This document shows, in pieces, positions 1 to 64,000 of a stretch of DNA of 64,000 nt. Numbering within the stretch: the first letter of the stretch is position 1; each line of letters starts with the position of its first letter. Source of the stretch: Lineolata rhizophorae (lineage: Eukaryota > Ascomycota > Dothideomycetes > Lineolatales > Lineolataceae); the NCBI GenBank assembly GCA_010093515.1, contig MU001686.1, positions 744,115 to 808,114 on the forward strand, written 5' to 3'. Under the pieces are notes generated by a model. It searched no databases. It saw only the letters and a program-made list of their open reading frames with translations, and was not told the DNA's origin. The translations under genes and the position numbers were made by a program.

Positions 1-146
1 GACTCGGTGGGGTGAGCGACTCGGTGGTGGAATACGTTAGCGGATAGTTAAAGTACGGAAATCACAGCAAGCGAACTTAAGAATTGAAAAGTTGGATTAA
101 TATAGTATCCTTGAGCAGAAATCTGTCCATGCACCCCACGAAACAA

Positions 147-1169
147 TCAAGAACCCCCCTTCAGAGCCTTGATAACCTCCTTCCCCTCGTCCATATCCGA
201 ATACATGCCCACCACCTCCAGCAGTCTCGACTGTCCTTTCCCAGGCGTCGCCGCCGCTCTCGCCTTGGCCTGCCTCAGCGCCGCCCCCATGTCTAGCAGC
301 AGCGTGTTGCGTACGCGCTGGAGTCGCGGTTCTAGGCTTAGTAGAAACGGATGGTCGGCGCCCGCGCGCTCCATCAGCTGGCGGATTGCTAGATACTGAG
401 CGACGTGGCGGCGCAGCTTGGGCGTGGAGATGGCAGCGCCTTGGTTCGTCTCGTCGCCGGCACCGTCCGAATCAGAGTCAGACTCGTCTTCGTCATCATC
501 CTCGTCCTCATCGTCATCGTCGACATAGCCAGCCCCGGCGCCAACCTTGGCCCGCCCACCCATCTGGCCCATCATCAACCCTTCCTCCAGCTCGCCGACC
601 CGTCTCTCCACCTCGACCAACGTACTCCCCACCACCCTCGCCCTCATAACCCTCTCCCTTTCCCCCACTAATGCCTCCACCTCCCCCCTCGTCCTCGCGA
701 CCCCCTCCCTCACGCCTCCAACCCCGCCCCTCAACCCCAACAACCCGACCCTCACGCCCTCGACCTTCTCCTCCCCGCCGCGCACCCGCTCGCCCAGCCC
801 CACCAGCTCCCCCTGCTGCGCGTGCACCAGCCCAACCAGCTCGCGGCCTAGCGCGGCCGCGCGCTCGCGCAGGTCCGCCCGCAGGTCCGCCAGCGCCTGG
901 TGGCGGTTGCGCAGCGAGGGCAGGTAGCTCGCGGGCGTGAAGGCTGGGTCGAGGAAGGGCTCGCGGGAGAGCGGCTTCGGGTAGGGTAGCGAGGCTAGGT
1001 CTGAGTCCGAGGAGTAGTGGTCGTCGTCATCGTCGTCATAGGCAGCGCCGCTCGTGGTGTTGTGGTAGGTTGCGGCCGTGGGCGTGCGCGCCGAGGACGT
1101 GGCGAAGGATGTGTCAAGTGGGGGCGGAGGGGACGGGCTGCGCCGGTTGGTAGAGCGGTCGGGGGACAT
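147..1169 (-). CDS. COG2: Conserved oligomeric Golgi complex subunit 2 (short fungal form)
   Basis: COG2 belongs to the COG tethering complex, which captures retrograde vesicles at the Golgi and so keeps glycosyltransferases in place. The gene is one unspliced frame of 340 residues. After a Ser/Pro/Asp-rich disordered start, the block LPYPKPLSREPFL (residues 61-73) followed by SYLPSLRNRHQ (81-91) and a long heptad-like helix to about residue 200 matches the COG2 N-terminal domain. An acidic run (about 217-236) links to a shorter C-terminal helical part. From family knowledge, Pezizomycotina COG2 is short and lacks the large C-terminal helical domain of animal COG2, so this length is normal. 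The ATG at 1169 is the first in frame and precedes the conserved block by 60 residues. Family assignment rests on the N-terminal block; the C-terminal half is poorly conserved. Confidence 0.85.
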   Translation of the reverse strand: MSPDRSTNRRSPSPPPPLDTSFATSSARTPTAATYHNTTSGAAYDDDDDDHYSSDSDLASLPYPKPLSREPFLDPAFTPASYLPSLRNRHQALADLRADLRERAAALGRELVGLVHAQQGELVGLGERVRGGEEKVEGVRVGLLGLRGGVGGVREGVARTRGEVEALVGERERVMRARVVGSTLVEVERRVGELEEGLMMGQMGGRAKVGAGAGYVDDDDEDEDDDEDESDSDSDGAGDETNQGAAISTPKLRRHVAQYLAIRQLMERAGADHPFLLSLEPRLQRVRNTLLLDMGAALRQAKARAAATPGKGQSRLLEVVGMYSDMDEGKEVIKALKGGS

Positions 1170-3831
1170 GGAGGAAGGTGTCGAAGTCGGGAGCTACAAG
1201 GGCGTGGGGGTTAGTTGCACGTGAAGATTATCAGACTCTGTGGTGAGACGCACATAGAAGCCGCTCATTTTGGAGCGCTTTTGAGAGGGTCGCGAGGCGC
1301 ACAATTGGATAATTGGCTACGCCTTGTTCTGTAGAACAATAATTGTATAGGGCTATCGAAGTTCCTTGAGCGCGTTCTCGCGGACATGAACATCTGTGGT
1401 GGTGAAGGTGGGTCAAGGACGCAAACAGCACAAACAGCTGTGGGTTGCCCCACACATTGGTTAAACAACCAATCGGATCAATGCATAATATAGTCAGCTC
1501 TAGCCAATGAAATTCCTGAAAACAATTACTTTCTTGAGCGTCAGCCATAACTTCGGAAACCGCACCTTTTCAGTAACTTAGCCCCGAATAAACGGTTCTA
1601 TGTACTACTACAGTGCTATTAATTAACTGTGAATCGTTCATGCTTGTCGTATCTCATCTTCTCGCTATCGATACGATGCACCCGTCTGCTTGGTACAGGT
1701 CAATGCGAGCATGACTGCTCGCATGGGTGTCAAGGACTTGAGAAAGTCACAAGGTGGAAGTAGTATCCGAAGTCCATCTCTAATTCCTGGTTATTAGGGC
1801 CGGGTAAAGTCTGTTCTTCGCTTAGCCAAGCAGCGTGCCTAGCCCAAAGGCAAAGACCCCCTTGAAATGCCGAGTTATGATGGGATACTCCTGATCCTCA
1901 TTGTCCACCGGCCGGACTGACCGAGGACTCAACAAACGAAGGTCAAATGACTAGCCGACTGGCAGGGCCCGCAATGAGTCCACGTCGTGACCCACGGCTG
2001 CGCAACCGAGGCTATACCTAGAGTCCTAATATTACCCTCTGTTCGTCGCACCGAGACTCGCCGCGGAAATAGCCGAACAAAGTCGTGCACCCCTGTACTA
2101 AGCCCGTTTGAGTAGTTGACGATGGAATTGCAGTGGAGGTCACTCGTCGACCGCCCCTGCTTCTCGGCGTGTCCGTTGGCTCTCAGCCTCAGCCAGCCGC
2201 GCCAGCCCTACCCCACTGCCGTGGCCCACTGACTAGTGACCCACCGCCCCGAATACCACTTTTTGGCCTGTTTGGATCCCGTTTTATGGAATTTCAAGCG
2301 CAAATGGTACGATGGGAAAGTTGTTTTACCTACGCCATTCTCTTTTCCAATGGCGCGACGCGCACCCCCTTGGCGGAGCAAACCGGCCCAATCCGTCCGG
2401 CCCCCTGCGCAACGTGCATTCACGTCGAAAGCGCATTTTACGTTAAATCACGCCTGCGGCAAACTCTAACTTCTCGCCAAAGTTAAAGGAGTCAATGCAA
2501 GCGTGGCGCGCGGCAATTGACTATTAGGACGGGGCGGTGACGCGGCGTCAGAAACTTCTGCCTCACCAAGGTACTGTTTATGATGCAGGTACCCGCGCCG
2601 CTGTGTCACCCACGAACAGGCACTGGTTGGGTTGCACAACCATAGAAATTGTCGTCACAAACCCCACCCATGAGGGTAGCTAAACAGGTTGTCAACGACT
2701 ATCGCAGGATATATTTAGGAAAAGCGAACAAGCCTGTTTATGGGTTTGACGCCCCGCGTAACCCCATACCTGAGAGAGCAACACAGAACCTACCAGCGCA
2801 CGGCTCAGCCGCAACGACAACCGCCGCCCCGTACGTCAACTCTTGGCCTCTCTGCTCTCGTTGTCCCAGCGCGCTTGGCCGACGAGTCCCAAGCCCAGAC
2901 CTCCGCTCGCTCGGACCCCTCCCCCATCACAGATCCCCCACCCCCCCTTCGATCTACGCTAGGGGTCCGCACGCTCGCCGCGCACGCGCCGCCGGCCAAG
3001 CTTTCCGCGGATCCGCCCGCTGCGCCCCGAGTTCCAGGGTGCCGGGCTCGCGCACCCCCCGGCTGGCGCGCTCCCTATTGGTTGCCAGGCCCGCCTTTCA
3101 GGGGTACGCGTGCTGATGGTGGCTGGCTGAGCCCGTGGGGCGTCGAGGGGGCGCCCCCCGGGTTCTGGGCACGAAATGCAGGACCAAGTCAGAGGGGATT
3201 GAAAAACAAAAATGGAAAAAAAGAAAAAAGGGTGCAGTCTGCTGTGATGTGACTCGATGAAGTTGTTTTAGCGCTGCGGCTGCCGTGCAACGCCGTTCCG
3301 AGGGGCAGAGAGCAAAATTTTCAACAGGCTCGGCGATACGGTGCCGTTTGGTCTAGTTTGCACCGCTGCCGTGACCGGTCTGGGCCAAGCAATAGGGCAG
3401 CCGCTAGGTCGCTACAGAGTACTATACTACTGGCCTTGCATTCGGGGCCATTGTATTTTTTTCATTCCACTGCGTATTTTATTGCTGCGCCTCCATCGAG
3501 AAGCTGGCGAGGCGACTGCCCCCCGATTGGGCGGTGCATCGAGTCTCGGCCTGCTCGATCAGGTCTGGATGCCACGCGGGCCCAAAAGCTGGTTACTACG
3601 TAGACGCAGGTACCGCGCCCTTTGGATCCAGCCGAGCTGAGCCTGGATGTATGTAGGCCTTGGGAAGCTAGATCGACGGGATCTGCATGGAGGAAGTGCA
3701 TCGAGTAAAGATTTTCTGCCTCGTCGTCACTCTTGCTTGACGTGGTAGATCTCTCTTCAATTTCAAGTCTTTCTTCCAGTCACTGTTTATTCTTTTTTTT
3801 CCGGCTAGTACCTAGTGTGGCATTCGGCGTA
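1170..3831. other. Intergenic, COG2 promoter side to GH16-like gene
   Basis: This 2.7-kb stretch lies between divergently transcribed genes. It contains several ORFs of 60-170 codons on both strands (for example 1231-1548 minus, 2133-2486 plus, 2740-3252 plus). None has a recognisable domain, start context or codon pattern like the neighbours, so I do not call them genes. The part from about 2750 to 3180 is GC- and C-rich. The last 120 bases before 3832 are T/C-rich, as expected for a fungal promoter and leader. Confidence 0.5.
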
Positions 3832-4863
3832 ATGACGCACTCCCTTTTTCTATGCGCTGTTTGGTTCACTGCAGTCGCCTTGGGGGCCGACAGCACAAAC
3901 GACTGCACTCTATTCTCCATCAACGGCTCCACCATCGGCAACTTCACCCACTACCGCTTCTACGACTTCCGCGATGTCTATGCTGACGATGCGGCCGCGG
4001 ACTCATCCTCAGACGACGCCATCCCGCAGAGCCGGACCATTCGCGACAACACTTGGATGGACCAATGGTCGCGCCGCGACCAGCTCAAGGAGGCCTGGAA
4101 CGACAACATCATCGACATGGAGTACAACGCCCGCAACATCTACATCGAAAACAGCACCGAGGACAGCGGGGACTACTCCACCTTCCTCACGCTGTACACG
4201 ACGCGCCTGGCCGACGGCTCGCAGCAGGCCGGCGAGTTCGACTACGTCGAGGCCAACGTGACGTACCTGTCGCTGCGGCTGCTGGCGCGCGTGAGCGGCT
4301 CCTCAGGCGCCGTCGCCGGCTTCTTCACCTACCACAACGACACGTCCGAGACGGACATCGAGGTGCTGACGCGCGACCCGACCTCGGCCGTGCACTACAG
4401 CAACCAGCCGACGGCCGACGACGAGGACAACATCATCGCCGGGGCCACGTTCAACAACTCGATGCCGCCCGGTCAGCCCTGGGACGACTGGCAGGTGCAC
4501 CGGCTCGACTGGCTGCCGGGCCAGAGCGTCTGGTACGTCAACGGCGTCCAGACGGGCGCGACCAGGATCAACGTGCCCGACGTGGCGCAGATGGTGATCC
4601 TGAACATGTGGAGCAACGGCGGCTCGTTTGCGGGGCGCATGGAGGTCGGCGGCGAGGCCTACCTCAACGTCCAGTGGTTGGAGATGGTGTACAATACGAC
4701 GGATGTGGAGACGCCGGGTTCGGATGGGGATCCGACGGTGTGCTTCATCGAAGAGGTGGAGAACAGGAATATTCGGGCCTCATTGGCTATCCGGTCAGCT
4801 GGAGTCATTACATGGAGTTGGGTTTTGGCGTTTGGGATCTTGGTTTGGGTCATAGGCATGTAA
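3832..4863 (+). CDS. Secreted GH16-like (concanavalin A-like) glucanase, membrane-anchored
   Basis: Predicted extracellular or cell-surface glycoside hydrolase family 16-type protein of 344 residues, likely acting on beta-glucan or another wall polysaccharide. The ATG at 3832 is chosen because it starts a clean signal peptide (MTHSLFLCAVWFTAVALGA); an upstream in-frame Met at 3733 would bury it. The core carries ETDIEV at about 172-177, which fits the GH16 E-x-D-x-E catalytic signature. It is followed by the jelly-roll features WDDWQVHRLDWLPGQ and WYVNGV. Several N-x-S/T sites fit secretion. The last about 20 residues form a hydrophobic tail after a charged linker, as in a GPI-anchor signal or C-terminal membrane anchor. 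No intron is needed. It converges with the epimerase gene downstream. Substrate cannot be told from sequence. Confidence 0.8.
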   Translation: MTHSLFLCAVWFTAVALGADSTNDCTLFSINGSTIGNFTHYRFYDFRDVYADDAAADSSSDDAIPQSRTIRDNTWMDQWSRRDQLKEAWNDNIIDMEYNARNIYIENSTEDSGDYSTFLTLYTTRLADGSQQAGEFDYVEANVTYLSLRLLARVSGSSGAVAGFFTYHNDTSETDIEVLTRDPTSAVHYSNQPTADDEDNIIAGATFNNSMPPGQPWDDWQVHRLDWLPGQSVWYVNGVQTGATRINVPDVAQMVILNMWSNGGSFAGRMEVGGEAYLNVQWLEMVYNTTDVETPGSDGDPTVCFIEEVENRNIRASLAIRSAGVITWSWVLAFGILVWVIGM

Positions 4864-5538
4864 GGATGTTTTAGGGCGTTCACGAGCTGATTTTTCATGT
4901 ATTTAATCACTCTAGATATTCGAGCTTGTTTCTTGGATTGAATCCATATAATTTTCTTTGACCAATCAGTATTCTACGTGAGATGCAACTATTTATTTGT
5001 CGGGTTTTTCTTACGCCGCCTGATCTGATCCCTCGTCTGAAGGAATTATTAAAAAAAAAAAGCTAAGGGAGAAACGACGGCGAAATTGAATGAACTCTCC
5101 TTAGCTTAGAAGAAGTTGCAATTTTTAGTTCAGGGGAAGCGCTAGCTTTGGAAAGCCTCGCCGTTTTCAGCTCCTAATCTACTGTAGCGATTGCCCCATC
5201 ACATCACAGACATGCGACGACACCTCATTTGAGTTTTAGTGAACAGAAATGTTATTGACTCTTACTCCCGTGCAGGCTAAGTGAACAGAAATAGTTGCTT
5301 GAGCTATGTCGTCTACCAATGCAGCCCCGAAATACCTAGCTGAAGCTTCTTCACTAGAAAGAAATCGAAATGCCCGAGATTCTCCTTTTGCCTCCCATAG
5401 AAAGTTACGAATTAGGAATTAGATAGGAAGTATTCTTTGCCGCAGCCAGCAATGCATTTGTCTAATGACGCCAGAGAAACGCAACAACAGAGGAAGAATG
5501 AAAACAAAATAGCCAAACAAAGTGAACGCGATTGAATT
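4864..5538. other. Intergenic between convergent genes
   Basis: AT-rich 3'-flanking DNA shared by two convergent genes, with an A-run at about 5050-5061. It presumably holds both 3' UTRs and poly(A) sites. I see no coding signal. Confidence 0.55.
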
Positions 5539-6864
5539 TTAGAGGGCAATAGTATCGCTATCTAGTTTGATGTCGAGGAAGCGGCAGATGTCCTCGCAGC
5601 ACTCGTACAGCGACTTCTCCGTCTTCCAGTTGAGCTGGGTCGCGGCCCTGGACGGCTCGGCGATGCACATGGCGACGTCACCGTCCCGGCGGCCAACGTG
5701 CCGAGTCTCGATGGCGCGCCCGGACACGCGTTCCATGGTCTCGACCACCTCCCGGACGGAATGCCCCGTGCCAGAGCCGAGGTTGAAGACGCGGAAGCCG
5801 TGGTCGGCGGCGGCGCAGTCGGCGGCGGCCGATAGCGCCGCCAGATGGCCCCGGGCGAGGTCACTCACGTGGATGAAGTCGCGGATGGCGGTCCCATCCG
5901 CCGTGTCCCAGTCGGAGCCGAAGACGCTGAGTGCCGCCATCTCGCGCGTCATGACCTTGACGACCATGGGCATAAGGTTGTTAGGCGCGGCGCGAGGGTC
6001 CTCGCCCAGGACGCCGGAGCTGTCGCACCCGATGGGGTTGAAGTAGCGCAGCGCGACGATCTTCCAGCTCGGGTCCGACGCCGCCAGGTCGGCGAGGATA
6101 GCCTCGCACATCCACTTGGTGCGGCCGTACGGGTTGGTCAGCCCCGTGCAGCCAGCCAGAGTCACCTGCGGTTGGCCGGCCCCGTCGACCCAGGACGTCG
6201 TCGCGTGCGTGCAATACTCCTCGGGCAGCCGCCCGCCCTTGTTGGCCAGCTCGCCGTAGACGGTCGCCGACGACGAGAAGACGAACGTTTTGATACCGAA
6301 CTCGCCCAGCAGAGAGCAGAAGTCGATCATGCCGCCCACGTTGTTGGCGTAGTACTTGAGAGGTTGCTGGATGCTCTCGGCGACAGCCTTGTAAGCGGCG
6401 AAATGGATGACGCCCTTGATGCTAGAGAGGCTGATAGTAGTGCAATCCCCGTCGTGTCTGGGATCGCTGGCCGATAGGAATGCGTCTGGTTTCCGAGCAT
6501 ACTTATTAAGAATGGCCCTAACGGTACGTTGATCGCGGTAGTCGGCCTCGTGGAACTTGATCGACGGCCTTCGATTTGAGAACTTGAAGTGTTCGTCCGT
6601 CAGTCGCTGGAGACGGTCGAGAACATCGCGAAAGGCATTGCTAAGGTTGTCGATGATGATGACATTGTGACCCTCTTTCAAGAGCTCCCAAGTGGTATGG
6701 CTTCCGATATAGCCCAGCCCACCGACGATCAGGATGTGCTGATCACTTTCGAGCTCCCCGAGGTTCAGATCACCAGGTTCTGGGAAGAGGATTGACTTTT
6801 CAGTCAGAGGGGTGCTGATCCCAGAAGAGACAGTGGAAGAAGACTGAGCCGGACTGAACGCCAT
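5539..6864 (-). CDS. UDP-glucose 4-epimerase
   Basis: Interconverts UDP-glucose and UDP-galactose with bound NAD in the cytosol (Leloir pathway; supply of UDP-Gal for glycans). The 441-residue product is an extended short-chain dehydrogenase. The Rossmann motif GGLGYIG is at 48-54, SSSATVYG with the catalytic Ser at 197-204, and the YxxxK pair YGRTK at 246-250. VALRYFNPIG and the downstream substrate-binding RDFIHVSDLARGHLAAL are typical of GalE/GAL10. The N-terminal about 40 residues are Ser/Thr-rich. I use the Met at 6864 (MAFSPAQ); the frame extends 21 codons upstream, but that stretch looks like untranslated leader. Only the epimerase is present, without the mutarotase domain fused in Saccharomyces GAL10. 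It lies head-to-head with the GT2 polysaccharide synthase 2.3 kb away, a possible UDP-sugar link that is inference only. Confidence 0.95.
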   Translation of the reverse strand: MAFSPAQSSSTVSSGISTPLTEKSILFPEPGDLNLGELESDQHILIVGGLGYIGSHTTWELLKEGHNVIIIDNLSNAFRDVLDRLQRLTDEHFKFSNRRPSIKFHEADYRDQRTVRAILNKYARKPDAFLSASDPRHDGDCTTISLSSIKGVIHFAAYKAVAESIQQPLKYYANNVGGMIDFCSLLGEFGIKTFVFSSSATVYGELANKGGRLPEEYCTHATTSWVDGAGQPQVTLAGCTGLTNPYGRTKWMCEAILADLAASDPSWKIVALRYFNPIGCDSSGVLGEDPRAAPNNLMPMVVKVMTREMAALSVFGSDWDTADGTAIRDFIHVSDLARGHLAALSAAADCAAADHGFRVFNLGSGTGHSVREVVETMERVSGRAIETRHVGRRDGDVAMCIAEPSRAATQLNWKTEKSLYECCEDICRFLDIKLDSDTIAL

Positions 6865-8699
6865 TGTGATGTGAATACGTGAATCAAGTAACGAGAGTTG
6901 GACGCAACAACAAAAGAAAATATTCAATATGTATCCGAAATGACTGTGGAGGATTGCCCTTGATTGATTTTGCTCCAGGGAAGCAATGGAGTCTTTATAT
7001 GACGGTTATTCGAAGGGAGCTGGACTCCCTACTTTGGGCTACAACATCCCGAAAAGTCAACTCCTAGGTGCTCATGGTCTGAGTTTGCCCAAGGTGGCGC
7101 CCCGTTTGGCCGAAAGTTGAATGTCTGGAACAGACAGGATCTCTGGCAGGGCTACCTCGGGACCTCCTCCACGGCTAGCAACTTCTCGGTGGGGTTGAGT
7201 CCATTTGCGACCTACGCGTCTTAGGGCGTCGGCTAGGCGCATCTCTATGAAGCCGCGCACAGAGCCGACATGGAATATGGGCGTTTGGGATACCGATAGT
7301 TCAACCGAGAGACATCGGGCCAGGTCCACGACGACAGCAACCGCCCGGGTAGCAAATTGACTGAAGCCATCATTCCGAAAATTTTCTTTACCGGTCGGCT
7401 AAAATTGGTGCGGCTAGGGAGGGTCTGCGTAGTAAGGGTCAGGAGCCGCCCTCTACCGATCCTAGATTTGGATTTCGTGGCCAGGAGAATGCCTGCAGTC
7501 CCAGGGAATTGAGCATTACTAATGGCGCGAGCTATATCGATCCGGAGCGGGCCGCAAGAGACTGCTGAAGGCTGGAGGTGGGCTTTAGGTAATGGAAACA
7601 GTACTTGGCGAGATGATTTGCCGGGTCCGGCACCGTGCGGTCGCTAAGCTTTGACGTCGCGGCACGTCGTCCGAGTCCGTTCTACGTGCTTTCGTTCAAA
7701 AGCCTATCCAGAGAAGGCGGGCTGTCACTGCCGCAGCGACCGGACGAGCTTGTTTTGACGCCGGCCGTGGGACGGCGGGGTTGGGCGGCCGGGAAGGGAA
7801 ATGAGGCGTCAGGGCCCGAGCCTAGCGGATTGGTTGCGTCGCTTGCGCTGCTCGCTCACACACGTGGCACGCTAGTCCGTGCGCGGGATCTCAATTGCCT
7901 TGCCAGGGGTAACTTTACCAAAGATTCGCCCGTCCTAAGTCGGGTTACCCTAGTGCCAATGGGGGCGTCCTTTTTCATCGCGCGCCGTTCATCTGGACGC
8001 GCCCGCTGCGTCTCCGAAACATCGTATGGGAAGTTTAAATTTAGGACAGACATCGGAACCGCTGGTCAATGGCCGTTAAGCATAACTGCAAGCACGCAGG
8101 TACCCGGTTCCTTCGAAGTGTTGACCACCAATGGCCTGGCCGGAGGTCTTGACATCAGAGATTGACACGCGATTGACCCCGGGATTCGGACGGAACGGAC
8201 GTAGATTTTAGCGGTGCACGCTCGATGAGATTGAACGCCGCCCTGAATGCGGCTTAAGCGTGAATTTGGCCGCCCCGGGTTGACGTCTAGGCGGGTCTGT
8301 TCCCTGCGTTCCGCAAGCTAGAGCACTTCGCCCATCCTCCGCGCCGTCCATCGCTATAGGGGCAGGGGTCGTACCGGCGTCAACGTGGGTTTGCTAGTTG
8401 GCCGCCCATGCAGGCCTATACCCATTCAAGCCACCGGTTTCACTGCTCGGCGACTGCTCGAATCGCGAACTAGGACTAGCCGATCACCCGCTTCTCTTTC
8501 TGGCATTGTGGCGCGGGCTGAAAGGTCCCTTCCTCTTCGGGCCATGGTCTGATGCTATGCAGTGCCGGGGGATAGCGATCAAGAAGCTGGCCAGTACCAA
8601 AAATGCTAACAACAGGCTGGCTGAAGCATACTCAAGCTGAAATTTACGGAGTCGTGGGCGCCATAGCCAGGGCGGAGATGCCGTGCAGCTCGGTCCTTT
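6865..8699. other. Intergenic, no supported gene
   Basis: This lies between the divergent epimerase and GT2 genes. Short ORFs (for example 7072-7329 minus, 7635-8165 plus, 176 codons) show no recognisable domain or usable exon structure. I see no terminal repeats, transposase-like reading frame or tandem repeat. Confidence 0.45.
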
Positions 8700-9131
8700 A
8701 CGGTGAGGGGCCACGTGCGGACTCTATTCTGGACCGTTCTTCTACCTGCAGATCTCCTCTCTTCTATTCCCTTTCTTCTTCAGTGTCTAGATTCTCTTCG
8801 ATCTCTCGACATTCGCCACGCTCGTTTAGCCGTCTCTCGTTTCTCCCAATCGTCACTGACTTGTTCGTTGTGTTCTTCTCATATATCTTCTGTTTAGTTA
8901 TGCAGTGACATTCTGCTTTCAGTTCCCAACACCACACCGACACTCGTTTTGTCGTGGCTTCCACGCTTGTTTTGCGACCTTCGTTTCGCGGCATTGCATA
9001 TTCAGTCGTTATTGTATCCAGCGTTTGTCTATTAAAGTGACTACCAACCAAGAACCGTGGCAAGGGTGAGTTCGACAACAACGATTGATTCCATATGAGA
9101 CGGCCTATTAAACACATTTCTAGCATTCACA
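8700..9131 (+). promoter_or_regulatory. CT-rich promoter/5' leader of the GT2 synthase
   Basis: Positions about 8735-8900 are strongly pyrimidine-rich on the coding strand (runs of TCTTC/CTCTC), the usual context of transcription starts in filamentous ascomycetes. The ATG at 9132 has a good context (TTCACAATGCC). The leader is probably a few hundred bases and may contain a 5' UTR intron, which sequence alone cannot settle. Confidence 0.5.
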
Positions 9132-11327
9132 ATGCCGCCGTCTCGCCGACCTCCTCCTTCTCCTCTGAACCCTTTCCTTTCACCCGAGGAGGATATCATA
9201 GCTTCATATGCTGCCCCATTAGCACCAAGGCAGCCACCTCCAGTACATTCGCCAACCTACCGAACTCAGTTCCATCATCACCCCAATCCTTCATATAGTT
9301 CGGAACAATGGGCAACGTCAAGTAGCCCGACACTCCACCCCAACCACTCGGGCTACTTCAGTTCGCGCCCGTCATCTAGTCAGGATGATAGAATCGAGCC
9401 TCTCGGGAGTCCTGGACTCCCGCCCCCTCTTCGGAGTCCTGGTGTTCACTCCCCGCTGATGACGCCCAGCCGCACGTCCTTGGCCACCGAGGATGGCTGG
9501 ACAAAGAAGTATGCTCCGATGGGGGGCCATGCCGCCATGGCCAAGTCGCAAGACTCACTTCCGGGTCCCTACACTGGTGAAAGCACCGATGAACTTCCCC
9601 TCACGAATAAGGAGCCTCGTCGGAAGAGCTTCTTCAGCCGCACCAAGGCATCCATCTGCCGAAATGTTCACCCTAAGGTCGTCTGGGAGATGTTCTTCGA
9701 TATCCGCGAATATTTTTGGCCTCTCACTCCGCGGAAGGCTGCGATGCTCCTTTTTGTCGCCGCCGCCGTTGCCGGCATTGTCGTTTCCAACTACTATTTT
9801 GGCTGGATATATACGGCTATGGACCTCACTCGATCGTGGATGCTTCCAGTTATGATTCTCGTCGTCGGCCTCGAGCCTACCTTCATTACCGTCGTTCTCC
9901 TGGTCGCCCGTGTTCCCGACAAAGAGCCCGAGACTAATACGACGTTGGACGAGAAGAACTTCGGCGATCTGGAGAAGTCCATTGGCTATGGCGCAAAGGC
10001 TGGCGGAGACCACCGGACTGCGCTTGTCATTCCCTGCCACGACAGCGATGAGGATGCCATGAAGAAAGTGCTCGAGTCTGCATACCCGCACTTCAGGCCT
10101 CAAGACATCTTCATTATCGACAACGGCCGTAGCAAGTACCCGAAGTCTGACCGTTTCCGCAAGTTCATCTACAGCCAACACAAAGACATCAACTACATCT
10201 GGTCACCCATCGGCAGCAAGAATGCAGCGCAGCTAGTTGGTGCGCTTGCGGCCAAGGACCATGAGTTTATTATGACCGTCGACGATGACGTATGCATCCC
10301 GCCTAACTATCACTCGCCTATCGAGAAGATCAATGAGAAGACAAAGGCCGTAGCGTTCCCCATCAGCGCGGTCGATGCCGAGGGGAACGTGTCGCTGTTT
10401 CTCGTCGCTTGGCAGGACTGCGAGTATCGCATGGCAGGCGTGACAAAGATCTTCGAAGACAAGATGTGCGGCGTCATCTTCCCTCACGGAGCGGGCTGGT
10501 TCGTGGAGCGTGAGACGTTGATTGAGCTCATCAGCAAGCACCACTCGCTCGACTTCATCGCCGAAGACGGCAAGAGCGGCATGGCCATGCAGAAGATGAA
10601 GAAGCTGATCGCCTTCGAACCAAACATCATCCTCGAGACCGAAGTGCCCTCGTCGCTGCTCGGCCAGGGCCTCTGTTGGTGGAAGCAGCGCTACAAATCG
10701 TGGGAGATGGGCCGCCACTCGTGCCTGCTGCTCTACACCCAACGCCTCCTTTTCTCGCTCAACGGCCAGACCACAATCAAGGGGATCCTAACCCAGAAGT
10801 TCATGTACATGTACAACATCGCCTGCATGGCCGTCGACTGGGTTCGCGTCCCCTGCCTCGTCGCCCTCGGCCAAAACGCCGTCTATTGGTACACGGGAGG
10901 AATGCTCATCTTCGTGTCCATCCTACCCCTCCTGTACTACAAGTACGTGACGTGCCGTCGCCGGCCGGACCTACAGCCGCGCCTGGTGGCGGTCCTTACC
11001 ATCTGGGTCTACAAGCAGCTCTACGCTCTCGTCTCCATCTTTGGCATGATCCGTTGCGTCTGTTTTTATGTCGGCGGTCACCGCCGCCCCGAATCCGTCC
11101 GCGAGATGATGGACAAGAGCGACGACCGCATCTTCTGGGAAGACCCCCGCTTTAAAGAGAACCCGGCCTTCCTGGCAGACGAGGGCGAGGCCATGCGCAA
11201 GGCCCAGAACATGCAGGAGGTGTCGGCCAAGTCGAGCGCGCACACCAGCATGACGGCTACGGATACGCGCCCGCCGACCATGTATGGCGCCACGGCGGCC
11301 GAGCCGAGGAGTGTCGTTGGTGCGTGA
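9132..11327 (+). CDS. Family 2 glycosyltransferase, Cps1/hyaluronan-synthase-like polysaccharide synthase
   Basis: Integral membrane processive glycosyltransferase (GT2) of 731 residues, likely making and exporting a cell-wall or surface polysaccharide at the plasma membrane. Order of parts: a Pro/Ser-rich cytosolic N-terminus (1-195), two membrane segments (about 200-222 and 235-258), the GT-A domain (about 290-525), then several C-terminal membrane segments (about 550-650) and a hydrophilic tail. In the catalytic domain IPCHDSDED (about 298), TVDDDV (about 380) and the acceptor-site EDGKSG (about 477) are visible. The usual Q-x-x-R-W motif appears as the divergent WWKQRYKSW (about 515). Fungal relatives are the Cps1-type synthases and the conserved GT2 proteins needed for hyphal growth on surfaces. 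The polymer made is unknown. The gene is unspliced and converges with NPY1. Confidence 0.88.
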   Translation: MPPSRRPPPSPLNPFLSPEEDIIASYAAPLAPRQPPPVHSPTYRTQFHHHPNPSYSSEQWATSSSPTLHPNHSGYFSSRPSSSQDDRIEPLGSPGLPPPLRSPGVHSPLMTPSRTSLATEDGWTKKYAPMGGHAAMAKSQDSLPGPYTGESTDELPLTNKEPRRKSFFSRTKASICRNVHPKVVWEMFFDIREYFWPLTPRKAAMLLFVAAAVAGIVVSNYYFGWIYTAMDLTRSWMLPVMILVVGLEPTFITVVLLVARVPDKEPETNTTLDEKNFGDLEKSIGYGAKAGGDHRTALVIPCHDSDEDAMKKVLESAYPHFRPQDIFIIDNGRSKYPKSDRFRKFIYSQHKDINYIWSPIGSKNAAQLVGALAAKDHEFIMTVDDDVCIPPNYHSPIEKINEKTKAVAFPISAVDAEGNVSLFLVAWQDCEYRMAGVTKIFEDKMCGVIFPHGAGWFVERETLIELISKHHSLDFIAEDGKSGMAMQKMKKLIAFEPNIILETEVPSSLLGQGLCWWKQRYKSWEMGRHSCLLLYTQRLLFSLNGQTTIKGILTQKFMYMYNIACMAVDWVRVPCLVALGQNAVYWYTGGMLIFVSILPLLYYKYVTCRRRPDLQPRLVAVLTIWVYKQLYALVSIFGMIRCVCFYVGGHRRPESVREMMDKSDDRIFWEDPRFKENPAFLADEGEAMRKAQNMQEVSAKSSAHTSMTATDTRPPTMYGATAAEPRSVVGA

Positions 11328-11995
11328 TTAAGAGATGCATTCACATTGGAGTTGACGGGCATTTTCTGTTTAAAGCCAATAAAACCCCGTAAGGACGTCT
11401 TTGGGGAGGTCAATTCTTAACGTAGACTCACTTATAGCATTTCATCGTTTTATATCATTTCATAGCGCGAGCGCAGTCGGCTCTGGAGTTGTAAATAATG
11501 TATATTGGACGACGTGCAGAGAGCAAGTGTACCATTGTAGACGAAATATACCCCACCGTGACGGCACCCTCAGGCGTAGGACCGAGTAGCGTGACGTGAG
11601 ATCGAGACTTCCAATACCAACTAAGTCTATCTTTTGAAGTAGAGGTGACGAACCGTGTCGCCGAAGACACGATCTGTTCGTAAACTTGTGTTCTTTACGC
11701 AATTTATACTTACAAGTTATATGTTGGGTCGGTCATTCAGTCCACCTTCCTAAATCTTGCTACTCATATGCTTTCTTTGTATATCTACTTATGTTTCCAT
11801 AATGCATCCAATGTCGTTTCCAAGTAGAAGACATGAAATGCGCCGGCCAGAGAGATAATCCCCCGACTCGACGAAGTATTGCTAGACTAATCTATCATAA
11901 TAAGTAGCGAACGTTAAATACCGTAACGCACTTAGCACGTACCTCTATGTCAAAGTTGCCATTCCTTCCGCTCCCGTCGTCCCACGAATGCAAAC
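11328..11995. other. Intergenic between convergent GT2 and NPY1 genes
   Basis: AT-rich 3'-flanking sequence. AATAAAA at about 11379 shortly after the GT2 stop is a plausible polyadenylation signal. No coding signal is seen. Confidence 0.5.
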
Positions 11996-13553
11996 CTATA
12001 CCTTGGGAACGCCGCCGCCAACAAACCCTCTCTCCACCACCGCTAACATCAACTGATGCGCAATCGCCGTCCGGGGCGGCACCCTCAACCCACCCTTATA
12101 GTCCTTACCCGGCTCCTCGCCCAACCCCGCCGACCCTACGTTCAACGCCTCCCTCACCTCTTCAGCCGCCCACCACTTCGCATCCTCCAGCTCCGCGTCG
12201 TGGCCCATGTCGATCTTCTCGCCGTCCTCTCCCGGTACCGCCTGCGCCACGCACCCGATCATCAGGCTCGCCGGGTACGGCCACGGCTGCGTACTGTGCA
12301 CCACGACGCGGCCAAGGTGAATCCCGCTCTCCTCCCACACCTCGCGCCGCACCGCCTCCTCGACGCTCTCACCCGGCTCGATAAAGCCCGCCAGCGTGCT
12401 GTACCACCGGGGCGGCCAGCGAGCCTGACGGCCTAGCAGCAGACGCCGGCCGTCGGCCGAGACCACTGCTACGATGATGGTCGGGTCGGTCCGCGGGAAG
12501 GACACGTTGGAGATGGCGTTGCGAGTCGGGCAGGGCGGACGGTTTGTCGGCGGCTCTATCGTCGACGTCGTCAGCGTGCCGCCGGGTGGGAGCGGCTTCG
12601 CGGCTGGATTCTGGTCCGCGGGCGGACACGTCCGCTTGAAACCGCCGTTCGTGGAGAGCGTCGGGTAGCCGCAGGCGGCGCAGAAGGGGTTGCGCTTGTT
12701 CCAGTCCATGGTGTGGCGTGCAGCGGCGTATATCGCGGCTGCGCCAGTCGGTCAGTCGATTGAGAATTAACGCTGATATAGTGCTGTTCCGAACATCTTT
12801 ATGCTCAGAACCGAGTCATTCCAACACTGGCCGTCGGCTCCCTGACTCCATGGATCTGGGCGCGCGGGTTAAAACCGAATCGTTGAACTTACCATCTAGT
12901 GCCGGGAATGACAATATATGTCTGCCCCCTTCGAAGCGCAGGTCTTCTCCCTCAAATTTCTTAATCAGGTCTTCTGCCTTGCTTCTAAGCGCCACAACTG
13001 ATTCCCCGCCTCCCTCCGCCGGTGTGACATCGAGCGCGAAGAACGGCGCCCCCTTGTACACATCCTTATAGACAAACCCGCTCTTATCTTCACCCTCTTT
13101 CCTCCACCGCCCGTCCAGGCCGAGGAATATCAGCTGCGGTGTTGGCGCTGCCGAGTTGTAGTCGCGAATAAGCTCAGCCTCGGGTTTAGAGTACGGATCA
13201 GGCCCCACAAGCGGCTGGATGTCGGCTAGACGCACGAAGGCGAGCTCGGCCGACGAGCGCACTAGGGGGCTGAGCTCGTTGAAGAGCAAGAACGAGGCAC
13301 TCGGGTGCTTGAAGGCTTGCGAAAGGAAGACATGGTCGGTGCGGAGGAATGAGACGCGGTTGAGCGGGGATCCTGTGGGAGTGCACTAATGAGCTGCTGC
13401 AAGGGTTTGTGTTTGTTGGTAAAAGAGGATTCTAGCAAGGAGGGCCAACGTACCCGAGAAGTAGTTGGCAACCTCCTTGCCAAACTTGCGCGACAGCATT
13501 GACTCCAGATCTGCGTGGTGGGCCTCCGGAAGCTCTGGTTGAGAATCCGCCAT
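11996..13553 (-). CDS. NPY1: Nudix NADH pyrophosphatase (NPY1/NudC type)
   Basis: Hydrolyses NADH to NMNH and AMP; related enzymes can also remove NAD caps from RNA. Three exons on the minus strand: 13553-13454, 13372-12893 and 12738-11996, totalling 440 residues. The joins restore FSG|SPLNRVSF and the start of AIYAAARHTMDW, both family-conserved. The N-terminal NudC-like domain (about 30-190) is followed by a zinc ribbon (Cys 213, 216, 231 and 263). The Nudix box is at 311-333 (GFIEPGES...REVWEESGI), with the diagnostic QPWPYP motif at 344-349 that selects NADH. Yeast Npy1 is peroxisomal. This protein ends in PKV, not a canonical PTS1, so its location is open. The first exon is only 100 nt, and no frame extending from the longer exons includes it. 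Confidence 0.93.
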
Positions 13554-15522
13554 AGCGGCCAAGCCTGGTGCTACTGAAGTCTGACTAGAAGAATAGCCTA
13601 GAGATCTCTCGTTGACTAGAAAAAGAGCTCGGGTACTAAATTGCTAGAAAGAGGTGGGAATGAGCAGAGTGATTTTGCTGAGTGGAACAATTCGATTTGA
13701 AAGCGGAGGAGCCGGCAGCGGAGGGAGTGCAAAGTGCGGCCTTCGGATATGTCAACGATTGGATATGTCATCGGGCCCTTGGGCAATTGCCGAAACCGCC
13801 GTGTGGGTACGGGGTTTGCGTGCGATCAGATAAGCCCGATCCGTCCAATCGATAAGCACTGTTATCGATAGAGGACTATACCAGGTCAGATGCGGCAAAG
13901 TGACTTTTTGAGTCAACGGATAGTGAGAGCACTGCGCTTTCACTCGTATCATCATCGTCAGACTTTTAAAGAGTTAAAAGTGCCGCCATGATGGATATGA
14001 AAACTATGCTCGTGGAATAGAAAGGCCTGAACAGAGTAGAGTTGGTCATGCTGTAATAGCAGACCAAAGTGGATACACCTGTGGATATCCATTGGATATT
14101 CAGTAGCTTCATTGAAATCTCGAACCCTTACACCGCCACAACAGGGGGCTTGGCCGCCCGGAATCACCATGGGCGGTAGAAATTATAGTTAAACGGAACT
14201 GATAGGCTCATGCTATCTCTTATTGGATTTGTCTCATCTTTCGATGCGTATGATACCTCGAAGAAAGCGCAGTCTCCCAACGTACCGAACCCAAGTGATT
14301 CCTCTATTGCCCGCCGATCGCGTCAGAGATATGAGCAAGACAGATAAATTAACAACAGCTATTAGTTGCTCCTAAGCAATTCAGTTTCAGCATTTATTTC
14401 GTCGTTTGCCTAATATAATAATCCTATGAACATGTTACCGTCGAATACTTATGTCCATACCCTTTGTGCGCTTTTAGCGTGCAATCCTTATTAAAAAAAA
14501 GTCTGGACGTTGAACAGCCCACCTTCATACCAACCTAGGAGTCAAAAAGACTCAAAGATTATATACAATGCCTGGACTGTGTTATCTCCTACTGGAACGT
14601 TTGAATATTGCATAACTCGTGAACGCTAATAGCAGCCTCCTGTGCGTTGCCTAGGCAGATAGCTTGGGTAGTTGATGCCGTTCAATTCAACGCCGGCTAT
14701 GCAGGGCACGACGAATATGGCAGATCTGGAATACATGACTCGTTGACAAGCAATAGTTGTCAGCATTCTGGCTGTTCCATATTCGTGCTGCAGTTGGCAC
14801 GAACTCGAGAGACGCAGCCGCTACGTCTCAACTTAGACAAATCCGGCTTCAGAATTCCCACTAGACGTTCGATGCCTATGTGGTGCCCAACTTGCGATCA
14901 CCTTTGGCGTACTACGTGCTAGCGAATATTATTGGTATATTTACATGTGCATAGCCACAAAGAAATACCCCATTTTATTTTCTGAGTGAGGATAATTTTC
15001 TGGATTGAATTTGGTAGAATGGTGTTCCCCAGATAAGAGAAAATTTCATCTTGGATAGCCCAATGAATCGTTTGTATTTGTTTAAAGGTTCTAGTGGCCA
15101 TGCTGAATTCGACGCTTCTTAATTACCTTCACATTCAGGCCTTTATAATCTTGGGGTTGCTCCACGGTAGTTTCCATCTTTTAATATGGGTTAGCAACAC
15201 AGAAGGCTCGCAGGAGTAGAAGGAAAAAATGAGGAAGTATCATGCTTTTTGCTTCATTTTCTGCTATCATACTATTCATATTTCATCCCATTTTCATTCC
15301 CCTCTACGGGTAACATGTCAAGTCAGACAAGGTATGACGAAAGAACCACCCTCAACGCTCAGCTTAGCGGAGTCGGGGTCTCCGGAGCTCGTAGGCGTCT
15401 GGTTGACCCAGCCTGAACCCTCCCTCTAATCCATCCAGCGTCAGCTGCTTGTAGACACACCTATCCCTAAAATCGCCCATGTCATCCTTTACGTCTTCTT
15501 CTTCCAACATTTCCCGGACTCT
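13554..15522. other. Intergenic, AT-richer, no supported gene
   Basis: 2-kb stretch between NPY1 (upstream side) and the 3' end of the BIM1-like gene. It is noticeably more AT-rich than the coding parts (especially 14180-14640 and 14920-15300). ORFs such as 14647-14922 are short and unrecognised. I saw no repeats or RNA genes. Confidence 0.45.
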
Positions 15523-16394
15523 TTACAAACCACCAATAAGCGCACCCAACATCAAAGCAGCTGCGCCGACAGCGATCGCAGGTGCGCTCGCCAAGGCAGC
15601 GGCGTTGTCCGTGGAGGTGGGCTCGGCGGCGCCGCTCTCCGTCGGCGACGAGCCTTCAGAATCCTCGTCAACGTCAGCCTCGTCGGCCGTGACGAGCTCG
15701 ACGCCGCCGACGCCCGTCGAGTTCATGCACGCATCGCCGGAGAGAATCTCGGCGGATTCTGTGAAGGTGATGTCGGCGCACTGGAGCGCGGAAGCGCATT
15801 AGCTACGTGGTCGAGCTATGGATAAAAGATATAGAAAAGCAAAAAAGCCAAAGCGGAGGGAGTTCGCACGTTATATAGCGCATTTCCCCTTTCATTGACC
15901 TGGACAAACTGAAGAGTCGCGTTGGTGCCCTCGGTGATGTTGGTGCCCGCTAGCTCCGCTAGCATACCGCCGCCAATCTCGGGCATGCATAGCGTACCGT
16001 TGCCCGTCTGGTTGAAGCCCTCCACTAGCGTCACATTGAAGCTCGTCACCTCGTTGCCCAGCCCGAGGTTGATGAAGGTGTAGGCCCACTGGTGATGCAC
16101 CTCGAGCACGACAGAGCCACCGGTCAGCGGCCATGATGTGCGGTTGTCAGCCGACTCGGTCTGGTTGACGTTGGCGCCTGGGTTTTGGGAGGTGCAGAGC
16201 AGTTAGTGGCGTCGAGGACTGGCGAATGAACCAAAGCGCAGTTGGAGAGGAGGGTAAAACATACAGGGCCAGAGCCATTGCGAAGCAGGGTCCTCGAAGG
16301 AGTCGCCGCGCCAGTAAGGATACTCGACTAGGAAGTGTGCGAGGGAGGCTTGCACGCTGAGAAGCAGCGAGGCGAAAACCTGGTGGGAGAGCAT
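15523..16394 (-). CDS. BIM1-like (X325) secreted copper-binding protein, GPI-anchored
   Basis: Member of the LPMO-like X325/BIM1 family, which in Cryptococcus serves copper uptake and in other fungi sits at the cell wall without known polysaccharide oxidation. Three exons: 16394-16265, 16177-15870 and 15780-15523; 231 residues. The signal peptide (1-19) would be cut just before His20, leaving the N-terminal copper-ligating histidine (HFLVEYPYWRGDSF) typical of the family. The joins restore QWLWPC|ANVNQT and ALYN|CADITF, both family signatures. His71-His72 in EVHHQWAYTF are further candidate ligands, together with the Asp in CADITF. A Ser/Thr/Glu linker and a hydrophobic C-terminus (ALASAPAIAVGAAALMLG) fit a GPI signal. 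Intron 2 uses a weak donor (GTGCGA). Family assignment is strong; copper function is by analogy. Confidence 0.92.
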
Positions 16395-17447
16395 GGTTGT
16401 CTGTTCTAAGAGATTTGATATTGTAGAGCAAGTGACAAGTAATTGACGCGACTGACGGAGCTCGGTGGGACGAGATGAAAAAAGAAGTAATAGCGACTAC
16501 AAACTTCTTTGTTGTGTATCAGCTGGAGCTCAAGAGCTACTTCACCACCGCCAACAGGTGGGGAAGTCCCAGCTCCTTATATGCATACATCCCTGCGCTA
16601 TGCGGCGCAAGTCTAGTTCCTGATCATCTATAGCTTCAAGTTCCCGAGGACCCGTGGACCCTCAAAGCGGAGAAGCTGCAGAACCCAGCCTCCCGCGATC
16701 TCGGGCCGCATGGCAACAAGGTACCGCCCCACCACTCAGGCAGCTTTCCAGCCCAGAATCACCAACCATGAGAAGGTTGTGGCGGAGGTCCGCGAGCGGC
16801 GCTGACTTGGGCCGGGTCCGCAAGGACAGTTGTGGGCAGCAGTTTACTGTCGCAAATGTGCTCAATCAGGCTTGGCACCAAGATAAACCCCGGTCTAGAA
16901 CAGGCGGACTAACCGAAACCGGAAATCTGCTCACCTGGAGAAAAACCGCCCAGGAACTCGGGTGCGCATATTGGCGACCGACAAGTACACTCTGTCCGTC
17001 CGGCCAACCAGCGCCTGCGAAACATGTTCGGGGCCCGGATCTTCGGTTCCTGCCTTGGCATTAGGTACAGAGGGCAAAGCTCAGGTAAGCAAGCACGCAA
17101 TAATGGAATGTTCATACTGAATTGAGGATTCGTATTAAGAAAGGCTTTTGCAAACAATTGTTTGCAACTATGGAAAACTTCGAGCGCTCTGTCCGATCAA
17201 GTTGGCTGGGGATCATTCCCTAGTACCTATACAACGTAAAGTTCTGTTCAACGCCGCCAATGCAAATCTTCGCATGCCCGAAACATGCGCGGGAGGAGTG
17301 AAAGACGAGAGAACACTGGACAGTGACACGCTTACCAAGAACAGTCTCCCGTTACAAGAGACCTAGTCCACGGAGGACTTGGGACCAAGATGTTCCCAAC
17401 TGATAGGCCAACCCTTCGCTCGAGAATAGTACAAGTCAATAGCTCCG
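16395..17447. other. Intergenic (BIM1-like promoter; SF3a60 3' flank)
   Basis: Holds the upstream region of the BIM1-like gene (first few hundred bases) and the 3' flank of the SF3a60 gene. An ORF at 16654-17064 (plus, 136 codons) has no recognisable features. No repeats seen. Confidence 0.45.
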
Positions 17448-18980
17448 TCAAAGCAGGCCCTGCTTCTGCAAGTCATAATACACCTTCTCCGGCATGACGT
17501 TGCCTTCGGCATCCTCCATCTGAACAACGTTGTCGGTCTGCGATTTTTCGGCCTTCTTCGTCGACTGCTGCTGTTCCCATAGCCTTTTGGCGTCCTCGAT
17601 CCTGGTGACGTCGCGGAACAGCGGGCTAGGAATGATGCCCAGCGCACGGAGTCCATATGTATGGCGCGGCTCAATGAAGTGCTTGTCATAGGCGCGCCGG
17701 CCCATGTATATGTAGTTGCCGCAGATCTCGCAGTTGAACTCGTTGCCGAGACCATGGAGCTTGTATAGCCAGAACGGGATAGGCTTGCCGTCCCACGCCA
17801 TGGGAAGCTTGAGAGGATTGTAAATGGCGGAAGAGCCCTCTTCCTCCTCGTCGCCTTGGTTCGGGTCCCTGCCACCGGCCGGCCCCGTCTCTTGCTCCAT
17901 AAGAGCCTGTATTTCAAGCTCGCGCTCGCGCTCCGTCATACCTTGGCGACGCTCGACGTTGACGCGCGTGTTGGAGCGCAGGTCCTGCATAGTAGCGGCG
18001 AGCTTGCGGACAAGGAACTCGCGTTGGGCGATGACGCGTTCCTTGATGTTGATTTTCTCCTTCAAGCTAGCTTCGTTCTGCACGCCGTTCTTCTCTCCAG
18101 TACCGTTTGCCTGGCCACTTGCTTTGCGCTTCTCGTTCTGCTTGTGCTTCTTTCCGTTCAGATGGCCATCGTAGACGCCCTTAGTAGAGAAGTACTTGTC
18201 GCAAGCTTCGCAGTAGACGCTCTCTTGGGGCTCCGACACGCCACCCTTCTTGGCCTTCGACGGTTCGTCGCTCGTCCACCCAGGCACCTTGTGTTCGTTC
18301 CACATCGTCTCGAACTCGGCCTCAAACTCTGCGATCATCTTGTCGACGTCCTCGAGCGGGCGGGAACGGCGTAGAAAACTCTCGAGGTACTCCGATAGGC
18401 TCGTTACGTACGTGAAGTACTTCTCACTCATCTTGTCTGACTTCTTGATGAGGCACTCGGGCGGCCATAGCTTGTCGAAGTTGTCCAAGTAATGCAAGTA
18501 CGTCATGCGCGTAGTGTCCTTGACGCCAGGCAGATTGGCATAATCCTCGCGCAACAAGGCCATGTCGAGGTAGCGGCCGTAAGCCTCCTCGCCCGAAAAG
18601 AGCAGGTCGATATCCGGGCCAAAACGCGCACTGGAGCCGTCGGCGTTCTTGCGGTATGCCTTCTCGAGATTCTCGACGGGCTCGTTGGGATACTTGGCGT
18701 GGTGCTCGCGCGCGGCGGCTAGCTGCTTGTAAAAGCTTTCGAATGGGTCGCCCGTCGTTAGGGCACGCCTCTCAGCCTCGAGCGTCCCGTCCCCGTCGCG
18801 GTATAGCTCGAGCAGGCGCGCGGCCTCGTCAGATGCACGGTGCGCAAAGTAGGCGATTGCGTGGTCGCGCGAGAGGTTGTCGCGGGGTCGCGGATATTGG
18901 TCGTCGACGCGCTCGGCGATGGCGGCCTCGAGCCGCTCCACGTCCTCGTGCAGACCGCGGATCTGTTCCAGACGGCTCAT
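17448..18980 (-). CDS. PRP9: Splicing factor 3A subunit 3 (SF3a60 / Prp9)
   Basis: U2 snRNP subunit of the SF3a complex, required for pre-spliceosome assembly in the nucleus. 510 residues, one exon. The N-terminal helical region (LEQIRGLHEDVERLE...) and the repeat around YLHYLDNFDKLWP match SF3a60. A U1-type C2H2 finger follows at about 260-285 (YCEACDKYF...HLNGKKHKQ). Then come KLPMAWDGKPIPFWLYKLHGL and the matrin-type finger CEICGNY...HFIEPRHTYGLRALGI, ending with YYDLQKQGLL, the family's C-terminus. I use the Met at 18980 (MSRLEQ); the frame extends 16 codons to 19028, but that Gly/Ala-rich stretch looks like leader. It diverges from the eIF4A3 gene across 386 bp. Confidence 0.95.
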   Translation of the reverse strand: MSRLEQIRGLHEDVERLEAAIAERVDDQYPRPRDNLSRDHAIAYFAHRASDEAARLLELYRDGDGTLEAERRALTTGDPFESFYKQLAAAREHHAKYPNEPVENLEKAYRKNADGSSARFGPDIDLLFSGEEAYGRYLDMALLREDYANLPGVKDTTRMTYLHYLDNFDKLWPPECLIKKSDKMSEKYFTYVTSLSEYLESFLRRSRPLEDVDKMIAEFEAEFETMWNEHKVPGWTSDEPSKAKKGGVSEPQESVYCEACDKYFSTKGVYDGHLNGKKHKQNEKRKASGQANGTGEKNGVQNEASLKEKINIKERVIAQREFLVRKLAATMQDLRSNTRVNVERRQGMTERERELEIQALMEQETGPAGGRDPNQGDEEEEGSSAIYNPLKLPMAWDGKPIPFWLYKLHGLGNEFNCEICGNYIYMGRRAYDKHFIEPRHTYGLRALGIIPSPLFRDVTRIEDAKRLWEQQQSTKKAEKSQTDNVVQMEDAEGNVMPEKVYYDLQKQGLL

Positions 18981-19366
18981 GGTGGCGGCGAACTGGCTGG
19001 CGAATCCGCCGCCTCCCCACGCGACCAACGAACGGCTTTGAAGCTAAGTTAGTGCTTGAGCAAGCACGGCGCGTGTGCGGATTGTGTGTTCCCACCTGTT
19101 GCGCGAACGAGACTTGACGGAGGAGCGCACGATGCGTGATGGTGTGGACAGGAAGAGGATGCGAGGCGCGAGGCGGGTGGAAAAAGGCCAGACCCAACCG
19201 GCGGCGGCTTGGCGGCGTGTGGCTAGAGCCTTGGCCAAATGTGGCGCGTGCGCGCTACCAAACATTTCGCCTGCGTCGCGCCACGCCCGTCTCTCCACCT
19301 AGCATCCTCGCGCTTCACCGCGTTGCTGCGACTCCAAATACCCGCCGACCAACCAATACCGGCAAC
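18981..19366. promoter_or_regulatory. Bidirectional promoter between SF3a60 and eIF4A3/FAL1
   Basis: 386 bp separate the two start codons, which point away from each other, so both promoters and leaders must share this space. GC-rich near 18980 and 19200-19260; a CCAAT sequence lies at about 19353, close to the FAL1 ATG. No clear TATA box. Confidence 0.6.
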
Positions 19367-20707
19367 ATGGCGGACGGAATCGACAGAAAGGCCGAGGGTA
19401 AGTCCATGCAAAACGCGCTCACCACATTATTGCAAGACCGTCCTTCAGTTAACCAGCGTACGACTATTCCGGCGACTACACAGAGCGCATGGAGTTCAAC
19501 ACCTCCAAGGAGGTGACGGTTGCTCCCACGTTCGAGGCCATGCACCTCAAAGAGAACCTCCTGCGCGGCATCTACGCCTACGGCTACGAGTCCCCCTCGG
19601 CGGTGCAGTCCCGCGCCATCGTGCAGATCTGCAAGGGCCGCGACACCATCGCGCAGGCGCAGTCCGGCACGGGCAAGACGGCGACGTTCAGCATCAGTAT
19701 CCTGCAGGTCATCGACACTGCCGTGCGCGAGACGCAGGCGCTGGTGCTCAGCCCGACGCGCGAGCTGGCGACGCAGATCCAGAGCGTCGTCATGGCTCTC
19801 GGCGACTACATGAACGTGCAGTGCCACGCCTGCATCGGCGGCACCAACGTTGGCGAGGACATCCGCAAGCTCGACTATGGCCAGCACGTCGTCAGCGGCA
19901 CGCCCGGCCGCGTCGCCGACATGATTCGCCGCCGCAACCTGCGCACCCGTCACATCAAGATGCTGGTCCTTGACGAGGCCGACGAACTGCTCAACCGCGG
20001 CTTCCGCGAGCAGATCTACGACGTCTACCGCTACCTTCCGCCCGCCACCCAGGTCGTCGTTGTGTCGGCCACGCTCCCGTACGATGTGCTCGACATGACG
20101 ACCAAGTTCATGACGGACCCAGTGCGCATCCTGGTCAAGCGCGACGAGCTGACGCTTGAGGGGCTCAAGCAGTATTTCATCGCTATCGAAAAAGAGGAGT
20201 GGAAGTTCGATACGCTTTGCGACCTCTACGACACCTTGACTATTACCCAGGCCGTCATCTTCTGCAATACGCGCCGCAAAGTCGACTGGCTCACGGATAA
20301 GATGCGCGATGCCAACTTTACCGTCTCTTCCATGCACGGTGACATGCCCCAGAAAGAGCGCGACTCCATCATGCAGGAATTCCGCCAGGGTAACTCGCGT
20401 GTCCTTATCTCCACCGACGTCTGGGCTCGCGGTATCGACGTACAGCAGGTTTCGCTTGTCATTAACTACGACCTTCCGAGCAACCGTGAGAATTACATTC
20501 ACCGCATCGGGCGGAGCGGCCGTTTCGGTCGCAAGGGCGTGGCGATCAACTTTGTCACGAGCGAGGACGTGCGCATCTTGCGCGACATTGAGTGTAAGTG
20601 CTTTAGGTCGCACCTTTGATCTACTAGCTTTCTCACCAGTATATGCAGTGTATTACTCGACCCAGATTGACGAAATGCCAATGAATGTGGCCGATCTTCT
20701 CACTTAG
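19367..20707 (+). CDS. FAL1: DEAD-box RNA helicase eIF4A3 / Fal1
   Basis: ATP-dependent RNA helicase: exon-junction-complex core in most eukaryotes and 40S ribosome biogenesis factor (Fal1) in yeast. Three exons, 19367-19397 (31 nt), 19484-20593 and 20649-20707, give 399 residues, the family's length. The tiny first exon encodes [10 protein letters not shown], joined to [11 protein letters not shown]. The last join gives [20 protein letters not shown], the conserved C-terminus. Motifs: Q-motif region (about 46-58), AQSGTGKT (69-76), PTRELA (about 101-106), DEAD (174-177), SAT (205-207) and [13 protein letters not shown]. The N-terminal residues and conserved C-terminus point to eIF4A3/Fal1 rather than eIF4A. 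Reading only the long frame would lose both ends. Confidence 0.96.
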
Positions 20708-21538
20708 GGGAGAACGTAGTCGAAGCAAAACGAGCAGACTTTTATTTCTAGGAGAACGTGTGCGAGTAAGGGCTGAAAAGGAAAGGCCTCAAGGCAAACT
20801 GGAAGCGGAGGAATGGGCTTTGTAGCCATACTGGTTTGTCTACCTTCGAATCCTATAATAGTTACGTTGCTAATCCTCGTGTGTAGAGAGATCGGTTCAC
20901 CAAATCAAATAAGCCACTCTTCGATCCTTTCGAACTCCCGGAGCCCCTGGCAGCGTCACACCTTTGCCTCTCATAAAGTGGTCGAGTATGTCTAGTTTCT
21001 AGCCGACAACTGGGCCATGAGCTCTACTAAGCTCGCTCGTTCAGTCACCACATTCCCGTCTCGTAGGAAGCAGTAGGACTGCGCGCGCTTGAAGCATATC
21101 AGAGGCGGTAGGTAGACTTAAATCTCATTTCGTGATTCATATGCTCGATGTATTTGTTTCGCTGCAAATACCTTTCGTTGTTACAGCGTTGTCTAGTGCA
21201 ACCGGGCAAGTATGCTCTTGGGTTACCTTTTTAGACCCCTGTTGAGGAGAAATGTGAAAATATTACCGGACGTGCTTATCTACCTTATGACGACCGCGTC
21301 GACTGCGGAATTGAGCTGCCGTTTTAGGAGTACGGAGTAGGATCGTAGGAAGCCGACGACCAATCAAGTTACGGGCATCTGTTGCATATGGACCCCACCA
21401 ACTCGCTTAATAGAAACCAGATCAGCAGTCACTTAGGAATCAACAATAATAGCCCCGACGCCTAGATTCTTTCTACCGTATTTCGTCAGACGCCTGTCTC
21501 GAGAAGGACCAAATGTATCTATACTGCACCTCTGAAAC
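20708..21538. other. Intergenic, no supported gene
   Basis: 3' flank of FAL1 and upstream region of the F-box-like gene. AT-rich around 21120-21300. No coding or repeat signal seen. Confidence 0.45.
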
Positions 21539-22420
21539 ATGACAACCAGCTCTCAACCATGCCATTTCCTACGTATTCCTCCTGAACTCCGCCTCTACAT
21601 CTTCTACCTCGTCCTCCAATCCCAGGCCGACACCGAGACGACTGAAATGTGGCCTCCGGCTTCCATCCCCATTACCTGCAACCCTCGCAACAACAACTAC
21701 TTAAAAACCTCACTTCCGCATCACTGGCCCTCAATTTTCCGTTACTGGGGTTCGCCCCGCATGGCGGCCGCCCTACGTCTGAACCGCCAGCTACATCGCG
21801 AGGCGACTGACGTCCTCTACACGCGTTTCACCTTATTCTTCGCCTTCAACATGAACCTGACGGCCGCGGAGTTTTCCTCGTGGCTCGCGGCCCGCGGACC
21901 CGCGGCCGCCCGCCTCATCCGCCGCGTCTGCATCCCCGTCATGCTCGATACCATCGAGGTGCCGGAGCCGCCGCCGGAGGCCGACGCGTCCGCTGTCGCA
22001 GGCTGGGCATCCGCCCTGGCGCGACACTCACACGAACTCGCGACTACCGTGCGTGTGGCGCTGCCAGCGCTGCGCTTCGTCGCCCTCGACGTGGGCATTA
22101 TTGGCGATGCCTTCGAGGTGAGCCAAATCCAGGGCGACGAAGGTAGCGCGGCGCGCGCGGCGCACGCCGTGCCGCTGGTGGACGTGCTAGTGAAGCTAGG
22201 GCACGTGTTCGAAGGGGTGGCGAAAGTGGTGTTTGTGCTGAGTGATTGGACTGGGAGTCCGCGCTATCAGGACCTGATTGGGCGGGCGGCAGCGATTGGG
22301 GGATGGGATTGCATGACGGTGAACACGAGCTCGAGGGAGAAGGTGGGGGAGTCGAGGTGGTGGATAGTGAACAAAGCTGAGGGGGGCGAAAGAGGGAGTG
22401 CGGACAGGTGGCTGGGTTGA
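21539..22420 (+). CDS. F-box-like (2EXR-type) hypothetical protein
   Basis: 293-residue single-exon protein of unknown function. The start, HFLRIPPELRLYIFYLVL (residues 9-26), has the pattern of the F-box-like/2EXR domain common in filamentous ascomycetes. ALRLNRQLHREATDVLY (about 79-95) is the second typical element, the region of returning to 'cell mates/parent' hits in this family. The rest is a helical, Ala-rich region without catalytic motifs, ending in a Gly/Glu-rich tail. Such genes form large, fast-evolving families. Some act as substrate adaptors, but nothing here shows which target. The ATG at 21539 sits just before the conserved motif. Confidence 0.7.
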   Translation: MTTSSQPCHFLRIPPELRLYIFYLVLQSQADTETTEMWPPASIPITCNPRNNNYLKTSLPHHWPSIFRYWGSPRMAAALRLNRQLHREATDVLYTRFTLFFAFNMNLTAAEFSSWLAARGPAAARLIRRVCIPVMLDTIEVPEPPPEADASAVAGWASALARHSHELATTVRVALPALRFVALDVGIIGDAFEVSQIQGDEGSAARAAHAVPLVDVLVKLGHVFEGVAKVVFVLSDWTGSPRYQDLIGRAAAIGGWDCMTVNTSSREKVGESRWWIVNKAEGGERGSADRWLG

Positions 22421-22921
22421 AGAGGAAATTTGGGTGCTGTTTAGGTAGTGCCTTGAAGCTGCGAATGTAGCATAGGTAGCCCTGCCGTTAGACTCGTGCT
22501 TTCATCACTTCATTACAGGCAGTTGCAAAACGGTTTTTAATAACGCACAAACTGTATTGTAAATAAGTTTTTAAGTGTAATGCCGGATCCCATGATAAAC
22601 AAAAACGCTTGACTTAACTAGCAGCCATGAACAAAACCAAGAAAAACAAACTCCGTGCTCAATGCAACCAGCTCGTTCCAAGAGGACACCTTCCGAAGAG
22701 GGTCAAACGATTGACGAGAAGTAAGCCAGTACCCGATGCATGCGACCGGAGACAATGCAGCGCAAGCTATGCAACAAAACAGAAACGACAAATGCAAATG
22801 CAAAGCATCAAGCCAGAGGAATGGAGAGACCTGCTAATTTTTTTTTTTTTTGGAACTTTTTAGCACTCCGAGTCTTCGCTCTTTCGTGCTCCTCAAGAAT
22901 CTTAGACCTCAGCTGACCAGC
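22421..22921. other. Intergenic between convergent genes
   Basis: AT-rich 3' flanks of the F-box-like gene and the secreted-protein gene, with a T homopolymer at about 22838-22850. No gene supported. Confidence 0.5.
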
Positions 22922-24894
22922 TTACTCGCAAGTAAGGTTGAAGGTGGCAGCATCGGGGGCATCAATGGGGATGCACTGGTCACCGGTGACCTCGATGGGG
23001 TCGCCAACGGGCGTGGAGCAGCTCAGCTCCGTGGCGAGCTGCATGGTGCAGGTCTTGCCGTTGAGGCTGGGGAAGGAGACGGAGCGCTGGGTGTTGTCGC
23101 CGGCGCCGCCCAGGCTGACGCACGAGGAGCCGTCCGTGACGAGCGACTGGCCGCCATTGGCACCGCTGACGCTCGAGTTGTCGTCGGTGGCGCAGCTCTC
23201 ATCGTTGCAGCAGGCGCTCTGCTGGAAGGTCCTTACGCTGATCGTCTCGGCCGGGGTTGTTGTCTCGTCACCAGTGGGCTCCTCGTCGGCGGGCTCCTCG
23301 TCGGCGGGCTCTTCGTCGGCGGGCTCCTCGTCGGCGGGCTCCTCAGTAGTGGCGTCGTCCTCGCCGATTCCGAAGCACTTGTTGAAGATGGGGCGCTCCT
23401 CGTTGAACAGACTCTTGGAGAAAAAGGGGTCCGAGTCCGTGAGGCCGGCCTCAAAGGACAGGTCGGCGCTCATGTTAAGGTCGACTTCTACACCGACGGT
23501 CTTCTGCGAGTCGCAAACGCCCTCCGAGCTAGCCCGGGCCGCGAGACCAGCATTGAGCGCCGGCGCCGTGAGAAAGAGGCCGGCCTTGACACCCTTGCTG
23601 AAGAGCGAGAGCTCGAGGTCGAGAGATGTCTCGGCGAAAAGGGAGCCGGTAGCCGAGATGCTGGCCTCGATTTCGGGATCGATCGGGGAGAACTCTGGCG
23701 TGAAACCGCTGATGTCGCTGTCACCATCGGTGCTAACCTTGATATGCGGGTTGTCGGTGAAGTCGAGACGGCCGCCGGCAGTGAGGGTGGCCGAGGCAGT
23801 CCACTCAGAAATCTCGACACCGATATTGGCGTCAATCGCGGGCCCAATGGTAACACCAGGGATGCCAGGCGTGAAAAGATCAATCGGACCGCCGAAAATG
23901 CTGACCTTCTTTTCAAAAGCATCGGTGAGTTGAGCCTCCAGGTTAAGACCGAAAGTCATGAAAGCGGCCAGGTCCTTAGGATCGACCTCAAGATTCAAGT
24001 CGAAGCTGGGGGGGATGACGCTAAGATCCGCATCAATCTTGTAGTCGATGGTACCGGAGAGACCACACGAAGCGCAGTCGACGCTCAGCGTGACGCCGTT
24101 GAAGTCGAAGGGGGTCACGAGAGTCTTGGAGTAGTCCTTGTTAATGTCAATGGTGCCATCGCCTCCGAGACGCTTCTGCAGGTTGTTCTGAGTGGCCTCG
24201 AGACCACGGGTGTCCATGTGAAGCTCCCATGCCGACATGGCGTCCTCCCAGGTCTGCGCCTCAGCCGCCATGCGGATGGTGTTCGAGTCAGCCTCGCTGT
24301 CGGCATCCATCTCGGACACAACGTAGCAGTGCCTGTCGCCATCGTCGCTGCACCCTTCCATACTCGTCACCATGATGTAGTTGTACGCATCGGCCTCGTT
24401 GACCCAGCCCCAAGCCTCCTTGGCGCTCTCGTAGGAGCCCTGGTCGTTGAACGCGATGGTCATCGACGACTCATCGCAAGAAACAGAGGCGATCGAGTCC
24501 TGGAAGCGCTCGGTCGACAGGACGTGCTGGTTCTCGTCCTGGGTCTTCATGGTGAGATTGGCAGTCGGGTTAGACGCCTCTGTAAGGTTTTTGTGGTCAA
24601 TGTACATTCTATAACGATCGCTGATTTGCGGCTCTTACCAAGCTCTGGCCCATCGATGCCCCAGTAAAAGGTCTCGGCATCCCTCAGGTCGAAAGTGTTT
24701 TCCTGGCGCTTTGCAATGACATTGCCGCCCTCCGTCACAGAAATAGGAAGGGGCTTGTAATCCCTCGGATCCCTCTTCATCCGCTTCGAAAGAACGGCAT
24801 CATGAGCAACTGGTTTGATCACCGCACCGGCGGCCTGAGAGATCAGACCGGCCAAGGCGGCAGCCTGAATGACGGAGTTGACTTGGAAACGCAT
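22922..24894 (-). CDS. Large secreted protein of unknown function (DUF7029/DUF7223-like)
   Basis: 637-residue predicted extracellular protein. Two exons, 24894-24639 and 24579-22922, separated by a 59-nt intron. The join PEL|EASNPTANLT keeps frame. A signal peptide (MRFQVNSVIQAAALAGLISQAAGA, about 1-23) is followed by a propeptide-like basic stretch with KR pairs. The first domain (about 70-250) has the FYWG start and a conserved Cys near CSDD; the middle is beta-rich and repetitive in character (about 270-480). An acidic linker contains four EEPAD repeats, and the C-terminal domain is Cys-rich. The architecture resembles fungal secreted proteins annotated only by DUF7029 and DUF7223 domains; I offer that from memory and with caution. 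No enzyme motif is visible. A CT-rich promoter suggests strong expression. Confidence 0.8.
23278..23343. repeat. 15-bp in-frame tandem repeat encoding EEPAD
   Basis: Four near-perfect copies of a 15-base unit (GGCTCCTCGTCGGCG on the plus strand, one copy with a single change). They encode four EEPAD repeats in the acidic linker of the secreted protein. In-frame minisatellites of this kind often vary in copy number between strains. Confidence 0.85.
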
Positions 24895-25100
24895 GGCTGT
24901 GGTAAATCAAAGGATCGCGGCAGAAGAAAGAAAAAAAATCCTTCCAAAACACGAACTCCAAAAAGATAGAAGAAATTGGTGAGTATGGGTTTTCTGGATT
25001 GTAGATAAGGAAATGACCCAGAAAGGAAAAAAAGGAAAAGAAAAAGGAAAAAAAGAAAAAAGGAAAAGGAAAAGAAGGAGTGTTTGCTGTGCAGTGAATG
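24895..25100 (-). promoter_or_regulatory. Pyrimidine-rich promoter of the secreted-protein gene
   Basis: Positions 25020-25080 are almost pure purine on the plus strand (runs of AAAAGG/GAAAA), thus a long CT tract upstream of the minus-strand gene. Such tracts are typical of highly expressed fungal genes. The tract also extends thinly to about 24920. Confidence 0.6.
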
Positions 25101-26948
25101 ACCAACAAAGATGATCGATACCGAGCTGCGAGGTAGGACTCTTATATAGGCCATGTTGCTGGACAGATCACTAACAGCTCTCGGGATCTAGACATCACAT
25201 CAAGCTTACAGCATAGAGTTGGGTTTAGTTGTCTCGATGCTATTCTTGCCATTAGCTATTGTTGTTGGCAACCGGAGCTTCCTTACGTTGGAATGCACCT
25301 TACGTCCCCCGAACAACAACGTCCGCGCGGTTTGCCCTACATGCCGCGATAACATCGGTGAGGCCTTCACTGTACGAGAAACATACCAGCATCCGGATCC
25401 ACACTCCGGGTCTTGGCGTTCTGAAGTCTAGGCCATTCCTTCCGAGGCTGGTCTCGAGTGCGGCTACTCTACCCTATGTATAGAGAATGCTGATGTATGA
25501 ACCTAATCTCGAAGCCAATTTCGTAGTGGGCTAGCCAATAGGAAGTCCCGGCACCGCAGATGAACTAGTCCGGCCGTTAGGGCTCCCAGCAGCCATAAGC
25601 TACCCACCGTCAGTCTCCGCGCTTACGCCAAGAGCGGAATTTCTTGCAGCGAGGCGGACGAAAAAAGGGCCTCGTGTTGGTCGAACGAGGCGTGAGAAGC
25701 ACCTTAACGGGAGCAGTCTGAGCGGATGAAATCGCGGAGCGGCGCGCACGTGCGCTTACACTATTAACCTAATTTGGACGCTGCGGGAGCTTGGGAACGC
25801 TTGACTGCGGAGCGTAAGTGGCTTAGCATCGGGACTGGCTCCCCATCGCGGCTAGCATTGCTGTTATCGCTAAATTTGGTTGGCTCGTCGGCGCAGGCCT
25901 TGGGCATAGCTTTCCACGGGTAAACGTTCGAGTTCGTAACTCAAGTGAATAGTGAACGCTCCGACCTTGGATAGCCCGGCCGATGAGATCTGCCACTAAT
26001 AGAATTCTTGCAAGGGTTCTCCGCCCACGGAGCTCTATGGGAGACAGATCCCTTTCTGAGTAATGCAGACCATTCAAAGCTTCAAAATAGCGACATGTTG
26101 GTTAGGCCTAATGTCCAAGCGTTTTTTTTGTTTGGTACATTTGCTTGAAACATCAGGGCCAAGAAATGCCAAGACCATCTATCGTCTTCCTGTATTTTGC
26201 AGGGCGTCCGTCTCACGCCAGTGGCATCAGGGCCTCCAGAAATACCTCTAATACACGTGTGCTGCCGGCGGAGGCCACCGAAGCAAGTTTGAAACGTCGT
26301 TTAACAGTAACACCGCATACAGCCCAAATTTCCGAATGGTCTGGCTCAAGACTTCTTCAAACATTCCTTTGCTATCAGTCGTAGGGCCCCGGGAGCTAAC
26401 GAACCGGCCGAGCCTGGCATAAATGTCGCGGTCTCGAAATCTCACTTCGCACTTCGGCGACATAACAGGATACTAGGGAGTTTTTGAAGAGAAACATTTT
26501 CTCGAAGACAGGTTTTAAAAATGACTGGGTATTCGTGACATACCCGATGGGTACCATCGGACGTACATAGCAGGAAGATTCTAATAAGCCCATAGACTAA
26601 AAAGCAACAATGACAAAGGAGACCAATTTCAACACTAAGCCGAATCCAAAATCCTTAGTGCCTCGTGCGCAAATAGAATAGAAAAGTGTCTGCGCGGAAG
26701 GCTGAACAACTCGAATCCTCGGCCCCACTTGAAGTTAGGCGCCCCATTCTAAACGCTAAACCTGGTGCTACGGCCAAACAGACGAACAAGTGCCGACTGA
26801 CTAATGCCATTCCCCAGCAGCTTTACGGCGTTCGTTTTTCTTCCCCATTTCAATCCGTTCTTGATAACAGCATAGCAACAATAGAAGCGTCTATCCATCG
26901 GTGATGCTGTTCCTACTGTGCGGGATACGCAACATATTGCTGGTGCGA
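25101..26948. other. Intergenic, no supported gene
   Basis: Lies between two minus-strand genes. ORFs of 60-85 codons are unrecognised. No repeats, terminal inverted repeats or RNA genes noticed. Confidence 0.45.
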
Positions 26949-27711
26949 CTACTGGTGCGGCGATTGTTGATACGGCGAATGCATCAATTGTGGCTGGCTC
27001 TGTTGGGCGTACGGCTGGTATCCGAACTGTTGTTGCGGCTCGCCATACTGGGGCTGCAATTGCGGTTGCTGTTGCGGGGCCTGGTAGGTCATACCACCGG
27101 TGGCGGCTGGCTGCTCTGCGACCACCTCCTTCGAATGGTCGCCTCCGCCTGGTGCGCCGCGGAACTTGGCCTCCTTGTCTTGCTGCGTCAGGTCACACGG
27201 GTTGCAGCAGAACGCGCAGAGGCAGTCGGTGCACCCGTTGCCCTCGAGCTGATATCGGTGTCGTAGCTCGCCGCGCTGCATCAACTGTAAGATCCAGCCG
27301 ACGCCGCAAAAGGTGAGGGCGGCGTGGGCCGTACACTGTTTGTCGGTGGATGGAAAGTCAGTTACAGATTGCGGTTGGTGGCGTTTTCGCGTGTGGTAGT
27401 TCTTTAGTGGTTCTGCTCTGGAGCAGGTTTGGACTAGAACGACGTGGGAGAACGTGGAGGCAACGTACAGAGCCGTTACAGCACGAATAGCCATCGAGGG
27501 ACTGGGACTTCCGCAAGCGATGGTGCACTCTTCCGTATATGATACATGGGCAACACCAGGAGAGAAGGCCTTCAAGCTCGTCGGTTAGTTTGACGTCCTG
27601 ACTTAATTGACAAAAGTCCTCGAAGTAAGAACGATTGTATCAAGGCCACTTACAGGTAGTAAACGGAGAACAGCAATCGACCCCCGAATGGTGCCACTCT
27701 TGCTCACCCAT
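26949..27711 (-). CDS. PLAC8-family cysteine-rich protein
   Basis: 181-residue PLAC8 protein. Related proteins (plant FWL/PCR, fungal homologues) are small membrane-associated proteins linked to metal tolerance, calcium or organ size. Three exons: 27711-27654 (58 nt), 27569-27469 and 27335-26949. The first join creates the hallmark TT|CLLSWCCPCIIYGR (CC-x-C core at 25-28). The second gives SCCNGS|CTAHAALTF, and the second Cys cluster is CTDCLCAFCCNPCDLTQQ. The hydrophobic stretch after CTAHAAL may insert in a membrane. The tail (about 135-181) is rich in Gln, Pro and Tyr, including PQQQPQLQPQYGEPQQQ, and probably disordered. Function is not predictable. All exon lengths add to an exact 182 codons. 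Confidence 0.9.
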
Positions 27712-29127
27712 TTCTTTAAGTTATCGTAAACAAGTAAATGCTCGATAAATAATCACGTGAGGCGACTGTAGGACAACAACTTGGTTGAAGTATGAAGAGG
27801 CACGATAAGAAAATTGCACGAGAACGACACAGAGAAAGAAGCCGGAAATGCCATTGGGGCCATCCTTCTTAAGAATGTCTCGTGGAGTAGCTCCTGACGA
27901 CGATCAATAGGGGTTTGCGTGGCTTTGGGGGCGCAATGCGCTGCTGTGCCTGGAGCACACTGCATAGGAAGGGCAAACTTTTTAGGGGATTGCCTTGGCG
28001 TCTCCACCAGTGATATGCGACCATCGACGAGCTGGACTTTGGTGTCAGCCAATGTATGTAAGACGCCGAGCTTTTGGGTGGCTGCAAGCTGAGACCGCCA
28101 CCAATTTACGAGCCGTAAAATACATAGACATTGACCACTCACGAAAGAGGACTAACCGTTCAAGGGGAGGATGATTTTCCCCCAGACTGACGCATACCAC
28201 AATAGGACTATCTGTTGAGTGAACAAGAGGAGTTACATATTCTAGGATCTGATGTGATTGAAGAAAAAGAAAGGGAAGGCTGGAGACTCGCTCTGAGGAT
28301 AAAAATAAGAATGTGCTAACCGTCTTGGAACTCGTGCGATGGCTGCGCAAGGCAGCTCCGCTGGTTACAGCCCTGCCGTGTCTGAGCACGTCCTAAAACA
28401 GGGCCACAATTTCTTCCTTCGGCTCCAAACCCAGCCAGACGCGCTTCAGCTGCTCACACCTGCGCAGATGATGTGCTTCTGAGCCTGACCGTGGTTGTAC
28501 ATAATCGATATTCTTGGCTTTCGACTGCAGTCGGAAGTGTCCACAACTTGCAGGCTGTAGAACGATGTTGGCCTTGGGAACCCACTTTCATGCTAGCATC
28601 GTCAAGTACGAGGGGTTGTGGGGGCCAAATTACGGCGAAATAACAGCTCCGAATGGGCATAGGATGACAATCCTGCTCACTTTGAAGACGGAGGGAAAGG
28701 TTCCATATTCCCCCGATATCTCGACGCTGACAGTCGATCGGGCCATTTCAAGGTCCTACCCGAACTCCTCTCTTGAAAAGCATGGAGCCCGACAACTCAA
28801 AGCTAAATGTATCGATCGCTACGGAGTAGCGCTCGCGAGAATGAAAGGCCGAAGGACGCGGCGTAGGCGGCTCTGTCGAAAACCCCGGTAACAAAAGCCC
28901 GTGGCGCAGCCGCGACGACCGACGCGATTGGGAGTCGCCAACGAACGCGGGGAACCAGGAGATGAACGACATCATGTGCGCATCACCGGCGACATCGGTG
29001 CCCGAGGCACCGATGCGGTCGTTTCGACTCGTCTCCTCCCTTTGATAGGACCACGCGCAGCTTCATTCCGTCTCGATTGAAAGGCAGAAGTTCAATTGAA
29101 TATCTTGGAGTGTACGTCCTTGCGACC
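27712..29127. other. Intergenic, no supported gene
   Basis: Divergent space between the PLAC8 gene and the membrane-protein gene. ORFs at 28045-28389 (minus) and 28514-28891 (plus) have no recognisable features. Nothing else seen. Confidence 0.4.
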
Positions 29128-29984
29128 ATGAGCGCAGCCGATAATACGGGCTCCAAACCCGACCTCATCAACCGCGGCGACAAGGGGTCCAACCCCGTCG
29201 GCATCGCGACGTTCGTGATCTCGCGCGCCGTCGATCCCTTCATCCAATATGCCATCCTGAAGCACGGCTTCGGCACCGGTCTACTGCACAAGGTGGGCGT
29301 CAACACGCTGCCGCCGGGCCCGCCGGCCGCGACCGGCATCGCGCCCATCGACGCGCTGGGCCTATCGCCTTACCGGCTCGCCCTGCTGGGCATGTCGGTC
29401 GGCAGCATGCTCAAGCAGAACTACTGGGCCATGTTCGTCGCCCAGGAGCGCATGTCGACCGGGGCGGCGCTTGCCGTCGGCGTCTTCAACTTCGTCTTCA
29501 ACACCTTCAGTTCGCTTGCCTTCCTGGCCGACGTCACCTCGGCGAGCACCTCGTCCGAGTTCCCGCAGACGCCCTTCCTCGTCGGTAGTGCCATGTACGT
29601 CACGGGCCTGCTCGGCGAGTGGGTATCCGAGGTGCAGCGCAAGAACTTCAAGATGGATCCCAAGAACAAGGGAAAGCTGTATACGGGCGGATTGTGGAGC
29701 CTTGCCAGGCATATCAACTACGGATCGTACACTCTGTGGAGGGCTGGGTATGCGCTAGTAGGCGGTGGCTGGACTATGGCGGCTGTGGTTGGCGCCTTTT
29801 TCTTCTACGACTTTTCCCAGAGGGCTGTGCCGATACTAGACAAGTACTGCACCGAGAGGGTAAGTGGACGGCGCTGAACATGTTCGTGCGATCCGCAACT
29901 GCTAACAATCATCCTTAGTATGGCGAGGACTGGGCTGGCTTCAAGCAGCAGACCCCGTACAAGCTGTTCCCTTACATATACTGA
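29128..29984 (+). CDS. DUF1295 / steroid 5-alpha-reductase-like integral membrane protein
   Basis: 265-residue multi-pass membrane protein. Two exons, 29128-29859 and 29919-29984; the join CTER|YGEDWAGFKQQ is in phase and restores the family's C-terminus. The C-terminal half, GLWSLARHINYGSYTLWRAGYAL followed by YGEDWAGFKQQTPYKLFPYIY, is the pattern of DUF1295/ICMT-like and sterol-reductase (ERG4/ERG24) folds, which bind NADPH or SAM at that end. About five hydrophobic segments precede it. The Met at 29128 (MSAADN) has a better context (GCGACCATGAGC) than the upstream in-frame one at 29077. It may act on a lipid or sterol in the ER; the substrate is unknown. The last exon is only 66 nt. Confidence 0.8.
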
Positions 29985-30041
29985 ATGGACGATGTCCTAT
30001 CACCTATATTTGTTCTATTAGAGCTATGCTCTCGCTATCGA

Positions 30042-30069
30042 CCCCCCCCCCCCCCCCCCCCAAAAAAAA
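30042..30069. repeat. Homopolymer C20 followed by A8
   Basis: Uninterrupted run of 20 C then 8 A, just after the stop of the DUF1295 gene, in its 3' UTR. Such runs are unstable and hard to sequence, so the true length may differ. Confidence 0.9.
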
Positions 30070-30251
30070 TAATACATTTGTTCTGGTCACCCAATCGAGA
30101 TAGATGATTTAGCTGGCAATTGAATCCATGTTACGCCATTGGGGAAATGACGCAGTCTAACGTATCGCTCTAACACCAATCAGCGGGCATTGAAGAGCAC
30201 CCTGACGTCTAAATGTCCATAACAGCTCCGACAAGAACAGTTTCGGAGCGT

Positions 30252-31439
30252 CTATTTACTGCGCTTGTAGATTTTGCGGAGGTAGTCCTCGAAGACTTCC
30301 TTCTTGAGCCCTTCGGATTCATCGACCTCACCGATCATCTTCTTGAGCTCGCCGACTCGCTTCTCTTCGTACTGCTGGTACACCTTCTCGAGCTCGAGTT
30401 CGTTGAAGACAACCTTGACCTTGGCCTCGCAGTTCTTGTCCTTGCGGCCATAGTTCTCGTGGAGCACCTGGCGCTGTTCGGGCGAGCAGCGGGCGAGCGC
30501 CTGGTTGATCAACCAGGAACACTTGTTGTCCATGATGTCGGTGCCGATCTTGCCGAGCTTCTCAGGGTCGGCGAAGTTGTCGAGGTAGTCGTCCTGGGCC
30601 TGGAAGTACTCGCCCATGGGAATGAGGATGTCGTGGGCCGTCTTGAGGTTCTTGGGCGAAGCCACGCCGCAGTAGTGCAGGGCCAGCGCGACGGGCAGGT
30701 AGAAGCTGTAGTAGGCCGTCTTGTAGATGACGATGAAGGTGAACTTCTCCATGCTGAAGTTGTCGAGGTCGACGCGGTCCTCGGGAGCCGTTAGCAGGTC
30801 GCACGCCTGCCCGCATTCCGTCTGGAACGTCACCTCGTGGAACAGCTCGACCAGATCGATGTAACAGCTCTCCTGCCGGAAGTGCTTCTTGAGCAGCAGG
30901 TAGATGGACGACTCGAGCATGAAGGCGTCGTTGATGGCGATCATGCCCACGTCGGGCATGAGGTACCAGCAAGGGTTGCCGCGCCGCGTCTTGGACGAGT
31001 CCATGATGTCGTCCGACACGAGGAAGAAGGCCTGCAGCAGCTCAACCATCCAGCCGAGCGTCGCGGACCGGAAATACTCATCCTTGGTCAGGTCGCGGCC
31101 CTTGAGCAGCGCCGCGCTGTCGACGACGGACATGCCGCGGTTGCATTTCCCGCCGACGGTGTTGTGCTCGAGATTCTAAAGGAGCAGGGGAATACATAAG
31201 CATTCGCCATTTGCGCAGGTCGGCCAGAGTAGCGAGGTTGTCAAGTTGAAGTTATACAAGGAGCAGCCTTTGTTGCATTCGCACGATCCGTCAAATCGCG
31301 CCAATGGGAGTGGTCGGTCACATACCCGCTGGTACCAATTGGTTGCGTTTTCGGGCAGATTGTACTGCCTGCAGTGGTCGGTCAAATCGGCGACCAGCTG
31401 CGGGAACACGGCCTCGAATTCCGCGAGTGTTGTGGGCAT
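30252..31439 (-). CDS. ERG20: Farnesyl diphosphate synthase
   Basis: Condenses IPP with DMAPP and then GPP to make farnesyl diphosphate in the cytosol, the branch point to sterols, dolichol, ubiquinone and prenylated proteins. Two exons, 31439-31326 and 31175-30252, give 345 residues, the usual length. The join [21 protein letters not shown] restores the isopentenyl-PP binding GGKxNRG region. The first Asp-rich motif DDIMD is at 93-97, with aromatic FF four to five residues upstream as in farnesyl (not geranylgeranyl) synthases. The second, DDYLD, is at 233-237. The end [10 protein letters not shown] is typical. The start [13 protein letters not shown] matches fungal homologues, and no transit peptide is seen. 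It diverges from the t-SNARE gene over 298 bp. Confidence 0.97.
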
Positions 31440-31737
31440 GATTGCTACGCAACTGGCGACGCAGGCCGGCCTTTGCTCTTAATCTTGCGGATTTTGAGTC
31501 CGTGGAGGGCCCTCCCGTCCCTTTTTGTTGGCGCTTGGCGCGGGCTCCAAGCGGTGAGCGGCTACCCGCGAATTAATTTGCGTGAAATTTTTCTTAGTCA
31601 CCGCAGCCGGCACCGGCAGGTGGAGCTCGGTCGCCTGGCCGGGAGGCAGCTCCCTTCACATCTCAACCTCGCGCCGTCAAGCTCGCACATTTGCTCCGAC
31701 GACTCTGTTGCCGCGGCGCCATTCTTATCTGCGTATC
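31440..31737. promoter_or_regulatory. Bidirectional promoter between ERG20 and the Tlg1-like gene
   Basis: Only 298 bp separate the two divergent start codons. A short AT-rich patch (about 31573-31597) sits in otherwise GC-rich DNA. No obvious TATA or certain sterol-response element; a TCACCGCA sequence at about 31599 loosely resembles an SRE but I do not call it. Confidence 0.6.
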
Positions 31738-32698
31738 ATGATGGCTTCACAAGTCGACGAGGACCCGTTCCTCCAAGTCCAGGCGTAATGCACCCCCGAG
31801 TGTTCCCTCCGCCAAGGGCCCGAGATGCATCACGAAAGCTGACTTTAACTTTTGGGACAGCGACGTGCTCTCGCAGCTAAACCAGGCGCAACCTCTACTT
31901 GCTTCCTACCTCCGAATACGATCGTCGGCATCGTCTGCGACGACCCCGGAGCTCGTCGAGGCGAGGACGGAGCTGGAGACTGCCCTGCAGGATCTCAGCA
32001 CGGACTTGCGGGATCTTGTAGAGAGCGTTAAGGCCGCCGAACACGACCCGTACCGCTACGGCCTGGAGCTGGATGAAGTCGAGCGGCGACGGCGGCTGGT
32101 TGAAGATGTCGGCAGGGAGGTAGAGGGGATGCGCGAGGAGCTGCTGAAAACGGTTCACGACGCCCAGGCGGGCGGCGGCAAGGGCAAGGGCACCGCTTCT
32201 GGCACAGGGGCGGCCATGAATGGAGACGCTCTTCCGGACCCAGACTCATTTGATGACGAGGGCCACGATGACTACGCCGCTTTCGAGGAGGAGAGACAGA
32301 TGGAGCTGATGCAGGAGCAGGACGAGGCTCTGGACGGTGTGTTTCGGACCGTGGGGAACCTGCGGCAGCAGGCCGACGACATGGGGCGCGAGCTCGAGGA
32401 TCAGGCGGGCATGCTCGAGGACGTGGACAACCTCGCCGACAGGGTGGGCGGCAAGCTCCAGACCGGGCTGAAGAAGATCAACTGGGTCATCAAGAAGAAC
32501 GAAGGTGAGCGAGGGAAACATTGTCTATGCTTTCTTGCCTTTTCCTCTTGCTTGCGCGGCCCTAATTTGTCGCGCTGCTACGTGACGGAGATTGACGGAG
32601 TCTGTTAACACTGTTTCGCAGATACAATGTCGAGCTGCTGTATAGCTCTCCTGATATTTGTCTTGATTCTCCTTCTCATTTTGGTGCTGGTTCTATGA
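31738..32698 (+). CDS. TLG1: t-SNARE of the Tlg1 / syntaxin-6 type
   Basis: Qc-SNARE for fusion of endosome-derived vesicles with the late Golgi. Three exons, 31738-31784 (47 nt), 31861-32504 and 32622-32698, give 255 residues. The first join restores DPFLQVQA|DVLSQLNQ, the start of the syntaxin-6 N-terminal helical domain (about 8-100). A charged, Gly/Asp-rich linker (about 115-145) follows, then the SNARE helix with LRQQADDMGRELEDQAGML and VDNLADRVGGKL (about 165-220). Exon 3 adds a single C-terminal membrane anchor (CCIALLIFVLILLLILVLVL). The donor of intron 1 is GTAATG, not the usual GTAAGT. Two tandem ATGs start the gene; the first is used here. Confidence 0.93.
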
Positions 32699-34221
32699 GT
32701 TAGGCGTAACCCGATTCGAAAATATTTGAACATTCGGAATGCACCATACTTCGGTAGGTACCTGGACGCGAGGGTCATCGCGACGCACCTCTCACTAAGA
32801 TTATATGATGTTGCTGGAAGGTTCATTTCCGGCTCTGATGATGCTCATCGACAACCACCATTTCTTTCGAGGATCATTGGCTGCAACTCCCTGCGGCAGC
32901 TCAGATTGCGTGGACAATCTGAGCAACCGCGCCCAGGTTTCTACCCGCATTTTTCCTGGCTTTCATCGACGTTCGCAGAAAGGCCGGGGCGGAGCCCGTC
33001 GCAGCGCTGCAGCATAACTGCCAGCCGTGCACGAGGACACTCGCGATCATTGCATCGTCATCTGCAGCGACAGACCTCGTCACTACCTGGGCCTACACCC
33101 AAGGACCGTTGGGCGGGAGCTGCGAGTGGTCGATCCGGAATGCGGCGGCCGACGGCGGCGTCCGTGCGTCCCGCATGATGGTTTCACCCCCCTGCGGAAA
33201 AGCTCCGATTGACACCGATCTTGCTTGACGACCAAATCTGCCGGGGCTTGTACTTGCACGCGAGATCCCTCCGCTGCAGAGGCAGGCCGTAGCCCTGCGC
33301 AGTAAATGGCGGTTAGTCTTTCGTTAGAAATTCTGCCGGGCAAAAGAGACGGGCCGGTAAGGCCGCCAATTCTGCAGCTGTGCGGTCGAGACCGCAACGG
33401 CAACTCTCGAAGGGGGCTGTCTACGAGACGGGAAAACGCTCCGTACCTCATTGGGAAGTTCGTGAGGAGGATATGTCTCGTAAGTAGGAATATGAGTATA
33501 AATTTTGTCTCCAGATTTTCTTTCTTCATCGTGCTCTCTACTCGAGGTCCGTCGACGTTATAGTGGCCTGCAGGATCGACTTGCATTTTACATGATGCAG
33601 GCTTCCCCATATTAATCTAGCGGTGGAGCCTTAGGAATTATATGGAATGTTTCGAAACTAGGTGCTTTTCTGGATTTTCGTTGGCTCGCTTTTTTCATTA
33701 GGGCCTCTGCGCGCACCCTTCCCTTGCTCTTATACCGCCGTTAGCAGTTTGATGTTCGTTCATGCGGTACAGTCGCCGGATGTTGAGGTCGACACACGGC
33801 CAAGCGGCACGAAGCGGCCTCTGCTTCTGCATGCAGACGGCACCGGCGCATTCCAGTTTGCCAGCCCTGTGCCCCCTCCGTGAACCCACTGCCCGGGTCC
33901 TTACTGTCCGGCGGGATGCACGCGTACTCAATGCAGCAACTCGCTCTTTTAACAATTAATGGCCGTCATTGTGTATGTGACACGTACCTTTTGACACTCT
34001 CGTTCAATATGATGCTTTCTGTCTTGGACAGCTCGTCTATCTCCTTCGGTGGTTCCTGAGCCTTGATTGTGGGCCGTAGTAGCTTATGGATTCCTCACGA
34101 AGTCTTTGTTCATTACCTGCCCTATTCCCACCCGCCCGCTCGTTCGTGCGCCTCTACCGCCGTTGTTGCTGCCAATCGCGGCCGTTCCCGCCGCGTGTCG
34201 GCGTCCAGTTCGCAAAGGGAT
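32699..34221. other. Intergenic, no supported gene
   Basis: 3' flank of the t-SNARE gene and upstream region of the four-TM gene. ORFs at 32726-33178 (plus) and 33083-33610 (minus) overlap each other and have no recognisable domain. The leader of the downstream gene (from about 34060) is open without a Met before 34222. Confidence 0.45.
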
Positions 34222-37068
34222 ATGTTACTCCCGTCTCTCGCCCACCTGTCAATTTCCACGCGGGTCGAGCAGCATCACGAGCAACCAGCGGCTGATACGG
34301 GTGCTGCTCGCACATTCACCGCCGAAGAAACCGGAGAAGAGAGAGCCGCCGGCTTTCGAAGAGGAGGAAGGATCATGAAGGATATAGCCGGCGTTCGCGA
34401 GAGATTGAGCGAGTTGGACATTCGGAGCCAGTCAAAACGGACCACAAACGACAAGGACGCCGCCGATGTGACTTCCACCGAGACGTCGGGGAACGTGCCT
34501 CACCTATCGTCGCTAGACACTTCAAAACCGAATCTGGCAGCTCAGTGGTTGCATTCGGCGCGGAATATTGACTGGAACTTGAAATGGCCGGCAAACACTC
34601 CCAAGTCTGAGGATGACGCTCCTAGCGTTGATGTCGATACTACTGCTGCTCCGGCACCTGGAACAGCTCAAGACGACGAACAAGTAGCGAGTCAAACATT
34701 AGCCGAAAGGCTACATCTTCCACTCGACCTTGGATTCTCATTCAGATCGCCTGCGAGTTCCGAGGGTGGTGCTGCTGATTCTGGCATTGAAATACCATCA
34801 CACGACAACAGCGGGTCTGAAAGGCCCTCAAAACTCACACTGTCGGAGAAGTTGCGTTCGAAGCGAGACCTAACTTCTCGAAGGATTGCGGTTGTGAAAG
34901 CTATGCCACGTCGGCAATGGACGCTGATTGCAATCACTACAAGTCTTGTTGTACTTCTTAGCACTTCCATTCTCGCTCTGCTTATTTCAATCGGTCTCTT
35001 TGGCGCTGGATATGTGGATCTCACCATTCTTCCAGCAGAAATTCTCACACTCGTTGCAGTAAGTGACTATCGACCGATTCTAGAATATCTAGCGCGAGAA
35101 ATGAGGGACTAACTATTGCGTCGAATCTAGTCCATTGTTTCCATTTGTTATATTGCATTTCATTCTTTCATTTCCTCCCGTCAGCATTCCTGGTCCCAAG
35201 ACCAGACGGCGCCGTATCTTAGAAACTCTTGTTATATAGCCATTCGGGCCATCGTCGCATTGTGTATATTATGGCTTCTTGCATCTGGATGGAACTTGAT
35301 TATTGCTGCGCGCGAACCGGTATGTCTGCCGGACGGTAGCATGGGAGAACCGTGGCAAGTTGGCACTTCATGCCGCCTGGAGCGCTTCAGCGCAACCTTA
35401 TCGATACTCGCGTTGTAAGTCTACCATTTTATACCCACATGGTCATGTGGAGCGTCATACTGACCCATACCACTAAGAATTGCCTCTTGTTGTTTGTTCC
35501 CTATCTTGGCCGTAGTCCGACGGCCGTTCGAAGCACATGTTCTTGGTCGCGTAGTAAAAGGTGTCACTCCTACAAACGTTTCGACTTCGTCGTTCCTTCA
35601 CCCACCGATGGGGTATCTTTCCAAGCAGGAACCCTCGTCCCAATCCGTGACCCTTACAACGGCCTCGGATTCGGACTCCGCCGATGTCGTCGCTCCTCTG
35701 CCAGTCCACAATAGTACGACGTCGGCCAACATCGCGAACCTCGAGGCGGCTTCTTCGTCATCAATAGAGCCCGCGAGAGAGGACGCCGGGTTTAACTCGA
35801 CTTCATTCATGGAGGCATCGTGGAGCTCATCGTCTGATCAAATTTCATCTCCACTTCCGAGCGTCACACCGCCTCCCCGTGCCAGTAGCACGCCTCCTCG
35901 TCGCAGCGCATCGGCAAGAGCATCTATGTATGCGTCCACCCACCGAAATTCCACTTTCCGGCCGGTGCCTCCTCCTTCTATCTACTCCGACTCGGCCTGG
36001 CGAGCCGTCCACCCACCACTTCCCTACGTCCCCAGCGGCCAACCATTTCTGCCGATGCCTTCGCTGTCGATGCGATCCATCCCTCCTTCTCCAGCAAACC
36101 CCGGATATTACAGTAGCCTATCGAGGCATAACTCGCGCCGCAACAGCCGGTCGTGGAAAGGCTCCAGCGGAGCTGGCCCAGCGCCATCAACCGTTTCGAG
36201 CCGATCTAGCTCCAGCCTAGGTAGCTCGATGCCCAAGAGCCCACTGTCGCACATGCGCCGCGCCTCGGAGCCCGACGTGCCCGTCCTGCCGTACTCGGAA
36301 TGGGTTCGGCGGCGTGAACTGCAGCAGGGCCCCTCGTACCAGTGGTCGCAACGCGAGCGTGAGTGGGAACGCGAGCGCGCGCGAGAGAGCCGACGCCTGC
36401 CGGAGCTATGGGAGTCGCTTGCGTTCGAGCAAGCCATGCAGCAGCAGCACGAGCAGCTCCGCCGGGAGGAGCTTCTGCGCAAGCAGAAATCGGCCTCGGA
36501 GCTGTCGGCGCATTCCAACGCCTCGTCGTCGCGCCGACGCAGCTGGCTGCCCGAGCTGCCGGAGCGCTACAAGAGGCACAGCGTCGCCGCGGTAGACTCG
36601 CCGCCGCCGGTGCCTCCCAAGGTCGACGAGGTGCCCGCGTCTGCGCGACACGCGCGCCACGCCTCCGTCGGCGCAAGCCCGTCGACGAGCGCCACGGGCA
36701 TCGCCACGACGCACGCGCAAGCCGGTCCCTCCACGCAGCCGTCATCGCTGGGGCCCGTGCCGCTCGGCCCGCCGCACCGCGCGCGCTCCATCAAGATGCA
36801 CCGCGGCGCCGCCGCCCGCCTCGTCGACGTCGACCGCGGCAGCCGCAGCGCGAGCTCCCGCTCCGGCGACTCGGCCGGCAGCGTCAGCCGCAGCAGCTCC
36901 GCCACGCGGTCGAGCGGGCCCGCCGCCGGGGCTCCCACGACGACGACGGCGGCGGCGGCGCGCACGCCCTCGCTCGCCGGCCCCGCCGCCGCCCGGTCGC
37001 AGATGGGCGCGGGCGCGGGCACGGCGGCCTCGGCGAAGAGGAAGCGCGGCTCCGTGCTCGTTACGTAA
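34222..37068 (+). CDS. Four-transmembrane protein with long disordered cytoplasmic tail, function unknown
   Basis: I do not recognise this gene. Three exons, 34222-35058, 35131-35414 and 35478-37068, join without phase breaks to 903 residues. The N-terminal about 230 residues are hydrophilic. Four hydrophobic segments follow at about 232-262, 270-292, 313-339 and 365-387; the loop between TM3 and TM4 holds two Cys (344, 360) that could pair. This is a MARVEL/tetraspan-like layout. The remaining about 510 residues are Ser/Pro/Arg-rich and disordered. They contain a charged helix (REREWERERARESRRLPELWE) and the SH3-ligand-like PPPVPPK, ending in a Ser/Ala/Thr-rich stretch. It may be a plasma-membrane scaffold, which is inference only. 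The start is uncertain: the Met at 34222 is the first in frame; the Met at 34374 is an alternative. Confidence 0.75.
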
Positions 37069-38099
37069 AAGGACGGTTGAGCGCGGCGCTTTAGGCGTTC
37101 CCTGCGAGCGCTCGGCGCGCGGAAACTTTGGACGGGTTCGCGGGCGTCTGGCTTTTTGCCCCCCGCAGAGAGAAGGACAGGAGGGAAAGCCGTCTGAGAT
37201 GGGTTTCGAGAAAGGCGAGTCGTGCGCGGTCTTACTATAGTTGTGGCTTCGATATAGGCGGGCCGTGCGAGGGAGGAGAGGTGCGATGACGGTACTGTAG
37301 GAGCAGGGTGACGGGCTGGCCCGCCTGGGCGCGTCTCCGAGCGGAGCTGACCAAGTTGAGCTGTTGGTCTGAAGACCGTAGTTGATTTTTTTTTATCTCG
37401 AGAATTCTGCCGGGGTCGCGTCGCATCATGGGGGAGATTAACCAATAGCACACGGACCGCGTTAGGTGTTCGAGCGTTTTCCTTTTTGCCTGTTTGGGGT
37501 GTGCTGACATTTCGGCTTGGCATGAACGGAAGGCCCATAGATGGCCGGAGTAATTGGTTCTTCAACACTGTAAATGTCACATTAGAGCCTGGCGCGGAGA
37601 TTTGTCAAGGCACAGGACACGCGCGGCGGTGCTCAGTAATCCTTGGTGGACTGGCCGGTCGTCGAGATACCTCATAGACTGTTGTGTCGTACTACGGTGA
37701 GCATGTTTTCGTTTTGAGTGTCCACTGTGCAATGGAAACAAAATACTACGTTTTTAGTTTAAGTCGAATACAATTTAGAAAGCTTAGGTGCTTCAAGCAA
37801 TGATACCCTCCTGCCTCCTAGAAACCATTTTTGAACTAGTATTTACGTTCAGGGGACTCTCTGTTCTAGACAACAATCTCATTCTCTCGACATCTATTGG
37901 ACATCACATATTGCAGAGCGAATCCACTGCTCAATAAACATACGAGAGCGCTAGTAGGCCGCGAAACTATTATCATTAATACAATCTCTTTTCACATCCT
38001 GACTGAGGAAGTAAACCTATCGGAGCCTATTCCAAAATATACAATCAAATGCCAAACGTCATCTCAATCCAAGTCCTAGCTCCCAGCACCGTTGCAGCC
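37069..38099. other. Intergenic between convergent genes
   Basis: 3' flanks of the four-TM gene and of the enol-lactonase fusion gene, AT-rich from about 37680. No gene supported. A minus-strand ORF (36567-37580) enters here but is mostly a shadow of the four-TM gene. Confidence 0.5.
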
Positions 38100-39902
38100 T
38101 CATCCACCCACTCCCGCGTCCGCCAAAACCTCGGCCACAAACGCCGCCACCTCCGCCGGCCTCTCCACCATGGGCAAGTGCCCGGCGTCCTCGACAACCT
38201 TCAGCTTCGCACCCGGCACCTTGGCGGCCATCTCGCGCATCTTCTCCGGCAGCGCGCCGTCGCCGGCGCCGACGACGAAGCCCGCCTTGACCTTGCACGT
38301 CGGCAGGGCGGCCTCCAAATCGTAGTCGTACAGGGCGCGCACGCCGCGCTTGAAGCCGGCCAGGCTGTTGGAGGCCACCATGCGCTTGACGCGGCGGGCC
38401 TCGCGCTCGCGGGCGCCGCCGTCGAAGCTGCCGGGCACGAACCAGCGCTGCACCGTCATCTCGGCCAGGCTCTCGCAGACCACCGGCTCCTCGTCCTCGT
38501 CCTCCTTCTCCTCCTCCTTCTCCCCATCCCCATCCCCATCCCCACCCCCAACCTCGTCCCCCTCGCGCCCCGCCGCCCCGCCCTCCACCCTCCCGACCGC
38601 GCCCTCCCCCTCCGCGACCGCGACCCGCTCCGCCCACAGCCGCGGGTTCGCCGCCGGCGCCCGCGCGTTGGTGTCGCAGGCGACGAGCGCGGCGACGCGG
38701 TCGGGCCGGGCCAGCGCCGCCGCCAGCGCCGTGGCGCCGCCCAGGCTGACGCCCACCAGCGCCGCCGCGCGCCGCACCCGCAGCGCGTCCAGCAGCGCCA
38801 CCGCGTCGGCCGCCAGCGTGGCGAGCGTCACGTCGCCGCCGCCGGGACCCGTCTCGCGCGTGCGGCCCCGCGCGTCGTACCGCAGGAAGCGGTAGCGGGC
38901 GCGGTCGGGGCGCCCCGCGGCGAGGAAGGCGGCGAGGAAGCCGTCCCAGATGGCGTAGGTGGTGAGGACCGAGTTGACGAAGAGGACGGTCGGGGCGTCG
39001 GGGGCGGGCGCGCCGGAGAGGCGGTAGGGCAGGCGCACGCCGTCGGGCGTCGTGACGTAGGACTCGATGGCGCCCGAGACGGCCGCGTCGGGCGCCGCGG
39101 CCGGCGACGGCGCCAGCGTGCGCGTGAGGCCGTCCGGAGACGTCCACGGCGCCGTCGAGGGCGCGCCCAGCGGGCCCAGGTCCCGCGGGCACGGCCCGAA
39201 CGTGTAATGCAGGCCGTAGGTGCGCAGCCTGGCCCCGCCGGCCTCGACCGCGTCCGGCAGCGCGTCGACGGTCGCGGCCTTGAGGGCGGCGTAGCTCGTC
39301 GCCGGGGCGAAGTCGTGCAGCAGCAGCGTCTTGTTGCCGGCCGCGGGCTCGCCGGCGGCGGAGCTCGCGAAGCGGCGCACGCGGCGGAAGCCCGGCGCGC
39401 CGGCCACGGCGGGGACGTGTTCGTCGCGATACCACCTGTCGAGCGCGCTCTCCCAGCCCGGCCGCGCCGCCAGCAGCACCGCCGCCACGGCGTTGCCCTG
39501 GCCTTCGTTGCGCACGTCCTCGAGCCGCGCGAACGGCTGGCCGCCCGCCGCCTCGTCCGCGTCCACCAGGTCGAACAGCATCCGCTCGACGTCGATGTCG
39601 CGCATGACGTCCGTCTCCCTCGCGCTCTTGGCCGGCGGGCCGCGCAGCCGCGCATACGGCTCCGTCGCCAGGGCGGCCATGTCGGCGACGTCGTAGACGG
39701 CCATCCACTCCGGGTCGGCCGGCGACGCCGCGACGCCGCGCGGCGCCAGGTCCGTCGCGCGGTAGCGGAACCCGTTGGCCACGAAGGGCAGCCGCAGCCG
39801 CGCCGGGCCGTGCTCGTTGTTGTACCAGTCGTGGAAGCGGGCGGGCGCGAGCGAGGGCCGCGGCTGCATCGTCACGTAGAGGATTCCGGGCGTGGGCGCC
39901 AT
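38100..39902 (-). CDS. Fusion: two EthD-like alpha/beta-barrel repeats + 3-oxoadipate enol-lactonase-type hydrolase
   Basis: 600-residue single-exon protein. Residues 1-130 and 135-240 are two related dimeric alpha/beta-barrel (EthD/ferredoxin-like) repeats: FHDWYNNEHGPARL near 23-36 and LDRWYRDEHVPAV near 154-166. Residues about 280-597 form an alpha/beta hydrolase: nucleophile Ser386 in GVSLGG, Asp548 in VVGAGDGALP and His575 in EDAGHLPM make a full triad. The hydrolase most resembles 3-oxoadipate enol-lactonases (YVTTPDGVRLPYRLSG start). A Gly/Asp/Glu-rich insert (431-472) lies in the lid region. Next to the carboxymuconate cyclase, it likely opens 3-carboxymuconolactone or its enol-lactone to 3-oxoadipate; in fungi a single hydrolase can do this step. 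The role of the barrel repeats is unknown. Very GC-rich, with long open frames on both strands. Confidence 0.87.
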   Translation of the reverse strand: MAPTPGILYVTMQPRPSLAPARFHDWYNNEHGPARLRLPFVANGFRYRATDLAPRGVAASPADPEWMAVYDVADMAALATEPYARLRGPPAKSARETDVMRDIDVERMLFDLVDADEAAGGQPFARLEDVRNEGQGNAVAAVLLAARPGWESALDRWYRDEHVPAVAGAPGFRRVRRFASSAAGEPAAGNKTLLLHDFAPATSYAALKAATVDALPDAVEAGGARLRTYGLHYTFGPCPRDLGPLGAPSTAPWTSPDGLTRTLAPSPAAAPDAAVSGAIESYVTTPDGVRLPYRLSGAPAPDAPTVLFVNSVLTTYAIWDGFLAAFLAAGRPDRARYRFLRYDARGRTRETGPGGGDVTLATLAADAVALLDALRVRRAAALVGVSLGGATALAAALARPDRVAALVACDTNARAPAANPRLWAERVAVAEGEGAVGRVEGGAAGREGDEVGGGDGDGDGEKEEEKEDEDEEPVVCESLAEMTVQRWFVPGSFDGGAREREARRVKRMVASNSLAGFKRGVRALYDYDLEAALPTCKVKAGFVVGAGDGALPEKMREMAAKVPGAKLKVVEDAGHLPMVERPAEVAAFVAEVLADAGVGG

Positions 39903-40558
39903 GGCGGGCTGGTGGAGAACCTGCCAGACGCAAGCGGGAAGTGAAGATCAGTGGGTGGGTGAGTGGGCGAGTGAGTGAGTGAGCGAGTGAGGGGGAGCCA
40001 GTGAGTGAGATTGACAACAATTGAAGCAGCGGGGCGACTCCTGGACGAGTGTTAAAATCGTCCAAGTCCAAAGCAACGGCGAAGACGCTGTTGAAAGACG
40101 GCCTGCAGCCTCAAACTAAGCTCCTATATCGGGCATGACGTAGCCACGGGGTGGGCTTTTGGGACGATGAGGCCGAATCCCGGCAGGCCCAGCGGGTCGA
40201 GCGGCGCTCGGCAACAAGGGCCGGCATTGGAGACGCGATGGCGGACACAGTAGGGCTGACTGGCCGGCGGAAGAACGTTTACGCTGCCGCGCCCAGCAGC
40301 CGGCGACAGGCGCCGCAGCCCGGCAGTCCGGGGCGGGACTGCAGGTACGGAAGACGGGGCGTGCATCTGCTGGCAAAGCGTCTGCGAGCGGGCCGTCGTC
40401 GTCTAGTGTTCACTTCACTACCCAGTTTCACTAGCCTCGACAGTGAACTCAACACGAGTCTCCTCCCACGCCGAAAGGGACGGACGGCTGAATGTCTAGC
40501 TCGGGGCATCGCGCAAAATCTACAGATACACCTCTTGCTGCGCACATCCCTGATCTAC
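39903..40558. other. Intergenic upstream of the enol-lactonase fusion
   Basis: 656 bp between the fusion gene start and the cyclase stop, both on the minus strand; presumably the fusion gene's promoter plus the cyclase 3' UTR. It contains the GAGT-type repeat listed separately. Confidence 0.5.
39951..40010. repeat. Imperfect (GTGA)n tetranucleotide repeat
   Basis: About 60 bases of GTGG/GTGA/GCGA units, 50-110 bp upstream of the fusion gene's ATG (CACT-type repeats on its coding strand). It probably lies in the 5' leader or core promoter. Confidence 0.75.
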
Positions 40559-41863
40559 CTAGTCGTACCAAATGGCATTCATTCCGAAGCCGGGCTCCTG
40601 CACCCGGCACCGCGCGACCCGGCACAGAAACTCGTCCCGCCAGCGATAGATCTCCAGCCACCCGTCCTGGTCGTCCGTCAGCGCCAGCCACTCGTCGCTC
40701 CAGTCGGCCGGGCTCACGGCGTTGGAGTGCCCGCCGCTCGTCGGCGTCGGGTTCATGCAGATCTGGCGCTCGATCTGGCCCTGCGGCCCCAGCGCGAAGG
40801 CGCTCACGTAGCCCGTCACGTCGGCCGCGTTGGCCCGCGCCGTCGCGAACAGGTAGCGGCCGGAGCGCGACACGGCCGCCACGTCGGCGCGGTACATGCG
40901 GCGGCGCGCGCGCTCGGCCGGGAACAGGTCGACGGCCGGCGGCACCAGCGGGAACGAGCGCCGCGTGTACACCGGCAGCCGGCTGCGCCCGTCCACCACG
41001 TACTCGGCCAGCGTGTTGCCGGCCTCCATGACGACGTACAGGAACGCGCCCGACGGGTGCATGGCCACCCAGCGGGGGTGGTCGCCGGGCGCGGGTGCGT
41101 CCGCCCAGCCCACCACCGCCAGCCGGCCCGAGTCGGCCTCCTTGCGGTGCACCCACACGCGGTCGGCGTACATGTCGGCGCTGTACAGGAACGCCTCGGC
41201 CGGGTCGAAGACGGTGCCGTGCACGCCCGACCCGTCGGCGTAGGCGAAGTTCTGCACGTTGGCCGCGAGGCCGCCCGTGCCGTCGACCGAGAAGACGTTG
41301 CCGTAGCCGGCGTGCTTGTAGAAGGGGTTGCCGTACACGCAGTGCGGCGGGCGCTGGGCGGCGAGCACGAAGATGGCCCGCGTGTTGGTGTCTTTGCTGG
41401 CGGCGAGGGCTGCGAGGGGGCGGAAACGGTAGAAGCTTGCTCGGTTAGATGCCATGGACTACTCCGCCGTGTAGCGGCTTCGGAGAGGACGAGGCTGGGT
41501 CTGCGTACGGTCTCCGCCGATGGGGTGCGACGAGTGGTGGGTGATCTCGGTGGGACTGGCGACCGAGAAGCTCGTCCAGGCCTTCATGGACGCGCCGTAG
41601 ATGTTCTTCTTCGCATGCTATAATAGGATGTGTGACAGATAAAAAAAGGTCAGCAACGCAGCCTTTTTCTTGCCCAGCGTTTCCCCGGCAGGGCCAATTT
41701 CCGGGCCACGCAGACTCACGTCAAAGGTCATCCACGAGATGGGCTCGTCGTGCGGGATCTCGGTCCGCTTGATGAGCTCCAGCGTCAGCTTCTCGTCGTC
41801 GAACTCGAAGCTGAAGATGGCGCCGGGCGGCGTCCAGGTGCCGACCATCAGGTGGTGCAGCAT
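40559..41863 (-). CDS. 3-carboxy-cis,cis-muconate cyclase (beta-propeller lactonizing enzyme)
   Basis: Lactonises 3-carboxy-cis,cis-muconate, the ring-fission product of protocatechuate, to 3-carboxymuconolactone. The fungal enzyme is a seven-bladed beta-propeller unrelated to bacterial versions. Three exons, 41863-41720, 41617-41509 and 41409-40559, give 367 residues, matching the Neurospora enzyme's length. The start MLHHLMVGTWTPPGAIFSF and the joins SWMTFD|HAKKNIYGA and HPIGGD|PLAASKDTNTRA all agree with that family. Conserved GDHPRWVAMHPSG and TPTSGGHSNAVSP blocks and the end EPGFGMNAIWYD are present. Intron 2 uses GTACGC. The start is divergent from the dioxygenase gene, 754 bp away. Confidence 0.96.
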
Positions 41864-42009
41864 CGCGAGCGGGCGCAGGAGCTGGCTGCAGGGAAGGGCA
41901 GCAGGAAGGCAGGCGGCAGCGGAGGAGACGAATTGGCATCGCCTGACGCGGAAGAAGGCTTCAGGAGCGGCATGGCGGCGCGGAGAGGCTATCGCGGCGA
42001 AGAAGCACG

Positions 42010-42043
42010 GAGGGCGGGGGGAGGGGGAGGAGGGGGAGAGGGA
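42010..42043 (+). promoter_or_regulatory. G-tract cluster with quadruplex potential
   Basis: Several runs of three to six G separated by one or two bases (GGAGGGCGGGGGGAGG and following) in the divergent promoter region. This fits the G3+N1-7 pattern for a G-quadruplex on the plus strand. Formation and role are untested. Confidence 0.6.
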
Positions 42044-42524
42044 CAGCAGACGGGCGGCGCAGGCCGGAAGAGCGCTTAGCCAGGGCGCCGGGCGCGGCCG
42101 AGCCGGGCCCCGCCTCCCGAGCTGGCCGCCGATGCGGGGAAGCTTGCGGCGGCGGCAATCGTCACGGCTCCCGCTGCCACTCGCGCGCGCGGCGGCTCTG
42201 GCGGCGCCGTCGCCCGTCGGAGACGGCCCACGGCAGTTCCCCTGTCTTGCCCGCCGCCAGGAGCTGCGCGGGAGCAGCGAGCGGACGCCGCGGCGCGCCG
42301 CTGCTTACGCCCATCCCGGACAGCCGACCGCATCTGCCGCTGGGCGTGCCCGGCGATGCATCATGGCACGATGCAAACCCCCCCGGGATGCCCGGCGGCC
42401 AGTCATATATAGTCCATTAGTCTCCCGTCTCAATTGACGCAGGGTCTCTGTCTTTTCTATCTGATTCAGTGAATTAATCCGTTCCCGTACGTAGCTGACC
42501 TCTTGTTTCTCTCGGTTTCTGCTC

Positions 42525-42546
42525 TGTTCTGTTCTGTTCTGTTCTT
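42525..42546 (+). repeat. (TGTTC)n pentanucleotide repeat
   Basis: Four tandem TGTTC units in the presumed leader of the dioxygenase gene, about 75 bases before its ATG. Confidence 0.85.
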
Positions 42547-42617
42547 CAATCCCCCCCATCCCTCCGCCACAGCTTCAATTCGCGATCCCAAGCACCCGCC
42601 TGGTAGCAGCAGCGACG

Positions 42618-43729
42618 ATGGCTGGCAGCGGGCACTCGTACGACCCCAACTTCACGCAGAACTGCATCGACGCCATCGGGCCCAAGGCGTCGCCGCGCAC
42701 CCGCGAAGTCATGGGCGCCCTCCTCCGCCACATCCACGACTTCGCCCGCGAGGTCGAGCTCACGACCGACGAGTGGCTCGCCGGCGTGCGCTTCGTCAAC
42801 TCCATCGGCCAGATCAGCGACAACACGCGCAACGAGGCCCACCGCGTCTCGGACATAATCGGCCTGGAATCGTGAGTGCGCCTTTATTTTTATGCCCTTT
42901 TTGTCATTCCGTCCACAGGGAGTAGAAAGTAGGAATGTGAAATGTTTCGGGGGGAAAACTGTTGCAGAGAACTTACCTCCGCAGACTCGTGGACGAGATC
43001 GCGCACAAGCACGTCAACGAGAGCGGGCAGACGCCCACCTCGTCGACCATCCTGGGCCCCTTCTGGAGCCCGCGCGCCCCCTTCCGCAACAACGGCGAGA
43101 GCATCATCGAGAGCCCGCACAGCGGCCAGGTGGCCCTGATGCACGGCAAGGTGGTGGACATGGTGACGGGGCGGCCCATCCCCGGCGCCGTCGTCGACAT
43201 CTGGCAGGCCTCGTCCAACGGCAAGTACGACTTCCAGGACCCCGAAAACCAGGTCGACAACAACCTGCGCGGCAAGTTCCGGAGCAACGAGAAGGGCGAG
43301 TATCACTTCTACTGCCTCAAGCCGACGGCGTACACCCTTCCGACCGACGGTAAGGATTTCCAAAACGCCCTTTGATTTTCTCGAGGAAGATAAAGACGGA
43401 ATGAACAGAATCATTGGCTGACCAAATTTTTTTTTCTCCATTTGCCCTCAGGCCCCGCCGGCGTCCTCTTCGACCTGCTCGACCGCAGCCCCTGGCGACC
43501 CGCCCACATCCACCTCATGATCTCGCACGACGACTACAGCCCCGTCGTCACCCAGCTGTACCCCAAGGGGGACCCGCACCTGCACGACGACTCCGTCTTC
43601 GCCGTCAAGCCCGACCTCGTCGTCGACTTCAAGCCGCGCCAGGGCGACCCCAAGGCCGAGCTCGATCTCCACTACGATATCAAGCTCGCGCCGCGCGATT
43701 CCAAGTCGGCGAGCGTGTCGAGGCTGTAG
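42618..43729 (+). CDS. Intradiol ring-cleaving dioxygenase (catechol/hydroxyquinol 1,2- or protocatechuate 3,4-type)
   Basis: Non-haem Fe(III) dioxygenase that opens a catecholic ring between the hydroxyls. Three exons, 42618-42871, 42985-43349 and 43452-43729; 298 residues. The N-terminal helical dimerisation domain (about 15-100) is joined across intron 1 as [14 protein letters not shown]. The beta-sandwich core begins at [10 protein letters not shown] (about 103-112). The four iron ligands are all in place: Tyr166 (GKYDFQDP), Tyr201 ([11 protein letters not shown]), His225 and His227 ([10 protein letters not shown]), with spacing as in catechol 1,2-dioxygenase. By sequence it is closest to the catechol/hydroxyquinol group with the N-terminal domain. 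The neighbouring carboxymuconate cyclase argues for protocatechuate as substrate, so specificity is open. No signal peptide, hence cytosolic. Confidence 0.95.
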
Positions 43730-44358
43730 AGGTGGGATGGATGGACGGGTGCGGGGGAAAATGTCTTGGTTGATATCTTGGATGATTTCAATTGGCCAAT
43801 TGAATGGGCTGCCTAGCTGCTGTAGCACTTTTTCAAAGGAAAAATATGGACGACCTGTCGCATGTGTGGAGTACAAATCTAGCTTGCTTTTAGAATGGAC
43901 GTAACGGAATCTTTAAAGCCGAGCGTATGTAGTCTACTACTAAATCCCGTCGACAATTGGAGTGATGACGGTAAAGCGCTTGCGGCAAACAATGGAGTGA
44001 AAACAAGTGCTGCGCTCTGCGTTGGAAAACGAGTCAATCGTAGAATCAAGAAACTCACCCCCGATGTCGCACCGGAAAGAATTCCGCTCTTATGACATCC
44101 AATGAGAGCAAGTTCTTGGAAATCCAAGGCTTGAGTCCGTCCGCACTATTTGAATGGACGCAGCCCTACCAAATTCCTACGTATATTTGTTTATCCCCCC
44201 CCAGCAAAATTCCTTTTCGACACCAACGACCCAAGCCCACTCTCCCAACCCCATCACACTCCACTGAACTCAACTCAACTCACTCAACCAACACTACCTA
44301 CCCAAACCACCCCCTCACCAACCAAATCCCCCCAAAACGGCCAACAACCCACCCAACA
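43730..44358. other. Intergenic and G-poor leader before the decarboxylase-like gene
   Basis: 3' flank of the dioxygenase gene, then the upstream region of the next plus-strand gene. Positions about 44200-44358 contain almost no G on the coding strand and consist of ACC/CAAC/CTCA units, typical of an unstructured 5' leader. The frame is open through it from 44092, so an N-terminal extension is possible but compositionally unlikely. Confidence 0.55.
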
Positions 44359-44997
44359 ATGCGCCTCCCCTACGCCCCCACGACCCCACCCCCCACCGCC
44401 CCCGCCACCACAACCGAAACCTACGCCCGCCTCTCCGCCCGGCGCGCGCCCCGCCCGCTCCTCCCCCTCGACCTCGCCCTCCTGCACTCGCCCCCCGTGG
44501 CCGACGGCTGGAACGCCTTCCTCGGCGCCGTCCGCGCCCGCACCGGCCTCGACCCGGCCCTCCAGGAGCTCGCCGTCTGCCGCGTCGCCGCGCTGACGGG
44601 CGCCGCCTTCGAGTGGAACGCCCACGCGCCGCTGGCGCTGCGCGCCGGCGTCGCGCCGCCGGTGCTGCGCCGGCTGCGGAGCTGGCCGCCGCGGGCCAGG
44701 GGCGCGCAACCACCGCCAGCCGACGGCGGCGATAACGACGACGATGGTCGAGGCCTGCTGGCGCCCAAGGAACGCGCCGTTGTCGACTACGCGGACCAGA
44801 TGACGCGCGACGTCGCCGTCGACGACGCCGTCTTCGCCGAGCTGCGCGAGCATTTCTCGGAGCAGGACATCGTCGAGCTGACGGCCACCATCGCCGCCTA
44901 CAACTGCGTGAGCAGGTTTCTGGTAGCCCTGGACGTGGGCGAGGTTAACGGGACCGAGTTGAAGTCTGTGGAGGAGCTGATGGAGAAGAAGGAATAG
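44359..44997 (+). CDS. Carboxymuconolactone decarboxylase family protein (AhpD-like)
   Basis: 212-residue, single-exon helical protein of the CMD/AhpD fold. In bacteria, carboxymuconolactone decarboxylase turns 4-carboxymuconolactone into the enol-lactone of 3-oxoadipate. The family block ELAVCRVAALTGAAFEWNAHAPLALRAGV (about 70-98) contains the E-W-x-x-H motif (Glu85, His89). The CxxC of peroxidase-type AhpD is absent. A second helical part, ERAVVDYADQMTRDVAVDD...FSEQDIVELTATIAAYNCVSRFL, completes the fold. I choose the Met at 44359 because it follows a good context (CCCAACAATGCG) and the upstream open frame is leader-like. Its place beside the cyclase and hydrolase supports a role in the same pathway, though many fungal CMD-like proteins have other or unknown substrates. 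Confidence 0.85.
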   Translation: MRLPYAPTTPPPTAPATTTETYARLSARRAPRPLLPLDLALLHSPPVADGWNAFLGAVRARTGLDPALQELAVCRVAALTGAAFEWNAHAPLALRAGVAPPVLRRLRSWPPRARGAQPPPADGGDNDDDGRGLLAPKERAVVDYADQMTRDVAVDDAVFAELREHFSEQDIVELTATIAAYNCVSRFLVALDVGEVNGTELKSVEELMEKKE

Positions 44998-46005
44998 ATT
45001 GCGGGCTTTCCCCCATTTTGGCAATTTGATTTCTCACGCCGATTCTGACCCTAAACAAACACGTGTATATATATATTCCAAAGTCATTATTGCCGCGACT
45101 TACATACGATACCTATGCACACCAGAACTCTATATTCCCCGAAAAGAAACTCGTAGCAGTCATCTCTCAGGTAAATGTCTGCGGCCGTGTCTGTTCCGGA
45201 CAAAGCGATGGGGAAATGAATAAAAAATATGTAAGGGAATAGAAAAAAAAAAAAAAAGAAAAGGCCAAAACGCCCGCGCTTTGAAATTTGAAGAGCAAAA
45301 AAAGAACGAAAAATGTAAGTATGGTATCCGAAGGCAAAAGGAAAACGAGTCGAACGACACCCCGCTATGCAAAGCACCGTGAGACCAGCCTCTCCACACT
45401 CATTGGGAGAAACCCGGATCGGCCCGGCTCCGCTTCAACCACACTCGTCTCCGCAAAACGCCGACCTGCATGAAAGCGAAACTTCAACACAAGGTGGCCA
45501 GCAAAATGTACAGAGACCACCCCGTCTCATCGCTAGAGCAACATCGTGATCCGCCTTGGCTTCCTTCGTCCACATATGTCGTAACCAACTGCTTCCATTA
45601 CAATACGTCGCGTCGCGCCTACTGTTAAATAGCACCCAATATAGCACTCATACCTTTTTTTTGCATGGAAAACATTTGTCGTTCCACAAGAGCGTGACAG
45701 GTAGATAGGCAGGCAAGAGCTCGGGTATCAAGAGTCGTTCGCAAAGCCAATGAAACAAGACAAGAAAAAGGCGGGAAGAAACGGGGTTAAAAGGTGAGGC
45801 AGGGGGTGGAATAGAAAAATTAATGAATTGACGACAATTGACGAAAACATAAAAGGCCAAAAAAGGTATGAGCGTGATTGAAATATGACGGCCCGCTATG
45901 CGTGGACAGAGAGACATTGAACCCGTCCCTTAAATCCAAACAGAAAAAAAAAAAAAAAAGCCAAAAAAAAAAAAAAAACAAAGAAAAGGAAGAAAAAGAA
46001 GGCCT
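44998..46005. other. Intergenic between convergent genes, A-rich
   Basis: 3' flanks of the decarboxylase-like gene and the RasGAP-like gene. It contains A homopolymers at about 45243-45257, 45944-45959 and 45963-45978. No gene is supported; ORFs on either strand are short and AT-driven. Confidence 0.55.
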
Positions 46006-49000
46006 TCAAGGAATCTTCTCAATCTCATCCCTCGTCCTCAGGTACTTGGTCGCCAGCTGGTCGCCGCCCTTCTTGCTCATCTCCATCCAGTGATGCGCCA
46101 CGCACATGGTGACGGGGTCGGCCCGCGACGGGTCCTCGCGCTTGCGGTCGCGCGCCGACAGCGCCTCGCCCTTGAACACCTCGCGCGGCTTGCTCAGTGG
46201 CATCACCATGCGCGGCACTAGGTCTGGGTGCGTCATGTACAGGATGGCCAGCTCGCGCTGCGCCGCCGCGTCGCCCTCACGCGCCGTAATGGTCAGCATG
46301 CGCGCCGCGTCCGCCATGGAGAACTTGGCGATGGGGTCCTGAGGCGGCAGCGATGCCGACGAAGCGCTCAAGTCGTTCGCGCCTTTCTCGCTGGCGCCTC
46401 CGGCTGCGGCGGAGGCCGTAGAACCGGCAGTCGCGTGCGCGTTGGCCTCCCGATTCTTGGTGTTGAGCTGCACGATATCGTCGACGACCTCCACCATGAC
46501 GCGGCAGACGTCTTGCTTCAGGCTCAGCGCGGCTAGACCCGCGTCCCAGAAGGCTTTGCCCGCGGCGCTCTTGTCGAGCATCCGCGAAGGCACAAAAGAC
46601 GCAATGTACTGGAGGTCGCGGAACAGCGTCTTGGGGCGGATGTTGGCGTCGCGGAACAAGCCTTGCAACACGTCAACAATCATGTCGGTGCTCGGTAGGA
46701 CCGCGATGGAGCGGGCGTCGCTGGCGATGGCGGTGACACCACCGCCATGCTGCTGCATGGGCGACGGCGACGGCGGGCCGTTCTGATTCATCGAGTGCGA
46801 CCGCCGCTCCTCACAATTCGCAATCGCCTCCTCGAGGTTCTGAGCGCGTGTCGTGCTCACGGCAGGATCACGTGAGCTCAACTCGGGCACCGAGCCGAGC
46901 GTGGGCGACTGCGACACAGTAGGCAGAGTCGTCTCGCGCCGAGATAAGTGCCGCCCCGAGCGAGAAGAGAGCGACGCGATGATCAGCTTCTCCAGCTCGA
47001 AGAGGGCGTGCAGCTTCGAAAAGGGATTTGGGTGTGTCGCAAACTTTCGGAGCAGACGGCGGAAGGCCATGTTGTACGGGAACTCCAGGATGCCTGATCG
47101 CTTCGCGGCAGACATACCGGAGCGAGCGGTCGCGTCGCTGGACGATGTTGAATGTTCTCCTGCCGAGAGATGTGGCAAGTCGCCTGTCGCAACGTGCTTC
47201 GCGCTCTTCATGCTCTTCATGCTCTTCTTGCGAGCTAGAGAGCGCCTGCGGCGGCGGTCCTCATCCTCCTTGCGTTGGATGCACTCCTCACCCAAGTCGC
47301 CGCCGAACCACGCGTCAGTCTCACTGCCAGCTCCAAAAACTTGGGTACCAAGGTCGCTGAGAAGCAAGCCCGTGACGGTCTGCTTAAGATCCAGCAAGAA
47401 TTTGCGCTTGTCTTCGTTGACGCTCTCGGAGTTCTTCAGCATGACAGTGCCACGTGAGGACGAGGCAGTCCGAGGGCGAATGCTGGTGGCACTCGAAGGA
47501 GACTGGGCTTGGGTCTGGAACGGCGACCAGAACGTCACCGAGGAATCAATGGTAAGAATCGGGCTCGAGCCACCGAAGTAGTCCTGGGTGTCCATAAGAT
47601 GGCCGCCCGAGCTGTACTTCGCAGAATCAAAGCTCTGTTCAGACCCGTTCCTCCCCGACATGCTGCGAAGCGTGCTAGAAGTGCCGCTCGAACCAGGGAT
47701 GAAATCAAACTTCCTCGAGCTGGGGCGAGCGTTGTTGTTGTTATTATTATTGTTGTTGTTGCTAGCGTTATTATTGCCTCCGTTCGCGCCGCCGCTACCA
47801 AGGCCGCCAAGTCCGGGCAGTGTCTCGTACTCCTCATCACCGGCAATGCTTAGCGTTCCGACGCCAGTCAGGAAGAGATCGCCCTTTTGGCGGCCGCTGT
47901 CGAGGATTTCCTTGTCGCGGCGGTAGAGTTCGCTCGACCAGAGCACGGGACCATCCATGATTCCGTGGGCAACAAGTTTGTTGACGCACTTGTCGACCTC
48001 GAGGCAGAATCGGTGAATGCGCTCCTCTCCTTTGCAGAAGCCGTTCTCAATGCCGTACTGAGAGAGCCAGCCGGACGTGATCTCCGACTGCTCGTCCGAG
48101 AGTTTGTTCGGGCCCCCGTGATCAGGCGACGCCGCCATTAGATCGTAAACCTGCACCTCGGTTTTCAGGAGGTAGTTGCTCGCAGCAGGCTTCGGCGCGT
48201 TGCGGTGACGCTGGTGCTGCTGGTGGACTCCGGGGATCGGCCTGCCATCGGCGGTCTTGGTCGGCTGGCCCATGACCTTCAGAGCCACGGCCACGTTCTT
48301 CGCCTCGTCGTACACGGCCGAGTTGCGCACATCGGTGATGTACCACATCTTGTCCCGAAGGTTCTTCAAAGCGAGCATCATGTCCTCGATGGTCGAGTCG
48401 TGACGCTCCTGTGACTGCTTGAGCCAGACGAACCAGGCTTCGAACTCTTCGATGGCAGTGGCCGACTTGCTCAACGAATCCCGGGGGCCGCGCGAGAAAT
48501 AATTGAGCAGGGACGCATACCCGTTCCGAGTGAGACTAGGAACGGACAACCGCCGGAGCTGTTGCAGGGTCTTGAAGTAGAGATGTGCATTGACAAAATC
48601 AGACCTAGCCTGACACTGCTGGGTTGCGGCTTCCAACATCGTGATCAAGACGGACTGTTTCTCGTCGCGGGCATGGTGATGGTGCTGCTGCGGGCTTTGG
48701 TGTTGGGAGGATGACCGATGGCGACTACTAGCTCCAACGCTAGAAGTGCCCTTCTGAGTCGAGGCGAGCAAATTCGTCAGCTGGCTCTGGCTATGGTAGG
48801 GGTTCTTGGAGACTGGCTTCTCCGAGAAGGGCGCATGCTCTTCGGCTGGTGGCAGGGCTCTGTTGCCGACGCTATCGCTAGCATCCAACCTCGCGTCCCG
48901 TCGAATGGTGGACGTCCGATTGCTGAACCCCTTGGATTCGCTCTCCGGTGCCAACTCCTTGGGAATTTCGTACTCTTCCACTAGCTTGGCGATGTTCTCC

Positions 49001-51771
49001 TTCAGTAGATGGTAGTCCGTCTCCAGCTGCATCCTCTCAGCTGGGCCGTCATCATCCTCATCACTGTCGGTATCGGCCGAGTCTTCATCCAATTCCTCGT
49101 CTTCGTCCTCGAAATCCTTCCGCATTCTCGTCCGCAGCTCCTTCCCGTCCGGCGAAACATAGAGGACGGACCAACGTTCTGCGCATGGGTGGCACGTCCC
49201 GGAAGTGGCCTCCACACCAAGGATACGGCTCATTTCTGAGCACGCCATCCTTAGGAGGCGGCCGTATTCCTCGGTAGGAGCGACCTTGGTGGTGTTCCCA
49301 CCAACCTCCCCGCTGCCGGGGAATAGGCTTCCGTTGGGTTCCCCACCGCGCCCGGCCGGCTCGAGCAGAGGCTCCCGCGACGTCTGATCGCTGGTGACCG
49401 ACGAAGCGCTCATGCTCAGAATGGAGCTCGCATCTCCACCTGCACTCGCGCTGTTGGCGCCGAGCGTGGCCGAAGAAGGAGCACGGAAAGGCATGGAAGC
49501 GCCAGACATGGACGAAGCACCCGACGCAAGCCCGCCTCCCTGTCGCAGCTGCTGTGGCAGGTCTTTATCCAACTGACTGGAAGGCGGACGGCGTTCCGGA
49601 AAGAGTGCGTTGATGAGGGTATAGATATCAGCAGGGCAAACGACAAGGAAAGGCTGCACTTCGACAGTCTCGCGGGGAGAAGTGATTGCCTTTGCGGGAA
49701 GAAGAACTGGCGGTTTCGTATGAGGGCGGTTGCTCTTGAACCTAGCCAAAATGTTTTCGATGTGCGTCTTGATCTCGGGTAGCACATTGCCGTGTTGTTT
49801 CCTGAGCTCCAAAGTTAGCCAAAACCATCCGTTTTGGCGGCGGTCCGAATATACTTGCCAGTTGTAGGTCATATCAGCTACCGCTTTGTGGGCGCGGAGA
49901 GCGATCTCCTTGAGAATTCTTTGCCGCGCGTGCTCCGAAATGTGATAACCAGTCATGATCCCATGCGACTGGCGGGGTATGTTAGCAGATCTGACTCCAG
50001 CTCATCCACGAAAAGCCCGGCTACATACCTCTGGATGAATAATGGCATTAAGCAAGAACGTGGAAAAGAACCAGCGCGAAACAATAAAGGTTTGAGCGAT
50101 ACGTTGATGCCTCTTGCTAGAATCCTCTAGTTTGTGAATAATAGCGGTGCCGAGTTCCAAAACGCCGTCCGGAATGCCGCCCGCGCTAGGCTCGTCATCA
50201 ATTACCTCGAAAAGCCTCTTCACGGCGCGCTCGTAAAACTCATCCGCGGCAATGGTGTCCTTTGAGTTGCGCGAGTCGGCCTGACCCCTTGACCGGAGGA
50301 ACTGGTCGTCGGGCTTGTCCAGGATGAACTGGCCTTCCTGCAGGACTTGCATCAGGTACAACTCCAGGTTCGCCTTGCCCGGCCACTCGCGCATCCCGGT
50401 CCAGGCGTCCAGGACGATCTTGATAAACTTGTCACTCCCTGGCTTGGCCTCGACGATGAGCCTCGCGCAGGCTGTGGACCACGCTTCCGTACGGCGGAGA
50501 TCCTCGGCGGAATCCGGGCCCGAGGAATTCGCAAAAATGGTATAAATCAACGCGGAAAGAGGGTCGTGCCTCTGAAACGACAACAAACGTTCTACGGGGT
50601 TGGGTACCTGGGGAGTCGGCTTCTGCGCCGAGCTCCCTACGCCCTTGCTCCGGCCTCCCTGAAGGGCCATGACGGAATCGATGGGGTCCAACGTTGGGCG
50701 AAACGACGTGAGCGAAGCAAGCTCCTGCTGCGAGAGGCTCGTGAGACGGGCGGCAAGGAAGTCCGGATTAGTGCGGATTTCGGAGATGAAGGTCAGAAAC
50801 TCGTCCCTCGTCGACGAGGGAAGTTCATGCATGAAGGTTGAAAAGGACGAAGCCGAGGCTAAGGACGAAGAATTTTGGTAAATTCTGTCCCCGCTGCCTG
50901 CAGCTCTGGAGAACTTGCTCGGCGTCGACTTGCTGAGCTCCAAATCGGGCTCGAGCAAGGCGAATTGCCGGGTAGCCTCGCACGAGCTCCTAACGTCGTG
51001 GATGGCATTGAAGAGGGTGGCAAAGTGCCTCTTCTCGTCAGTTTTAAAATTGTCAACCAAAGTTCGATGGGCTAGCTCCCCGACGTGCAACAGTCGTGCC
51101 GAGAGCGCGCTGGACACCAGCCATCTGTGGAGCCGGACGCGCGCATGGTTTCTCTTTTGTTCCTGATACCGCTGCAGGCGGATCAGGTGGGCGAGCTCCG
51201 CTAGAGAAGTGGAGGAGGTTGGTACTGCTGAAGTAGGCAGGTACGCCTCGGTGTATTGGGAGGTATCGTGAGGCAGGAGACGCGGCAAGCGGCCGGCAGG
51301 GGCCGAGGCCGACGGAGGTAATGAAGGACGCAGGTGCGAATCAACGACTTGCGCGCTGTGGTGGTGAGAGTAGCTGTTGGTGCTGGCGCCGGGGGTGCCG
51401 CCGCCAAGGCTGTTGCTACGGAGGGGGTGGCCGTGGACGTGCCCGTGGCCTACGTTCGCTATAAACCTTTCGTCTTCGACAGGATTCCGGCCCAGTCTAC
51501 TACCCATAGTCGAAGTTCGCGAACCTGGAGACGACGACCGAGGGGGGCTCGACGGGCGCGGAGCTGCTGCTGCTGCTGCTGCTGCGGCGGCGGCGGGAGC
51601 TTCTTGGGAGGGAGAGTCATGGAACTCCGGCGAGTGATGCTGCTGCTGCTGCTGCGGCGGCGGCGGCGGGGGCGGCGACGGGCTTCTAGAAGAGAGGTGG
51701 GTGATGGTGGGAGAGACGGCTGCTGGCGGGCGAGCGGGCGATAGAAAAAGACCGTTAGTGAATGCCAACAC
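46006..51771 (-). CDS. Large RasGAP-like cytoplasmic protein (1,901 residues)
   Basis: Two exons, 51771-50029 and 49968-46006, joined as NAIIHPE|SHGIMTGYHISEHARQ through a 60-nt intron. The first about 190 residues are low complexity (poly-Pro, Gln, Ala, Ser, His). Residues about 195-660 are helical. The part ending RWFFSTFLLNAIIHPE|SHGIMTGYHISEHARQRILKEIALRAHKAV resembles the C-terminal end of a Ras GTPase-activating domain, with the N-P/H-P-E turn and following helices, but I see no convincing arginine finger. A long middle has an acidic run (EDEDEELDEDSADTDSDEDDD), a conserved helical block (RSDFVNAHLYFKTLQQLRRLS) and an Asn homopolymer. The C-terminus has a Sel1/TPR-like GDAAAQRELAILYM. 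It could regulate Ras/Rho/Rab signalling; this is tentative. The start may lie further upstream. Confidence 0.75.
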
Positions 51772-52650
51772 ATCGCACAGGGCCAGTGCATAAGGCCGGG
51801 CAGCGCCCGCGCAGCCCTATTAGAGCCGGGGCCTATTGTAGGCGAGCGAAGAGGCTCGGGCCAGGTTTTTGGGGGGGAGGGGGTTAGGGAGGAGCGGCAG
51901 CGGGGCAGGCGGCCGTCGGGAGCACAAGGACTCGAGAGGGCGACTGAGCGAGTGGTGGGTTGGCAGGGCAAGGGGCAAGGCAGTGCAGTGAGTGAGCGGG
52001 CGAGCAGCCTTGACTAGTGAACGTACGCGGAGTCGAATGGCCCGCCAGCTGCGGCGACGACGCCGACGATAGATGGCTCCGCCGCATGGCGAAGCGACAA
52101 CGGACGCTGGTGCGCTGGAGGGCGCGAGCGGCTGGCCCGGGCGAGGCTACTGGAGGAGGCGGCGCGCAACGCAGGCGGGCGACGGGGGCATGGCGCGCGA
52201 GGGCGTCGTCGTGCGGGCGGGAGCGGGCGAGGAGCGCGCGGCGGCGGCGGAGGCGGAGGTGGACGACGATGCTCTCGTGGCGGGCGGCGCGTTATTGGCG
52301 ATGGCGGCGGCGATGGGGGCGGGCGGCAGCAGGTGTGCGCTGGCACTCGGCGATGGGTCGCGGCGGGAAGGCGCCTCGACCGCCCACGGCCCCGTGCTCC
52401 CGACTGGGGTCGCTCTTGCCCGCTGGGGACGGCCCGGCCTACTTATCGATACCGCGCCTGGCACAGCGGTATGCAGGCACTGTACGTACCTACAGCACGC
52501 AGCGCCGTGGAGGTGAGTCTCCTTGCTTCTTGCGTCCCTGGCCTGGCCCTGTTTCTGTTTCTGCCGCTCTTCCTTTTCTCCCGGTGTTTGTTTCAGACTG
52601 CCGGGGAAACGTACACCCCCCAACAGGAGCTGTACTGTACTGTGCCATAC

Positions 52651-52681
<31 letters not shown>

Positions 52682-52689
52682 GAGAGAGA
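52651..52689 (+). repeat. (AG)n dinucleotide microsatellite
   Basis: About 39 bases of AG repeat, interrupted once by AT, in the gene-poor block. Confidence 0.95.
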
Positions 52690-53378
52690 ATGTACACACC
52701 CTGGCGAGGCCCGTCGGCCGATCGTCCCCGGGGTTCTGACTCTGGTCGCAGCGAAACGAAACGACGCGATGCGCAGCGCGCAGCACACCACGCAGCACGC
52801 AAGCGCAAGGCACTGCCTCGGTGGATTGCTGATGAGAGAGGGTCGAGCGGACGGGAGTTGGAGGTGAGGTTAGATGACTTGCAGGCCAGCGCAGCATCTT
52901 TCTTCGTCCCTTCTGGGCCGTCCAGTCCGCTGACTCCGGCCCGGCCGCGCGGCGCCGGCCAATCAGCGCCCGCGGAGCCGCGCTGGCCAGGGCTTCCTCA
53001 ACGCCAGCCTGGCCGCCGCCCACTCACTGGTCACTGGACTTGGGCCGCCTCGGCCCTCGTCCACTCGCGTCGCCGCCACGCCATCCTCGCCGCCGCTCCA
53101 GCGCAACCATACGTCCTGCTCCAGCTCTTTTCTGATCTAATCGCATCTCGTACGGCATGAGCGCTGGCATTGTCTGGCCCGCTGGCCTTTTTTTTGTCCA
53201 CTCTTCTCCCTTTCGTTCCTGTCAGAATCGTGCCCATTTGACCACTTGCACACACGCAGGTTCGCCTCGCCGGGGATCGTCTACGCTGCCCCTTTCGGCC
53301 AGCTGCAGACATGACTGCTGCCGCTAAGCCGCTGGCATCGCGCTATGCGCAGCGACGAAGCTACATACGGCGCTCGCA

Positions 53379-54708
53379 GGTACATACTACGTACATAGTG
53401 CGCATGGCTCGGTGCAACCCTCGATGCGTCGCTTGCGTGCGGCAGAGCGCCCGCGAAGCCATTGCTCGAACGGGCCCGGGTACGTACCGTCGCATATATG
53501 TAGGTATGTATGTGCGTATGCTCCTCCGGAAAACGCACGACACTTCCGCCATGCGCCCTGGAAAGGACGGGCTCGTCACCGCCTCGCCAGGCATCGCATC
53601 GGAGCACCAGCGGCCCGTGATAGGCGCAGAGCGCGTCGGACGGAAAGCATCGGTATACGTCCGTTGGCCCATATGCCGTCCGCTCAGCTCTGACGAGCCT
53701 CCTACACCTCGCCAGTGGCCAGTCGCATACAGGAAAATCCCCCCCCAAAAAAAGGTAGCGGTTTGCCGCCGGCCAGCGCAGCATCGGTGAACGACTGCGA
53801 CAGGCAGAAGCGCCTGGAGGGACCGGGCCCGATGGCGTCAGCAGGGAAAAGAGAGAGCGGACGAGCGCGTCCAATGCGCGGCGCTCGAGGCGGCCGCTTC
53901 TGCGACCTGGCAGCGGAGCGAAAGGAGGTGGCGAGCCTCTGGCGGGCGGCGGCGCGCGCTCGCACGGTCCTCGCCAGAATCGCTGCTGCGCTTTGCCTGC
54001 GCGGAGTCCTGCTGCAGAGTCGGATCAGCATCTTCATGCACGCTCCGGCGTTGATGTGTTGGCAACGCATTGCAGCTGTCACGGCCCAGCCCCGCCCGCG
54101 CCCCATTGGCCCCGAGCGCCCGCGCCGCGCTCCCTCCTCTTGCGGCGCCCGCCGACCGCGCGCTCTCCCAGCTAATAAAGTCGTCGCTCCACGTACAAAC
54201 TCAGTCCGTGTCCTCCTGTACATGCCGACGAGGTACATGCGGCTACCGTGCCCAACGCACCGAGTATGTAGTACACGGCTCTGACCCACTGCGTAACAAG
54301 CCTCCGCCCTGCGCCGCCAGCCGACCTCGTCCAGCCATCGTCGCCTCCGCGCAGGTCTATAATAGCCTCCTAGGGGCTTTGGCCGGCGCAATCGCGATCC
54401 ATTCGTGCCGCGGGCCCGTTGCAGTGCATCGGCCAGCCGCGTGAGATGAACCGCAGCCTCCAGATCTAGTGGTTGTGTACTTGCGAGGTATGTATACTGT
54501 CTCGTTTTCGTCGTGCATCTGTCGATGAAAAAGGCGCACCTCGGGTCCTATCACCCGCAACCGCTCGCCAGCTCCGCCATCTCTTTGGACGGTCATTTCT
54601 CCATTTCGCGGCGCGCGACACCCAAGCTGCCCATTCAACCCTCCAAGGCAAGGATCTACCCAGCCTCGACTTTCGCCTGTACGCGACGGTATTTCGTATG
54701 TATGTACT
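53379..54708. repeat. Scattered GTAC / (ATGT)n motifs
   Basis: Palindromic GTAC/TACGTA units and ATGTATGT-type strings recur at about 53379-53397, 53480-53520, 54191-54236, 54486-54500 and 54694-54708 (another at 52481-52490), about 90 to 900 bases apart. They are not tandem and their arrangement is irregular. The span given covers the main cluster. Confidence 0.5.
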
Positions 54709-55476
54709 TGGCGCCCGGTTCGGTCGGCACCCGCCATCTCCCAGACGTTCTGGATTCTGGATGGCGGGGACATGCCAGCAAGGGATTTCTTCAATTCGCG
54801 CTCCCCGACTTCATGCCATTGGGCACGAGGCGCGTCCGTCGAGCCCAATGCGGCCCGATTTCTGACCTCCTCTTGGATACCCAAAATCTCTCCGCGCGTT
54901 TTGCCGTAATGGAAAATGCCAAATAAGCTCGCCGATCTCCCGCCCTAGCGCCGAGTTAGGCTTTTTGATAGGATTGAGGTCCGTTCTTTTCTCCGCATTC
55001 ATCGGCGCTGTCACCCCTTTACGGTGCTGATGTTGCGCTTCTCTATCACGCAACGCGCCAGTTTTCGGTGCATCCCAACACCGAAAGTACTTTTCGCGAC
55101 TCGTGCTGGCAGTTTATTGGAGGAAGGTGTGGAAATGCTCTAAGCCACATGTTTTGGCATCCGACAGGATGCAATATTTGCTTACTTCAGTCCTCCGTTC
55201 TCTTATCCCATCCTGCCACGACAGTACGGCACCGCTTTTAGCATTTCCTGATCAATATCCTCCGAATTCTCCGAAGCCTGGGCGAGCTTTTCCTACACAC
55301 GCGAGCAAGAGCGACGGTCCCAATTCCCTAGTTCTGCGGCGATCCTACCACCCAGACGGTCGCACCGCGTTGCTTTCCGCCAGCCAGGTTTGTCCCGCGC
55401 CTGTGTCGCCGTTGCACCGAGGACGGATCGCCACTGCTGCTGACGGCGCCGCCCTCGGGTGAAGCTGTGGCACATG

Positions 55477-55508
55477 CACACGCACACGCACACGCACACG
55501 CACACACT
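55477..55508 (+). repeat. (CACACG)n hexanucleotide repeat
   Basis: About five CACACG units ending in CACACAC, in the gene-poor block. Confidence 0.9.
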
Positions 55509-57615
55509 ACTTTCTCGGTGACGGGAACACGTGGGCACGTGGCAGCGGCCGAGTCGTCCGGGTCTCGTCCTTGCGGGTGGAAGCGCGCGGCTCCATTGGA
55601 CGGGCGGACTCGAGCTTCCTAGGCGCGCTGCGACTGGCTAAGCAAGTCATCTCGTGCAACCTGTAAGCTGCGAGGCAGGCGGGGTCATTCTGCCCTTCTT
55701 TGACGTGCTGCTATTAGTGCTCCTGCAACCGCTACGGTGACGGCCTATAGAAACCGCCTAGAAACGTGCGAGCAGGCTGTTGGGTGTTGATCCGGTTCGG
55801 ATCGTGGAAAGCTACACATGAGTGGCCTGCCATGCAAGTCAGTCTCGGAGCGAAAAGCGAGGTCGGCTTGCTATCGAATCAGGACGTTTCCCGGCGCTCA
55901 GAACGAGGACATCACGTCTGTGGATCGTGATGCGCGGGTGAGCAAGACCTAACAAACAAGTCACTTGATCTGGCTGTACGGCTTTGTCGCCTGGACGCCT
56001 ATCAAGGCAAGCGTATTACTCGGGGTCATCCTTTCCGATTTAGGCAGCTCTATAGTTCCAAGTCAATCACGAAGCATTGAAGGATCTGTATACCTGTGCT
56101 ACTGCGTCCGCCTTCAGCCTTGTACGCTGTATGCTCGTCATGGGTACATTTCATGTTGTGCTCCTTTCGAGTCCCTTCTAAATTAACGCAGTGTTGGTTG
56201 GGCTATTTGGAGCTCCTAGGGCGTTTGCGGTGTAACCAATGGGAGTTGTTGGATGTTGGGGTTCTTTAGACGACGTCCGCCTGAGGCTTTTGACCGCGTT
56301 CACTTCTTCCGCTTCGAGCTAAGTCATTTTTGGTTCTGACACTGACCGGCCTGGACTGCGCCTCGAGCATCTTCAGCGGCATGCTATAGCACGGACATTT
56401 TAATCCCGATGCGAAATGCAAGGCGCATTTCGCCAATGAAAAAACCGCGTGGCTTATTTTTGTGTGTTGAGCGGTGCGTGCATGATGCACATGCGCTAAT
56501 TGTAGAAATTGGAAGGTTTATTTTCGACGGGGCGACGAACCGCAGCCGCTCCTTGCTTCTTGGCAAGTCAACGACCCAGTGACGGACTCTGAGCGGCATG
56601 CAGTGCGCCTGCAGCTTCAATTGGGAAGTGGCGGAACACCGCCATTTCACGGCGTCGGATTTCTTTTGCAGAGACGTTCATGCTGTGTTGCGATGTGATG
56701 ACGCGATGTAGAGTCGGTGAAGCGCATGTTAGCACTGAGCACGTTGTGGAAGATCGCTCTAGTTCGATAGGACACATCCTGGTGTCCTCTAGAGAGTTGA
56801 CGAATAGATGTGTATCCCTCTGCTTCTCGTTGCTCGCCCTAGATGAGGGCCATTGGATGCTAAGCTAGCCACAAACTAAGAACTAACGTGGCATATGTGC
56901 ATGAAGATCCGTGTACTAAGATATGAAAGTGGTATCGTACTGTTCAGCTGGTTCAGTCACTCCTGTATGCTTGAGATTGCGATGCTACGTAACCTTGCTC
57001 TCATTTTTATTTGTAAATATAATTCTGGTGGATTGTTCTCGTTGGGTTCGTCCTGTTGACCTATTGCAAGATTGAAGAGTACTTTAACGGTTCGGTGAAA
57101 TGAGTGAGGGCGCTTCATATCATGGTAGAGATGCGCCTAATATGTTGAGTTGACCCATCAATAATACAAGGGCATGTGATTCAACATGAAATTAAGTTTG
57201 TTGAACCTACCATTGGTTTCTCCGTTCGGGCTATCGGCTACCCATGCGAAAGATTGTATCGACGCTTATCAAACTTCGTCCATGCAGGAGCTAGCAGACG
57301 TTTAATTTGTATAATTATATCGACAAAAACCTTACAAAGGCAAGAGATCGGAGTTGTAGTACTGTCGACATTTTTCGTAGACAAGCATTCAAAGGCTTGG
57401 AAGTAGTCTCAAGACGATGAGTATGCGACCTGGAAAATCGCGAATATAAAGTCGAAAACAATCCTTTTTAATCTCAAGTTCGTCAAACGTGTTTCACTAA
57501 ATGCTCTGCAGCAGTTTCAATTCTAACCTAATCGACCGAGTTTTCTGTTTGAGCAGGTGGTCGAAACATTGTGACCTGTTTGCAAAGCAGCTTTTCAAAC
57601 TCGACGTCCTGCTGC

Positions 57616-58479
57616 TCATGTCACCTCAACGCTCCCCTGCGGGACTCCCTTTACGCTCTGTAGCCTACGAGCCATGAATTGCATAATGGGCATCATCTCA
57701 TCTCGGTTTCGCGGCATGTGATCGCCGTTCATCTTCCACTCTTTGACCTCTAGAAATTCAAACTCATCCTTGAGTCGGTTCAGAGCCGACTGCATCACGG
57801 CGGAGTTCTCCCTCGCCTTGCAAAGTAGAACTGGTGCTTTGCACTTGCCCGGCGCGCTCATCTTTGACTTCTCTTCTCCCTCATCCTCGACCTCCTGCAC
57901 CTTTGGAGGTTCCGGGAGCTTCTCGGGCAGGAAACCGCCGATGCTGACTATGCCACCTAGCTCGACGCCCTCTTTACCCAAGACCCTAGCAGCCGCAAGG
58001 GCGACACAAGCGCCCTGCCCGAATCCGAGCACGAGAATATTTCGCGGCGCATAACCGCACTTTTCCATCAGGCCTTCCTTGATCACCGTGTCGGCGACGA
58101 GTGGTAGTGCGGTCCCAAAACCGGTGTCGAAGTCGAGCCCGCCGGTGCCTTGATCGAAAATGAGGTCGTCCCCCCATTGGAACCCGTCGAGATCAAACGG
58201 CAGCTTGTTGGGCGCGCAGAGTGACAGACATGCCGTCTCCGGCAGGCGCATCTGGTCGCCAAGCGCGCTGAATGGCCGATGCGAATCTCCAAGGGAATGA
58301 AGGAGGATAAGGACATTTGTGGGACGGTCAGGGGAGGGCGCTACTCATTACGAAGTCCGAGGCAGCTTCAATTAGATGGTGGAGGCGATCTGCGGTGGGT
58401 GCAGTGGGCACATACGAGGTACGACGTCGAGAGTGAGCGTGGACGGAAAGTCCGCTTGTGTGGGCAGACGGCCAGGCAT
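57616..58479 (-). CDS. Phospholipase/carboxylesterase-family alpha/beta hydrolase lacking its nucleophile Ser
   Basis: 262-residue member of the acyl-protein thioesterase-like (phospholipase/carboxylesterase) family. Two exons: 58479-58416 (64 nt, MPGRLPTQADFPSTLTLDVVP) and 58340-57616. The join VVP|PSPDRPTNVLILLHSLGDSHRPF restores the family's first beta strand and oxyanion region. Conserved blocks are LPETACLSLCAPNKLPFD and FQWGDDLIFDQGTG. At the nucleophile elbow the expected G-x-S-x-G reads G127-F-G-Q-G131, so Gly129 replaces the Ser. The usual catalytic Asp region reads CKARENSAV without an Asp; His229 (NGDHMP) remains. The fold is clear but hydrolase activity by the normal mechanism is unlikely. 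I have a recollection that GFGQG is shared by other Pezizomycotina homologues, which would make it a lineage-wide pseudoenzyme rather than a local mutation. Confidence 0.88.
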
Positions 58480-60415
58480 TTTGCTTGGCAGAAAGCGTCC
58501 GAATTCCCAAGCTGCTCGAGATATGTACACAGTAGCGCCTGAATGTGAGGTGGGGAGGTGGGTAGGGTGACGTCGAGTTCGGAGTGACAATGGTGGGCCT
58601 AAGCTCTCGCAAGCTGTCGGTGGAGCCCCATAAAATCCCGAACGGGCTAGCAGTGCCGACCCATTAGGCGATTGTCGGATGTATTAGGTCTCCTATTTAG
58701 GCTTAGTTTACCAACAACCACTGACAGGCTCCCACCTTAGATAGCGCCATTTTCTATGTCAATGGACTTGACCTACCCATTCCAGACCTCCACCGGAATC
58801 TGTTTGCGGTTCTTCCCAATTCGGCCTACGGGCCAGAGCAAGTGTCCATCATAAACTCCGGCTCATCACCACCTTTCCAATCGCCTCTAGAGTTTGCGAT
58901 AAACACTACCCAAGCAGCGAACGATTTGTCCATTCTTCTTGTTCGTCGCTACCCCATGGTTCTAGGGACTGTTGCTCGAACCACCAGCCATACGGGCCAA
59001 GGGCTTCCATGATGATGGAGCTGCCATTGAAGGTCTTCCGATGGCCGTGCGATGCGTGATCTGCAACGTTCGAGCCTCTCTTCTTGTCTTGCCGGAGAAA
59101 ATTTCGCCTCCTTCTCTGGCGGCTCATTTTCGCACTAACTATTGTGAGCAGTTCAGAATACATCTGTCCGCACTACCAAATCGCACCCACCAAAGCATGG
59201 CGTGCCATTTCTTGATGAGGAATCAAGTTTCATTGTGTGAGAACTGGGAGCTTGCCGGAAACGACATGACCGCCCTTTTTGGTCTCAAAATTACCGTGAC
59301 GCCAATTAGGTGCAGGGCGGCGCATGCTCGTCTATAGCATTTTCCGTCGATTGAATGCTTGGAAAAATACCCTCCATTGCTAATACCTGCGATGACAATT
59401 TCATATCTTATATGAACGCCTGCATGAGATGCCTCAGACATCCCCTAGCCACGTACCGTTCAACTTCACTTTCCGAAGGGAGGGTAAGCAGTGTAGGAGG
59501 AGCTATCTTTCTGCCATTGACTGCGCTATATAGTCATGATGCTAACGGTACTGAAGTTACAACATACCTATGGAATCGCTTGTTGGTGAGGAAGTTGTTG
59601 GCTAGAGTAGGATCCCAGCGTATAATCAATGAAGAAAATGTTGTCTTGTCGTCTATTCCATTTGCTGGAGCGTTTAATAAGTTTCCCGGTGAGTTTTAGT
59701 CAGGCAAAGAACGGGGTTCAATTCGATTGGTTTGGTAGCGGTATATTTGCTTATGAAGCCTGCACCGTATTCCTAGCACTGTGTGGAAGGCCGAGGGCAC
59801 GAATGGAGAACGCTCCGGTCGCCATCGGCCAATGACACAGGGAAGCTCATTGGATACGCTACCACCTAAGCTTAATCAAGCGAGCGAATCGCCGCTTGCG
59901 AGTGCGGGGATTGGCGGCGCCATGCCGGACCGGCTCTAGCGCTCACGTGACGACAGGTTTTCGGGGTCAAGCGTGGCCCCCGGCATCTCAAAGCTTCGCA
60001 GCTGCGCGCGGCGTGCGAGGGCAGAGTGCGTACGCGACATCGACGGCCTCGGCCTCAGCCTACCTGTCTCCCGGCGTTTTTTTCACAACGCAGCCTCCGC
60101 CGCCCTGGGGTCTCTTTTCTTTCCGATTACAACCGGTTAATGTCTTGCTCTGTGGGGCTCAGCTTGCCTCTACCCATCTTTTTCTTTTCTTGTGATACCC
60201 ACGCGCTCTGCGAATTGGCGCATCCGATACTGAGTCTTCCTTCTTCCTTCACCCTTCTTCTGCTGGGCACTCGAAAAGCTGCGAATCGAGCGGGCCCAAT
60301 TATAGCCGGAGGTGGAGGGGAAGGTCTATCCGCTCTTTACGAGACTTGTATTCGCACGCAACGCCGCTAGACGCAAGTCGCGAAGTCGCCGCAAGGCGCT
60401 TCGGCCCCGGCCATC
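58480..60415. other. Divergent intergenic region upstream of TRA1
   Basis: 1.9 kb between the hydrolase-like gene and TRA1. ORFs of 60-120 codons (58972-59337, 59355-59699, 60026-60370 plus) show nothing recognisable. The last about 300 bases before 60416 are CT-rich (60170-60260), consistent with TRA1 promoter and leader. Confidence 0.5.
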
Positions 60416-63400
60416 ATGGCGGGTGTGATGCAGAACCTCGACACCTACGTCTCAAAGCTGGAGGACTCTAATCACGGTATGTCCATCGCGGCCTGGTTCT
60501 TGCCCGCGCACTAACGGTACAAATCTTCTACCATGCAGATATCAAGGCCAAGCTTCAATATGCAACGGATCTTCGAGACAATATCGAGCTGTGGTGCCAG
60601 GGCGACATGTACAAGGTCTTCTTGCAGAAGCTGATGCCGGTCTTCTTGAACGTGTTGGATGGACAACCGGTGTTCATCAGTAATCTGCCGGAGCAGGTAC
60701 GTTTGTCGTGTCCATTTCACGATGGATTTACTTGCGCTAGAAGCTTTCGTATTACTTGGGACATCGACGTCGCTAACACATGGCGTGCTATTGCCCACAG
60801 CGCCTGCGGAACACTGTTCTCGAGATCCTGCATCGATTACCAATGTCCCCGCCCGAAGTTTTAGAAGAATATGCTGCACAGGTTGTCGACCGACTGATGA
60901 GCCTGGTGCGCATAGAGAACGAAGACAACGCTGTCCTATGCATGAAGATCATCATGGACTTTCAGCGACACCTGACAAAGGTGTTGGCCGACCGCGTCCA
61001 GCCTTTCCTGGAACTTATCCAGGAAATGTTCGAGATGATGGAGCAGGCCGTGCGGGATACGTTCGATAGTCCAGCGGCGAACCAACACCCTCCGCAGGGC
61101 GCCGGAAGCGCAGCGGTGCCCTCAACACCAAACAATCCTGCTTATTCGCAGTCGCCACGGCCTGGATCGCCGGTAGCGTCAACTTCGGATCTCGGCGCGG
61201 AGCAGCAGCAAGCGCGTCCCTTGTTGAAAGGTATGCAGTCGTTCAAGGTGCTTTCCGAGTGTCCGATCATCGTGGTGTCGATCTTCCAGGCGTACAGGAG
61301 CTGCGTGGCGAAGAACGTGAAGCTTTTCGTTCCGCTCATCAAAAACGCGCTGCTCCTTCAGGCCAAGCCGCAGGAGAAGGCGCACGCCGAGGCGAAGGCC
61401 CAGGGTAGAATTTTTACTGGCGTGAGTAAGGAAATCAAAAACCGCGCAGCTTTTGGAGACTTGATTACCGCGCAGGTAAAGACTATGAGCTTTCTGGCCT
61501 ACCTTTTGCGCGTCTACGCGCAACAGTTGACAGACTTTCTGCCTACTCTGCCCGACATTGTGGTCCGCTTGCTAAAGGACTGCCCTCGAGAGAAGTCGGG
61601 TGCTCGCAAAGAGCTTCTTGTCGCGATCCGGCATATCATCAACTTCAATTTTCGAAGAATATTCTTGAAGAAAATTGACGAGTTGCTTGACGAGCGGACT
61701 CTGATTGGCGACGGGCTCACAGTGTACGAGACGATGCGTCCGCTCGCCTACAGCATGCTGGCGGATCTGATCCATCACCTTCGGGACCAGCTTTCCCGGG
61801 ACCAGATCCGCCGCACGGTGGAGGTGTACACTAAGAACTTGCACGATAACTTTCCGGGAACGAGCTTCCAAACGATGAGCGCGAAACTGTTGCTTAATAT
61901 GGCGGAGTGCATTGCGCGCCTCGAACCGAAGCGGGACGCGAGACACTTTTTGATTATGATACTAAACGCCATTGGCGACAAGTTTGCGGCCATGAATCGG
62001 CAGTACCACAACGCTATCAAGCTCTCGGAACAATACTCGCACCCGACCATTGACGCCGTGGCCGAGAACTATTTCGCCGACAAGGACCAGCCTCCGGAGT
62101 GGGATGAAATTGACATCTTCACGGCCACCCCCATCAAGACGTCGAACCCTCGCGATAGGAACTCGGAACCCATCGCGGACAACAAGTTCCTGTTCAAGAA
62201 TTTGTTGCACGGTCTAAAGAACTTGTTTTATCAACTGAGGGCCTGCAACCCCTCCCATATTAAAGACCAGATCGATCCCCAAAATGCACCTCCGAATTGG
62301 GGTGATGTCTCTTTTGGGTACAACGCCGAAGAGGTGGAAGTCTTGATCAAGCTTTTCCGTGAGGGTGCTCGGGTTTTTCGGTATTACGGCCTCGATAACA
62401 AACAACACGCTGAGAGCCATGGCCTATCCCCCAGCGAGCTCCTTGCGAACCAGCACATGATGTCGAGCGACAAGGTCGAGAAGGAACTTTTGGAAACGTT
62501 TGCCACCGTTTTCCATCACATCGATCCGGCTACCTTCCACGAGGTTTTCCAGTCCGAGATTCCGAACCTATACGAAATGATGTTCGACCACCCCTCCTTG
62601 CTGCACGTCCCGCAGTTTTTACTCGCGAGTGAGGCAACTTCTCCGGCTTTTGCGGGAATGCTACTTCAATTCCTCATGGGCAAGATCGACGAGGTTGGCA
62701 CGGCGGACGTTAGGAAGTCGTCAATCCTGCTCCGTTTGTTCAAACTCTCGTTCATGGCCGTCACCCTCTTCTCCACCCAGAATGAACAAGTCCTCCTGCC
62801 GCACGTCACCAAGATCGTCACGAAATCGATTCAGCTGTCCACGACCGCCGAGGAGCCGACGAATTATTTTCTCCTCCTCCGATCACTTTTCCGAAGTATC
62901 GGCGGAGGTAGGTTCGAGCACCTTTACAAGGAGATCCTGCCTCTTCTGGAGATGCTTTTGGAGGTGCTGAACAACTTGCTTATGGCTGCTCGGAAGCCGC
63001 AAGACAGGGACTTGTTCGTGGAACTATCGTTGACTGTGCCCGCTCGACTGAGCAATTTGCTTCCCCACCTGAACTACCTCATGCGGCCGTTGGTCGTGGC
63101 ACTCAGGGCCGGATCGGATCTAATCGGCCAGGGCCTCCGGACACTCGAGTTATGCGTTGACAACCTTACCGCTGACTATTTGGACCCAATCATGGCCCCC
63201 GTCATCGATGACTTGATGGCTGCTCTCTGGGAACATCTGAAGCCTAATCCGTATAGCCACTTTCATTCGCATACCACGATGCGAATTCTCGGAAAGCTTG
63301 GTGGTCGAAATCGCAAGTTCTTGAACGGTCCTCCCGATTTAACGTATAAGCCTTTCGCAGACGACGAGTCTAGCATAGACATTAGGCTCATCGGCTCTGG

Positions 63401-64000
63401 CAAAGATAGGGCTTTTCCGGCTAATATCGGCATCGACCTCGCAATATCGAAGCTTATGGAAGTACCCAAGCAGCCAGCCGCGAAGAAGTCTGATCGATTT
63501 CACAAAGAGCAAGCCTTCAAACTGATTACCTCCCATCTGAAGCTTTTGATGGGCCAGGACGACCGATTCCAGCTGGATGAATTCATGCAGTTGCTTCGTC
63601 TGCAAGCCGCCGATCTCGCCAATGGCAGGGCTGATTCCGGAGAGGATCTGATGGCGGTCCAGGACCGAGACAAATCGCTCGTTAAGCGTGACGTTCAACA
63701 AGAGACGATGAAGAAGCTATTGAAAACGTGCATCTTCGCTTGTTCGATACCCGAGCTCAGAGCCGACGCGTCGCGACTCCTCCAGAATGTGAGTCGGCAC
63801 TTTACGATGCTAGAGATCGGGCGGACTCTGGTGTCCATTCGGCACACGCGGAAGCCTTTCGACGTGCATTCAGGCGAGGGCCCAAATGTCATCGATAGCA
63901 GGGTCATTGCGGACGCAGTCGGCGATTCCTTCTCCTCAGATAACATCGAAGTCCGCGAAGCTGCCGAGCAAGTATTAGTGCACATGCACGAGACCGCCTC
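60416..64000 (+). CDS. TRA1: TRA1 / TRRAP, SAGA and NuA4 activator-binding subunit (5' part, cut by window end)
   Basis: Tra1 is the giant PIKK-family pseudokinase that recruits the SAGA and NuA4 histone acetyltransferase complexes to activators. Exons 60416-60476 (61 nt), 60539-60696 and 60801 to beyond 64000 give about 1,139 residues, the N-terminal HEAT-repeat third of a protein usually near 3,800 residues. The start [39 protein letters not shown] and the join [20 protein letters not shown] match fungal Tra1. Further typical segments are [40 protein letters not shown] and [21 protein letters not shown] Pro/Ser/Gln-rich insert lies at about 215-260. The frame is open to the last base, so the FAT and kinase-like regions must lie downstream. 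Confidence 0.96.

Follow-up and report, generated by a model that had tools for sequence, protein, structure and literature searches.

The window, a 64,000-nucleotide stretch of contig MU001686.1 of the dothideomycete Lineolata rhizophorae, carries within positions 38100-44997 (6.9 kb) four intact fungal genes, two of them intron-bearing, with recognizable housekeeping genes in the surroundings. The features at the locus are:

38100-39902, minus strand: g1, one exon, 600 aa, 63 kDa, ChdA-like
39147-39902, minus strand: the stretch for the N-terminal half of g1 submitted to folding with AlphaFold, with the WYxxEHxP motif
40559-41863, minus strand: g2, exons 41720-41863, 41509-41617 and 40559-41409, 367 aa, match to 1JOF
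41864-42617, no strand: divergent region of 754 bp between g2 and g3 according to the gene models, putative promoter by position
42618-43729, plus strand: g3, exons 42618-42871, 42985-43349 and 43452-43729, 298 aa, PF04444 and PF00775
44359-44997, plus strand: g4, one exon, 212 aa, 22.9 kDa, PF02627, CMD/AhpD fold

Splice sites were set by hand from GT/AG boundaries and the reading frame, in g2 additionally guided by 1JOF, and Pfam matches were accepted at or above the gathering score. The gene models, Pfam matches and gap lengths place the four genes side by side as a preliminary description of this DNA had it, and the catalytic motifs that it read in g1, g2 and g3, along with the family match of g4, are borne out by residues and Pfam. 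The gaps of 653, 754 (divergent) and 629 bp contain only mechanical ORFs of the ORF listing. The locus can be seen as a metabolic cluster in the sense of several adjacent genes of one pathway, i.e., four genes with gaps of 629–754 bp.

This cluster very probably encodes a pathway from protocatechuate, which derives from lignin, to 3-oxoadipate, as had been suggested at the outset. Three A. niger enzymes are sufficient for the protocatechuate route in vitro and the AhpD-like NRRL3_00837 is essential in vivo (PMC10406623); the four genes resemble this set, with the same enzyme types as prcA, cmcA, chdA and NRRL3_00837, including the two-part ChdA and the small AhpD-like protein. Accordingly distributed, g3 would open the ring of protocatechuate to give 3-carboxy-cis,cis-muconate, g2 would close the latter to 3-carboxymuconolactone, and g1 (of the ChdA type) together with g4 would take this to 3-oxoadipate. 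The g2 product (PF10282) is 66% identical to the N. crassa CMLE 1JOF (E 3.7e-174), which places it with the N. crassa-type enzymes, and its H148, R197, E213 and R276 presumably match the 1JOF active site. Judged by sequence, g2 would thus be the counterpart of CmcA, a 3-carboxymuconate enzyme, in keeping with its earlier label of 3-carboxymuconate cyclase. No relatives of g2 were found in GTDB or IMG/VR contigs.

The g3 product combines an N-terminal PF04444 domain with PF00775 and has the iron ligands Y166, Y201, H225 and H227, so that it can be retained as an intradiol dioxygenase; by context, it is assigned as PrcA with protocatechuate as its candidate substrate. Among solved structures it lies closest to PnpC and hydroxyquinol-type enzymes, including a chlorohydroxyquinol dioxygenase, and its nearest plasmid relative (48.7%) lies in an operon with catC and a muconate cycloisomerase; both findings count against the explanation favored here. 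Membership in a catechol/hydroxyquinol-type family with an N-terminal domain, and a relative in a catechol-type operon, might instead point to a catechol or hydroxyquinol branch, wherein g3 would act on catechol or hydroxyquinol, g1 would be a muconolactone isomerase plus enol-lactonase—a barrel fold, as predicted for g1 below, would suit the isomerase—and g4 would be unrelated. This is nevertheless improbable: g2 is a 3-carboxymuconate enzyme, the substrate of A. niger ChdA is a carboxylated lactone (PMC10406623), the catechol genes of A. nidulans given in PMC12388069 are different ones (AN3895, AN4061 and AN4531), and the CMD protein would be left with no carboxyl to act on.

The g1 protein is built of a tandem-barrel N-terminal half (residues 1 to ~240) and a PcaD-like hydrolase C-terminal half (~276–600). 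Pfam finds PF00561 and, barely, EthD PF07110 (22.3 against a gathering score of 22); the hydrolase residues are S386 and H575, with D548 as the likely acid, and the C-terminal half is PcaD-like, with 144.7 bits on TIGR02427, under its cut-off of 255.85. The described makeup of ChdA, an N-terminal part with an enol-lactonase-like hydrolase at ~61 kDa (PMC10406623), recurs in g1, and by this description and size class g1 resembles the bifunctional 3-carboxymuconolactone hydrolase/decarboxylase ChdA. Thus, the protein is probably more than the enol-lactonase fusion of the initial label. A parallel might be struck with bacterial PcaD, PcaC and the fused PcaDC/PcaCD (NCBIfam), wherein a PcaD-like hydrolase is likewise joined to a domain of the same route; however, the fusion partner in g1 is a tandem barrel and the CMD-like protein is separate.

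In PMC10406623, the N-terminal half of ChdA-type proteins figures as an uncharacterized decarboxylase. Here, it is newly identified as a predicted EthD/DUF4286 tandem dimeric alpha/beta barrel: AlphaFold, given an alignment of 55 rows (the window and 54 of 80 bacterial loci, the other 26 being omitted, L042 for a longer ORF and the rest for size), returned this fold with a pLDDT of 83.6 and a pTM of 0.83, the tail (residues 239-252) staying below a pLDDT of 50, while g1 folded alone gave 34. The WYxxEHxP motif occurs twice, at residues 26 and 157, and His31 is invariant. A profile of this half against solved structures gave five weak matches only (four efflux pumps and the small protein 2FTR, E 0.18); the fold call is drawn from the AlphaFold model and from Foldseek. 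Muconolactone isomerase has a dimeric alpha/beta-barrel fold, and the predicted N-terminal half shares it, the Foldseek matches being other tandem barrels; muconolactone isomerase itself is absent among the top 50 matches listed. By Pfam, neither this half (EthD) nor its relatives (DUF4286, ABM) belong to the muconolactone-isomerase family, which counts against the favored explanation. Among the top solved folds is the Eubacterium ramulus chalcone isomerase, likewise built of two ferredoxin-like domains, whose His33 abstracts a substrate proton (PMC9694015), recalling the invariant His31; the two proteins are, however, only 13–14% identical and the substrate differs.

The g4 product belongs to PF02627 and keeps E70 and E85-W-x-x-H89. 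It has cysteines at 74 and 183 only, with Ala and Glu replacing the CAYC cysteines of its solved relative 2IJC; as the CxxC of redox AhpD proteins is absent, such a role was rejected. Nor does it match a PcaC model, NCBIfam up to an E of 1 offering YciW-related, peroxidase-related and AhpD-domain entries, so that of the earlier term "carboxymuconolactone-decarboxylase-like" the family stands and the bacterial PcaC role is rejected. That role is also unsupported because the fungal lactone is the 3-carboxy isomer, not the PcaC substrate (PMC10406623). A bacterial-type route, with g4 as a PcaC-like 4-carboxymuconolactone decarboxylase and g1 as enol-lactonase only, would suit the CMD family name and the classic bacterial order of steps, but it has scarcely any likelihood left given the missing NCBIfam match and two results in the same paper (PMC10406623): CmcA makes 3-carboxymuconolactone, as identified by NMR, and deletion of the PcaC-like NRRL3_08340 leaves growth unaffected. 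By its AhpD-like fold, its size (22.9 vs. 25.5 kDa) and its position in the cluster, g4 is probably the counterpart of NRRL3_00837/AN5232.

In the explanation that we favor, the N-terminal barrel of g1 would remove the C4 proton and shift the ring double bond, comparably to muconolactone isomerase acting on muconolactone, the C-terminal half would hydrolyze the carboxy-enol-lactone to a beta-keto acid, and g4 would take the C3 carboxyl off this acid in the cell, the CO2 being lost unaided in vitro. The CMLE identity of g2, the ChdA-like size and C-terminal domain of g1, the barrel model with the chalcone isomerase among its top matches, the bacterial linkage described below and the limits of the published assay speak for it. 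On balance, the pathway with this assignment of steps to g1 and g4 is a probable account, and the division into an isomerase and a decarboxylase, taken by itself, falls a little short of an even bet. Against it stand several published results: NRRL3_00837 alone catalyzes no step and alters neither product nor rate, and its deletion leads to no detected accumulation of an intermediate and to a growth defect worse than that of the chdA deletion (PMC10406623). Moreover, were the decarboxylase to act downstream, a tricarboxylic keto acid would be expected, whereas the A. nidulans intermediates reported there extend up to 3-carboxymuconolactone.

The proposal of Sgro et al. that the N-terminal half of ChdA is itself the decarboxylase, with g4 being accessory or regulatory in the same pathway, draws on the finding that recombinant ChdA alone converts 3-carboxymuconolactone to 3-oxoadipate with NRRL3_00837 making no difference, and on the authors' structure search with NRRL3_00837, which returned the regulator FapR (PMC10406623). 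In the published assay, rates were read from the absorbance at 230 nm and the products were identified from samples worked up with HCl and extracted into ethyl acetate, a procedure blind to whether CO2 loss is spontaneous or enzymatic. Coproheme decarboxylase, also a tandem-barrel match in Foldseek, might be cited for a decarboxylating barrel, but it works with its own heme substrate. A regulatory g4, in turn, sits less well with the bacterial loci, in which a relative of the N-terminal half and a g4-type CMD occur together in 24 of the 29 nearest (within the best 80 of 185), a pairing that better fits enzymes of one route than a fungal regulator. Overall, the proposal appears unlikely, though it keeps appreciable weight.

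These loci come from the best 80 of 185 relatives of the N-terminal half, to which the following counts are confined. The 29 nearest are actinobacterial; the CMD gene is missing from five (L026, L029, L032, L033 and L036), a PcaR/PcaU-type regulator is present in 24 (the L024 copy scoring 316 bits on TIGR02431, cut-off 285), a DctA-type transporter in 21, and an amidohydrolase like 4-sulfomuconolactone hydrolase in 13 (L024 copy 229 bits, cut-off 500), under bit-score thresholds chosen by the analyst. None of the four occurs in the 44 more distant loci even at E 1e-6, an imperfect control since those are of other taxa, 10/44 are shorter than 7 kb and the probes were mostly taken from module-bearing loci. 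An SDR is not distinctive of the nearest loci, as 13/44 distant ones have one (E 1e-6). Of the CMDs linked to an N-half relative, 31/31 retain the Glu and the EWxxH found in g4, and in 14/14 genomes, picked for a CMD in the locus, the top g4 match lies at the locus coordinates, with a near tie in G001. For the C-terminal half of g1, the best match is in the locus in three of six genomes searched (G012-G014) and outside it in the other three (G002, G007 and G015), and a hydrolase of its type is found in 0/29 nearest loci. The three genomes with the match in the locus speak for the favored explanation; the other three and the 0/29 figure weigh against it, as do the five loci lacking CMD, the g4 relatives without an N-half relative (L005 and L006) and the finding that in none of the 80 loci does a relative of g2 or of g3 adjoin the module. 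In L004, L056, L062 and L071, the ORF counted as a PcaD-like hydrolase coincides with that of the other hydrolase, so that a separate PcaD-like one is present in L059, L081 and L087 (3/8 of group B) as well as in L001. The CoA-transferase pair in L081 scores far under the cut-off of its models. No description of the bacterial set of N-half relative and CMD was found in the literature.

More speculatively, the breakdown of 3-carboxymuconolactone might be a module of three parts common to fungi and bacteria, in which a tandem-barrel isomerase and a lactonase would work with a decarboxylase of beta-keto acids that has the CMD/AhpD fold, the first two being fused in fungi as ChdA and the third being kept as g4/NRRL3_00837, its essential role masked by spontaneous decarboxylation in vitro; the bacterial versions would then be scavenging operons for lactone acids from other microbes. 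We hold this tentatively, at clearly less than even chance. A DctA-type transporter and a PcaR/PcaU-type regulator often accompany these bacterial versions, whose loci contain neither dioxygenase nor cyclase. The cluster and the bacterial loci bear on two questions from PMC10406623, namely the identity of the ChdA N-terminal half and why NRRL3_00837 is essential yet inert in vitro: in a fungus other than A. niger, a g4-type gene adjoins the other genes of the route, the bacterial loci join relatives of the same parts independently of fungi, and a specific prediction, an isomerase with a separate decarboxylase, is gained.

That the four genes of a short route should adjoin by coincidence is, on informal judgement, very unlikely. 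Adjacency without joint function, as an accident of the lineage, might be argued from the intergenic regions and neighborhood: no cluster-borne regulator or transporter was recognized in the 24 ORFs outside the four genes, where intron-rich genes may be missed, and no 8-mer is common to all three gaps. Fungal metabolic gene clusters often include a regulator or transporter, though they need not. Matches to CGG(n)CCG are numerous in the GC-rich gaps; given this abundance and the lack of a common 8-mer, no regulator is proposed. Nonetheless, such an accident is highly improbable in the face of four short-route genes in 6.9 kb, the linkage seen in bacteria among relatives of both g1 halves and of g4, and the recurrence of the cyclase-dioxygenase pair in Ceratocystidaceae. 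There, the intradiol dioxygenase CDO2, with its N-terminal domain, adjoins a carboxy-cis,cis-muconate cyclase as here; in contrast, only this pair is present, the cyclase lying upstream of CDO2 and the other neighbors in the figure legend not being of the g1 or g4 type (PMC8896014). The statement that such genes are largely dispersed in Aspergillus agrees with the protocatechuate genes of the same pathway being reported as unclustered in A. nidulans and Scedosporium (PMC8283699), but partial clustering was already known from the Ceratocystidaceae. Taken by itself, the cluster would add only modestly to the fungal catabolic clusters already described; whereas all four genes fall together in L. 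rhizophorae, those of A. niger appear, as deduced from locus-tag numbers, to occupy three places, with prcA near chdA.

Four adjoining genes in the window look like the whole set for carrying protocatechuate to 3-oxoadipate in one place:

38100-39902, minus strand: g1, a ChdA-like protein
40559-41863, minus strand: g2, a cyclase
42618-43729, plus strand: g3, an intradiol dioxygenase
44359-44997, plus strand: g4, a carboxymuconolactone-decarboxylase (CMD)/AhpD-fold protein

All four are intact and form two divergent arms, and the gaps between successive genes are 653, 754 and 629 bp. Both g2 and g3 are interrupted by two introns bounded by GT-AG, indicating that the DNA is fungal. The g2 product is 66% identical to the solved Neurospora crassa cyclase (1JOF), the corresponding figure reported for A. 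niger CmcA being 67% (PMC10406623). In g1, an N-terminal half (residues 1 to ~240) with a marginal Pfam EthD domain is joined to a PcaD-like hydrolase (residues ~276-600) with a serine-histidine active site, the same two-part make-up as described for A. niger ChdA. This hydrolase half is interrupted (~38470-38610) by a low-complexity insert, acidic and rich in glycine. The g3 product has both intradiol domains and the four iron ligands, and among solved structures it is closest to PnpC and enzymes of the hydroxyquinol type. The substrate of g3 is not evident from sequence, and caution is counselled by its nearest plasmid relative (48.7%, Azospirillum, L007:5977-11239), which lies beside muconate cycloisomerase, catC and pcaD; the neighbouring genes argue for protocatechuate. 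The g4 protein lacks a CxxC motif and has no NCBIfam match to PcaC.

Clustering of aromatic catabolism in fungi is already known. Candida parapsilosis, for example, reportedly has a 3-oxoadipate cluster. A cyclase-CDO2 pair (PMC8896014) and the catechol, hydroxyquinol and gentisate clusters of Scedosporium (PMC8283699) have likewise been described. The literature searched yielded no account of the four-gene set, though Martins et al. 2019, a source cited on clusters in ascomycetes, may contain one. In A. niger, PrcA, CmcA and ChdA take protocatechuate to 3-oxoadipate in vitro; the AhpD-domain protein NRRL3_00837, of which g4 would be the natural counterpart, is required for growth on protocatechuate but had no effect in vitro (PMC10406623).

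With the g1 N-half as query, tblastn against plasmids recovered bacterial proteins of the DUF4286 family (17 records with E ≤ 1); in Massilia putida the gene for one of these has a hydrolase gene on each side and a CMD gene beyond. A five-sequence profile run against GTDB found 185 relatives, of which the best 80 were kept. Across a 55-row alignment F23, W26, Y27, H31, P33, R46, Y70, H162, R177 and A210 are invariant, and Pfam assigns EthD to 52 rows and DUF4286 to 38. The AlphaFold model of the N-half is a confident tandem dimeric alpha/beta barrel, for which the first 50 Foldseek rows list an anthrone-oxidase-like protein, sulfur oxygenase reductase, chlorite dismutase, coproheme decarboxylase and bacterial chalcone isomerase, in which the general base is His33 (PMC9694015). 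Three papers came up in a literature search for DUF4286, apparently none of them about what this half does.

Among eight proteobacterial loci (seven of the best 80, plus L004), a hydrolase gene adjoins the barrel gene in all eight and a CMD is present in six, while a second, PcaD-like hydrolase occurs in three (L059, L081, L087) and also in locus L001. Massilia, Lichenibacterium and Azorhizobium share one gene order (hydrolase, barrel, PcaD-like hydrolase, CMD), so that fungal g1 resembles the second and third of these genes fused into one. The genome's best g4 match falls in the barrel locus in 14 of 14 genomes selected for having a CMD there (a near tie in one), and the best match to the g1 C-half does so in three of six. 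A Variovorax locus without a barrel gene holds a g4 relative (45%; L005:5881-6402) next to an ORF that by eye resembles a tripartite-transporter binding protein, and Lichenibacterium minor, the L059 genome, has a second CMD and hydrolase pair on a different contig (G012:C170:5413-6734).

Closest to the fungal N-half are 29 actinobacterial loci, which carry a CMD in 24 cases (45-52% identical to g4 in 12), a PcaR/PcaU-type regulator in 24, a DctA-type transporter in 21 and an amidohydrolase like 4-sulfomuconolactone hydrolase in 13; none has a hydrolase resembling the g1 C-half. When one example per gene type was scored with models, the regulator and DctA lay above the cut-offs and the amidohydrolase and PcaD-like hydrolase below. 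CMD, regulator, DctA and amidohydrolase were found in none of 44 more distant loci at E 1e-6, an imperfect control in that these come from other taxa, 10 are on contigs under 7 kb and the probes derive mostly from module-bearing loci. None of the 80 loci has dioxygenase or cyclase relatives. One actinobacterial locus (L024:1028-6636), itself devoid of both, encodes a DctA-type transporter, a g4-like CMD, an SDR, the amidohydrolase, the regulator and the tandem-barrel protein, as if loci of this type served imported lactone acids; L015, L020, L022, L023, L025, L027, L030, L031, L034 and L035 have similar gene sets.

In 3-carboxymuconolactone the C4 proton is on the ring and the C3 carboxyl is vinylic. 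On chemical reasoning, removal of that proton with a shift of the double bond would give a carboxy-enol-lactone, whose hydrolysis would yield a keto acid in which the C3 carboxyl lies beta to the keto group, and loss of CO2 would then produce 3-oxoadipate. These three proposed functions match three parts, namely the N-half, the C-half and g4. The published A. niger assay followed absorbance at 230 nm, with the product identified after HCl and ethyl acetate extraction (PMC10406623), and thus leaves enzymatic and spontaneous decarboxylation unseparated; spontaneous CO2 loss in the assay would explain why the cell requires an AhpD-like protein that the test-tube reaction can do without. Two deletion results do not fit easily with the three-step split: after loss of NRRL3_00837 no intermediate was detected and growth was worse than after chdA deletion, and loss of AN5232 in A. 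nidulans reportedly led to build-up of intermediates as far as 3-carboxymuconolactone (PMC10406623).

Those neighbours of the cluster that could be recognised have housekeeping roles: a COG2-like ORF, SF3a60, a DEAD-box helicase, a polyprenyl synthase, a syntaxin-6-type SNARE and TRA1. None of the 24 ORFs scanned outside the cluster was recognised as encoding a transcription factor or a transporter, and intron-rich genes may have gone unnoticed there. Third-position GC reaches 0.96 in g1 and in the long exon of g2 (38103-39947 and 40562-41458); it is 0.83-0.90 for g3, 0.78 for the g4 frame and 0.91 for the polyprenyl synthase, and most of the window's remaining ORFs fall within 0.62-0.85. On the minus strand at 46006-51816, two long open stretches of 1331 and 604 aa, with no Pfam match above the gathering score, are perhaps a single large gene.
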